DNA from: Ulota crispa
Lineage: Eukaryota; Streptophyta; Bryopsida; Orthotrichales; Orthotrichaceae
Reading direction: 5' to 3'
Assembly (NCBI GenBank): GCA_963920765.1
Contig: OY987251.1
Location: forward strand, 1,552,501 to 1,616,500
DNA length: 64,000 nt
Below are positions 1-64,000 of the stretch, piece by piece. Both the position numbers and the translations under genes were made by a program. Numbering within the stretch: the first letter of the stretch is position 1; every line of letters starts with the position of its first letter. The notes beneath the pieces were generated by a model. The model saw only the letters and a list, made by a program, of their open reading frames with translations, searched no databases and was not told where the DNA came from.

Positions 1-1973
1 ACAATTAATGCACATCAAGCAATTGAAATTGAAACTAACAAGATTTTGAAATAGAGAGTTGGGTAGAGAGTATATCAAAATTGGAGTGTGCATACCAAAT
101 TCTAGCAAGATAAAATATATATTTTAAAGCTTGCAACCCCTCTTGCGCTATAGGATCATTGTTAGAAATATCTTGTCGTTACTTTATTTGGCATGCTTGA
201 ATAGTGCATAGTGTCAAAGAAATAAATGGAACCCAAAGAATCAAGAAGAATTACAATTTGAGTGGGGCTTCAAGGCGGATATAGGTGAGGGGGCAATCCA
301 ACACCGGCCACTAGGGGGTGTCAAACCTTAACGTTTTGCACCCCATAACTTAAAGGGATTTCACCCCATAATTCTAGAACAATTTCAGGTTATCATGCTT
401 GATAACTCTATTACCCACCTCTTGAGGTGGGTGAAGCAAGGCACTATTTTTTGGCAAAATGAAACCGGTTGGCAATAGTTTTGACAAATTTAGACCAAAG
501 TGGGCTAATCCCTCCATTTGCTACCCAATAGAATGTGGACAACAAAAAGTTAAAAATTCCAAAAAAAACGTCTTGTTGCAAAGAGCACATGCATTTGTGG
601 GCTCAGAGTAGAAAAGCAAAAAAGCTCATATTGCATTCTTTTACAAACAAACATGGATATAAGGAAAATTTCTGTCCTTATTATGAAAAACTCCACTTGG
701 GAGAACAAACCGGAGCATCCAAAGCAACCTTCTTAAATTCATTTTTCATTTTTATTTTTACTTGCTAAAATTGTGAATTGTAGGTCAAAAAATTTGCTAC
801 CTACCTTGTATTTTGTAGAGGGCAAGTTGCACTAGTTTGTCTTTTTGTTTAGTATTTTGCCTACAAAAGTTTTTCTTGGCTAGAAACTTTTAGCTACACA
901 TCTTGCAACTTATTGAGATATAAATGGCAACTTTCAAGTTTTTTTTAATATATTCTCCAACTACGTGAATTGGTGATGTCTAAAATCAATCTTCCATAGT
1001 TGTTTTATTTTGTTAGTTATCATGCTGAACTTGGACATTTGCAAAGTGTAAACTAACAATATTGAAAATACATAGCTCTACAATGGCAATACAACACATT
1101 AGAAAGGATTTGGGCCCAAGAAAGGGTTGTGAGTTTGGATGTTCCTAATGCTAGGAACTAGCCACTGCTGGTCGTCAGAAAAAATAGTAAAAATTAAAAA
1201 TTTTTAAAAAACAAAACAAAAAAAGTTTAAAAAAAGTTTTAAAAAAAAGTAAAAAAAAAGTTTTTTTCCAAAAATAATAACAAAATAATAACATTTGATG
1301 TGGCCGCCCTAATGCCATGTCATATTGCTGCAGATTGCCTATATGGAAGTGTTCCCAAAGTTCCCAGAGTTTTGGGGGAAGGGGCCCATTCTTGGGTCCA
1401 AATCCCTTGTAATGAAAATGAAAGCAAGAGTAAATTTGTCATGCAAATGATAGCTTCTAACACTAGTAGTTCTCCAAGGGTTGATTTCATCTCACATCTC
1501 CAATGTTTGTGTATACAAATGATAGGATGCCAAATCTACAATTCCCTTGCTTTTGCGGAGTAAATAGGGCATAAACTCATCAAGCAACAAGGTCCAATAA
1601 AGTTGCAATTTTGATGAAGTTGACCATTGCAATTTCTATCAAGAGTTACCAAAATGGGTACCCACATTTTGCCCTTTTGATCCTACCAAGGGCGTAGTGG
1701 TGCCTGACTCCTAGCTTGAATGCAAAGTGGAGAGAAATCAGATGTGATTCCTGGCTATTCAAGTTTTCTAGACTTGGGATCTCATTAGCTACTAGGTCAC
1801 ACCTCAAATCACACATCTCACAAGTAGTTTGACATTTTAAGATTTTGGCTATTTTTTGATTTTTTTTACAATACACTTTTAGCACACAATTTTAGCACAA
1901 TCAAAGTTAAGATGAAAAATCTGCAAAATTTAGCCAAATATATTACTATTGGTCCGGAGATGTGATTCTATCC
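1..1973. other. AT-rich intergenic stretch
   Basis: I see no supportable gene here. Open frames are short and lack any recognisable domain or codon pattern. Around 1180-1290 there is low-complexity A/T sequence made of runs of A and T with interspersed G. No tRNA-like cloverleaf or other RNA gene was recognised. Confidence 0.6.
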
Positions 1974-1977
1974 TTAT

Positions 1978-2908
1978 CCCCTAAAGGACCATTGTCCCTT
2001 TGGGGGACAATTGGGATTTTGGGCATGTACCTATGGCTAAACTACTTTGTGTGATTTTCTAAAACTTTTATGGAAGATGGGGAATTCAAAGATCTATGTG
2101 GGCATCTAATTTTTTCCTCATTTTGACATTTGAAAAAGAAGTTATGCAAGAATTTATGTTGCCCAAGGGTGAGAGGGCAATCCGGGCAGCCCAAAAACTT
2201 CTTTAAAAATCGTATTTTTTAAAAATAAAAATTTGAAATTGGTTTTTTAGATTCTTTAGTATATGGAAAGCTTTGAATCATTTCATTTCAATCAATGAGA
2301 TGAAAGTTATGAGATGTCTTAGTTTGTGGGCATTTACGGATCCTCTACTCTAATGTAAACTTTGAAGTTCTTTATTTTCCATAAATTTCAATATTTTGGA
2401 AAAGAAACTAAGCCTAAGGAAGTAGTTTGTTTATTACAACATTATAACTGTTGGTACTTGCATTTTTCATTTCAATAATTAAATTCTTAACAATTTTGTG
2501 ATTTGACTCATTCTCTTCTTCTTTTTACTTACTATTTTTTTCCCATGTGTTGTACAGTTCCAATTGATTTGAAATTTCTCCCACACATACCTAACTTGGT
2601 CTTCTACATGGAAAAAATAAACCTCAACTTTGGGTAGAGCAATTTTTTTCATGTAAGAGTGGTCAAAGGCTTCTAATTTTTTTGGACAGCACGGAAAAAA
2701 ACCTTATTTTTTCACTTCAAATGTAAATACCTCCCTCCTCTCCGTCTAGAATGACCTGATTTTTTTTCCCACAAGTGCCTCTTCTTGTTTATGGCAAGAT
2801 CTTATAGTTGGATTTCCCAAAAAAAAAAAAACCTACCTTCTTACTCATCTTGTAGAAGTGGCAGTTTTCAGTGATTTTGACAGAAAAAAGGGCTTGGTCC
2901 TTTAGGGG
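1978..2908. mobile_element. TTAA-class non-autonomous DNA transposon (family C)
   Basis: The element opens with CCCCTAAAGGACCA and closes with the inverted copy TGGTCCTTTAGGGG. It is flanked by TTAT at 1974-1977 and 2909-2912, one base off the TTAA seen at its relatives. At 931 bp it has no coding capacity. Its interior is clearly related, in reverse orientation, to the element at 41482-42610 and in part to 58763-59660. TTAA target plus a 5' CCC end is the signature of piggyBac-type elements; the superfamily assignment is inference because no transposase is present. Confidence 0.75.
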
Positions 2909-2912
2909 TTAT

Positions 2913-4751
2913 TAAGGAGTTTGGTCAAATTTTATCTGCTTTTGCTTGCACAGACCTAAAACAAGGTCACTGAATCTAAGAATAGATTCGAATTCCCAAA
3001 CTCAATCATCAGGTGGTAATTTTCTGAAATCTAACGTTTCCTGCCAGACGGGAAATCTGAACTTTTCCACGCAAGGCCCACAAAGACGTAGCCAGGTGGC
3101 CCAGGTCATGGGTACGAAAACTTTCTTGAGAAGGCACAGACTGCAATGAAGGACCTCTTCTAACGTGAATGGCAGGGAGCCCCATCCGCCCGCAGTATTC
3201 TGCGGCTCCCCTGCCTCTGTCTGACTGACGAGTTCCTATCGCAACGACACCTTTGAAAAGGTTTGTTTGTGGTCCAGGCTACTACAAGATGCATAACAGC
3301 CTACGACTCAAAAACAAAACTGAACCCAATTTTTTTTATCAGTGGTCCAGAATACACGTACGCTGACCAACCCAACGAAGAGAAATCGTTGTATATTGAG
3401 ACAATGGCATGGACGACTGAAATCTATGGCTAACTGGAGAAGCTCAAACCCAAAGGGTGTGCGAAAGAAGTGAAGACTTTTGGCAACTGGAGACAATGAC
3501 TAGTTAACATCATCTTCTGGCACTGATTGTTGCAAGTTCTATCCATTCAACTTACGGTAGGTTGGTACATTACCAGATTACACATCAGGAGTGCCAGACC
3601 CTGTATGACTTGAGCATTTTCTGAAATGATCTATTTGCGTTCTTTGAGTAGATAGCGCGGTGCAGTAGTAGTAGTACACTTCTTCTTCATCATCATTTCG
3701 CCTACTGCACTGTCTCTTCATTTGAGCTATGATGCTGCAGGTACTAGCAGGTCACTTGTAGTCACACTTTATACTCACTCGGCACGTAGTTTCATATCCC
3801 AAAAAGCCCCAATTTCCTGACTTGGCACTCTTCCCTAAAAGTGGGAATTGTACGAAAAGCAACTTATCAAACAAACTCTAGCAAATTGCCAGGTAGCTGA
3901 AGCAGTATCAAGCAACTTTGAGACAGTCTTTATAAAACATCGAAGATTCCATGTTTTCTGTCACCTGTAGCAGTATTCAAGCAATTAAAAATCAAGCGAG
4001 TTAATGAAGTTTCATCTCTATGGAACCTCTGACCATTCGAGCTGCTTGGAATACTATCCTCCGCTTGCATGGAATGCTTCGCATATTACAGGCGCTCATA
4101 CTAATCCACTGAAGCACGAAGTCTCAGGGTTGTTGCAAACTGCAACTCTTTGTGATGCGGTGCTGCAGTAAGTAGTAGATGCGTGACAAGACAATCGCCG
4201 GCTCCAACACCGTTCCATCATCCTGGACCTGTCTGTTAGTCATGGGACTGGCAGGAATTCCCGTCACCCACGAGATTTCGAGTGGAGGACAGGAAAAAAG
4301 AACCCACTCTGCAGCCAGCCATCAGTTATCAGACCAAGGCTACACTAGCCTCGGGATAGACTGCAAGATACCCTAAGGTACACCTGATCTTGATAATTGG
4401 AGAGCCAAATGTACGGATCATTGAACTAATTGACGTTCCAAACTGGCATGACTGGCACATGAGAAAACAGATTGACAGACAGTCGAAGACAAATTTCAGA
4501 ATTCAAGTTTTTTCGGGGCAAACAGATTAGATATAAATTTTTACTGAAATGGTCTACCGGTAGATTTTCCAACTATTGCGTGACACTGTTTTCATTCAAC
4601 AAAATAAAACCCAGAAGTATGGCAACGCCACTGTGTTCTGTAGACCTCAGAATCAGATACCGAACAGACCTGCCAAGAAGAAGTATGTTGCACTCGTCCA
4701 GCCCAGGCGGCGCAGGGTTGCAAGGTGCCCCCACAAAGTCGCCAGCTCCTC
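2913..4751. other. Intergenic, downstream of the NSUN-type gene
   Basis: The GC content is higher than in the repeat-rich DNA to the left, suggesting the 3' flank or untranslated region of the minus-strand methyltransferase gene that stops at 4752. No open frame here shows a recognisable domain and no repeat boundary was found. Confidence 0.45.
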
Positions 4752-7560
4752 TCACCGTCCTCCGTTCTCTAGCTTGCCAGAGGAATCCAGGCCCAACTTT
4801 CTGACTTTAGCCAGGAATAGCCCGCTAGTGTTGGATGCCACAGGATCAAACCGCAATGTGTGGGGCAAACTCCCAGGCCTGCATGGCCACTGCCTTGCAG
4901 CCTCCACCTCTTGCAATTCTGACCAAACCAACACGTGACATGTTAATCTTCCTTGTGGCCACCAACAACCCTCACAACAAGGTTGTACAGGAATACTCGC
5001 ATCAAAACAAAAAGGACATGTTCAAACCTACCTGCATCACCATGAGTTGCCAGAAATCTCTCTACCACTCCTTCGTTCTGGGCCTTTGTAAAGCTGCAGC
5101 TCCGAAACATTCACAATGACTTCCCAACCGAGAAATAAACCAGAACAGCCAGAACCCTGTCGCCACTCTTTCACTACAACAACAATCTTGAGTGCATCCA
5201 AGAGAATAACACACACACGGAGAATACAACAACCCAAGCGCGCCAGGCTTCGACAACGCACCTGCAAGTGCTGTACACCAGCGTCCCCCCAGGAGCTAAT
5301 AATTTGAATCCATTGCTCAAGAGACGCAGCTGCTCATCTCACATAACGCACGAAAATTATGGCTGCTTGGTAAACTAAATATGCAGACAATAGATGGCAG
5401 ACGGGAGAGAGCCTGCTGTACGAGGGACACCGACCCTGGAATGTCTCGTCAGGAAACACGTTTGCGAATGGCACAGAACAAGTTTTGAAATCTTAGACAT
5501 GGTTAAAATAGTAACCAACTGCAAGACTATTTCTGTAGTAGATAAATATCGTGAGTAATAAGCTTCCACTCTCTGTTTACCTGAAGAGAGGTGATAGAAG
5601 CAATACGTTCTTCATTCAGAAACCGTCTCTCGAATGTATCCCAACCCCACTGTTCGTACTTGGTAATGTGTTTCAATGACCCGTCGTGGGTGCACTCTGC
5701 ATCTACCAACACCTACTCTTGCACAAGGAAGCACATAAATTAAGATCAGTGTACTAGCTGTCACAAATACTGCAAGCCAGGCAGCAGCTACAAATTTGAA
5801 TGGACGTACCACAATCGCGTATTACCGCTACGATATTCACATTTATCAAACAAGGATGAAGAAGGTAACTACGTGAGGCGACGCAGGGGATATCGCCTTC
5901 AGGAGATGAGCGAGGAGACAATCACATTCAAGGGTGGTGCATGCGGAGACTATCACCTTGTTGTAACTACAATAGGACGTGCTGTGAGAGTTCCTGCAAG
6001 TGTGAGCCACATCTGCCACTTTCATGCCCACTACTCCAGAATCAACACCGTAGAAGAAAAGGGCCGGTGTCCCATCCTCCTCAACTTGCAGAGGTATTCC
6101 GAGATACGTGGCTCTTTTTGCTGCGCGCTTTTCTTTTCGCGTTCTGCCTGACCTCCACTCTCCATACACCGTTGTTGCCTCCGCCCTCGCGCTCTTCCGG
6201 AATTCGCCTACATGAAAAGCAGGAAATCGGCACAACCGTCAAATGTGATGACAGTTCATAGATTCCAGTCCCCAATTCAAGTAAAAGTTTCCACTCACGG
6301 TCCAACACAAAACTCTTTTTGCGTGACAGTCCTATCTTGGAAATAAATTTGACTTGGTTCGTAAACGTTACGCACCCGCCGCATTAAAGCATTCGCTGCG
6401 ACCAGAAGCACCATGATCTTTGGATTGGTCGTCGGCATGGCAGTGATCATCGTCCACATGTGCCGAACCTGGCTTGCTCACACCAGTCAAGGGCAGTAAG
6501 GAGAAGGTTGTTCCATCTCCCCAGTAAAGTCGAGCTCGTCGTCCAAGACCATACTTTTGCAGCATAGTGCGACAGGCAGCTAGACGAGGTCGAGCAATGT
6601 CTACCGCAGTTAGTGACCCAGAATCTCCCAGACACTCCGCCATCATGCACAACTTGGCGCCTGCGACATCCACATACAGAGTCAACCGACAGCGTTCGGC
6701 GCACATAATTTGAACTCAGTGAAGCATCAGCCAGAGCACAGTGCAAGTTTCAAATTCATTGCTACCAACCCTGGAGCAAAATGTTCAGGGACCGGCACCC
6801 ACCGGGAGCAGCACAGAGATCAAGCACATGATCGCCAGGTTCTATCTCCAGAGCTGCGATAGCAGCACCTGACGCGGCATCCATACCATACAGCTGATTC
6901 CCAGGACGCAAAGAAAGATGGTTAAAATACCAAAAACAGTGTGCAAAAGGCCATCACAAACGGGCAAACAGCAACCACTACAGACATGCACCTGCACAGG
7001 ATGGAGGTTCCATAACTCAAAAGAAAACTAAGAGAAGTACCTTGCCCTGTTGGTAGGCATGGGTGCTTGCAATCTGAGCCTCAGGTGGTAAGCTGAAGAA
7101 ATTAGGAAGCCATGCCAACGGGGAAAGTTTCAGCCCCAGCTCTTCTTCGATGGCTGCAATTTCAGAACGGGCTTGTGGTTTCACTCTGAGCACAGCAGGG
7201 AAGTAATAACAATTAGGGTTTACAGTCAGGAATGGATGCCAGATGGGAACGAAAAAATATCATGTGCTCGAAACAATCATTTTCTTCACGCAAACCGGTA
7301 GGCTAACAATGACGATAGGCAGTGGTGATTGCGATAAAAAATTCAGAGGATGCGCAGAGAGAGTGAAAGCGGAAAAGCAGGGCACACCTGATGTAACGGG
7401 GCAGCGAGACAGCGGCAGCATAGATGGAGGCATCGAGGCCATTGTGCTGAAGAAATGCTAGAAACGCTGGAGGCAATGCAATCGGAAGGTCGTCCGCCAC
7501 AGCCATGGCATGCGAGCAGGCTTGTGCCACTCTCACAGTTGCCATGGCCGCTGCAGCCAT
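4752..7560 (-). CDS. NOL1/NOP2/Sun-family RNA (cytosine-5) methyltransferase
   Basis: This is a SAM-dependent enzyme expected to make 5-methylcytosine in tRNA or rRNA. Nine exons on the minus strand read 7388-7560, 7041-7185, 6803-6893, 6376-6660, 5957-6207, 5581-5712, 5262-5329, 5032-5093 and 4752-4918; all introns are GT-AG and the frame stays open for 457 residues. The start is the first ATG, at 7560; the frame runs further upstream only to a TTG. Motif I is DLCAAPGAKL (residues 131-140), the SAM-acid region is SLTAVDIARPRL, motif IV carries Cys322 in DAECTHDG, and motif VI carries the catalytic Cys381 in LVYSTCS. Two cysteines in motifs IV and VI are the hallmark of RNA m5C methyltransferases. 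The motif IV context (D-A-E-C) differs from the usual D-x-P-C, and motif I has GAK instead of GGK. There is no PUA domain. I cannot name the subfamily with confidence. Confidence 0.92.
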
Positions 7561-8813
7561 AGCCGGCAAGTTTCGACGCAAACCAATTGAGAGATCACCG
7601 CACCGCCCTCCCGAGCTCCTGGCCTACACCTCCACACGAACCCTAAACCTTCACCAGACTAATTAAATATAAAAGGCTCTCAAAGCCACTCAATAAAGGA
7701 CGAATTGAAAAGTTGTAGATTCTGGGATATCACGCACAGTCCGGTGAGGCAAGGCAGCGTGCTGCGAGGCCACGGAAGGCGTGGGTGGGGTCAGACTTCA
7801 GAGCTCAGATTACCTGAAGAGTAGAAGCTGTAAAAAGTACGCGAGGTAAGCTTAGGGCACGCACTGAAAAGTTCTCCGCTTAACACAAAGCTGGTTGTTA
7901 AGATTCCCTTACCTTCTGTTTCATTATGCGTTTGATGTGCATTACTTTCGCTCCCTTCGACGACACCCAGAACTGCCACATGAGTTCCGGATAAGCCAAG
8001 CCCTCTCACTTTCCTCTCTGGGACTCACTCGCTCAACTTTGTCGTTTCTCCCATCCTTGGTTGTTTACTTTCTTTATGGGGTTTCTATAAGCCGCCGCTT
8101 CTTCACTCTTTCTTCTATTCGTGTCTCTCTATTCTGCATAGACGCTCCTCCTAAGTTTTCTTGTTATATAGTTGCCCATCCCGGCTGACTTTGCTGTGTG
8201 CACGTTTAGAGGTGGTCGTCGTTGCTTTGGCTGTTTGGGGCTGTAAGAGCCTTGCGCGCAAGACGTCGCTCGTGGTTGTTTCCTTTGGACTGAACCCACC
8301 TGCTACGCTACTAGTGATGACGAGATTTATCGGCTTTCGCCAGCGCCGCCTTGGGAAGGGCTGCGGCACTTGGCCACTTCTTCGCTGTTGTCTTCCACGG
8401 CATGCCGCTCTCGTGATCGGGATCCCACGCTTCCGAGATCTGCTTCTTAGCCCTTGTCTCTTCCTCCTGAGAGATGCGGTATTCCCTGCCTCGATCTGAT
8501 TTTGTCACGGCTCTCTTGCTGCCGTTTCTGCTGCTGCAGCACCGTGTTTCAAATCTGTCGTCATGGACAAGGCACCCCAATGCACAGCTAAGGTCTCCCG
8601 GGGTACCATATCATGTGTTAAGCGACGCGGGTGTCACTAGTCCTGCTCAACACCCCTCTTTCGTTTTACTTGGATCATGCAATTTCATTATTTTCTGGTA
8701 GAATTCCGGCTCTTATCCTTTCTCCGCGCATAGATTCTAGTCGAACTCTACGTGTGTGTTCTTGTCTTGTTCTTCAAGTTTTATTAGGTTTATGGTGATG
8801 TTTTGAGATACAC
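7561..8813. promoter_or_regulatory. Shared 5' region between two divergent genes
   Basis: The 1.25 kb between the methyltransferase ATG (7560, minus) and the ATG at 8814 (plus) must hold both promoters and both leaders. The plus-side portion (about 7980-8700) is pyrimidine-rich with many TTCTC and TCTTC runs, as in many plant leaders, and contains several short upstream ATG frames. No convincing TATA box was singled out. Confidence 0.5.
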
Positions 8814-9986
8814 ATGGCGCCGGTGGCTGCTGTTTCAAGGCCGCCTGGAAGGCCGAAGCTGCGGTCTAAAATTGATGGAAAGCTTGGATTGCCCGCGCTG
8901 TATACAGCCCGCAATTTAGATCGATGTACGCGACAGCTGGATCACTGGAATCCGTTTGCAAGCTCAGCCGCTGCAAGCCCGGACCATAATCTTGGTGCTC
9001 TTGTGACCGGCGAGGCCACGGTCGTCAGGAACAATGCTCGTTTGCAGCCTGAGCAAAACCCTAACTTGGGCACTGGTGCTAACGTCGCCCATCCCATACT
9101 ACCCTCGGCGTTTCGGAGCGTGGCAGTGAGCCAGGATTGTGGCCAATTTCCCATCGGAAGCCAACTGTACCAGCGGTGCGAAGGTCAACGACGTTTTGAT
9201 CCGTTGCCGAACAGCTTCGGAGAGCCTGCAGCAGGCTGGTTCAAACAGGCCGTCCACTCGAGCTCAGAAAAAGGCGTTTTCGAATTCGGAAAGGTGCCTG
9301 TGACAGAGTGTGATGTTCGAGTAGTGCAACAGCGAAGGGCGCACGGCTGGAGCAAGCGCCGAAAGCTGCTCTCGCACGCGCTTGCTCGGGGTTTGTGGCG
9401 ATGGAAGGACGGTTTCCACGCGCGCAAGCGGATGAAACGATGCGGAGCCGGGGGCGGTCGCAATTCTGGCTCCGACAAGAGCAGTGACCGAGCGCCCTAC
9501 GGAGTACACGCCTCCGATCCCTCGACGGCGCCAACGTCTAAGCCCGGCCCCTTCAAGTGGTCGGATTTTCCCGTCTCCCCGACTGACTCCAGCGGCGAGC
9601 TGTTTGGAGGCGGCAGTAGTAATCTGATGGCAGAGATGCACGCTCTGGGCAAAGATTGGACAACCTGTGGCTGCTCGCGCGCTGGGGACGACACGAGCGG
9701 AAGTCGAACTACCGATTGTGAGCACTGTTGGCCTGGAAGTGAGAATCCGAACGCCATGGAATCGGGCTATGGAAGTGAACCCGGGTACAGGGGCGACGAG
9801 GAGCTGGAATTCGGCGACATCGACGAGGAGCAGGACGAAGAAGAAATCGAGCCCCAGCATCTGCGGATATGGACGCAAGCCATGACCCGCAACAGCAGTC
9901 ATGCCAGGGGGCAGGCTCCCGAGAACAGTCTCGACATTGCTCAAGCTACGGCGTTTACGCGAACAAATCTCCAGAGTGCTTCCTAG
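8814..9986 (+). CDS. Unrecognised 390-residue plant protein with basic centre and acidic tail
   Basis: I do not recognise the family. The frame is open for 390 codons from ATG to TAG with higher GC than the flanks, and no intron is needed. The N-terminus is Pro/Arg/Lys-rich (GRPKLRSKIDGK). The centre, about residues 180-210, is strongly basic with KRRK and KRMKR clusters around a Trp pair, resembling a nuclear localisation signal. A Ser/Pro-rich stretch with KPGPFKWSDFPVSP follows. Near the C-terminus, ESGYGSEPGYRGDEELEF leads into a run of Asp/Glu (about residues 328-346). There is no signal peptide or membrane span. The composition suggests a nuclear, partly disordered protein, but that is inference. 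A second exon downstream cannot be excluded. Confidence 0.72.
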   Translation: MAPVAAVSRPPGRPKLRSKIDGKLGLPALYTARNLDRCTRQLDHWNPFASSAAASPDHNLGALVTGEATVVRNNARLQPEQNPNLGTGANVAHPILPSAFRSVAVSQDCGQFPIGSQLYQRCEGQRRFDPLPNSFGEPAAGWFKQAVHSSSEKGVFEFGKVPVTECDVRVVQQRRAHGWSKRRKLLSHALARGLWRWKDGFHARKRMKRCGAGGGRNSGSDKSSDRAPYGVHASDPSTAPTSKPGPFKWSDFPVSPTDSSGELFGGGSSNLMAEMHALGKDWTTCGCSRAGDDTSGSRTTDCEHCWPGSENPNAMESGYGSEPGYRGDEELEFGDIDEEQDEEEIEPQHLRIWTQAMTRNSSHARGQAPENSLDIAQATAFTRTNLQSAS

Positions 9987-11819
9987 TCGAGTGTGTGGTG
10001 AAAAATCTTACCCAAGCTTTCTCTCGAGCGGCAACACCGCTCGTTGCGTCGTAGCGCATCTCATCGCCTTGGTACGCGCTCACTCTGTCTCTACTAGTCC
10101 CTTGTTTGTTTTCCTGGTTTGCTTTCTGTTCCTTGTAGATGACTCCGTTTGCTGACTACGATAATATCCGTTCTACTTCAATCTTGAGTTTATCCTCAAA
10201 GTTTTGGGGTCAAAGTATAAACCCGTCTTCTTGCCAATGAATCTCAAATCCACGAACCACCGTGAAGCCTGAGTCGGTTTGTCACCCAATTGCTATAGTC
10301 TTTCCTTATTCGTTTTACTCCACCAATTATCAAGCTGCCAAGGGGACTCAAAGGTAACAACGGGCGTGCGTTTTATGTCCTGCCACTCTCTTGGAGGAGG
10401 TCTAGAAACCTCGTCAATCTAACTATCACGAAATTCTTCCAGAGTGGTACTTCCAAAGTTTATACTTTTTTATGCGCTCAGTACCCTACTTTTCTGTTTG
10501 TGTGTCAGACTTTTCGGATTTACAAGCTGGATACAACCTGAGGACATGTGGGTGGCCTATTACAGTGTTCTGTATCATGAATGGAGGGAGATTCATACAG
10601 CAGCTGCCGTAGCCCAGTGGCTTCTCTCCAGATATATTTGAAAGACAGCTTGTGTTGTTTGTTATCACTGGATGTACTGTAGTACGGAACACTACACAAG
10701 TCGAAAGAAGCGCTGGTGTTGCAAGCAAGTTTGGATTATAACGTTGTCTTCGGGCTTGGTTGTGTAATAGCAGGGTGTATTGACATCCTTCAGCAGCAGC
10801 AGCAGCGCGAGAAACACTTCTATGTCATGACGAGGACAGAAACCCGCTGCCATGGGCCAGTTTAAATGACCTTCATTCAACGCCCAAGCAAGCTCACCCC
10901 GTGATTTCAACGCTGGAATTGAAGCATCTGTGCTGCTAGCGCTCATTTGAATCAGCTAGCTTCCATCCCAGGTGTAGATTACTGCAAGTCTAGCATGATG
11001 AAGCAGAATCCCAGCATTCAAAGCTCATAGATGCTGATTCAAGGGGGTTGGTCCGCAGATGATACTGCAGCAGGAAAGGCCTTGAACATGGAGATGGTGT
11101 GATAAATCTCCAACTGCGAGCACCCTCGAAGTGGGGTGGAAGGGGGATTGTTTCATTGGTGGGTGGCTAGCCCTAGAGTTGTTGATCACGTGGGCTATTG
11201 CTGTGCATTCCACACTGGTCATGAATTGCTACAAGAGGCTTACAGGTTTCAGGATTCCATTTTTTACGGCGGGATTGCCGAAGTAGAGCAGGTGGAAATA
11301 CTCAAGACGAAGCTGATCATTCTGAGCCCACCCTCTGAGAGTTGCAGCAGCCAGTTCCATCTATGGAATGGAACAGCAACAGGGGTGAGTCAGATGCATC
11401 CAGTCGAGTGTGTTGAAATGAGTGCTGATGCATGTATATTTGACCAGTGCCTACGCGGGCAATGGACCATCTGCCCTGATGCAGTCCTGCGCCATGAGCA
11501 CAGTCGTGAATTTGAATCAGCCCAAGCTTGAATGGAGCATGGTCGAGAATTATCCTGCTTTTCGTTGTCTGTTCATGGAAGTTGACCAATGTTCTTCTAA
11601 CACTAACCAGTTTCATCCTTTTACATTCAAAGCCTTCCGGTTCTTCTCTCCCAAAACTAAACTTGCAGAGGCCAATTCCTTTCGATTTTCACATGTTTGA
11701 GTCCTCTTATGCCATAAATTTGCTGGTTTGGAGCATAAAATATTGATATCTATTGCATCCTTGGCAAGCCATATGATAGGCTAGGCCAAAGATCTTTTCA
11801 ATTTTCCAAGATTGAGAAG
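9987..11819. other. Intergenic, including the likely 3' UTR of the 390-residue gene
   Basis: The sequence after the stop at 9986 is of medium GC until about 11700, then becomes AT-rich. Open frames on both strands, the longest at 11136-11531 with 131 codons, have no recognisable domain or conserved pattern. I find no structured RNA or repeat boundary. Confidence 0.45.
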
Positions 11820-11823
11820 TTAA

Positions 11824-12003
11824 CCCCTGAACGGCCCATCGGCCTGCTCTGAGGGCTTTCCAAAAGAAATTATGCACCTACCATCGTACCACCTTTCAAT
11901 ATGTATGGCTGTAACACTTAATTTTCAGGTAATTCAAACTTCTGAATATTGATTACAACCGTATTTGGTACCGTATCTCTAGAGCCCAAGGGCCCTTTAA
12001 GGG
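11824..12003. mobile_element. Short TTAA-flanked element (180 bp)
   Basis: The element lies between TTAA at 11820-11823 and TTAA at 12004-12007. Its ends are CCCCTGAACGGCCC and, inverted, CCCTTAAAGGGCCC. It has the same end pattern as the longer TTAA elements of the window and no coding capacity. It is too short to be assigned to a family by its interior. Confidence 0.6.
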
Positions 12004-12007
12004 TTAA

Positions 12008-13486
12008 TACGTTTTTGTAAAGCTGAAAACTTTGCAACATGTGTCGTAAGATGTGGAAATTAATATTGAATCTTTGTAGTGTTTTTTCATAATAGAATGG
12101 GAATGATTAGCAAGGTAAGAGGCTCATGAATGGACCATCTAAGAGCTGAAACTGACTTTTGGGGAGGTGGAACTTCTTGATGTATTTTTCAGTAAATTTT
12201 CCTTGAAAATCAAGAGGAATTGGTATCTAACTCAAGTTATTTTGTATTTTTCAGAGCAATGTGGAATTAGTTATGAAATTTTGAAGTGGAAAGGTCATAG
12301 GGTTCTAAAATGCACCTCCTCAATGTACGCCCACTGTACATTTCTGAAAGGCTATTCAGGCTATGAATAGGGCATGTATCGGTGGGGTTCATAGGGCATA
12401 TACCGGTGGAGTTCATTTTGGCAGGTGCAATATTACTGCCCGAACGGAGTTGGAGCCTCTTACCTTATGGACTCAAAAGGTCTCGGCTGATGTATTTGTG
12501 AGCAGTAGCATCATGTTCTTTATATTTGTTGTTGTCATGTATGTTTGATGTATTTGTTTGACGCAATTTGCGTAAATGAAGCTCTCTCATGTAGGAGATG
12601 TATTATCAAGAATAATTGTTGTAGGAAGCGCGAGGTGCAAGTTGGAAAACAGAGATGAATTACAAATAATAGGAGCTAATTATTTAGGAATATTGATTTT
12701 TGTAAGTCCGAAACAACACGTGGCCCAACGCTCCAACCAAATTTGTCCATGAATGTGATTTTTTGAGTGTTTGTTGGCCTTTGAATTGTCTAACAAGCTA
12801 AAGATGTATCATATGAAAAAGCTTTGGTTAAAATTTGGCTTATTTGAATCTTACAAGGGTTTACTTTCCATTTTCTTCCATATACATCCACAATCTAGCT
12901 GATTATTTGACCACTCTACCAGCTCGTTTTCGAATAAATGTTCCCCCGTGGTATTATTTGAGAATTATTTGCTATTTACTTAATAAGTAAATCATAGCTG
13001 CATCACTTTGTCTTGAGCTTACTTATTACAAAACCTCCAATTTCTCGTCAAATCAAGTAGGAATAGATACCAGATTGGGGAATTTTTGGATGAAAAAGTA
13101 TGCAATTTTCAAATGACTTCACTTTTAACTATTTTGTTTGTCACCACCGTGGCAACCGACCTGATTTAATTTATGTGTGGTATGTGGAGATTTTGCTACC
13201 AAATTTGTACACAACTCCTGGTTTTCTATGCAAGTATCAAATTGTGATACTAGAGGGAGTGGGAAATGAAGTGTTAAAAACAAATTTGGAATATATATAT
13301 TCTCTAATTCAATTGTGATATTGTGAATCACTGAAGTTGCAAAATTCATTTTTCTTTAAAACTTATTTGGCCCACAATTCAATCAAAATTTGGTGTTTAC
13401 TTGCTTTCAATGATACAAAGCTAATTTAATCCCTAAGTGGTCAATTGCCCATTTTTTTGGTCGCTACCTTTTTTTTTGCGGATTGC
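12008..13486. other. AT-rich intergenic stretch
   Basis: No gene or clear repeat boundary was found. A local duplication of the phrase CATAGGGCATA/GAATAGGGCATG with GGTGGGGTTCAT-like sequence lies near 12363-12415. Confidence 0.5.
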
Positions 13487-13490
13487 TTAA

Positions 13491-14135
13491 CCCCTCACCG
13501 CCCATGGTATTTTCGAGTATCTCATAATTTGCTTGAAAGTGAACAAAATGCCAACATTTTGATCAATCTTATTAATTTTTTCTCATTTGCAACCGTACAA
13601 ATTCAAAGCAAACATGTTATATATCACATAGGAAAAGAAATCACAACAATATCACTTGTGGACTGAAAGATTATAATGTTTGATCATGAGGGTGTTAAAA
13701 CTACAAAAGTGATTTGAAGTTTTTCAATCCTCTTTTTGCATCTCAAACCTAAAACTGAGGGTACCAAAATAAAATAGTATGTAAAGTATGACATGCATAA
13801 CCTCAATCAATTTACAGCTTCTCAAAATCCATTCTACAATTTTTTTAATTGAATTTTTAATGTATCTTTTTCTCCAAGTTCTAGTGTACTTGAGGCTCAT
13901 TTCCAAGAGCCTTCAAAACTAGAAAGTGAAGATTTGCAATGAACACCCTTGCACAAAATATTGAATAGACAAATCACTTTAATTCATTTTCAAAATCAGA
14001 CTCTTGATGCTGAAACTAGACTTCAATAAGAATTTGAAAATAATAGTAATCACTAAAAAAAATCTTGAAAAGAGGTTGTGCATTTTTGAATAAAATTCAG
14101 AGGAGCTTGGTTTGGGCCCCTTGAGCGGTGAGGGG
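13491..14135 (+). mobile_element. TTAA-class non-autonomous transposon (family A)
   Basis: The element is 645 bp between TTAA at 13487-13490 and 14136-14139. Its ends are CCCCTCACCGCCCATGG and, inverted, CCCCTCACCGCTCAAGG. The interior shares the phrase GAAAGATTATAATGTTTGAT and flanking sequence with the elements at 16197-16837 and 62026-62668, and in reverse with 42615-43263. No coding capacity is seen. Confidence 0.85.
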
Positions 14136-14139
14136 TTAA

Positions 14140-16192
14140 GATGCAAAATAACTTTCAAACAAGAAAGCAAGTCAACTTTCCAACCCAATTTGAATCATGT
14201 CAATCCAATTTAAACTCTACAAAGGAGAATTTTTCAAAGACAAATATTTTAACATTTGCTAGTGTTATAAAATTTACTATTTCAAGAAACTATTGAAATT
14301 TTCTCTTTGAAAATGTTTCCTTTCATAATTTTTTAAAAAAAATGTCTAATTTTAACCAGTCATACCAAATTTTAAATTCTATGAATAAAATTTTAAATTT
14401 TGATGAATATTAAAAGGTGAATGCTTATAAATTCATAATATAAGAGTCCAAAACCTTGTTTGAATGTTTGCCCATATGGACGAACTCAACTTTGTAATTA
14501 AAACTCAACACTAAGCTCTAATTTTCTTCAATTGAGAACAAACATCACATCTTAACAAAAATAAATAAATTTTTGTTATAAATTCTTATACAAGATAGAA
14601 TGATCTATGAACAATTCTAACTTTAAGTATAAATTAATGAAAATTTTGCTAAGCTTCTTTTTACGACTACTTTTCAAAAGGACTTGGTCTTTACAAGTTG
14701 CTCATCCTTCCTTCACTACTATTTTCTAAAAAGTTAACTTGGTTTTCCCAACTTACAAAGCTCTTCTTTATTGATTTCTAGCAAATAAATGTCATTACAT
14801 CAAGTTTAGAACTTTTACAAAGGAATGTTAGAAAAACATATGAAAAAAACTTTTCATACTTGAATGCATGTCTTGCATGATTGGTACATTAGCGGCCTTG
14901 TTGCAATGCACATTAGCTATCTTTTTATCAAAATAATCATGCACGTGCTACACAAGAACTAGTTTGCATGAGCACTTTGCCTTTGCAAATTACTTTCTTT
15001 TGTTCAATCATTTGCACAATCATTTTTTAAGCGCCACAATACATTGCTTATAGCATGTATTCTTGGTTAGATTCTTGAAATAACAACATTATTTTTCACT
15101 TTTTTACAAATGCCATTGCAAGCTCCTTCATGTATGCTACCATTGCCACTTATGTTAGCTCTTTTTAAATCTTGTACCTTGAATCATCAAAAGTTATTGT
15201 TATGATGGTTAATAATTACCTAATTGGTATGCAAGATTGTCACTTGGAAGTTGAAAGGGTGGCTTGGTAGCAAGAGTAACTAGAATATTGGACTTTGTAC
15301 CATGAAATAAATACATGCATTATGTGATTTGAACCAAATTTTGTTTTGAAATCTTTGAGTTTAAGTTGCTTGATAAGAATTGTAATGTGAGTTAAAATAC
15401 AATTTGAAATTCCCAAGCTAATTTCACCACAAAAATCTTTATGATACAAATTACAGTTGCAATGATTCTTGTTGCACATGAAAATCTACAACTCAAAACG
15501 TTATGATAGATTTATTAATCCATTAAGCCATGCTTAAACACAAGTGAGTGCAATGTAATGAAGTTTTTGGAATGGAATTTGGTGAGTCTACTTAAGATTT
15601 TGTCAATAATGCCCTCCTTGCATGGCACTTCACAAAGATTGGCTATTCATTTGACATTTTAGGCCCACTTTGAAGACAATTGTGCAAATGCGTATAGAGG
15701 ATCTCCATTGCAGCCTTGTAAAATGCTTCAACGCACCAAAACGGATGAAAAGCAATCCCTTTAATACAAGAGTTACTCAATTCAAGGCAATGCAACCATC
15801 CTTTCAAACCTCCTTGCAAGACTAAGTTTACATGAGCCTTTATATTGTTAAGGAAAATTTTGATGGATACTTGTGATGTTTGCAATTTTTGGGTAAATGC
15901 TCTTGGTTGTTTAGAAATTGCTCAAATATCCTTGCACCATAACTTTTAGGCGTTTGTTCTATTGTGCATGTCACTTCCTTCTCCCTTTATGTGCACACTG
16001 CTTTTTTTCCCATTTTGTTTCACTCCCTACTTCAACTTGGGTCATGAAGGAAGTGGCATGCACAATAAAACAAACACCTAAATACTATGGTTCAATAATA
16101 TTTGTGCTATTTTTGAAAACCAAGAATCTTTGTATAAACATTGCAAATTTCAAGTGTGTCCATCAAATTTTCCTTATACTCAATCACACATT
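14140..16192. other. AT-rich intergenic stretch
   Basis: About 2 kb of very AT-rich sequence with no gene model and no transposon ends that I could pair. An imperfect inverted repeat containing CACTTCCTT and AAGGAAGTG lies near 15968-16060. Confidence 0.5.
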
Positions 16193-16196
16193 TTAA

Positions 16197-16837
16197 CCCC
16201 TAAATGCCTAAGGCTTTTTTTGAGCTTCTAGGAAATTTCTCTAAAATGAACAAAAAGACAACATTTTGATAAGTTATATCAATTTTTGTAAATTGTAACC
16301 ATACAAATTCAAACTAGATATGTTATACATCACATAGGAAAAAAAAACGCAACAATACCACTTCTAGATTGAAAGATTATAATGTTTGATCAAGAGTGTG
16401 TTAAAACTGCAAAAATAACTTCAAGTCTTTCAATCCCCTTTTCATATGTCAAACTAAAATTTTGGTCACCAAAAAATATGAGGTTAAAGGACAAAATATA
16501 CATAACTCCAATTCATTTACGGCTTTTCAAAATCTCTTTTACAAACTTTTAAAATGAATTTCTAGTGTGAATTTTTCTCCAAGATCTAGTGTATTTGAGG
16601 CTCATTTTCATGAGCTCTCAACACTAAAAAGGTCAAGATTGCAATGGACACCCTTGCACAAAATCTTGAATAGAAATTCACAATCAATAGTTTTTAAAAT
16701 TGGGTTTTTGATGCTAGAACTAAACTTCAAAAAGAATAATTCTAAAATACTAAATACTAAAATAGCAACTTAATTTGGTTTTATTGAACTTCAAAATATT
16801 GTCAGCACCAAAATGTGGTGCCTTGGGCATTTAGGGG
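16197..16837 (+). mobile_element. TTAA-class non-autonomous transposon (family A)
   Basis: The element is 641 bp. It starts CCCCTAAATGCCTAAGG after TTAA at 16193-16196 and ends with the inverted form CCTTGGGCATTTAGGGG. The 3' target copy is degraded to TAAA. The interior matches the family A element at 13491-14135 along most of its length. Confidence 0.82.
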
Positions 16838-16986
16838 TAAATGGAATCTCCATTCTTATGCTCATAAGAAGATAAATCTTGATTGATCCATTGCATGCTT
16901 GCTAAGCATATGTAATGAGGTTAAGTGGGTTTGTAGAAACAAGAATGAAATGAACTTGTACGGTAATGGTGGGCATGTAGCAGATT

Positions 16987-17137
16987 CACTACAAGGGAAA
17001 TTATCCAAAATGACAAAAACATGTCCAAATCAAGATGGCTGAATGTATACAAATTGTCCAATTTGACAGTCTTTTTGTCATTTTGAACACATTTAGTCAA
17101 TTTGGACATGTCAATCAGGACACAATTTCTTATAGAG
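16987..17137. mobile_element. Small CACTA-ended MITE (151 bp)
   Basis: The element begins CACTACAAGGGAAATT and ends with the inverted counterpart of CTCTATAAGAAATT. It is flanked by a 3-bp duplication ATT at 16984-16986 and 17138-17140. CACTACAAG ends and 3-bp target duplications are established features of CACTA (En/Spm) transposons. The arms are complementary over much of their length, so the element can fold into a hairpin. There is no coding capacity. Confidence 0.7.
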
Positions 17138-17140
17138 ATT

Positions 17141-18602
17141 GGACTAAGGATGCTCTTACATTGATTGGGACTTCATAATTTGATGGTACAACTTTTTGAT
17201 TTTAGAGGCCACACATGCCAAAACATCCGGTTTGAAATAGATGAAAAAGTAACTTGTATTTTTGGGAAATTATGAGAAAATCATTTTTTCAAGTTTTCAT
17301 CTACTATTCTACAAAAGGTACCCTTTCCACCATTATAGGGTAGGAGGTTTGAGATACCGATTTGTAAACTCTCAAAAACGTTGCTTTTGAATAGTTAGAG
17401 CATGAAAATAGACTTAGAAAAATCAAAGCATCTACTTTTACACACCATACGAAAGTAAATGCCACCACCTGCTTTTTACAAAACACTATTTTGAAAGGCT
17501 GGTTTAAGGTAGAAATACCAAAAACGGTTAGTGACCACTACTTGGAGAACTAGACTGCTCTGAAACCAACAATAATTGCATTTGAAAAAGTTTCTAAAAT
17601 ATTCTAAGAAGATGCTATTTCCTTGCGTTTGATTGGTTCAAACTTATTTCAGAACAAGGTGCTAGAGGTAGCTGTTTAAGGTGCACTTATGAAATCAGAA
17701 TTGGTCCAAACCCTAAATCCACATTTATATTGCATAAAATATTCATTCTTGAGTAAATTTTTCTTTTTCTTTTTTGCAATCCTTGTTCCTCCATGAATAG
17801 AGCATAATTTCTCAAGAAATCCCATATCTTACAGGCTAAAGTGGCTTATTTTAACCGTTTATGGTATTTCTACGTTAGTTTGGTGTGGCCCGGCTTTGAG
17901 TTACCAAATGAACTACGAACACCAACTGTGGGTAGAAATATAGGATAGGCACTAGGTCGGCAGTTCGGGAATCGGGACTGGGGACGTTTGTAAAATGAAG
18001 AGGAAGGGCGGGGGGCAGGCAGGGTGCGCGTGCAAAAAAATATCGCGGACATTCCGTGCCACGCAAGCCAAGTGACGCCAGGAGCATGGTGGGAGGGGCT
18101 TCGACAGCACGCCATCAATTCCATTCCATTCAAGTGCCCCACTGCCGGACGCTCTGTTGCACACGCCCTCTCTCTCTCTCACAGAATCTCTCTCACAGAA
18201 TCTCTCTCTCTCTCTTTCCCTTTCCCCCTTTCTGCCAAGCTTTGTGAGCAAGCGGGCACTGGAGTGGTGAATTCGGATGTCTCTACTGCATGTGACACAG
18301 TGATCGATCACTCAAATCACAGGACCTCGCAATCTCCGCAGACTGTGTCATGGTATCAGCTGCTGTTGCTGCTGCTGCTGCGATCGAGTGAGCGAGTGTG
18401 CGTGCGTGCGAGCGAGCTTGGAGCTTTGATGGCCCTGTGACATTCTTCTGCCTCCCGTACCCGGTTTTTCTTGCCTCCTGCCACTTGCCGTGCGGCCCTG
18501 CAGTCCTTGTCCTGCCCTCTTTTCTCTCTCTGTTCTTTCTCTTCTGCTTAGGGTTGTCCCGGTGCCCTGCTTTTTTTGCCCTCCGCACCTCCTTTGGAGG
18601 CC
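17141..18602. promoter_or_regulatory. Intergenic DNA grading into the promoter and leader of the Deltex gene
   Basis: From 17141 to about 17880 the sequence is AT-rich and featureless. From about 17880 GC rises. A pyrimidine tract of CT repeats occupies about 18167-18236, followed by a TGC-type trinucleotide run near 18358-18382. Such CT tracts are common in plant core promoters and leaders. Several upstream ATG frames lie before the start codon at 18603. Confidence 0.55.
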
Positions 18603-20883
18603 ATGGCGTCGGCGTTCGCATGGGATTGGATGACCGATGCTCTGCTCTGGAAGCCTTTCCGTCCTGCCCTTTCTCAGGCTATCGAAGACTCCTTCCAGGC
18701 GCATGAGCCGTCTGTCGATCTGTGCATTGCCTCATCCTCTGCCCCTTCTCATTCCATTACCTTCCAATCGCAGCCTCCCTGCCAGGTACTCCTCTCCCTC
18801 CCTCTCTCTCTTGTGCCTGCTTGCTTTCTTTGTTCGGATTTCTTGGGGTCTGATCGGTTTCTAATTCTACATTCCCGGCCTTCTTCTTCTTTTCTTTTTT
18901 TTTTCTTTTTTTTTTTTTTTGTTAATTTTAATTTTAATTTTTTTTTTTCCGACAGTGTTTCTACAATACGAGTTGCTTATTAGTTCGACGAAACAGAGAT
19001 CCGGTTTCACCTCCTTGATTGTGTTTTGTGCGAAACGAGCAGGCGCTGTTTCAACTGGCTGTCTTTCTCTGTTGTAAAACTAATTATTCAAGTTTTTCAG
19101 AAATAGGAAATTATGCCTCCTTGTCGCCTTTTTCTATTTTTCCTCTCCTTGTTTGAGTTTATTATTAACGAGGGGGAACGACGTGTTTCTTTTGCAATGC
19201 ATGAAATTTAGTTATGTCAGTTTGTGACCAGCTGATCGTTTAGCTTGATGTGTGTGATAGAAAAATTGGAGTTCCGGACGCTCGAGAGCCGTGAGGAGGA
19301 ACGTGGACCCGCAATCAGGGACCGGTGATTGGCAATGGTACGAGGACGAAACGCAGCTATGGCATTCTTACGATCCCTCAATCAATTTTCAGATCGAGAG
19401 TGCGTGGGGGCAGTGTCATAGTAGTTCGAATGCTTATTTCCAGGCTTCTGCGCCTGCGGGAGTTTCTATCCATATTCACCATCGGAAGTTTACTGTGGAA
19501 TTCGAGGCGGACGCAGTACAAAGCAATATCTTCTCACATTACCCCCGCAAAGTTCGAAGGCGGCAAGTCTCTCCCGGAACAGGACCAGGTGCCTCAGCAT
19601 TAGCAGCAGCAGCAGCTGCGGTTGGGCCGGCTGCTTCTCCGAGTGCACCTCAAACCTCACATCCTCCTCATGTGGTATCTGTACCGGCCCCATCGGTCTC
19701 AGCTGATGCGGTTTCTCTCTCCTACAATGCGAGTGATTTACAGCCGTATGTGGAGAGCTCCGACGACAGTGACTGCCCTATTTGCGTGATGAATTTACGG
19801 GAGAAGAATGCCGTGATGCTGGCCAAGTGTCGACACGTCTTCTGCAAGGACTGCATTATGCGGTGGTTTGAGACCCGCCCCACCTGCCCAGTGTGTACCG
19901 TGGCGTACGGCGTCATAACTGGAACTCAACCAAACGGAACCATGACTGTGCGTATCATTCCCGTAAACAGTCCTGGGTTTGGGAGTGGCCTTGAAGGATT
20001 CCCTGATGTCGATATCATTCAAATACAATACAACTTTCCAAGCGGTACACAAGTAAGTCATATACTCTTTTGTTTGTTATCTTTGTCTTCCCTCTGTAAT
20101 TTCATGATACCAGCACATGAGCGGTCCATTATCCCCTTCACGTCGATAGCACTGAAACTAGGTTTTATCAATATTGTGTTCTAAGAAGTTTTCGTGAACA
20201 GGGTTCTGAGCATCCAAGTCCAGGACGACGCTATACGGGCACAAGGCGGGTTGCATACTTGCCTTCTATTAAGGAAGGTGAAGACGTGCTTAGCCTTTTG
20301 AAGACAGCTTGGGATCGGAGGTTGCTGTTCAGCGTGGGTACCTCGATCACCACAGGACAAAGGGATGTTGTCACGTAAGTGTTTTTCTCCGTCAATTTTC
20401 TTTCTTTAACTATTTGTATGGCAACAATGGGCAGAGAGGAACTTCACATTAGTATGACCAAGTATTGTGACAGGCGTGAAGATTTCGCTTCTTGAGAAAA
20501 TTACATTAGATAGGTTGGTATCAGCGAACCTTGACTTATTCTGTGATCTTGCTCCAGATGGTCAGGGGTGCATCACAAGACAAACACTTGGGGAGGACCA
20601 AGCAACTTTGGTTATGTGAGTGCTCTATAACTTTTCTTAGAATCACCGAAAGGAGAATTGCGTCTTTGTATTTTCCTTCGAGTTATACTAGGGCTTACTT
20701 TTTGCACGTAGTAGTGAGCCCTTATTTTTGTTGAAATTTGTAAAAAGATGCAGCTTGTTGGTTTTGCTCAAACACGGTTTATGTGGAGAGGATTCTGAAA
20801 GTGATTTTGTTTCGTCTTTGCAGCCAGACCCTACATATTTTGCTCGAGTGAAAGCAGAACTTGCTGAAAAGGGCGTGAGGTGA
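18603..20883 (+). CDS. DTX: Deltex-type E3 ubiquitin ligase (WWE-WWE-RING-DTC)
   Basis: This predicted ubiquitin ligase should recognise ADP-ribose. Five exons, 18603-18785, 19261-20052, 20202-20374, 20558-20615 and 20824-20883, give 421 residues; every intron is GT-AG and all phases close. WWE domain 1 spans about residues 5-75 and crosses intron 1, ending [18 protein letters not shown] domain 2 spans about 83-162, from [15 protein letters not shown] to YPRKVRR. An Ala/Pro/Ser linker follows. The RING (about 233-273) is C3HC4: [13 protein letters not shown] and CPVC. It runs directly into the Deltex C-terminal domain with [66 protein letters not shown] and GYPDPTYF. In animals WWE binds ADP-ribose chains and DTC binds ADP-ribose or NAD+; DTX1/2/4 have this same order. 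The start ATG has a good context (GGCCATGG). A possible AATAAA lies at 21275. Confidence 0.94.
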
Positions 20884-21274
20884 AGTATATGCTCAGATCA
20901 ACATAAAGGGTGCGTGCGAGAATACATTACTGGATGTGGAACGATCATGCAATTTGTAAATAGAGAAGCCTGGTATTGGCTTTTTCGTGTCTTTTATAGA
21001 TGTTAGGCGAGGCCGGTTTACAAGGAATTTGTAAAGGTTTGTCTAAGTTGTTTGGACAAGCTATTCGATAGCTTTGGTTCGTCTAGGGCGGAGTATTATA
21101 TGTATAATTCCAAACGGGAATGTACCGTAGAAGTCGACGACTTGTACAACAGTTAACAAGTTTTCAGTTTTGCTGGCGCCAAAATTTAGTTGCGCCAAGC
21201 TACTGCCTTCTTATTTAGAGACGCTCTTAAGAAGACCGATGTAAATTATTTTGTGTTAGATGTTGTGCTTCCGC

Positions 21275-21280
21275 AATAAA
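21275..21280 (+). terminator. Possible poly(A) signal of the Deltex gene
   Basis: An AATAAA hexamer lies about 390 bp after the stop codon, before the first transposon boundary at 21352. Plant signals are loose, so this is only a plausible site. Confidence 0.4.
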
Positions 21281-21355
21281 TACGACTTGTACTTCTGATA
21301 AATCATTAAGGATATCCCTGACTATTGTCATTGTTTGTCATTGTTTTACCCTTAA

Positions 21356-21594
21356 CCCCAGAGCGCCCAGGCCATATTCACTCAAATCCATACCCTTGTG
21401 TACTTAGTCCAATAAAAGTACTACCTAAGTAGAGTTGAATAGTTTGAATTTTTTTTGTGGTAGTAGACACATGCCTAAAGGTACATGAAAAAGTACAAGT
21501 CCTTTGACTTTACCATTAAGAAGAGGATAAGAGTCAAACTTGGACATTTTTCAAAATTGAGCGCCCCATTTTGAGGTCCTGGGGCGCTCAAGGG
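21356..21594. mobile_element. TTAA-flanked element, first of three abutting copies
   Basis: The 239-bp element lies between TTAA at 21352-21355 and 21595-21598. Its ends are CCCCAGAGCGCCCAGG and, inverted, CCCTTGAGCGCCCCAGG. Its interior was not matched to other elements here. It shares its right TTAA with the next element. Confidence 0.75.
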
Positions 21595-21598
21595 TTAA

Positions 21599-21821
21599 GC
21601 GCCCTAACGACAAGATCTTGTCATTGGGGCCCACAACTTTATCTCATTTTTTCTCTTAATTTTTATGGTGAAAATAGTCATGCTTGGTCCCCATCAGTAG
21701 AGAACGTAATCCTTTTTCAAATCCTATGGTCACTTTTTTTGGATGTAATTTTCCAAGTTGTGGTGGCTAGTAAAACTCCCCATATTCTCCTAAATCCCAA
21801 AATAACTCTGGGCGCTCGGGG
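21599..21821 (-). mobile_element. TTAA-class element (family B), second of three abutting copies
   Basis: The 223-bp element lies between TTAA at 21595-21598 and 21822-21825. Its right end is CTGGGCGCTCGGGG; its left end has lost the first bases and starts GCGCCCTAACG. Reverse-complemented, it aligns along its length with the element at 24366-24800 once the nested hairpin there is removed, so it serves as an empty-site reference for that insertion. Confidence 0.75.
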
Positions 21822-21825
21822 TTAA

Positions 21826-22174
21826 CCCTTAAAGGACGGATGGATCACCGTGGCTTGCCTTGCATGTAGCATTCTACAGTGTTTTGCACATGGGCACCAG
21901 CAGTATTGCTTCAAAAAGTTGGAAAAGTCAACAGTGCGTGGTGCCCTCATGAAAATTGGAAGAAGGGCAGCTCGGGAGCTAACACCATGTATCACAATTT
22001 GGGTTACAAAACAAAATGAATGTATCTTAAGAGGTAATTTTTTGCCTTCCATGATGCACTACGCATTTATGATCACTTCTGAAAAAAAATCAGATCAAAA
22101 TCAATCTTTTTCTAGGATACAGAGTTTTTTTTCGGAGGCAAAGGAGGTTTTTTGTCCGTGCTAATGTTTAGGGG
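21826..22174. mobile_element. TTAA-flanked element, third of three abutting copies
   Basis: The 349-bp element lies between TTAA at 21822-21825 and 22175-22178. It starts CCCTTAAAGGACGGA and ends GTCCGTGCTAATGTTTAGGGG, whose inverted form matches imperfectly. There is no convincing coding sequence. Confidence 0.7.
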
Positions 22175-22350
22175 TTAAGCATTTGCTTCTGCTTGGAATT
22201 CACTCTAAATGCTTAACATGCAACACCCAATGTATTGTAACCGTCGTAGGCCATTATCTAATGAAAAAAGAAGCGGAATGCCTCAAAGACCCAGGTGTTT
22301 AAGATTATTGGTGATAATAATTCAAATTAAACTTTCAAAGTTATATCAAG

Positions 22351-22518
22351 ATAAGGTAGGAGGCTTGAATTCCGTTTGGGTTTTAATTGTGTTCACTGCT
22401 TAGGAACAATTGCCATGTTCCTTCAAATATCTATTACCTTTATGGAAGGAACATGTCAGTTGTTACTATATAGTGAATGCAATTAAAACCCAAATGGAAT
22501 TCAAGCTTCCTACCTTAG
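22351..22518. repeat. Foldback sequence with about 48-bp arms
   Basis: The left arm at 22351-22399 (TAAGGTAGGAGGCTTGAATT onward) is the near-perfect inverted complement of 22471-22518 (ending AATTCAAGCTTCCTACCTTA). A second short inverted pair, CATGTTCCTTC and GAAGGAACATG, sits inside the loop. No target duplication was defined. It is probably a MITE remnant. Confidence 0.6.
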
Positions 22519-23618
22519 TATATATTGAGTTTTTAGGGAATCATAAAGTACATGCTCAATGGTGGTAAAATCAACATCCTACATGTAACACCATATCCCT
22601 TAATTTGGGAAAAACAGGTGTCCCACTTTGTACTCCACCTCAAACCCAAAAATTTACTTTAAATTAGATTCGAAGGTATAAAATTTAGTTTGAGCCACTA
22701 AGATTTTTTCCCTCGCAAATGCCTCCTTTCAAGTGAGGACACGTGTACAAAAAAACACTGCTAGCTAGGTTTGAGGAGACCTCAAACTTTCACCTGAGTA
22801 TTTGAAAGTCCCAAAATGTATGGTTTTTCGCAAATTAACGAGTATGGTGATATGTGGTCTTAAAAGCTTTTGCACTTCCTATCTAGGAAGCTCGATTGGC
22901 AGAATGGCAATCCGGCTTTTGTGTAAACTTGGTATGCATGTTGTACTTTTCTCTCAGCTAATTGGTGATGCTCATTGTCATTTGTTTCAACTTGCACAGC
23001 CAGAGAGAAATTTATACTCGCAAATATACTTGACAAACATTTCAGTAATGTCCATTTCTTTCAATTTGCATGTAGTTGACATGTGTTCACGGTTGACTTG
23101 TAAAATGGAGGTGGTGCAGGAGATGTTGCATGACTAGATCTTGTTGCAGGTGGCAGAGTCGATCCTCTTTGTAGGTAAAGCTCTTTGAGTGTTGCGGAAT
23201 CCTGGTTTGACGTTTATGATCCAGGTTTCAGGGTCTCAACGGGGTTTTTCCAAGGGCTTCAATTGAGCAGATGATTTGACGGCAAAGTATTTTGTACCAC
23301 CAATTGGTGGTTACCAAGGCCCTGAACTTCTCGCCTGCCGAAGCTGGTAGTATTGCCTCTATGTTACGAGATCTCAAGGTTAGACGTTTGAATTCATGTC
23401 CTGTGACAATCTCAGTTATCCCGTAAGCGTTGTCGTTTGTTTTTTTAGTGATCTTTTAATGATTGATCAGGTCTATCATTCTGGTGCAGAAAGCTCTAGA
23501 CTTCCATAAACTTACATTTGAGCAAGTTGTTGATTCTATATGGACTATAGCAGCAATTCATCTTTGGAAAGTAGAGGCGGTATTGGTGATCTTTTTTGAT
23601 GATTGCAGGTAGCACCTA
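22519..23618. other. Intergenic stretch, nothing firm
   Basis: The frame at 22802-23137 is open for 111 codons but has no recognisable domain. No RNA gene or paired repeat ends were seen. Confidence 0.4.
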
Positions 23619-24120
23619 GGGGCATCTCCACCGGTTGGATCCGGTTTGTCATTTATCCTGGCCTTATGTTTGTTTCTAATTTTAGAGTGTCTAGCATTGA
23701 CATGGTGATGGCAAATTTTTGCCCAGCCGCATCAAAGAAGGCTCCGGACACTCTCAAGTGCAGTGGTAGTTTTCATTTGTAGCGTGCTTGAATTGTGGCT
23801 TTGACACTTTTATTTATTGCCTTGATGGTTGGTGGGCCCCAATTTATTTGCCATCAGTTCTCTAAAGTTTAAACTACTAACTTGCCCATCTTGTCATGGC
23901 AAAAATGCCTAGAGCATCCCATACTGCAATGGCAAAGATGCTTGGAGCATCCAAAAATTGCAGCTATTTTTGGCATAGCTTTTAATTCCAAACCTTGTAA
24001 TGCGTCCTCTTAAACTCAATCTAGTGGACATGAGAATTATAAAAGGAGCTGATTCTCCATGAAGGGGCTGGGCTAAGTCATATGGCGTGTCATTCCACTG
24101 GCCAACCGGTGGAGATGCTC
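23619..24120. mobile_element. PIF/Harbinger-like MITE candidate
   Basis: The ends are GGGGCATCTCCACCGGTTGG and, inverted, GAGCATCTCCACCGGTTGGC. The right end is followed by TAA and the left end is preceded by CTA, which could be a degraded 3-bp TWA-type duplication. GAGCATCTCCA-type ends occur widely in plant MITEs. There is no coding sequence. The superfamily assignment is tentative. Confidence 0.5.
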
Positions 24121-24365
24121 TAAAGGTTTGGTATATTCTTCAATAGACAAATGTGGTTAACCTCAATGTTTATGACTATACTTATGAGATAGCTTGCGTG
24201 CTGATGAATTCTACTTGATCCTAGATTGAGTCTCTTGATAGAGAAAACCAAACATCCGTAGTGGCTATCTTTCAACTCTTTGGTAACATACCAACTTCAT
24301 ATTGATATACATCATTTATTGTCAAATTTGGGGAATAATATTTCTTTTCATAGGTGTTGTCTTAA

Positions 24366-24800
24366 CCCCTAAGCACAGAGAGTTGTTTCATCAAAAGAAA
24401 AACAGGGATAAACGACTACCACAAATTGCCACAACTAGGTCATATTAACTACCTTACAATTGCAGAAACAATTGCACAACTAGATTGTAGTTGTGCAGTT
24501 GTTGTGCAGTTGTTTTTGCAGTTGTAAGGTAGTTAAAATGACCTAGTTGTGGCAATTGGCAATTGTTTATGACATGTTTTTCTTCTAGTGTTTCAGGGTT
24601 TAGGAGAAAATGGGGGGTTTAATGGCCATCAAAATTTGGAAATTTACATCTAGAAAAAGTGACTGTAGGATTTGAAAATGGACTACCTTCTGTGCTGATG
24701 GGGACCAGCCACAACTGTTTTCACTATACAAATCAATAGAAAAAGTGAGATCAAGTTACGATCCCCAATGACAGGATCCCATTGCTAAGGTGCTTCAGGG
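24366..24800 (+). mobile_element. TTAA-class element (family B) carrying a nested CACTA hairpin
   Basis: The element is flanked by TTAA at 24362-24365 and 24801-24804. It starts CCCCTAAGCACAGAG and ends GGTGCTTCAGGG. About 233 bp remain after removal of the nested insertion at 24389-24590, and these align with the reverse complement of 21599-21821. Confidence 0.78.
24389..24590. mobile_element. CACTA-ended hairpin MITE nested in a TTAA element
   Basis: The right end is the inverted form of CACTAGAAGAAAAAC; the left end is the mutated counterpart CATCAAAAGAAAAAC. A TTT duplication flanks it at 24386-24388 and 24591-24593. The arms, each with CAACTAGGTCAT and AACTACCTTAC, pair over most of the 202 bp. 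The paralogous host element at 21599-21821 has a single TTTT at this point and no insertion. The element at 41857-42069 is its sibling. Confidence 0.82.
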
Positions 24801-24804
24801 TTAA

Positions 24805-26075
24805 GATGCACATAAAGTTGTTTTGCCTGTCATTGAGGCTTCCTTTTATTTTCATATATATTGCAACTGGTGGTGGTTCTTGCAGACCTCATTGGACACT
24901 TGAAGGCCCAAAAGGATTACTATCTTTTGGCAAAAGGTGACTTCTTTTAGGCAAATTTTGAATTTCAATATTAGTGGGTGAATTCTGAACTAGTGTAGCT
25001 TTGGCAAGTTTAACCACATTGTTTTTTTGTAGCTGTTGACTATTTGACATGCCATTGTATCATGGGCTAGATTTCTTCAATGCTCTATTGTAGTCAAGGT
25101 TTAGAAAATTTCCACATTTGACCTCTGTCTTATTACTCTTTATCTACTTCATAATCACTTATCTTGTTGTTACATGTTGCAATATTTTTTGGAAGAGAGT
25201 TGTGTCCTTTGAAAGTAATTTCTTTCTTTCTAATTGTGTTTACTAAGAGTCTAAGACCATGGATTGTTATTTATTACATGCTAAATGTGAGACTTTTGCT
25301 ATTATGTACTTATACAAAAACCACTTTGTAGGTATGCAATTTTGGGTATCCCAATGTATTGTGAGCAAGAATTTGTGTTCTTGAGTAATTGTCAACTTTT
25401 GTCAGTTATTCTTTTCCACAAATCATTTTGGACCATGGATTATTCCTGTTGGCATTGTAGTGTTGTCACTTTTGTAGAGCCTTTCTACAAATTTGGAGTT
25501 GCATGAAACTAATAGTTGTGAAGTAGTCATAGTTTGTGAATATTGTTGGAAACTTTATTCATGTAATAGCATTGATAGTTTTCCTACATTGTATCTTTTA
25601 CTACTTTAGCTTTAAATAGATAATAAAGTTGGTAGTAAATTGCTATATTTTACTCCGTACAAAAACCAAATAATCTCCTTGTGCAAAGGGCCATCTTGGC
25701 GGTTATAAGCTCTAATGGGTGGATTGCATCCGGGATCTCAAGAGCCATGCAGTTTCTAGATGGTCTTTGGTTGCATGAAGTGTCAGTGTCTCTTCATCTC
25801 AAACATGACAAGCAAGCTAGCCAACTAGGAAAATGAAGAATTTCAAAGGTGGTACCAATGCCGAGTTGATCAATCTTCTCCATTTCAAGCCCCCGCCTAA
25901 TGCCGGCAATGCTCACAATGGATTCATAGTTGATTTTGCTTTCCATGGTGGTTGCCAGCCAGACTAGCTTGGTACTGCATTGAGAGGAAAATGTTTGAGG
26001 GGCAGTGACAGAGAGCGCAAGCAAGCAAATGTGGGCCCATGTGGTGAAGAAGAGAAAGAAGAGCAAGTGGCCACA
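24805..26075. other. AT-rich intergenic DNA upstream of the coiled-coil gene
   Basis: No coding model is supported between 24805 and about 25680. GC rises after about 25680, towards the start codon at 26076, and this part presumably includes the promoter and leader. The reading frame upstream of that ATG stays open back to 25980 but has no earlier ATG. Confidence 0.45.
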
Positions 26076-29033
26076 ATGAACAACGAAGCAGCAGAGGACT
26101 TGAAGCCCTTGCAATGGGATTTACGGAGCAAAGTGGGAGAATGGGATCCCAAGTGCAAGAATGCTGGGCCGTGTCGAGTGGCAGGGTGTGGAATGCGAAC
26201 GGTGCAATCGCCACTTACTTTTGACTTATCGCTGCGGTTGGGGACATGGGACTCAGACCTCTCAGACCCGTGCCCGCAGCTGGCAGGTGAGTGTGGCGGA
26301 ACATGGGTGGCATCGGGCGTGAAAGGTAGTCCTATGGGACAAGGCCCCATCTTCTCGCTAGACTTGGCTCCATGCGATGACCCAGGGTCGCCATCATCTC
26401 CGACCTCGCCCAAGGTACGCATCATTCCAAGCGTCTCCAAGAAATTGGTGCTAGCATATCGAGACAAGGAGTCCCTTGTGGAGGAGATCATTGATCTCAA
26501 GCGGGCTGTCCAAGACCAACAGATGCACATTCGGCACCACAAGATTCAAGCTTCCATTACCGAGATGGAGAATCGGTGGGTGCTTTTGCTTTCACGCCCC
26601 CCTCCTTCCTCTTGCCTCACTCACTCTTCATGCCATTGCCATTGCTATAGTCACAACCATGACTTTGCTCTTTTGGTTGGTCCTTGAGCCATGTGTGCAT
26701 TGCACTTCAAGGTGGTCAAATTAATATGGCCTATTTGCATGACCAAGCTTGTCTTAAACCCCTCCTCCAATAATCTTCTTCATTCCAATAGCAAGCAGTT
26801 CTTCTCACTCTAGGTGGATCTAATGTATTCAAGGTTGGCCCTTAGTCTCTTTCCAAGTGCTTACTATCAAATAGCAGGTGGAATTTCTTGATTTGGTGAA
26901 TAACTTTTTTATTCTGTAGTTATAGTTATAGATTGATATGTAGTGAAAGCTGACAATTTTGTATCACCATGTTTTTGCAACCTGCCACATTCCTTTTATT
27001 CATTTATGTATGCAAACATCGCGCCTCTTGCTTTTAAGAAGCTCACTAATGCAAAATTGATATTTCACTTTGCTCAGCATGGCATGAGTTGCGGTATTTT
27101 GGTAAATTCTCACTTTTTTGGTGAGGGTTTGTTGGCCATTGACATTACAAAGATTTGGAAATTTATGGCATTTGTTGTTGCTATCATGAGATTGTGCTAA
27201 TGTCACTTGCAGGAAAATGATAAGAGACATTGAAGACATGGAGAAACCCAACTGTCAGTCCAAGTCGACAAAGCCCCAAGGCACAGTGCGCCTTCGTGCG
27301 AGAATACAAGGCTTGCCTCTACTCCTGTATTTAGCCTGACCTTTAAACTAGCGCTAATCCAGCCATGCTAAATTTTTCCTATTCACCAACTTTGGTGAAG
27401 AGGCTTGCATCTGTATCATGTGACCACAAGGAATAACCCTCCCAAAGGTCATCACAAACAGAAAAATGGAAGGGAGGGTATTGTTAGAAGATGATGGGCA
27501 TTCTAGGTTCTAAATGCTATTATCAGATGATCCTCTCATCAAGCATTCAAAGATGCTAAATCCTTTCCCCAGAGTGCTGCTGTGAAGCTCACAACTTCAC
27601 TTGAGAGTATAGAGTAGTGTAGAGGAATGTAGAGTTGTTGGAAGTGGGTGTACTTTACTTCTCTATAATGCAAAATGTGCCGCAATGACCTCAACCTTGA
27701 TATGCACATCAAGTTTCATGTAAACATCTGAATTATAAAGCCATGTATTCAAAAAGGTGTGGAATGAGGTCTGCAAAGTTCCTTACACTCCTCTGACCAA
27801 GCACACCCAAGCTCTTTTTCAACACCTTGTTGTATTTGGAGAGGAGTCTCACAATAATTCCCTTATAGACTTTGTTGAATCCTCTATTATGATGCAAATT
27901 GCTTTTGGTTGGTGTCTAGGTCTAAAACAAAAAATTGGAACATTGCAATTGAAGGTGGAAGGCCAAAGCAACGAGATCAACCGTCTCCGCACTGATGCTC
28001 GCATATCTCACACCAAAGTACATTATCCACCATTCTCTCCTTGAGTTGAGGTCATGTATTATTTTCAATCCTCTGGTGTTTTATTAGTTTTTTTTTGCTA
28101 TTAAAAGACATTGGCTACTCCATTCAGTGATTGATTGTTCTTTTACTTGGGCATTTTGTTCCATGAGTTACCATATTCCATGTCCCCTTCTTCATTGTAA
28201 TGTACAAGAAACTCTTCTCAATTTTCCTAATTTTATGGTGCTTCTGGTGTTTATACAAGTCCAAATAATTACTGTGCTTTCTATTTCCCCTCATCCTTAA
28301 AGGTGCTACATAGACTTTTGTTTTCGTCGTTTGTATCAAACATACATTGCATGGCTTTTCATATGCAATTTTTTAACAATGTGAAACTCTAGGAGATAGA
28401 GTTTGAAAGGGATGTCTTTTCAGGCGAAATTGGAAGGTTGACTTCACTTGTCAAGCGTCTGAAACAACTCTGCAATCATGCCGCAAGCTTGGAAAATAGG
28501 GACAAAATTGGGCCAATGACGGACCAAGCCAAAAAGCTTGACGATCAAAACCAAAAACTTGAAGAAGAGGATGCGGTATGCGCATTTGCAAGAAATTTAC
28601 ATGTTTCTTGGCCTTGGTTTTTCTTCTAGTAATCAAAGCTTTAGAGTTAACAAGGTTTTGATGCCTTCATTTACATGTTCCACATTGGAGTTACATAATG
28701 TGTATGTTTTGCTTTTGGTATGCGCATGTGTGTCTTATGCATACATTTGCTAAAAACCAATGTTTTGACACACTTGGATGTGTGAATTATTGTAAAAAGA
28801 AACTGCAAAAAGATATGGCAAAAGTAGAGCATGTCTTGAAAGTCAATCACATCAAAGCCAATGAAGACATGATGCATTTAAGAAATGCTGAAAAAAAGTG
28901 TAGAGATTTGGAGCACAAAAACATAAAAATGGCAGCAGCAATTGAAAGGACAAAAAAGAATAACAAACTTCTTGCAAAGCAGTTGAAGAAGACTGAGAAG
29001 GCTTACAAGAATGCTAAAGGCTCTTTTTTCTAG
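26076..29033 (+). CDS. Coiled-coil protein of unknown function
   Basis: I do not recognise the family. Five exons, 26076-26575, 27213-27295, 27920-28017, 28393-28575 and 28800-29033, join with GT-AG introns and correct phase to give 365 residues. The ATG at 26076 has a good context (CCACAATGA). Residues 1-120 are Gly/Pro/Cys-containing and probably disordered; the remainder is largely heptad-like helix. Examples are ESLVEEIIDLKRAVQDQQ, IGTLQLKVEGQSNEINRL, GRLTSLVKRLKQLC and LAKQLKKTEKAYKNAK. The C-terminus is very Lys-rich. Coding exons 2 and 3 are short, and the donor of exon 2 (GTGCGA) is non-canonical beyond GT, so that join is the least certain. The make-up suggests a structural or scaffold role; a cytoskeletal or sperm-flagellum role in a plant with motile sperm is only a guess. 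An AATAAA lies at 29186. Confidence 0.7.
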
Positions 29034-30269
29034 TATTTTCTAGCCTTTTCATATGATATTTTCTCTAGATTTTGAAAAGAATTTGCTTACGTTTTCCTTG
29101 CTCTTGTCTTGGCTCTTTGCTACAAAAGTTATAATGAATTCAATCAATCACTCATGCTAAATACTAGATTGTATTGTGTATGATTAATAAAATTGTACAA
29201 AGTAATAATGGACAAAATTGGAGTTGTAAATTTAATATTTTGGCTCAGGTGATTGAAGTCAAACTCATATGCTGTTAGGTCAAGTACCTTACTTAGAAAC
29301 CATTATTAAGGTATGAGTAGTTTTTTTGACAACAACAATCATTTAGCGGCAAGTTGAAAACGCTTTGATATTTGTTTGTTTTTAAGTGCATTGTAAGCTG
29401 ATCAAAAAATTACTTCAATATATTGAAAATTGTGTCATTAGCTACAGCGCCACTTATTACTCTTGAATAAAAGTGAAAAATTAGAAATAAACAATTGTCT
29501 TAAACAATTTAGTATGAGTTGTTTAGGACACAAAACCGGACCCATTTAGTTGTTAAGTAGTTGCTTTTTAGTTGCCATTTAGTCATTGTCAACCAATCAT
29601 TTAAGACATGATGGATTTTCATTATTTACTTTCCATGATACTTCATCATTTTGAGCACGGAATTCATTTTTGTTATTTCCAAACCGACATGCCTAATTTT
29701 ACCTTTTGTGGCATAATGTTTTTCTATTGCCAAAGGTTTCCATTAATTATGGATTAACATGTTTTGCCCATTGTTGGTAAGTGTCATGTACCCATTTGAT
29801 GTTACATGCTTTTTGCAATTTATTGTTGTTTGAATTGCCTAATCCTATCAACGTCTTTATTTTTTTTGAGTAAAAAGAAATTGCAATAAAGCTATATTAT
29901 AGTTTGTGTAGTTGTTTAGGCTGCTTTTGTGAGGTTTGAGTTTCATATATAGTTTTCACAAGTACTAGCTAGTTGTTTCATAGTTGTTTTGTAGTTGTTA
30001 TTTATTGTAAACAAATTTATATTAGGTTTTGTCATTGTTGCTTACAACTTTAGTACAATTGCAAAAATCAAGTAGTTTTTTTATACTTGCATGTGCAATT
30101 GGCAACATAATTTTTATGAAGTACCAATATAAGAGCACAAAATATACTTCACTTCAACCTAGTTGTGGGCTAGTTGCCATTATAGTTATAGTTTAGTTAA
30201 TGTATAGTTATAAACACTATAAAGCATAGTTCATTAAATTGGGAAAAAGCTTACATATTGGGACTTCTA
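29034..30269. other. AT-rich intergenic stretch
   Basis: There is no gene. TAGTTGT and GTTGTTT words are unusually frequent between about 29530 and 30220, giving this stretch a repetitive feel, but no repeat unit or boundary could be defined. Confidence 0.45.
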
Positions 30270-31095
30270 AAAAAGTGGAAATGTAATTTTTCCCCAATCA
30301 GATGCCAAGTTCAAGAGTTATGTTGCCCAAAAGAAATTAGGCAACACAAGTAGTTTGGGCATTGGAGAATCTTGTGCTAAAATTTTCATCAACTTTTGAA
30401 ATTCAGCAAGTATGTAATTAATAAAACATGGTGTACATTTGTCAAAAAAAAAATAAATAGAGCTCTCACATCATATTTTAAAAAGAGTCAAACTTTGTTA
30501 ATTATGTTTGGGCACTTTCAAGAAAAAAAATTGTCTAATTTCAGGCCCTATTATCTTGCAATTTATAAATTCAAAATTCTTGAAACCTTTTTCAAATAGG
30601 TTGAATGTTTGACTCTAACTTTTAAAATATCAAATTTCAAATAAAAGACTTCCTCATTACACAAGAAATCATGAAAATAATACCTAGTGCATTCATTGCC
30701 AATTCACTTAACCTCCTTGCATTGCAAGATAATTTGGGATAAGCTAAATTTCATATTTGCTTCTAATCTTTTTCATGAGTGAGTCTAACATCAAATGGTC
30801 AAAACTTCATTTTATGTAGAGAGTTTTTTTACTTTGGTAGAGCTTAAAGATTGCTAACTATTTTTTGCAAGATTGAAAAAAAGTTATTCTTCACACTTTA
30901 AAAGTTAAAATCTTACAATCCATGCAGTAAAATGGGCTGAAATTCTTTGCACACATTAATTTATTTGTTTAACACACTTATGTTTGGTTGAAATTAAAAG
31001 GAATTAATTAATTAATTAATTAATTTTGGACAATGCACTAAAAGTTGGCAGTTTCTGAGATTTCTTCTCACAAAACACCCTTTGGGCCTTAGGGG
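30270..31095 (+). mobile_element. TTAA-class element (family C), 5'-truncated copy
   Basis: The right end reads GGGCCTTAGGGG followed by TTAA at 31096-31099. The interior matches 61070-61905 of the full-length element at 60957-61905, for example GTGGAAATGTAATTTTTCCC near 30275. The first roughly 115 bp of that element are missing or unrecognisable here. An ATTA/TTAA microsatellite occupies about 31002-31025. The left boundary is approximate. Confidence 0.7.
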
Positions 31096-31099
31096 TTAA

Positions 31100-33049
31100 T
31101 GAAATCTAATGAGCTTTTCCATCAACCTAAGTTCATTTGGTTTTATTTTATTTGATTATTTCCAAGATATGTTTTTTTTGGTTAGTGAAAATACCTCTTG
31201 AGTTTTTTTTTACACTCATTTGGTTTCCTAAAATTAAAAAGATTGGTTTGGTTAAATATCCAAATTTTAAAGTATTCATATTGGAAACTTTTTATTTTAA
31301 AGAAAATTTGTTGTTGATTTCTAATGCTCAAATATTCATGGTTATATTTGTTAAAAGCCAAACTTTGTTATCATGTGTCCAAGGAATTAGATTTCAGAAA
31401 ATGCTTGGATTTCAAGTTGGGACTTGGGAGTTCACACATTTTTTGGAGTTTGGGTAGCAAATCAAGAAGACATACAAACAAACTTCCTTTGGTACATGAA
31501 TCTTCCTCAAATAGTTCTTTACATCTATCATCTTAATTTCAAATCAAATTGCTTTCCAAATTAATATACAATCACCTAAACTTGAAACCTTTTTTTCAAA
31601 GAAGGACTGCATAAATTATTGATTTATCAAAAGAAAATCTCTCCTCCCTTTAGAACCATTTTTACTATTGCTTCTAGGTTCTTTGATGCAAATACATATT
31701 AACCCAAGTTTTCATCCAATTTTGGATTGAGAACGCTTGTTCACAAGTTGCAATATTAAAACACAAAAGTTTTCTTATAAAATACTCTTGATCATAATTA
31801 GAATGAAAAGGCACTCTATATGAATTGAGCTTACTGATAGAGGAGTGGTTCCCTGTTATGATAAATTGGATGTTGTAATTTTATTATTTTTAATCTTATT
31901 TTGCAAAAGATAAAAATACTATGGTAATATCATTTAGTTTTTCCACTCTCTTGTTTTGTTATTTGTTTGTTTATTTTTGCAATGATAATATTTTTACTTT
32001 TACTCATTAATGCTTTTATTCATGATATTTCCATATGTGTACACTTGTGCAAACATGGTGAGATGTAACTATGTTACTAGTGTTTTAACATGTTCAAAAC
32101 TATGTCTTAGTTATTCAAAGAACAGTTTTTGGGCTAAAGTCCAAATATAAAAAAGGTTGGTACCTTGAAAAAGACATCACAAATAAACAATAATTTCATG
32201 CAATACTATCCAAGAATATTATGACATTCAAAGAAAAAATTAATTAATTCTAAAAAAACAAATCTATATTGAAGGTATTGACATATAGGAAGTAGCAACA
32301 ATTATTTTGAAGACAAGTAAAAGATATTTGGAAATCATGTGTTTGGTTGAGGAAAAAGAATAAAGAATAAAGGGGAATAAGGAAATCCTATGATTTGATT
32401 AGATAACATATAATAAATTTAAAATTTAAAAATAATGTATATTGATTCTATTAATATATACAATTAAATTTAGTTCCCATTCAACATTATCATTTGTTGG
32501 CAAGTTGATCTTGGTATTAAGTATTTTTTATTTGGATAGTTTTTAAATGCAACTTTCATAGATTTGATTAGAATTCATGCTGATTTAATGTGGCAAGAGT
32601 ATAAGTGATAAGCCCAATACAATTTTCATGGCAAAACCATGCAATATATTCAACATTAAAAAACCCCAATTTGGTGTTTTGACAAGGAGAATCCTTGAGA
32701 ATAAATGTCAAAACATAGTAAAAAAAAGAGATCATGGTCACTATAGTGAATTTGTAGTACTTACCACTACGTCATACATTGCAACTTTGGAAACTTCACC
32801 TTAATGCTAGCAGTTTTTTGTAGTAAACAAAACAAATTTCTGAAGAAACATAAGAGATTTTTAGGAAAATTTTGGAAAGATGGCTAAGGTGTTGGAAATG
32901 AAAGCAACTTTTAATTTGTGTTCATACTCTTTGGTAATCAACCAAAAGTGTTCCCTTGCACAAACACCAATGTGAATCAAAATTTGGAACTTCATCTATA
33001 CTAACACCTTATTCAATAAAATTGGATTAATATTCCTTTTTAGAGTTTA
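31100..33049. other. AT-rich intergenic stretch
   Basis: The frame at 31137-31457 is a chance opening in T-rich sequence, rich in Phe, Leu and Lys, with no domain. No gene, RNA or repeat boundary is supported. Confidence 0.5.
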
Positions 33050-33053
33050 TTAA

Positions 33054-34957
33054 CCCCTAAAGGACCAAAGAGCCCAATATGGCCAAAGGGGGTGCTTGGA
33101 GGTGTGAAAGTATACAAAAGACGGGCATTTTTAGCTCAACTTTTGGACTACCACTCAAGTTCAAATGGAATTGTTAGTTCAAGAATTTTTTTTGATTGGC
33201 TTGTTGTTACTTTAAGTGTCTCCTTTGTTCTAGATTCTACGTGGAATATGGAAAATATTCTATTTTTTCAACAACTAGGAGAAGAATGTCTTTGGGCAAA
33301 TGAAGGGAGCGGCTTAGAGAGTAGATGGAATGGGTGCTATCATGTCTTGTATTGTACAAGGGAGAAGTTTGCTGATGTGCCACTTTTTTTTTCTTGATTT
33401 GGGCAAGGTTTTTATAGCTCTAAAGTAAGGAGCTAGTGGAATCTAGCTACTTTGAGTGACCACATCTTTTGGAGTTTTTATTCGATTTGTGGAGTTTTTT
33501 TTCCATCAAGTATAGCAAGACACAATCTCATGGGATTAGCCATTAGGGAAATCTTTTTTTTGAGAAAATATTACATGAAAGTCCAAAATCCATATTTTGG
33601 ATTGTTGCCCAAATTGGAAAAGATGAGATTCTCAACGGTGGGGATTTTGCAAATTTACTTGAATTTGAAATCAAATTGTTTTAAAAAAAGATGAGATTCT
33701 CAACGGTGGGGATTTTGCAAATTTACTTGAATTTGAAATCAAATTGTTTTAAAACATTTGATTTATAGTTGGATATAGAATGACCGGTTTGAATTATGTG
33801 ATTACTTGTTCAACTTCCAAAAACTCGGGAAATGTGTTGAAGGTTTCATGTTGGAGGTATGCTAAATTTTTTTAGCAAGACACTTGGGGGGTCAACCAAA
33901 TTTTTTAAAAAAACATACATATTTACGTAAAATTCAAGGTCTCTTTTTAGATGTTCATTGAGAATATTTGAAACTATAGGTTACATCTTGCTTATATTCA
34001 AATGTAAAAACAAGAGCACTAATAACTATAATACTTTGAATTAAGAGTTAGAAGAACTCAATCTTACATTGAAAACTTCCAAACTTTTCATTTGTCATGT
34101 AAAGGCATATGGTGATATAAAGGAAATTTCTAGGTTGTAATTTTGGAAAAATTTATTGTCAATACAAATACGCATGGGATTTGAAGTAGTACAACATAAT
34201 ATAATTAGTTGGCATTGATCTAGGGTAGTGTTTTTATGAAGCACATTTAGTACTTATATTTAGAAGACACTAGATTGATGAAGATGTAGACCTCCTTGTA
34301 AGTAAATATGATCATATAAAATTCTATCTTTTGATAAACAACCAAACTAAAAATAAATTGTTATGCACAAAGGTATTCAATCATCATTTTACTAACAAAA
34401 TACATGCACATGACAATTGAATGCATCTTCCAAAACTAATGGTCTCCTTTGACTAGAAGAAACTTATGTTTTTATAACACATTTTTTTGGACGTCAACTA
34501 GTTTTAAATTGTTAACAATAACATCAAACACAACATTAAGATGTCATTTTTAACATCAATTATAACATAAAAACCATTGAACACCCAAAAAATTTGTCAA
34601 AAAAAACAAGGCTTTCTTCTAATGTTTCCTTTGATTTTGCAATGACATTTAGTACTACACTATGCTAATGTCTTACAAGAACTTTTGTAATTCATACAAA
34701 TATGACCTTGTGCAGTACAACTGCCTAGATATTTGTAGAGACAAAAAATGGCTTTTTATCAATTCAAATTCAAATATCTTACAATCTACATGGTGAAAAT
34801 GTCTGAATTTTCATTCCCATCTTTGAATACTAGTGTAGTACAAGACCTTATAGCTACATATATCAAAAAATATTATTTTTCTAAAGTTTGATACTTGTAC
34901 TAGAAATGGCTGTTTTGGAGCAATTTTGGTGAAAAACTTAGCTTAGGCCTTTACGGG
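33054..34957 (+). mobile_element. Largest TTAA-flanked element (1.9 kb), family C-like 3' end
   Basis: The element lies between TTAA at 33050-33053 and 34958-34961. It starts CCCCTAAAGGACCAAAG and ends GGCCTTTACGGG. The 3' part resembles that of 58763-59660 (a shared phrase around GTAGTACAAGA). Two short frames near the left end (33092-33397 and 33452-33694) show no transposase motif that I recognise. It contains a 68-bp tandem duplication at 33621-33755. It could be an internally decayed longer element or two nested ones. Confidence 0.62.
33621..33755. repeat. Tandem duplication, 68-bp unit, two copies
   Basis: Copies begin AGATGAGATTCTCAACGG at 33621 and 33689 and run to TCAAATTGTTTTAAAA with no mismatch that I can see, so the event is recent. 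It lies inside the TTAA-flanked element at 33054-34957. Confidence 0.9.
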
Positions 34958-34961
34958 TTAA

Positions 34962-35715
34962 TCTAGTTTTTCTATGAATATATTAAACAAATAAAAATAT
35001 AAAAAAAGAGAATAATTCATACTTTTGAAGTTGCCTTTCCTCTAGGTTGCTTAATGGGAACATCCGAGAGGGTCTAGGCCCACTTGGAGCCTCCAACCCT
35101 CAAATTGGTCTTGATATAGTAAGGTGAGAAAGGAGGAATGAATTTGCTATTTTCTCAAGCAAATGAGATAATACTCAAAATCTAAAGTAGACAAACATAC
35201 AGACAAACATATAGATAAATAAACAAACAAATAATCAAACTAATAGTCAAATGGACAATTAGACATACAAGGTGCTAAATTAATATAAATTCCTTGCAAG
35301 TGAGCATTTGATACTATCAAGTGGCCAAGTTTAGAGAACAACAAAGTCCATACAAAGAGTGCCCTTTTGTATAGATATGGTGAACAATGTAGTGCCGTTC
35401 TCTCCATAGCATGAAAAACTATCAAGCAAGGACCGACATACTTAGCATTATGAGTCTTTTGTTTCCCCATCTCTGTGGTTGTTACTTCAAGCTAGATTGA
35501 ACCAAAGGATAGGATAGGCATGTGGGTGAGCCGGACTATGTCACATTTTAGGGTTATTGTTTTAGAAAATAGCTAAACTATTATTTTTCATTTTCAATAC
35601 AAGACATCACTTTAAATTTGCATATTGCCTTCATATTGGTAACCATATGTGTAACTAGTATTTACAAAGTAAGATTTTCTTACCATTTTTTGAAATCAAC
35701 TATGAGTTGACTACA
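34962..35715. other. AT-rich intergenic stretch
   Basis: Low-complexity ACAAACAT/AAACAAAT runs lie near 35190-35240. No gene is supported. Confidence 0.5.
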
Positions 35716-35719
35716 TTAA

Positions 35720-36504
35720 CCCTTGAGCGCCGCACAGGCAAAATATGGGGCGCCCAGAATCAAGTTACTGTCAATATAAGTTTGGATCTGGTTGGTACTT
35801 TCAAAAGAAATAGTCATGGGGGTACGGTACAGGATACTCATGTGGCAAACTAGTTTTGGGGGCTTGGATTGCTGTACCAGTCGTGTGGGGGCTAGTGTGG
35901 AGGAGTGGGAAACATCAAAGTTTGCTTTTAGAGGAATTCTGGGAGCAGATGGGGACCATGACCACCGGAAGGGGCCGGTGTAGACTATTGTTGGCATTTG
36001 GCGCGTTGCTCAGAGGGACTACTTGGATGTCTTTCCAGGGGACTCATGTGATGTGTCAGGTCGCCTGTACAATCCAACCGGTCCCCTGCTCTCTGCCCAC
36101 TTCGACCATCCCAAATTCAATGCTCCACAAAATTTGAATGCTACATCAGCTAGCCTTGAAAATTGGCAGGACTACAGAAACCTCTGGACCCCACACCCTA
36201 CCCAAATTACAACTCATTTTTTTTATCTTCTCCGCTTGTGACAGCTAATCGAACTGAACCACCCCCCCTCAAAATGCTCAAACCCCACCAGTCAACGCAG
36301 GGTTGACTGCTATAATGTTTCAATCCGTACGGTGGATTAGTCTGATTTTTTCTCTATCTGGCTTGGACCCATCCCATCTCTCATTCTCAACGGAGAAATC
36401 CTCCTCACTTTATTTCACTTTATTTCTCAGTAAGCAGCATAATTTTTTTGGACATACCCCTAAAAAGACAGGAGCCCTCCCGTTCTGGCCTGGGCGCTCA
36501 GGGG
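35720..36504. mobile_element. TTAA-flanked element (785 bp, GC-richer)
   Basis: The element lies between TTAA at 35716-35719 and 36505-36508. It starts CCCTTGAGCGCCGCACAGG and ends CCTGGGCGCTCAGGGG. The ends resemble those at 21356 and 21821. The interior is clearly GC-richer than the flanks and may include captured host sequence, but I could not identify a source gene. Confidence 0.75.
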
Positions 36505-36508
36505 TTAA

Positions 36509-38119
36509 ACAAATGAGAGCTGAATTGATTGTATGGGACAGACGGGCAATTTGTCCGATGTGACAACCATGCCCATCCCCTGGTCTATCTCCATGTGCAC
36601 ACTATGTATCTGCTGCCATCTACTTTGGATGCACTTGTAAAATGCTTTCCTCGCCCTCTCCCTTTGAAACCGCATCCCCAGGCTCAGAGTAGGAAGGTCC
36701 ATTACCTCTCAGTTTGAAACTGCATAAGAAGTTTGTACTGTACGTGGTGATATAAAAAACTTGGAAGTACAGTACAGTACAGTACAATGATTTTGTTCTA
36801 GTGGCCTCTCCACCGCTCCATACATCTCTGAATTGACTCACTCCTACATGTTATTAGGACACTCTGTATAAATGTGACACAAACAATATCTCTACCTTTC
36901 AGATGAAACTTTCCTCACAAAGATGAGGAAGCACAAGAATACCTGCACATTGAATTGTGATTGTGGAAAATAAGTTTGTTGAAATGTTGTGCAAAGAGGG
37001 AGTGAGATTTTGTTGCAGCAGAAGTTAGATGTTTCATTGTCATCTGACCTCCAAGTCTCCTTGTAGTTCAATGTTTTCAGTACAGAACAAAACAATTTTT
37101 GATTCAAACCAGAAGATTGACGATTTTGCTCTAATGATAAATGTGCTATGACCACAAAATACATGTATATAGGTTGCCCTACACTGATATCTGGACATTC
37201 TACTGCTGCTACAATAATTTTCATCAATAATTCTTGCAAAGGGCTCGGTAACAACAACAAAGTTGCGGAAAAACAAACTAGCAACGGTCAAGTTATAAAC
37301 CATGTAATATCCAAGTATGCAGAGAGTTGCATGCGCCTGCAAGTGGCCAAGTGATGAGTCGGGAGGTAACTTTACACTTTACAGGGTAAGGCAAACTAAT
37401 TGTCAAGGCAACCTAAATGCAATATTCAGTGTAGTTAATATCAAAAATGGTATCACTAAAAAAAAGGCATAACAAATATTATATTAATCCCTTCCAAATA
37501 ATCTATTGCTTTAGTGCCATGCTACAAAACACATTGATACAGTTAAGCATTTGCAAGCTCATCTATTTCCAAACCAAAGAAAGCACAACATTGATTATTA
37601 TAAGAAAGAAACACGAGATAAACAAGATCGTACTGTCACCATTGAGGGAAACATTCTCCAATTTTGCAACTAGAAATCAAAGTCACATAGCTTTTCAATG
37701 AATTTCATTTCAAGATATGCATAGGAAAACAATACAAATAGAGCTTTTAGGACGAAGGTCAAGCTGCAACAAAATTCGCAGTGGATAGTTGACACCCATT
37801 TGACTTACTCGATATAATCTCGTAGTCAAGAACATAGATTGGGCTCAGATTTCTCACTTGGAGACCAACAAGAATGCATTGCCCTGAGAGATGTAGGATG
37901 ATTAACTCGGATGAGCAATAAACACACACATGAGATAATTTGTATAAAATAATGTTGAATGGAGCTTGAGCTCAGTAAGTTTGATATTAGATTGACCTCA
38001 AAATCAATCTAACCTTCTGGAATTGAATTACGTGTAAAGGTTTATTTCGAGCTAGCGTGAAGTATAAGTCACTTCTTCAGGCTCACCGAAGACAACTGAA
38101 GAGAATAGAAACTTCACCT
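36509..38119. other. Intergenic, including the likely 3' flank of the PPR gene
   Basis: No gene is supported. A short AGTAC/ACAGT repeat occurs near 36767-36785. The part immediately before 38120 should hold the 3' untranslated region of the minus-strand PPR gene. Confidence 0.45.
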
Positions 38120-40456
38120 CTAGGATTGAAACAGAATCGCTTCAATGTCTTCCTGTGCCTTCACAACCTTGGGCAGTTTGTCACCCTTCATTACTTTATC
38201 TTGGGGAGAAGGTGCTTCACGTGAAAGACGCTCTGCTTCGTCGTGCAGTCCTGCAGCCCTCAGTCCCCTGGTCAACACTCTAAGAGTGACTCTTGACGCA
38301 ATAATTCCGTCCGACCTCATGGCTTCATATGATTCTAAGGCCCTGTCTACATTCTTCACTCTCAAAAAAGCCTGAATTAGAACTGTATTTGTTACTGTAT
38401 TTGGAGTGATTCCAAGAGAAGGTAATCTATCAAACAATGTAGCTGCAGCATTCACTTTCCCTGATCTAGCTAAGCTGTGGATTATTACAGTATACGTATG
38501 CATGTTAGGTTTGCAACCGGCTTTCACCATCTCCCCGTACATCTTCATGGCTTGGGTATGATTGCGCGTTCTTGACAACAAGTCAATGAGCATGGTGTAA
38601 GTATGGGCGTTTGGCTTCAGTTCATGTTCCTTCATGTGTTCAAGTACCTTCAAACACAACCAACACATTCCCTCATTAAACCACCATTCTCGCACTTATC
38701 TGCTAAACCGTGCAATAAGAGAGGCCTTTCTATGTAGCTCAGACACGATACAAAATGGAATCACTCAATGTCACCAAAAAAGAACTTGACACCATTTTAT
38801 ATAAGAAGATGCAAAAACATTGAACAGATACAATGATTGGCAGCAGAAACAAAGAATAGAGTTTCACCTCGAGAGCTGCATCAGTTTGCTTGAGCGTACA
38901 ATAACTGTGCAGCAGTGTGTTGTAGATGACTACATTGGCCGCGTTAGCCGCCTCGGCGTTGGCAAGAACCTCCAGCTGCAGGTTCACATGACCAGCCTTG
39001 CCGAGAATGTCCATCACTATGGCATAGACGTATTTGGAGGGTTCAAAAGCTGCTTGGCTTCTCAACCACTTGAAAAGTTGCCATGCCACTTCGGGATGCC
39101 CACTCAAGTGGGAGAATACGGTCGCCAAGTACTGACTCGGCAACGTTGATGGCAGTGCTCTTTTCAATGCTATTTCTGTCTCGGGTCCCCAAGGGATCAA
39201 CAATTGAGCAAGTTTCACAGGAGCTGGTGGTTTCTCAGAGACGCCATCTGCTTTCGGCGTTGGTTTCCCAGATCTGGGTGTCATGGCCGCACACTGTTGG
39301 GTGAGGTCTGCCACCTCACCTGCGCGATCTTTTAGTGCCAATGCTTTAAACAGACGCGAACGCAATGAAATGGAAGGAATAAACCCAGCTTCCATCATTT
39401 TTTTGAAGAATTTCACGGCTTTCTGCAAATCTCCACCTTTCTCATGTGCAGACACCAGAATCGTGAAAGTGACAAAATTGGGTCGCTGGTGAAGCTCAAA
39501 CAATTTGTCATACATCGCACAGGCATTGTCAAGCTTGCCAGCTTTCACAAGAGAATGAATGACAACGTTGTAAGTGAACATGTTGGGTTGACACTCACGG
39601 TGGTCTTGCATCTCTCCAAAAACTTCCAAAGCTTCCTGGTGACAATCGCCTTTGGCCAGGGCATCGATGTAGGTCGTGTACGCGTACTCGTTGGGTCGGC
39701 ATCCTGCTCGCTGCATGTGCTCCCACACTCGACGAACACCTGCTAAGTAGTTGGCTTCGCGATACCAGTGGAGGAGCGAAGAGAATGTCACAACACTCAT
39801 CCCACAGCCAGCCTCGCACATTTCAGCCAGTACTCCATTAATGGCGGCCAGATTCTTTGACCTGCCATAGTGATCTATCAGAGCTGTGTATGTGTACATA
39901 TTGTGTTGGTAACCGCTCTTCGATTTAGCCCAATTGAAAAATTTCCTCGCTAAGGGATTCGGTACCTTCTTCAGCACCCGGCACACAACCATGGGCGACA
40001 ACTCGACCTAAAGGCAAACCCACCGTGAGGACCAAACCCAAAACAGAACAACACAGCACGTCGCGTCTTCAATTCTCTAACTCCCATCTCACAAAAGGAC
40101 GGCATCCAGTGGGTCATACGAACCTGCAAAGCATCGAGACGCTGAGGCGTTTTGGGCCCCCACTTTCGACATAAGAGCTCTTCAAACTGTGCAGCGATGA
40201 CAGCATGGCTGTTGTCGTTGAGCCGATTGCCTTTTTTTTCGTTCCCAGCATTGCGGGCATCCCCGCTCACTGCATTGCCAGGACTTGCAAAAGTCCTGCA
40301 TGTTGAGACCGACCTCCTAGGGCTTAACCCGCACTTTAGGGCGACGTTCACAGCCACATCTCCAATCCTTGGGGAACCATCCCGCAAGACCTCGGCAAGC
40401 CATGAGTAATGCTGCGTTGCTTGTTCCAGACAAGTGCGTAGCGCTGCCCACCGCAT
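38120..40456 (-). CDS. P-class pentatricopeptide repeat (PPR) protein
   Basis: This is predicted to be an organelle RNA-binding protein acting in RNA processing, stability or translation. Three exons, 40124-40456, 38868-40007 and 38120-38647, give 666 residues with all introns in phase 0 and GT-AG. Residues 1-111 contain an Arg/Ser-rich start compatible with a mitochondrial or plastid presequence. About ten 35-residue PPR motifs follow in two blocks. The first block includes NMYTYTALIDHYGRSKNL, NEYAYTTYIDALAKGDC, NMFTYNVVIHSLVKAGKL and NFVTFTILVSAHEKGGDL. The second includes NVVIYNTLLHSYCTLKQT, NAHTYTMLIDLLSRTRNH and NMHTYTVIIHSLARSGKV. Between the blocks lies a roughly 100-residue spacer (KPTPKADGVSEKPPAP and after). 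No E, DYW or SMR domain is present, so it is a pure P-type protein. The RNA target cannot be read from the sequence here. Confidence 0.93.
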
Positions 40457-41477
40457 GATTCCTGTGTATAGTCTTCTGCTCAGCTCACGTCCACATGCCG
40501 ACGCAATTGGGATGGCGACAGAGTATCATTGAACAAACAGAGGCACACATTTACACCCTAAACCGCCAACAAATGACAGGTTCGACACTCCAAAATCACC
40601 AAATCCAACATCAAACTTGGTCGAAAAGTGACCACGTGAACCTACTTCCAAATTTACCCATTAACTAAAAACATGTCCATGACAAATAAAATACGACCAC
40701 GCTCGGAATCCCGAAGTCTACCACACGACCTGTAGTAGTCAATGCTGCACACACATTGGAGACTGACCGGAGACTGTGATTTCACGACAGCCATAGGACT
40801 AAGCATTGCCACGCAGATCAGTTACCAATCTGCAGCCTGAATTTAGATATAGCTAAACACCTACACACCACTAAGAGAATGTTGCCAATTATCTACATAG
40901 TTATTAACACCGACGGCGAACTCGCATGACACCTAAACAACCAAGCTGAAAATCTCTGCACATATCGTGCAAGGTAGGTTCACCAGTATACCTGAGAGAG
41001 CATACATTCGGCAATCCTAGGGCATTATCCATGTCACCTTCACCTTCCAGGGCAACCGATCAGCTTCGGTAATTCAGCTTCAGTATTAAACCACGAATCG
41101 AGGTTCGAAGCATAATAATAACACTTGTAAAGCAGAACTTACAATCGCGACAGACGATATTGTCACCCCATAAGGAGAGCTCGAAGAACTGAAAGATCAT
41201 GGTGGCTTAGCAGATCCTAAACCCAACAACTCCTCTGCTCTGTTCTACTCCAAGTAACCGAAGAGACGCAGAACCGCAAACCCCAGAGCTCAGAAATAAC
41301 ACTAGGCAAGGAAAGCCACTCGAAGATCTGCGGTCTCTGGAGCCCTTGAAGGTGGTGGCTAACGAATGATTTCTACCCCACCCGGATTGAGATGAAAACC
41401 ACAAATTCTCATCCACTTTCTCATTTTTCTTGCAGAAGTTCCTCGACTCGAGTGATTGGAATGCTCTGAGGCCTAAG
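40457..41477. promoter_or_regulatory. 5' flank of the PPR gene
   Basis: About 1 kb of medium-GC sequence lies upstream of the PPR start codon and presumably includes promoter and leader. The frame at 41207-41509 has no recognisable domain. No specific regulatory motif was identified. Confidence 0.45.
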
Positions 41478-41481
41478 TTAA

Positions 41482-42610
41482 CTCCTAAAGGACCAAACAA
41501 AGTTTTCACTAAAAACTCTTCAAAACTGTCATTTTTAGGGCATCAACCAAATTTGAAAATAAAAACATTTTTATGCAAATGTGACTGTAGGATCTTGTAG
41601 AAGAATAGTTCTAGGAGATGTGGAAAAATAATTAGAGTTTTTCATCACGTGGATTGGAAGTTAGAATGGTTTGAATATTCAAAAACGTCTTGTGAAAAAC
41701 CGGGCAGCTACCTTTCAAAAGTGCAATTCTTAAGGAAAAAAGGCCATGTGGGTGATGCTTCTCTAAATTCCCTATTCCACCTAAGTAAAGTACATGTCAA
41801 AAAAGTTTCAAATCATTTGGAGTTGTATAACATATGGAAAAAAATTAGTAAGTAAACTCTAGAAGAAAAACAAGGATAAACGATTGCCACAAATCACAAC
41901 AACTAGGTCACCAGAACTGCCTTGCAACTGCAAAACAACTACACAACAATTGCACAAATACAATGTAGTTGTGCAGTTTTTGTGCAATTGTTTTGCAGTT
42001 GCAAGGCAGTTCTGGTGACCTAGTTGTTGTGATTTGTGGCAGTCGTTTATCCTTGTTTTTCTTCTAGTGAAAAAGAAGTAGAGTATGATTCCAAACACAA
42101 AAATGTTAAGAATTTAATTTTGGAAATGAAAAATGCCAATCCCAATGGTCATAATGTTGCAATAAACAATCTACATCCTTTGGTTTTGTTTTTATTCCAA
42201 AATGTTGAAAATTGAGTAAAATAAAGGACTTCAAAGTTTATTTTGGAGTAGAGAATCCATAAGTGCCTAAAAACAAAAAATCCTCATAACTTTCATCTCG
42301 TTAATCAAAACAAAATGATTGAAAGCTTACTACATTCACATAAATCTCCTACACCAATTTAAAAAATCTACTTCTGAAAAAAGTTATTTTTAAAAATCTG
42401 CCCAGGCTGCCCCTTGAACGTAAAAAGCAACATATTAGGCCATAACTTTTTACTCATAATTTCAAATGTCATGAAATTTAGTGCATATGAAAGATAAACC
42501 TTGTCCCCACATTTAGTTAAAATTTTAGACTAAAGTATGAAAAGCTCCAATCATAGGTACCTACCCAAAATTGCTATGCTTCTAAGAAAAGGGGCTTGGT
42601 CCTTTACGGG
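41482..42610 (-). mobile_element. TTAA-class element (family C) carrying a nested CACTA hairpin
   Basis: The element lies between TTAA at 41478-41481 and 42611-42614. It starts CTCCTAAAGGACCAAAC and ends GCTTGGTCCTTTACGGG. After removal of the 213-bp insertion at 41857-42069 it is 916 bp and aligns in reverse with 1978-2908, including the stretch around the insertion point. Its right TTAA is shared with the next element. Confidence 0.85.
41857..42069. mobile_element. CACTA-ended long-hairpin MITE (213 bp)
   Basis: The left end is CTCTAGAAGAAAAACAAGG and the right end is the inverted CACTAGAAGAAAAACAAGG. AAA is duplicated at 41854-41856 and 42070-42072. The arms pair with almost no mismatch over about 80 bp, then more loosely through the centre. 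The paralogous host element at 1978-2908 has the empty site near 2515-2535 (AGTAAGTAAAAAGAAG on the minus strand). No coding capacity is seen. Confidence 0.88.
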
Positions 42611-42614
42611 TTAA

Positions 42615-43263
42615 CCCCTAAGCGCCCATGAGGACCAAAAGGGTCCTCAACCAATTTTTGAAGTTAAATAAGATCTTACCAAACTTCTATTTTTAGTAGT
42701 TTATATTTTTGAATTTTTTTTTTTGAAATTCAATTTTAGCTTCAACAATCTGATTTTGCAAATGATTGATTATAATTTTTCTATTCAAGATTTTGTGCGC
42801 TAGTGTCCATTGCAATCTTGACTTTATGTAGTGTTAAGGGTTTTGGGGAATGAGCTTCAAATACATTAGATGTTTGCAAAAAATTCACATTAGAAATTTA
42901 AAAAATAAATAAATTGTAGAGTAGATTTTGAGAAGTCATAAATTTATTGGGGTTATGCATGTTAGGCCCTTTAACCTCTCATTTTTTTGGTGACAAATTT
43001 TTTAAATGTGACATGTGAAATGAAGATTGAAAGACTTCAAATTGCTTCATGGTTTCAACACCCTCATGATCAAACATTACAATCTTTCAATCCATAAGAG
43101 ATATTGTTGTGTTTTCTTTTCTAATGTGATCTCTAACGCGTCTAGTTTGATTTTATATGGTTGCACTTCAAAAAGAATTGTTACAACTTATCAAAATGGC
43201 TGCTTTTTGTTGAAATAAGAGCAAATTCCTAGAAGCTTAGGAAATTCCATAGGGGCTTAGGGG
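42615..43263 (-). mobile_element. TTAA-class non-autonomous transposon (family A)
   Basis: The 649-bp element lies between TTAA at 42611-42614 and 43264-43267. It starts CCCCTAAGCGCCCATGAGG and ends GGGGCTTAGGGG. The interior matches, in reverse, the family A elements at 13491-14135 and 16197-16837 through the ATCAAACATTACAATCTTTC phrase. It directly abuts the family C element on its left. Confidence 0.85.
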
Positions 43264-43267
43264 TTAA

Positions 43268-46200
43268 GAGCGCTTTGGGGCTCATGTAAGGTAGACACAC
43301 CCATACCCAACCATTTAAGGGTTTGGGGTATCTCAAGGTTTAGGAAAATTTTGGAAAAAAAATTGCAAGGTTAGCCTTTCAACAAGCTATCATGGAACGT
43401 AATTTTTGTGGAAAATTATATTGTAGATTAGGGTTAAATATTTTCAAAAAAAGAGCAATGAATATTTTTTTGCATAAAAAACAAATCCCGTGATACTACA
43501 AAAATTCATGCATAGAGGTCACCTTCAACTCCAACCAAAATAGGAAGGGAGCCCCCAAGCTACAAACCATTTTCAAAAAATGCCACATGGCCATGGGTCA
43601 GAAAACAAAAAAAAAACCCTGTGAGGGTTTGACATATGCCCTACCCCCTTTTGGCTTTCATATGCAAATGTATATGGAAGTTTAGCATGTGCTGCAACTC
43701 CCTATCAGCTTGTAGCTCCATTTTTACAAAAACAGAAATTAAAAAAATAGACGTAGGAGCCTGGCATATGCCACCTCTACCCGAGGGTTCAATTTTTTTT
43801 TTTTTTTTCGGTTGGTTGCATAATATGCACCTAAGAATGCAAACAGGTAACAAAAAAATGAATAGAATCAACAAGATGTGCACATTCAAGATTCATCCAT
43901 AAAATTCACTCATGTTGATAACTTCCATCTAATTTTGACAAACCTGTTGTTTGTTTGGGAGGGACCTAAAAATTTTATCCATTTTTACACTCAGATTTTG
44001 TAGTGTTATGGTAACCAGTGTCAAATTGAGATAAGTTTGTGGCTAAATTTCACCTAAAACAAGGACTCTGTTCCACCCCCATTGGAACTGGAGGGTCAAA
44101 TCTGTCAAAATGGATGTCAGTCTAGCATGTGACTACACTTGAGCCTCTTGGCCTCTGGTTTCATTTCCATATTTCCATAAAAATGGATGTAGGATTGTGT
44201 ATATGTTGCTCTTCCCTTCCTTTTTATTGGTCTATAATTCCATGAAAATGGATGAAGAAGTAAACATGGTTGTACTTCTTTCAAATTGGACAAAAGTATT
44301 ATCAACAAGAATTTTGTGCCTCCATTGGTATATGTATGAAGTAGTAGAATAACCACTTTTGTATTGTTAATATTCAAATTTTTGAATATCTCTTCAAATA
44401 TGCTCTATGTTGACAAGATCCACTTGCACCAAAAATTATTCTCTTAATTTCTTCAAGTAGATCTTTGTATTCCATCCCATGGCATGTACAACTTAGAAGA
44501 GTAATTCAACTACCCTAAACTGTAGAAATAGAACAAAGATGAACAAAGAGTGAGAGGGTTGGATATTTAGATGCAAATCCTAATCTTTTACATGCTCACA
44601 TCTTTCACCAGCCTTTATGGCAACCACCCCCACCTATTTCTTTTCTTTTCTTTTTGATTTGCCACATCTTTCATATTTCTTCACCAAATACTTTTGGTGA
44701 TATATCACTAAAAAGACACTAGTATAAAACTTCTCTCTCACAATTTCAGCCCAACAATCAGCATTTGGAAATTGCTTTAATACCTTGTACTTGAACTAAA
44801 ATTTTGTTTTTTAGATTCAACAACCATACAAGTTTTGAATGAGACCAGTAGAAGTTGTATAACTCTTCAATGCAATAAATAGCAATAGTAGTATTGTATA
44901 CATCAAGTGCGTTTGATTATAGGTAGTTTAGAATCAATTACAAACTCTTTATGGTTTCAACAATAAAAGTTGCAATTTGTTCATATGAATTTTGGAAATT
45001 TTCATAATGTCTCCTTTTGTTCAAAATAATTGGCTGATCTCCAATAATGAATTTTTTGTGGTGTTTTTGAAAATTAGCATCCATGAAACTTGTTGCTTTT
45101 GAATACTCATATAGTACAAATGAACACCAATGCTAGTATGAGAAATCATTATAATAGGTGTATCAAAACAAAACTAACACACTTATCTTTTAGACAGCCA
45201 ACCAAATGTACTCTAGTCTCTTTGTTATTTTTAGATAAAATCTAGCTATAATGGTCTTAATATACAATTAGCATGACATTGAGTTTATATAAAGAGTTCA
45301 CAATAAAGTTGTCTAGAAAGATCAAATTGTACTAGCTTCACAATATAGTAAGGAATTTTCAATCTCAAATATTTTCAACAAATCTTTGTCAAATGGAGCA
45401 ATTGAGTAAATCGTCTTTACCTCTAAAAAATTCCAAACATACCTCAAAATCCTTACAAGTTGAGTTAAATGAATACTTGAAGATAAACTGCTTTTTATCT
45501 TTATCATGTGATTTTTTGAGCAATGTTTCATACATATGATAACCTCAAGCTTTTTAATCACGTACCAATGATATCCATTTGAAGATTCTCACCAAAATCC
45601 AGCAACTACTCTGCAAAGCTAAGAGCTTAATGACTAAACGAAAGTTTGATTTAGTATTACATTAAGCGAAAACATTTAAATTCCAAACTCTAGTTACCTG
45701 AAAAATTCTCACCCTCACTTAATTCCGTATTATCCCCTCAAAATGTTTGGTTGGAGTTGAAGCAAGACTACATGTCTAATGTGCTTAGACTTGGTCATGT
45801 TTAAAAGCTTCTACAAGAGTTTTTAGGGGGGGAATAGTTATGAACTAGCAATAATACGAATTGGAAGACGGTAACATTTCTTCTGCAAAAACAATAGTTT
45901 GTTGTAAAGCATATTTATGTTGACAAACTTGAAGAAAGTCTTGGTTGGTAAGTTGTAACCATTTTGATGAAATTTTAGCGCTCATGCATGAGTGCCTTAA
46001 TTGCATTGTTTTCAATAGTTCTTGACAAAGCAAGATACGAAATTGACATCTACGCACCTGTGATAAAATTTCTATGGTTGACGCGTAGACCTCTTCAAGA
46101 ACTCTTTTTACTTGAGAGGATTAATTAGTACATATTTTCGTTACTCTTCTGAACGTTGCTCTTCCGCTCAAGCACATGGGATCATCCACCTTGGGTGCAA

Positions 46201-46972
46201 TGTATGCACGACGTGTATAATTCTCCCACAATTGCTAAACTAGATGCTATGGGGTTCCACCATGTCAAATGAATCTTGTAGTGCTGCCATACTGGAGAGT
46301 GACATATGGGACAATAAAATAATGGCACTGCACGAGCATCACTGCAAAGGAATTTACCATGACAGCATCAAGTCTTCTGGCGATACATTTTCTGAATAGA
46401 GAGTTGAGATACTAGCTTATGCCCATGGTGAAACACATTGCACTGCAATAGAAGTCAAGTACTCCTTGGTGGAAACTGGAGAAAGCATGGAAGATACTAA
46501 AGTCTCTCCTGCCACAGCATGCAATGTGTGATTGTTAGTAATGTCCAAAAACAAATAATAAAATACATCAAAAGTGAAAAATTGTGCTCAACGCATGTGT
46601 AAAATGAGTTTCTATTTTTGTGTGTCCTACCACCTTCAAACTTGTAACTCAAATGGGCTTGGCAATCAAGGGTTACTACTTGCCACTGCAGATTTTGTAT
46701 TGAGAAGAAAAGGCCCTGAATAATAGCTCAGAGCATGTAAGAATCACAAGGGATGGAATAAATGTATGCATGCATGCATGCACTGTTTTGAAGAAATGTA
46801 AGGCCATGCTGATAATCTTCTTCCAGTCCGCTGTATGTACAGACTCTCGGTTGCCTAGCACCACTAGCATGGATAATAGAATAGCAGGGGGATATGAACA
46901 AGCAGAACGGAAGGAATCCCTGTCAGCGCACCACGAACCATCTAACGTCTCTGCTGAGAGAAAGCTTCAGAG
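43268..46972. other. AT-rich intergenic stretch, ending in the 3' flank of PLA1
   Basis: No gene is supported in 3.7 kb. An ATGC microsatellite lies near 46765-46782. From about 45840 onward GC is a little higher, and the last part should include the 3' untranslated region of the minus-strand phospholipase gene. Confidence 0.5.
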
Positions 46973-49900
46973 TTAGATGGTCGGCAAAATGCACTTGTAG
47001 TGCTGTTTGGGATGAGCTTGCAGGGCCAAGCGCAGAGCGGTCTGCACGCCCACGCCCTGGCGGAAGACGGCGTCATAGATCACACCAACAAAAGCTGCCA
47101 AGTCCCTCTCTTCAACCTCTTGCCGTTCCATGTGCTTCTCCGTCCTCTCGAAATCGCTGTCCTCCCAGTCACTCTCCGGGCTGCTGCTGCTGCTGCTCTC
47201 TTCGGTATCCCCGTCTTCGTCTTCCTCCCCAATCACGAAGCGTGCTGCATCATGCGACTCCCCCTCTGCGTGGCGTCGGCCTTCGGGGGTCATCCCATCC
47301 CCACCGTTTGCGACCTGCATGTCTGTCTCTACTGCCGACACAATTACCGCTTTCGCTCCGGCCTCCAAGAAGGCCTTCACCACCGCCGCTGGCGGCCCCT
47401 GCTTCCCCATGCACAAGACTAGACGATCTCGCCAGGCCCCAACCTGCGAAAGACCGCTCTCTATTAGTTAATACGTGAGTTGCGAACAAATCACCACATT
47501 GTAATACTCAACAAAAATGTCTTACTGTGCTCACCATCCAGCGCACATCCTCCGCGGTCAGGTGCACCGATGCCAGCGTTCTGCGAAACATGTAGGCGCC
47601 CACCTCCTGCCCATCTGCCAAGACCTGCCAAGAATTTCTTTCTTTCGACATCAGATAATGCAACGCTCTGGGGGTTCCTACGACAATCCTTGCATAGATA
47701 CGCTGCTGCTGCTGTAAAGACGTCATCAAAGCCTATTCCGCAAAAGCTCAAAGGAGCTTGCAGAGTGCAATTACTGCCAAAATATGATTATCTACACACG
47801 GCCACTTGCCATCACGTTTGCTCCCACCTTGAATTACCACACTTTGTAGGGTAGACTAATGCGTCCAGGGCTTGAGAGGTCAGGCAGGCCCACCTGAGTA
47901 TGACGCCCCATGAAGCGATAAAGGGTTCCACTCATGCTGAACCTTGGGAACCCAGCGACAAGCTCGGCAAGATTTGAGACTCGGGGAAGTGGCACCCTTG
48001 CCTTGCCTGTGGAACCTAGCCGCATGCTTGTAATCGCATTCTGCAGAAACTCAGATGCTTTTTCTCCAGGTTCCGCTACTGCCAACAGGTCACTTCGCCA
48101 GCTGCTCGGAAGTGGAACACGTTGTGTTTAACGAACCAATGTCAAATACAAGCACCGCTATTCAGATCACTAGTTTTCAACAAGAAATGAAGCTATCGAG
48201 TATAGAAATTTGTCCTGACGCTCTATCGGCCTCCCTACAAATTGTGAACTTCCGAAGTAACGTTGAAAAGATAAAGCTCCAGGTGTTGCAGAGTATGGAA
48301 CAAAACTGCACGTACATGAATATTGAAAACAATGAATGACAGCTCAGATAAGGGAGAGACAGGAAACACCTTAGAATCATGCCAGTTACGTCACTGTGAA
48401 GCGCAAGATGAACAACGCCCACTTGAGCAGAGCCATGAAGCTTTTCTTGCAGCGCCAAGACTGGTGGAGCAAGTTGACGAGGGCCTAGAGGTGGTGAAGG
48501 TGAGTGGCTGCCCTTCATGAAGCTATGATCGAGGCTAAGGGGTGGCATTGCATCGTTGTGTTTGAAGGAATTCAGTCCCGGCTCTGCACTGTGTAGCCCA
48601 GGACTCCGTGGACCCAGTAATGGCGATGCAAATGGTGATTTGGAGGTTTGTGGTACAGAGATCGGCGGAGGGTCATTTTGATAACTGAACAACTCTAATT
48701 TGAGACCATGGCGTGCACAGAAGGCCTCCACGATGCGGCCGTGTCGCCATGGCTTCACAAGCTCAGGGCTCCGACACCCTTCAACGAGAAGAATTCTTCG
48801 TCTCAGTCCAATGCCTGCGACAATCAATTCATCTCCTGCCAGCACCCCCCCCCCGCAGAGACTTGTCAGATCCAAGTCCCACAAGTGCAAGCGCCAGAGA
48901 TAAGTATTTTTAAACATCGTCTCTAGAATATTCGTGTTTGGGAGATTGAGTTATAGAAGAGCTCAGAACGTCTCATTTCAAAAATATAAGAATGGGCGAA
49001 CCACAATGACTTTCAACGACATTACTCAGGAGAAAGTTCAGTGGAATGTTTGATAAGGTTTTGGAGGGTGCTTCACAAAACCTCTCATGAACGAACATAA
49101 TGCTCCAGAAGATGGCGTAACGCAAGATTGACTTTCACCTTCACCATTACAAAGTGAAAGAAAGTTGGCGAACTCTTGAATTATAACACAACATACCTTT
49201 TCCAAACTGTGAGCCTCTGGGCCCACCCCGTAAAGCGCGAGCTTTGTCAAGCCAGAGGTCTTCTTCTTGTGAAGGTGGTGCAATAGCACTGCAAGCAGCC
49301 TCAAATACGGCAGCATTTGCATCCACATATTCTTGAGTGGCAGCTTCCAACTTTGACCACGCGACCGGATCCGTCTCATCCAACTCCATATCGCACCTTT
49401 CGTTAACTGTGTCCAACGAACAACAGCAAAGATGCTTACAGTGCCTTTTCGAGGGATGCATGTTTCAGTGGTATGTGCCAATCTATGCACAACTGTCGCT
49501 CTATGTTACATAACAGGTTTCCATGGAGTTAGAGCTGATCCAGATGACCTCCAATCCCAAGAGAATCAACGAATGTGATACTTTGACCAATAAAGTAGCT
49601 AAAACGGGTAGTGTTCTCTTACTCGGATTAAAGCGGTAATACTGCAGGTTTGGAAGCATAGGAAGAAGAGTATCCAAAGCTTCTTCCACTCTCTCAACAG
49701 AGCAGGCACTCTCAATCAGTACCTGACCAGTGTCAAGATACCGCCATCCTCCTTTGCCCCGAGCCTACAATGGCCACAAAAGAAAAGGTACTATTTGATA
49801 CATTGAGCCAGCCGAGTAGCCATGGAAGAGGATGTTTGTATGACACAAGAAACAATTGGGATGCTGACATGATCTCATGAACGCGAAAGCTGAGTACAGT

Positions 49901-52900
49901 AACATACCTTAGTAGGCACATTGCCGCACCCAAGAGAGACAAGGCAATCGATTGGAGTGTCTGGCCATATGAGCTGTGCTTCACGTATGGCAATAATGGT
50001 TGGATTATTGGCGACAATTGCACCATCCTGCCACCGATTAGACTCTGCAAACGCTCAAAACGGACATATTGAGACCTCAGTACCCATGGTTCTCATAATC
50101 ACAACTGACAAAATGGATGCGTACGTGTAAAGAGTTGCTACTTTCGAAAGCGACGTACCTTGTGAGAAGTCATCGAGATAATAGGGAGCTGCAGATGAGG
50201 CACGGATGGCTTCCCAAATTTGGTGCTTACAGCTGCCTATGAAAGCACTTCTTCGTGGTCCGACTTGAGTGGTCAATGGAGAGGCAGTGGCAGGAGTTCC
50301 AGACACTGAGGCGGCTGGCCCGTCGTTGGTCCAGGGTGCAGTCTCAGGTGTTCCTGGAGGATACTACAGCCACCAAAGCAGTCATCATTCAGACTAGCTA
50401 CTCATGGCAACACTAGAACCGAAAAAAGACACAGAAAGCATTACAACAGAAGCCAGAGTTATGCAATGACCACTTTATGAAAACGAGCTCAGAGACAGTG
50501 TGTGTGGCAAAATCACATACCTGGTAGTTGCGAAACACAAACGGTTGTGCAGGAGTAACACTGACGAGAGCAGAAACAACAAAAACTTTAGGGACTCCCT
50601 TCACTGCAGACTCAACTAAAAGGTCCCCCTCTTCATCTGCGCACATCTCTTTCAGCAAATGCTCAAACTGCTCCGCATTGTGCTGGTTATCAAGTCCCAC
50701 AACAACGTCCAATTGTTACATTCCTCAATCTCGCTTTGAACATTACAGAGCTTATAACATGTCAAACCAGAAAGCAGAAAAACCAAGTGAGGAGTCGAGT
50801 AGAAAGATGTAAAGATGGTGCAAACGTATCAACAAAAATATCACAAAGACTTGATGGAAAGCATTAATTGTCTTCCCTTTGGATGAGAAGTTGAAACAAG
50901 CTGCTCATAAAAAGTTAACCAATACCTTCGAACCATGGACCACGACTCGAAAATTTTGCGACGAACTTTTGTAGACCTGATCGATCTTTTCACGCCATGT
51001 GGCTGCTTCGTTGTCTTTTGGAATTGGCTCGGCAAACACAAGCTTTCCTACATCCAACATAACTTATGCTATCATAATTGATATGATTCATCACGCAGCT
51101 ACAAACCATGAACCCCACGGAAGAACAGATAAGTTGCATCGGATGGAAGTGGAAGGTACTGCAGGTACTCTCGCTTGAAAACGTGAACAGGAGAATGCTC
51201 AACTGACATAACAACTGAAAATCAGCCACAAGGTATCAAATGAAGCACAAAAAGACTAAAGAGTACTCTAAAACTGTATGTTCACTCACCGAGTGACTTG
51301 TATATGTCTTCACACTGATCAAGGTCCATAAGCTTGATACCCAAAGCCACAGCAAGCATGCCACCAGTAGATGTCCCACAGATAAGATCAAACATCTCAT
51401 GAATACGTCGACCTGTTCCCCGCTCAATATTTCTGAGCATCTGTACAGTTGCCATTCCCCTCATACCTCCACCGTCCATAGATAAAATGCGCAACCCTCT
51501 TTTGGAGACTAGCCGACCATGTACTGCCCGCCGCAGATATTCATTTTCACCTGAATACAAACAGAGAGAACAAACCTTGACCTTACTAAACCTATTATGC
51601 ATTCTCTGCCATACAGTGAGCACTACTGACAAGATTTGACCTGCACTGCACAAAATAGTACTAAATCTATCTCAAAATGGTTGAAAGAAAAGTAAATGGA
51701 AGATGAACAAAATAACGCTGTTGCAATCTCAACAATTGTATCACAACCGGTGAGCTCATAAGGATACGCCTTTCTACAAGTAATCGTAAATGTTGTACCT
51801 AAGATGGCCAATGCTCGAGCAGCAGCTTTACAGACTGTCGCATTGGTACCAGATGCTTGACGTAAGAGGAGGTCTCTCAAACTTTCAGATGCAACTAAGG
51901 TGCGTCGGTTCTCCCAACAAAATGCAAGATTGCCTACAGTTAATAGGGCATGCCGCTGCACCTGCTTGTCCAATACACTTCACAAGAGTTACATGATTTG
52001 TCACGGCTTGATGACCTGCGGTAGAGATTTCTTCTACGCGCTACAGTCCATACATTGAGTGCCCCTAGAAAGAGACTATTTTTCAGAGCACGTTTAACGA
52101 TATCTAGAAAAGGAGTCAATGAATGATAGGAACAATCGCATATAAATCAAAGAATGCACTCGTCCGAATTGAAAATTCACAAACCTCAATGCTTCGATGG
52201 ACACACAGAATTTTAAGTCGCTTGAGTATCTCCTTTGTGAGGACTCGGGCTGCCACAGCATCAGAAGTAAAAGCCAAGTTCATAAGGACCTGTAAAACAG
52301 AAATAAGCAGTTCCTCTTCACTGCTTGTATTGCGTAACACCATCTCAATAGCCTGCACCAAATCAGCTCGCATTAAACGCACTCCTACTGCTCCATCCAC
52401 AGCCAGAGCAGCCAATGCTATGCACGCTTGGTCCACCTTCATCATGCAAAAACACCAGAAGACACATTGTCAGAAATCTGACTGCAATTTTGCATTAAAA
52501 CTTCATTTGAACACAACACGAGCTGTTATGTGCAATCTCAACTGCGGTACTTCATTGCAGTTGGGGTAAAGCTTAACCAACCACGTGAGAATTGTCACTT
52601 AGCATCATGCTAAGAAGTTGACGCAGCGCGCCCTCATCCTTGCCAATGACGGACCGGTTGCTATCGTCCTGCGCCATCTTTGCCAAAGCAGATGCCAGCA
52701 ACGGATGTTGGCAAGACGAGAACCGAAATATGAGTGCAAAAAACACACTCAGCTTGTGTTTTGATGCAACAAAATAGGAAGCTGTTTCTGCCTGCAGCAA
52801 GATTGGAATGAATCACACGACTAATATTCCAGTCATTAAAGTCAAATTTCATGAACAATAGATGCAACTGTCGATACAGAAGATAATTTTTCCACTATAG

Positions 52901-54752
52901 GTCAATATCGCCAAAGAGGGTCAAATTTGATTTCCGTGCTTCCAGGTGGAGGGTGTCATGCCGGCAACACAAAACCATCTTACACTCTTCCGCTCTCTAA
53001 CCACACCCAATGTAAGATTTGTCACTGGGGTAGAGTTAGAAAACTAGATTATTTTGACCAAGATGCAATCGGACGCCTCACTCTTCCAAATTGCTGACTG
53101 TGACCCAAAACCTAAAAGCTGAAGACTAAGCTGTAAGAAAATCATACCTCAATGTCCACCTTGATAGTAGAAAGAGCTTGATCACCCTCGATGCGGACAT
53201 TGGCAAGTGACAAATGACGCAAGTTGGTGCACGGGATTATTTCTGGCAAAAACTCTAGAGGGTTGCCGAAAAGCCGTAATATTCGTAACTTTGACATGGC
53301 TCTGGTAATACAGCCACCACCAAATTAGGTCCTCCATCAACATCAATACTGTTCACATCTACTCTATGTGAAATTCCACAAACCTGGGAGTATCTGTAAA
53401 TCATTCACACTTGCTCCGTTCGGCCATGCCAAAGTCTGAAACTCGTGGCCAAAGCTACTGTGAGTGACAAGCACGCTGTGCAGGTAATCGAGTACGAAGT
53501 GTGCTTGTACTTACCTGAAATCTAACAATGGGCGCACAAGCTTGTTGTGCTCAAGTGAAAGCTCCACCAAATCGATGCATTGCCGAAGCTCGGCTGCAAC
53601 ACATTATCCAGTGAGATCGGCCGCCAGAGAACCTACCATACAAGGAATAAAACTGATTTGCAAGTCAAAAGTGATGAAGAGAAGAGGAGGGTCAGGGCAC
53701 TGCAGAACACCTGGAACCGATACAAGTGCATTATGGTCACACTGAAGCACTTGAAGCCGGGTGAGGTGACCCACTTCAGAAGGCAAGAGTGTGATCTTGT
53801 TATTGTCCAGGTAAAGTTTTTCCAGCAACGGTAGCTTCATCAATTCCGAAGGCACAGTCTGCAGGTTGAGAATCACAAGTACGTCATGAGCAATATGCTG
53901 GCGGTCATGAGAGGTATGATAGTTATTTCAATTTTGAGCGACTCCAATCGCGCAAGGACTGATTCGAGCTGGCAGGCAAGGGATTTGAATTTAAGGCTTA
54001 CATCGATTGAGAGTCTGTCAGTAATGCACCTGCAGCTAAAAATGAGAAACTCAATGCTCCGAGGCGTATAAGAAACATTTCATTAAGTTGCATAGGCACG
54101 AAACTATATCGTGTCGGCGTAACCGTGGCAAACAACTAATGTGACGAGAAGAAAAGAGCACGTATGGAGGAAGGCTTACAGTGAGGAAACAATTAGACAG
54201 GTTGAGGATGGAAATTGATCGATAGTTCTGGCTGTAGCCTAAAAGCTCCGCAGAAACGGTCGATTTGGCGATTCGCTCAAGTAAGGCCGGGACAAGCACG
54301 CGGGTCAGCACACCCAGGCCATCGACAGAGGGGCCTGAACCCACAGTTCTCGATAACGATACGACTCGGAGCAGCTCCCGCCGTTTGTGGACCTCCATGT
54401 GGACTTGGATCATTCGGTCGCCTTCATTTTCAATGCCAAGGTGCGGGAATTCAGATATCCCGTCTGCAGGTGGGGCCACTGCAAGAACAACCTGGATTTC
54501 GTCCTGCGGAGACGGTAACGTTACCATAATCTGAGATTGAAGCTTCAGCACCACTTGATCTTCATCATCGCCAGCGGACCAATCAAGCTGAACCCGAAAT
54601 CGGCACGAAGAGAGGAGATCGCTGCCGATGTCTGACTTCAAGGGATGCCCATCCTGAAGAACCTCCCGACTGGGAGATTGGACTTGATCCCCATATCCGA
54701 GAGTCAGGTGGAACGCATCCACCTGCCGCTTCCAGCCTGTCACCCACGACAT
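46973..54752 (-). CDS. PLA1: Phospholipase A I: LRR, armadillo and patatin domains
   Basis: Orthologue of Arabidopsis PLA I (At1g61850), a patatin-related lipid acyl hydrolase of membrane glycerolipids linked to basal jasmonate. Eighteen exons: 54180-54752, 53711-53858, 53515-53593, 53148-53301, 52582-52791, 52185-52436, 51799-51961, 51290-51550, 50926-51047, 50521-50682, 50159-50363, 49908-50044, 49623-49764, 49197-49406, 48370-48922, 47894-48104, 47535-47624 and 46973-47443. They give 1380 residues in frame; the Arabidopsis protein is about 1310. The start MSWVTGWKRQVDAFHLTL fits the family. Leucine-rich repeats occupy about 180-320, for example LEKLYLDNNKITLLPSEV. Armadillo-like helices follow to about 526. 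The patatin domain has DGGGMRG at 552-558, GTSTG with nucleophile Ser587 and catalytic Asp783 in DGA. The long C-terminal region carries an acidic EEDEDGDTEE run and SDWEDSDFE. All catalytic residues are present, so it should be active. The left edge of exon 15 is the least certain. Confidence 0.96.
48845..48854. repeat. Ten-cytosine run inside coding exon 15 of PLA1
   Basis: The run reads as ten G on the coding strand and encodes Gly-Gly-Gly-Val after Cys. The frame is correct with ten bases; any other count not differing by a multiple of three would break the gene. Confidence 0.85.
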
Positions 54753-57235
54753 GATGCTGATGCTGTGAATCTCCCTGCACGAGGACTACATCCAGATTGC
54801 GACCTCCCTCTCTCTCTCTGCTCCCTCGCCTTGCCTTGCCTTGCCTTGCGACGACGCCGAGCGGGACCAAGCAAGACCAGAGAAAGTGCAATCAGGGGCC
54901 GATCTTTTGAAGGAAGGAACTTCGACTTCAATTATTTCTTGGTTGTGTACAAGAATCGCTTCTCCGAATCTATATCCCTTCTTAATTCATTCCTCTACCC
55001 TGGCACCCGCACCAAGCCAAAATTCACCAAAACATTCAGCCTAACCAAATTATGACTGAAGAAACAAGCCAACAGCAATCAGTTCCGCGTTGACTCTACG
55101 CCTCCAATTACAATGCTAAGTCCCCCGACCAAATTTAGTCTTCACGATGCTCCGACCATCATCCTTTCAACTTTCGCAACGCCCACGCCCAACCCTAAGT
55201 TTCCACTTATGTCGAAATCTTATAACAAGAAGAAAAAAGGGAGAGCCACCGAAACTGCAGATAGCGAATTCTTCCAGATCGCTCACTTGCTCGCAAATAG
55301 CTCTTGACCGCTAACATGCAATATGAGAAGTCAAAGAAATTCAATCACTCAACTCCCAAATAATGCAAAAGTCCTTAACCTTGCTCGGCGTATCGGTCTA
55401 CAGAAAACTGGGGCATGCACCAAATGTGAAAAAAGAGCAACAATAAACTCGGAGCGCACGACGACCCGGTGTAAGAAGGGAAAAAAAACATACAGATTAA
55501 AGAAGCACTTGCACAGGCAAAGCATCAGAGAGGAAAGGGAAGGAGTGTACCAGCACAGTGAGTGAGAGCATGGTGAATAATACCCCGCGAGGATCGAGCT
55601 TCCCTCGCAACTTTGCGAGGCAAGCAAACAGAAATACTTGATTGCTTTGCGGCAATCAAACGATTGTCTGTCAGTAGACACCACACCACGGCAACCCTCT
55701 CTCTCAGGCCAAAATTCGGACTTCCATGAAGTTATTCCGTCTCACCTCCAAGACGTGAACCATCGTCGACAACTCCCTCGCTCAAATTCAACCCAGTAAC
55801 AGAGGATGCTAGCCAGCATTATGCATTTTACATCGACTTCAACCAGATTGTAATTTCAGCAGTTGAACTATAATATGAATTACCACGAGCCTGATTGTGT
55901 GATTGCCGCCACAACGGAAGGAGCTAGTGCACACTCCACCTACCTTAGCTTAGCTTCCTGCCTGCCACGCCGCAAACAGAGCAAAACGAACCACTAGGGA
56001 GTTTCAACACAGAGTTGCCAAATGGTCCCACATAATTGGATTTCGATCATTCAAATCCTGTCTGCTTGGCGGTCTGGCTGTCTGTCTGTCTAGCTGGCTG
56101 TTTGTCTGTAGGTCCATCCGTCCGTCTGCGCGCACCTGCGAGTTCCTCCGATGCACGCGAGCGAAGGCAGGCTGACAACGACCAGGACACCACAGCCCTT
56201 CGCCAGTAAACATGAATCCACAATTCAGCTTGCGTAACTCTTCCAAAAACCGTATCCTACCACCAACAGTCTTGGACAGATTCCGGAACTACACAATTCA
56301 CCCAATGCACAGCCATGAGTGCATATTGGTCGTGATCGGTCTCATTCTGCGGGGAGATATTCATGGCTTCTACTGCCGCTGTCAACCCAACCCCAATCGA
56401 TGAAGGTCAACTGCTTGCTTGCTTGCAACGGAGGGATCCCAACCAGCTGGCTAGCTATTGTGCCCTAAATTGTGGATTTTGGAGGGCGCCCTGCATCAAG
56501 CCTGCGAACTAACTGGGAGCACAAAGAGCTGCTGCTGCTGCAGCATCAAACAAAAACGAATTGCTAAAAGGAAGAGATTGCGTGAATACCTGGAAATGCG
56601 AGCGCGCGAGCGCAAGCATTGCTGCGTCCAGACTAATTGACCGAGATGCATGCCTCGATCCGATGGATCGGCAAAAGGGTCGCACTGGCCTGAAAAGAGA
56701 CGCAGAAAGGACAAGAAGGCGTGGTGATGGGGCCGGGCTGCGGGATGGGAGCGTGTCAAAGGGCTGGAGCCTGGAGGGAATTATCACGACGCCCAGAGAG
56801 ACCGAGCAAGAGCCCGTGCACAGGCGTCTTGACTCGCTGCTCCAACAGGAGCAGTAAGCTTAATAAGGGAGCAACGAAGGCGAGATAACGGTGTTGACAG
56901 AGTTTCGCTCATGGGCGCAATACTAGTCCATTGTCTCGAAAATTCAGACGACCTTTGGACGAGTGAGGACGAATGAGGACGAATGGGGACAGAACGTTGA
57001 CGGATATGTAAGAATGAGGACGAACGAGGTCGTGTTGTCGTTTAGAAAGTTCTTTTTCAGTAAAAGCATACCCCGCATGAGCAAAGAGGAGAAACCCTAT
57101 ACTGGTACCACCGATTTTTATTATTACGAGTATAGGTACCGTCGTACCAACAGAGGGAGCAGGAATGTCCTTGTGATAAGCAAAATTTGGGTTAGCAATC
57201 TTATTACAAAATGTGGTTAATTTAAAAATTTAAAA
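54753..57235. promoter_or_regulatory. 5' flank of PLA1 and adjoining intergenic DNA
   Basis: Immediately upstream of the PLA1 start the minus strand has GA-rich and AAGGC-repeat sequence (54800-54850, CCTTG repeats on the plus strand), typical of a leader. TCTG-type low complexity lies at about 56060-56130, a GCTGCTGCTG run at 56527-56542, and loose GAGGACGAAT repeats at 56959-57030. Open frames at 55323-55684 and 56458-56857 show no recognisable domain. Medium GC down to about 57030 suggests untranslated or promoter DNA, possibly of a transcript I cannot define. Confidence 0.4.
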
Positions 57236-58150
57236 CATGAGCTATTGGTCAGCTCACAAATGTCAATAACTTGATTCAAAATAAAGTCTCAAATTAAACC
57301 ACTTTATGCATGTATCTCTTTCTTCCGTATAAAATGCCAAACATATCACTGAAAGTTGCATCATGACACTCTCTCTCAACCAATCTCTATTCTTGGTTGT
57401 GTATTATATTCTTACTTGTACTTTTCTATATATGGAAAAAGTTGTATTCTAATATTTATAACCATACTCAACCAAAAGTGCCTTGCATTCTTGTATGATT
57501 TGCTAATATCTTTTGAAATGACCCTAACATGGATTGTGACCAAAATCCAAAAACAAATAAGAATGTTACCTAACCACAAGAGCCAAACGTATAGTATAGA
57601 GTAAGTATTTCTACACGTTGCGATCATCATAATATTTCATTATTTCTACAAACATGTTCCATCAATGTTTTGGATTCCATTATCAACAAAAACTTGGTCA
57701 TGAATTTGGAATTGGTATGGCATTTCTAATAGTTGGAATTAATCATTTCATACAAAAATATCACAAAGAAAACTTATAAGATCTAGTATCTATATGACTA
57801 GGGATAAAGTAACAAACAAGCAAAAATTTACCAAAATGCACACAATTAATACCATTTGTTTATTCATTTGAAAGAATTATGGGAGTTACATGCATGTGCA
57901 AAAACAAAACCAATGGGCCAAAACATTAAAATACATTTAACACATACAAAATTAGATGACAAACATCAAAATTAGTTAATCTTTTTTGCTATGAGCATAA
58001 ATTGAATGTTCCATACATTTTATTTTTCATTCATAGCAAAATCCATATTCTGCTATTATAAATAGGTTTAGTGTTGTTCAACTCAATGATAATTATTCAC
58101 TAAAGAGGCATTAAACCAATGCCAAAATGATATTGAGATTCACATTGTGA
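57236..58150. other. AT-rich intergenic stretch
   Basis: No gene or repeat boundary is supported. Confidence 0.5.
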
Positions 58151-58157
58151 TTATTTT

Positions 58158-58593
58158 GGGAATTGATATGTGCACACCAAAGGGTTGATATATGCACACC
58201 GGAGGGTCAATATATGCACACTCCCTTGGGGGCAAATTTTAGATTTCTACCATAGAAAAGTTGAATTTAAGAATGTTGAATTCAAATTTGGACTTAGAGA
58301 TCATGATTTAGTCTAGAATCGTAAAAAAGGTTGCAATTGACTAATATCCAATGAAAAATCTTATTTTTTTTACAAACAAAAGTAAAACTAACACTTTTCC
58401 CCCTAGCTAAACTTTTTTATTGGGTGTTGTTCAATTGCAACCTTTCTTTGTGGTCCTAGACTAAAGCATGGTCCTTGAGTCCAAATCTGAATTCAAAGTT
58501 CTCAAATTCAGCTTTTTTATGGTAGAAATTTATCTACAATTTGCCCCAGGGGGGTGTGCAAATACCAACCCTGATGTGCACATATCAATTCCC
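58158..58593. mobile_element. Foldback element with 7-bp target duplication (family D)
   Basis: The ends are GGGAATTGATATGTGCACAC and the inverted counterpart ending GTGCACATATCAATTCCC. TTATTTT is repeated at 58151-58157 and 58594-58600. Most of the 436 bp forms two imperfect arms of about 200 bp: AAAAAAGGTTGCAATTGA pairs with TCAATTGCAACCTTTC. A related copy lies at 59751-60920. I cannot assign a superfamily. Confidence 0.72.
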
Positions 58594-58762
58594 TTATTTT
58601 TTAGTTTGCTTCTTATACATAAAACTCAACATTGAATAATATCCATATGTTATTTGCTTTGGTTCTTCTTAAACCAAAACATTGGTACATAATAATATTA
58701 CAATTGCAATGTTGGTATAGTATTTTCTTAAGATGGCACAATAACTTTGTAGAACTTTTTAA

Positions 58763-59660
58763 AACCCTAAAGCCTTGTTGTCCCCTCAAAGAACAAATGG
58801 GATTTTGGGCAAGTACCTACAACCTCAATTTTGTCTTGCCTTTTCAAAAGTTTTTTCAAAAATAGAAAAACACATGAGCTTTTGGTGAATATAATTTTGA
58901 TTCCAATCTATGCCTGAAGGCACAAAATAGCCCATATAAGCAAAAATTTATGGAGACTAGGCAGAAATTATTTTTTTACAACTTTTTTTATTAACTTATT
59001 TTTCTCATGGGTTATAGTATTTTCTACATCTAAGGCTTTGATTCATTCCATTTGGACCAGTTTTGAGAAAGTTATTTACAATCTTGATTTTTGGGCAATT
59101 TAAGCATTATCTTGAAAAAACTTGTAAACTTTATTTTGAATGCAAGTTTAACATTTTTTCAATTTTTTTTTGGGAAGGGTGGAGTTGTCTTTCTAGAACA
59201 ATCTCACCATTGGGATTATTGCGTTTCAACTCCATTGTAGGTTTATTAATAATTTAAGTTTTTGTTTAATCTCATACCTTCTTCTAGCTAATGTTTTTCA
59301 TAAGAATGAAAAATAAGTATTTTTTGTTTTGATTTTTTTCCAAAGATTCTCAACTCAATTTCCCAACATAAAAAAATAAACCTCAAAACTCTATAGTGCA
59401 AAAAAATTGAGTTAAAAATGTTCAAAATCAAACAATCTATTCAAGCAAGGTGCAATTTTTTTTGTTTTTTACACTTTAAACTTAAATAACTTGCAGTCTA
59501 TGCGGTTAAAGTTTTTGAATTATATTTTATACATTCTTGTACTAGTCTAGTACAAGATCCTACGATTAGAAGACCGATTTTCAACTTTTTTACCTCTTTG
59601 CCATAGAAAGGGCAATTTTGAGTGTCTTTTGACAAAGTAAAGGCCCCAAAGCTTTAGGGT
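58763..59660 (+). mobile_element. TTAA-class element (family C), diverged copy
   Basis: The element lies between TTAA at 58759-58762 and 59661-59664. Its ends are AACCCTAAAGCCTTG and, inverted, ACCCTAAAGCTTTGG. The interior near 58800 (GGGATTTTGGGCAAGTACCT) matches that near 2010. There is no coding capacity. Confidence 0.65.
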
Positions 59661-59750
59661 TTAACACCTAATTCAAAAGCTCTTATTGCCCTTGAACCAA
59701 TAAAAAGGAAATTTGTAAAGCTTAGTATATCATTCATAATTTTAAAAAAA

Positions 59751-60920
59751 GGAATTGATATGGGCACACTGTGGGTTGATATATGCACACCTGCCTAGAC
59801 ACATGCCCAAGGGTAAATTTTAGATATGAATAGTCGCAAGAAACACTTCACAATATTGTCTCAAACACCCCAATACAAGTAATACTAGGTAGTACTATGA
59901 GCTTTTGAAATAAAATTTTTAAGAATAAAATACAATATGGAAAATTTGTAGAGCACTTAAAATAGCATACTCATGAAAATTCAGACCTAGAAAAAATTTA
60001 TTCTAAAAGCTATGCACAAAAATAGAGGGCCAAAAATTACCAACAAAAAGACAGTTTCTTATTTGTTTTTTAGAAAATAGTAAAAAAATTCAAAAAAATA
60101 AAACAAAAAACAACCATTTTAAACCTCTTTGAGTAGCTTCACTTGGTGCAAGTGGTTTTTGTAGGAAGTTTTTTTAATTTCACCAACCATTTGAGAAAGG
60201 ATGCCCACTTTGAGGGTGTGTGCACGGCATGGAATTTAGAATTTTATGAAACCCTTCTACAAATCCATGTAATGCTTTATGATGAACAACTTTCCTGATT
60301 TGTGGCACAAGATTCGCTTTTTTGGACCCAAAATAGTACTAAAAACCCTGAAAATGGCCAAGGTAGACACCTATGCAGGGGCAGTTCAAAAATAGTAAAA
60401 TAGTTTTAAAAAAATGCAAAAATTTTAGAAGGTTTGTAACTATGACATGTACCTTCCCCTGAAATTTCAGCTCAAAAAGAACTTGCTGAGCAAAAGTTAC
60501 AAGCTAAAAAGCACCTGGAAGAGGTGAAGGGGACAAGAAATTGTACAAGTGTTTCTTGCAATCACCCATACATACCATCAAGAAGTTGAATTTGAGAATT
60601 TTAAATTCAAATTTGGACTCAAACAACTTGTTTTGGTCTAGAACTATAAAAAAGGTTGCAATTGAACAACACCCAATGAAAAAGCTTACCTTCTTTCACA
60701 AACAAAAGTAAAATTAATACTTTTCTCCCTAGCTAAGCTATTTCATTGGGAGATGTTTAATTGCAACCTTTTTTATGGTTCTAGACTAAATCAAGGTCTT
60801 TTTGTCCAAAACATACAAAAATCTCAAATTCAACTATTTGATAGTAGAAATCTAAAATTTACCCCTTGGAGGGTGTGCATATATCAACCCCCATGCCCCG
60901 GCGTGGCCATATCAATTCCC
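59751..60920. mobile_element. Foldback element (family D) enlarged by an internal insertion
   Basis: The ends are GGAATTGATATGGGCACAC and the inverted counterpart ending GGCCATATCAATTCCC. The outer parts match the 436-bp element at 58158-58593. About 730 bp in the middle (59834-60562) have no counterpart there and carry their own inverted ends. Flanking TTAAAAAA and TCAAAAAA may be a degraded target duplication. Confidence 0.65.
59834..60562. mobile_element. Nested element with CGCAAGAAACACTT-type ends
   Basis: The left end CGCAAGAAACACTTCACAAT is the imperfect inverted counterpart of the right end ATTGTACAAGTGTTTCTTGC. The segment interrupts the family D element. No clear target duplication or coding sequence was found, so the boundaries are approximate. 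Confidence 0.5.
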
Positions 60921-60956
60921 TCAAAAAATTGTACAATAAATGTGTTTTACATTTAA

Positions 60957-61905
60957 CCCCTAAAGGACCAAGTGGTTGTTTGATAGCCACGTGAGAACTT
61001 GGGTAGGGTCATTTGGAGTTAATTTTTATTCAATTTTCTCAGAATTGTTACACAAAATGCAGATATGTGTTCCCTAAGTGGAAATGTAATTTTTCCCCAA
61101 TCGGATGCCCGGTTCAAAAGATATGTTGCCCAAAAGAAATTAGGCAGCTTGAGTAGTTTGGGCATCTTTGGAGAATCTAATGCTAAAACTCTCATCAACT
61201 TATGAATTTTGGCATGTATGTAACTAAAAAAACATGGTATACAATTGTAAAAAAAAAAATTTGAGCTCTCACATCACATTTTGAAGGGAGTCAAACTTTG
61301 TTAATTATGTTTTTGGGCAGCTTCAAGAAAAAAAATCCTCTAACTTCAGGCCTTGTTATCTTTTAGTTTATGAATCCAAAGCTCTTGAAACTTTTTTTCA
61401 TATGTTTCAAATGTTTATCTCTAATATTTTGCCATTCAAATTTCAAATAAAAGACTTCCTCATTGCACGAGAAATCATGAAAGATTGACTAATGTATTGC
61501 CAATTAGCTTAACCTCTTTGCATTGGAGGATGATTTAGAACAAGCTAGATTGTATTTTTGCATCTAAAAATATTCATGAGTGAACCTAACATTGTATACA
61601 TGTGAATGGTCAAAAAACTCAAATTTGTGTAGAGCAAAAAATTTACTCTAGGAAGGGTCAAAGTCTCCTAACCTTGTTTTGCAGGAATAAAAAAAAGTAG
61701 TTTTTCTCACTTCAAACATTATAATCTAACAATCCACATGGTCAAATGGGCTGAATTTTTTTGCACATATTATTTTATCTGTTTTGCACACTTTTGTGTG
61801 GCTGAAGTTGAGAAAAAAGGTTTTTAAGCTCAATTTTGGGCAACGCACTAAAAGTTGGCAATTTTTGAGATTTTTTCTCAAAAACCACCCTTGGTCCTTT
61901 AGGGG
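60957..61905 (+). mobile_element. TTAA-class element (family C), full-length copy
   Basis: The 949-bp element lies between TTAA at 60953-60956 and 61906-61909. Its ends are CCCCTAAAGGACCAAG and the perfect inverted CTTGGTCCTTTAGGGG. It is the best-preserved reference for this end sequence and matches the truncated copy at 30270-31095. Confidence 0.85.
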
Positions 61906-62025
61906 TTAATTCAAGCAATACAAGGTAATATCCTAACATCAAGCTTTATTGTAGCAACTTATAACAAAGCCACAACTCCAAATTTTGAACACATAACTTA
62001 TGATAGAATATCATAATCACCTTAA

Positions 62026-62668
62026 CCCCTAAATGCCCAAGGCTTTTTTTGAGTTTTTAGGAATTTGCTATAAATTGAACAAAAAGCCAACATTCTATAA
62101 ATTTGCATCAAAATTTTAAAATTGCAACCACAAAAATTCAAATTGGATATGTCAAAGATCACACACAAAAATAAATCACAACAATGTCACTCATGGATTG
62201 AAAGATTATAATGTTTAATCATAACATTGTTGTAATTGCAAAAATGATTTGAAAACTTTCAATCCTCTTTTCACAAGATGAATCAAAAAGAATGCTCACC
62301 AAAAAATATATAAGTTTAAAGAACATAACTTACATAACTTCAATCACTTCATGAATTTTCAAAATCTATTTAATGTACCTTTAAAATGGATTTCTACTAT
62401 AAAATATTCTCAAAGATAGTGTATTCTTGAGTGTATTTGAGGCTCATTTCCAAAAGCTCTCAATGCTACGGAAAATCAAGACCCTTGCACAAAATCTAGA
62501 ACTGAAAAAATCATAATCAATCCATTTCAAAATTAGATTTTTGACACTAAAACTGCACTTAAAAAGAATAGTTTAAAAATACAAACTACTAAAAAAGAAA
62601 CTTTGAAAAGTATATTGAACTTCAAAATATTCAGGACACCCAAATTAGATACCTCAAGCATTTAAGGG
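62026..62668 (+). mobile_element. TTAA-class non-autonomous transposon (family A)
   Basis: The 643-bp element starts CCCCTAAATGCCCAAGG after TTAA at 62022-62025 and ends CAAGCATTTAAGGG. The right target copy is mutated to CTAA. The interior matches 16197-16837, including the GAAAGATTATAATGTTT phrase. Confidence 0.8.
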
Positions 62669-62672
62669 CTAA

Positions 62673-64000
62673 AAACATCTCATGCAAGAAAAAATAGTCA
62701 AAAACATAATGTAAAAACATTAAAATCATTACAACCAACTATATGAAGGTGAGAAACATATATGTTCCTTTGTTAGTAGAAAAAAACAATAGAAAATACC
62801 TTCAACTTCAATTATGTTATATGCGTAGCATGTTTATAACATCAAATTGCTAGTTTCTGTATTTGTCAACTTAGGGAGGCACAACACAAGCAACAACGTA
62901 ATATCACAATATTGTTTAGTCGCTATTTTCACGTCCTTTACAGTATATAGTAAGAGACTAGCAAAAACTTGTATACAATAGGGGTTTCAGATATCTCAAA
63001 AAAATGGTGAACAAATGGTTGTGAACGAGTTTTCGTTCACTAGCAAACATGAAGTCACAAAAGTGAACCGCCCATGAGGACCTCCAAGAAGTTCTCATCG
63101 CTCGTTTGCGTGCGTGAATGACATGAAGCCTCTCTCTTCTAGCCTCTCCTGCTAGCTCTACTAGTGTTCCTGTCGCTTGTGTTCCTGTCCCTCTTGTGCC
63201 TATTTGTTTTGCTGCCCGCCTCTCGGCTCTCGCTCCACGCCTTTAGACAATTTGAATGCAAAGTTGACTGCCAGATCAAGGTCATTCAAAGAAATGCAAT
63301 GCGCAAGAAGCGACAACGGTGGAGCTGAAGATATCCTGGTTAGAAGCGTACAATTGTAGAGCCAAAGGGTTCCAAATTAGAAGCAACGATGGTGGAGTTC
63401 AAGGGATCCAAATTGGTGATTGTGGGCAAAATTGAAAGGGTTGTGAGTAGGTCATTACAATTTGGATATTTAAATGGATGCACGCGAAGACATGAACGGT
63501 GGCTTGACTGGTGGCTTGACTATCTTGTTCACCAATTTCATTCAATGAAATTGGTGATGAACAGCATATCTAAAACCCCCTAACGAAACACATGCAAACG
63601 TTAAATTGGCAAACAAAACAATCCTTCTTTGTGTTTCTTCCCCTATACAATGCTCCACCTTTGTGCTCCACCTTCCGTGGCCCCTTCCTTCAAACGCACC
63701 CGATTCTTTTCAATGTGCGAGTAGTGAATATCGTCGTCACCTTCCGACGTTCGTCACGCGGGGCTCACTCGACCGTCGCGGCCCCTTGGAGACCGCAAGT
63801 CTGTCCGCGTCGTGCTTGGGTCTTCTCGCTCGCTTGCCGGTGGCAGACACAATCTCCTTGGGTCTGGCGAGTGGTTTCGCCGACCCCTCCGCTTGGCCCC
63901 AGCCGACCGACCCTGCATGCGTTCACTCCAGGGGGAAAGGTAGGGCAGGAGCAATTCCAGCGCGCGCATCCGCCGTTGCTCCCGCGTCCGTTTCTTCTCC
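62673..64000. other. Intergenic DNA rising into a GC-rich island at the right edge
   Basis: AT-rich to about 63060, then medium GC, with a clearly GC-rich stretch from about 63740 to the end with several CG dinucleotides. This resembles the 5' end of a gene lying beyond the window. The frames here (63177-63583 plus and 63754-63969 minus) show no domain, so I call no gene. Confidence 0.4.

Follow-up and report, generated by a model that had tools for sequence, protein, structure and literature searches.

Analysis of a 64,000-nucleotide stretch of the genome of the moss Ulota crispa (hereafter the window) revealed a complete gene for a predicted ubiquitin ligase of the Deltex family, which is known mainly from animals. 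The encoded protein appears to combine, within a single gene, features that are divided between the two human Deltex subfamilies. We consider it probable, although well short of certain, that this protein is a genuine plant Deltex-family E3 that docks through its WWE domains on PARylated protein and employs its Deltex C-terminal (DTC) domain to make a ubiquitin-ADP-ribose ester on PARP-marked targets. The gene spans positions 18603-20883 of the plus strand of the window and consists of five exons, with GT..AG at every border:

18603..18785, plus strand: exon 1, residues 1-61; contains the start codon and the greater part of WWE1 (Pfam WWE, 7.8e-08 from exon 1 alone); donor CAG/GTACTC
19261..20052, plus strand: exon 2, residues 62-325; end of WWE1, WWE2 (19330-19560), linker, RING-HC (19774-19896) and start of the DTC (from 19918)
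19774..19896, plus strand: RING-HC of the C3HC4 type; ligands C233, C236, C251, H253, C256, C259, C270 and C273
20202..20374, plus strand: exon 3, middle of the DTC with the AR-less YTGTRR stretch from residue 336; PF18102, 5.0e-19 from the exon 3 frame alone
20558..20615, plus strand: exon 4, putative catalytic H388 (20571-20573) and pocket residue F400 (20607-20609), as aligned with DTX1, DTX2 and DTX3L
20824..20883, plus strand: exon 5, end of the DTC with the putative catalytic E414 (20857-20859), followed by the stop codon
21275..21280, plus strand: AATAAA, a possible polyadenylation signal by motif only, 392 bases past the stop codon; a second one lies at 528 bases

When spliced together, the exons (phases 0,0,0,2,0) form an unbroken frame for a product of exactly 421 amino acids, which begins at a start codon in the context gccATGG. 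The GC content of the exons is 48-57% versus 37-38% in the four introns (for exon 2, 52.7% versus 37-38% in the introns on either side). The junction of exons 1 and 2 is backed by homology, given that the WWE profile scores far more on the joined protein (68.2 bits) than on exon 1 (33.0 bits) or on exon 2, where the match to WWE2 is weak (28.7 bits). Likewise, the DTC profile yields 17.2 bits with exon 2 alone, 76.2 bits with the exon 3 stretch and 174.3 bits with the joined protein, and the junctions of exons 2-5 are supported because the end-to-end DTC match needs the joined exons. The pyrimidine tract of the intron 1 acceptor (tgtgtgtgatag/AAAAAT) is poor; this acceptor is the sole in-phase AG among the 11 AGs listed between 19200 and 19340, and acceptors upstream of 19261 are ruled out in this frame, which opens at 19261, by an in-frame stop immediately 5'. 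The predicted five-exon Deltex gene, which the initial annotation had described as complete and with closing splice phases, is confirmed as real and intact, and is presumably expressed.

The window belongs to the 15.8-Mb contig 10 in an assembly of 274.8 Mb and 157 contigs. Contigs 1-11 range from 6.3 to 41.4 Mb; eleven large contigs, together with the size of about 275 Mb, would point to a moss of n=11. Ten stretches, nine from the starts of contigs and one from a contig end, were checked for telomere repeats. The last 3,001 bases of contig 10 contain 9 copies of TTTAGGG, and 351 copies of CCCTAAA form a long array in the first 3,000 bases of contig 2; contigs 10 and 13 have no repeat at their starts, nor does contig 7, whose start stretch has N at either end, and the remaining contig starts contain few copies. 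A search of the same genome for chlorophyll a/b-binding proteins produced 56 matches from 72 candidates scored. Given the 15.8-Mb contig ending in TTTAGGG repeats and these matches, animal contamination, a possibility that the initial annotation had raised, is unlikely. Nothing but the surprise of finding this family in a plant speaks for contamination or for a pseudogene; the former is further contradicted by a PPR gene located about 18 kb downstream of the Deltex gene and the latter is ruled out by the frame that is intact across all five exons, and the probability that we assign to either is negligible. Judged by its surroundings, the gene is a plant nuclear gene.

Of the 4 candidates scored in a genome search with PF18102, one passed E<=0.001, namely exon 3 of the Deltex gene. 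The full-length protein retrieved 23 matches from 64 candidates; 4 of these are the gene itself and the other 19 are confined to query residues 193-332, around the RING. Thus, one Deltex copy was found among the best candidates scored. No Rfam match or tRNA gene was found in the window, and a Pfam scan of 10 neighboring frames placed two over the cut-off (PPR and patatin), with one additional weak match. The PPR gene (38123-40525, minus strand) is represented by a 422-residue frame (PF13041, 1.8e-46), with adjacent long frames in other reading frames that point to introns, frameshifts or a decaying copy. The patatin-like phospholipase (51285-51671, minus strand) is an exon-like frame (PF01734, 3.5e-10) that seems to belong to a longer gene on the minus strand.

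The domain composition of the 421-residue protein agrees with the initial annotation, which had listed two WWE domains, a C3HC4 RING and a full DTC into which the RING runs. On the whole protein, Pfam detects WWE in two stretches (8.1e-19), the RING (zf-RING_2, 1.2e-12) and the DTC (PF18102, 1.7e-51), the last matching profile positions 1-133 of 133 over residues 281-420. The DTC directly follows the RING ligands (C233-C273) and is located at the C-terminus, the arrangement that defines the RING-DTC E3 ligases. The nearest solved chains are the DTX1 RING-DTC (4.3e-41), the DTX3L DTC (1.3e-38) and DTX2 (1.8e-38), so that, as measured by sequence comparison, the relation to the solved Deltex chains is far beyond chance. 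A search with the first 165 residues matches 8r5n, the tandem WWE structure of DTX1 (7e-07, residues 3-114), and the linker between WWE2 and the RING (residues about 165-225) is, as judged by eye, rich in Ala, Pro and Ser. The DTX1/2/4 subfamily is characterized by a proline-rich linker that binds SH3 domains and by binding to the ankyrin repeats of Notch. A Gln is present in both WWE domains (Q61 and Q148) and aligns with its counterpart in TRIP12 and DTX1; we infer that these residues occupy the position of the WWE-domain Gln that has been described to contact adenine (PMC11269756).

The domain order WWE-WWE-linker-RING-DTC is that of human DTX1, DTX2 and DTX4, as the initial annotation had claimed, but the likeness is limited to domain order because the RING and the DTC carry features of the DTX3/3L type. 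In an alignment with DTX1, DTX2 and DTX3L, C256 is found at the site of a His in DTX1/2 and the 5-residue insertion of DTX1/2 is missing, which makes the window RING a short RING-HC as opposed to their RING-H2 with an insertion. The Ala-Arg (AR) insertion is missing from the DTC, as it is from DTX3L (YTGTRR here versus YPGIQR), with which a GGP...GYPDP stretch is also shared. Compared to DTX1/2, there are 7 additional residues in an early DTC loop and the linchpin position, which follows the last RING cysteine, is Thr rather than Lys. A short RING-HC and an AR-less DTC are described as features of DTX3/DTX3L (PMC8424196, PMC11460948, PMC11467253); the RING-HC of these proteins enters our comparison by description (PMC8424196) rather than by alignment, and the human Deltexes aligned are DTX1, DTX2 and DTX3L. 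Whereas DTX3/DTX3L possess KH/RRM domains, the window protein has WWE. In human Deltexes, according to the account in PMC11467253, the type of the RING-DTC correlates with the N-terminal domains, WWE going with the long RING and AR, and KH with the AR-less form; the predicted architecture of the window protein breaks this pairing. Sequence places the protein in the Deltex family, and the features examined fit neither of the human subfamilies in full.

The DTC is 51.1% identical to that of DTX1 (70/137), with the same count for DTX2 (70/137), and 48.2% identical to that of DTX3L (66/137), which is about as far as the human subfamilies are from each other (DTX1-DTX3L, 68/137, 49.6%; DTX2-DTX3L, 71/137, 51.8%), whereas DTX1 and DTX2 share 105/139 (75.5%). 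A recent gain from an animal is accordingly disfavored. Searches for relatives, in which the eukaryotic sequence covered was the window's own genome, were also performed on genome contigs, where 28 pattern matches included 2 relatives, both from Endozoicomonas, a genus of animal-symbiont bacteria. No relative was found in viral contigs, with 1 pattern match for the single protein and 26 for a four-row alignment, and a tblastn search with the 145-residue DTC gave no match in phages and plasmids. In an unrooted tree of six DTC sequences, which is too small for dating or rooting and in which the branch of L025 is long, the plant copy joins DTX3L and Endozoicomonas L024 (95/92). The two Endozoicomonas genomes each encode a DTC domain (PF18102, 1.1e-53 and 9.6e-40; L024, 4001-4579; L025, 4001-4423; and L043), one of which is located in a 1058-residue open frame; perhaps these domains were gained from animal hosts. 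In the DTC, the part compared here, both bacterial proteins share the HHKT catalytic stretch with the plant copy and likewise lack the AR insertion.

Horizontal acquisition from an animal or a protist, as opposed to inheritance from a eukaryotic ancestor, would be compatible with the mobility of the DTC suggested by its presence in Endozoicomonas and with the survey of Gazave et al. (PMC2770060), which, with two plant species sampled, found Deltex in holozoans only and called it holozoan-specific. It is at odds with the near-equal distances given above, which place the plant DTC well outside the DTX1-DTX2 pair, with the mixture of features of both human subfamilies, with the four introns, and with the entry of Deltex, by KEGG orthology, for the brown alga Ectocarpus (PMC3879662). 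The latter also means that Deltex beyond holozoans is not wholly unreported. Although these points leave room for transfer from a protist, we regard horizontal gain as quite improbable. Among the papers listed by our searches of the open literature, none names a plant Deltex in its title or abstract opening, and searches combining Deltex with mosses or with Marchantia found no paper (with Physcomitrella, 4), in accord with the statement of the initial annotation that no characterized plant Deltex was known; databases may well contain Deltex-like plant entries that were annotated automatically.

Given the AR-less catalytic half, the window protein could alternatively be an enzyme that ubiquitylates nucleic acids in the manner of DTX3L. 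The short RING-HC and the AR-less DTC are discussed in connection with this activity, and insertion of AR into DTX3L abolishes it (PMC11467253, PMC11460948); among human Deltexes assayed in PMC11467253, those with KH ubiquitylated nucleic acids and those with WWE did not. The grouping with DTX3L and one Endozoicomonas DTC in the six-sequence tree points in the same direction. However, these features are insufficient because, in the same two reports, deletion of AR from DTX2 did not create nucleic-acid activity and swaps of RING and DTC failed. Furthermore, the protein has Phe in place of Tyr719, which DTX3L needs for ssDNA (the Y719A mutant is described as defective), and its raw DTC identity is slightly closer to DTX1/2 than to DTX3L. 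No KH family was found at E<=10 in the Pfam scan of the protein, which is a weak test considering that the KH of DTX3L itself was found by structure. With the effects of insertion, deletion and swaps pointing different ways, nucleic-acid modification by the window protein is not predictable from these features, and we deem a primarily DTX3L-like role unlikely.

The reading that we favor, that of an ADP-ribose-directed Deltex, draws on the residues of the DTC pocket. H388 and E414 align with His582/Glu608 of DTX2 and His707/Glu733 of DTX3L with identical spacing, and are common to DTX1 as well; changes of these residues in DTX2 or DTX3L are reported to impair or abolish ubiquitylation of NAD+/ADP-ribose and ssDNA (PMC7615817, PMC11460948). 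In the proposed mechanism, the tandem WWE would dock on an ADP-ribosylated (PARylated) protein, the RING-HC would recruit E2~ubiquitin, and the DTC would hold the adenosine ribose such that H388, with E414 polarizing it, activates the 3' hydroxyl. This would yield an ester of ubiquitin with ADP-ribose on targets that the plant's own PARPs have marked, and ubiquitin could possibly be transferred also onto 3' ends of nucleic acids. The conserved residues strongly suggest this mechanism; the chief doubt is F400, which occupies the pocket site of His594 in DTX2 and Tyr719 in DTX3L, so that ADP-ribose binding may be altered. Phe is found at the same site in Endozoicomonas L024. The weak match to WWE2 and the Thr at the linchpin position also speak against this reading.

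The same Phe would fit a RING E3 of the conventional, lysine-directed kind, with WWE domains that provide PAR-dependent substrate choice and a DTC that has lost its nucleotide chemistry, for which RNF146, a WWE-RING ligase dependent on PAR, offers a precedent (PMC11269756). Such a loss is hard to reconcile with the retention of the catalytic His and Glu and with the 51 columns that are invariant among the window protein, DTX1, DTX2 and DTX3L (in one RING column, the DTX3L chain contributes an apparent expression-tag residue), all of which would be difficult to account for if the pocket were not used; we view this as a minority possibility. The ADP-ribose-directed ubiquitin system proposed in the initial annotation is upheld with respect to the family assignment by sequence, the plant nuclear location, the retained His/Glu pair and the presence of PARP, PARG, macro and WWE domains in the genome; its chemistry cannot simply be assumed, given that the catalytic half is DTX3/3L-like and the pocket residue is Phe.

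The hybrid mark ubiquitin-ADP-ribose was discovered recently. Its biochemistry, in the sources considered here, comes from work on human Deltexes (PMC7615817, PMC11460948, PMC11467253), and a plant enzyme with an intact catalytic pair makes the age of this chemistry relative to animals testable, in a plant in which a single gene would be the target of a knock-out. The mixture of WWE with an AR-less RING-DTC provides a natural test of which feature sets ADP-ribose versus nucleic acids as the substrate, a question that the artificial DTX2/DTX3L swaps left open (PMC11467253, PMC11460948). As a speculation that we put forward with limited credence, plants of this lineage might keep an ancestral Deltex in which WWE and a DTX3/3L-type RING-DTC are joined, and which reads PAR and ubiquitylates both ADP-ribose and 3' ends of nucleic acids. 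If so, this one enzyme would have been split into the WWE and KH subfamilies of humans, and ubiquitin-ADP-ribose signaling would be older than animals and Notch.

The genome encodes further domains of ADP-ribose metabolism. The PARP domain yielded 12 exon matches from 13 candidates, on contigs 1, 5, 6, 7, 8 and 9, and the loci on contigs 1 and 6 contain the motif YNEYIVY, which we take to be that of PARPs of the catalytic-Glu type. There are also 4 exon matches to PARG in two places, 4 matches to the macro domain from 7 candidates, and 6 matches to WWE, of which 2 are the Deltex gene, 1 is in an SRO-like WWE-PARP frame and 3 are clustered on contig 1. Makers and removers of the ADP-ribose substrate thus probably exist in this plant, and the PARPs would be the partners of the Deltex, a link that we infer. 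The plant SRO/RCD1 proteins are likewise WWE proteins (PMC2848248) but combine this domain with PARP where the window protein has RING-DTC. The SRO-like frame (L018, C7:11777079-11777942) retains, in the apparent PARP-triad positions, His (WHGTS) and Tyr (GVYLA); Arabidopsis RCD1 has been proposed to be inactive (PMC2848248). The three WWE matches on contig 1 (L019, L020 and L021, C1:3470376-3491029) are located in short frames within 21 kb, with WWE the only Pfam domain in the L019 frame, and apparently form a small cluster of WWE genes that belong to neither the SRO nor the Deltex type. Finally, three related PARP-domain matches on contigs 8, 5 and 9 (L004, L005 and L006, respectively) share the motif HGT...GVYTAS, with VVHY/VVYY in L005 and L006 where the catalytic Glu is expected; by eye, these resemble mono-ADP-ribosyltransferases that differ from both SRO and PARP1/2.
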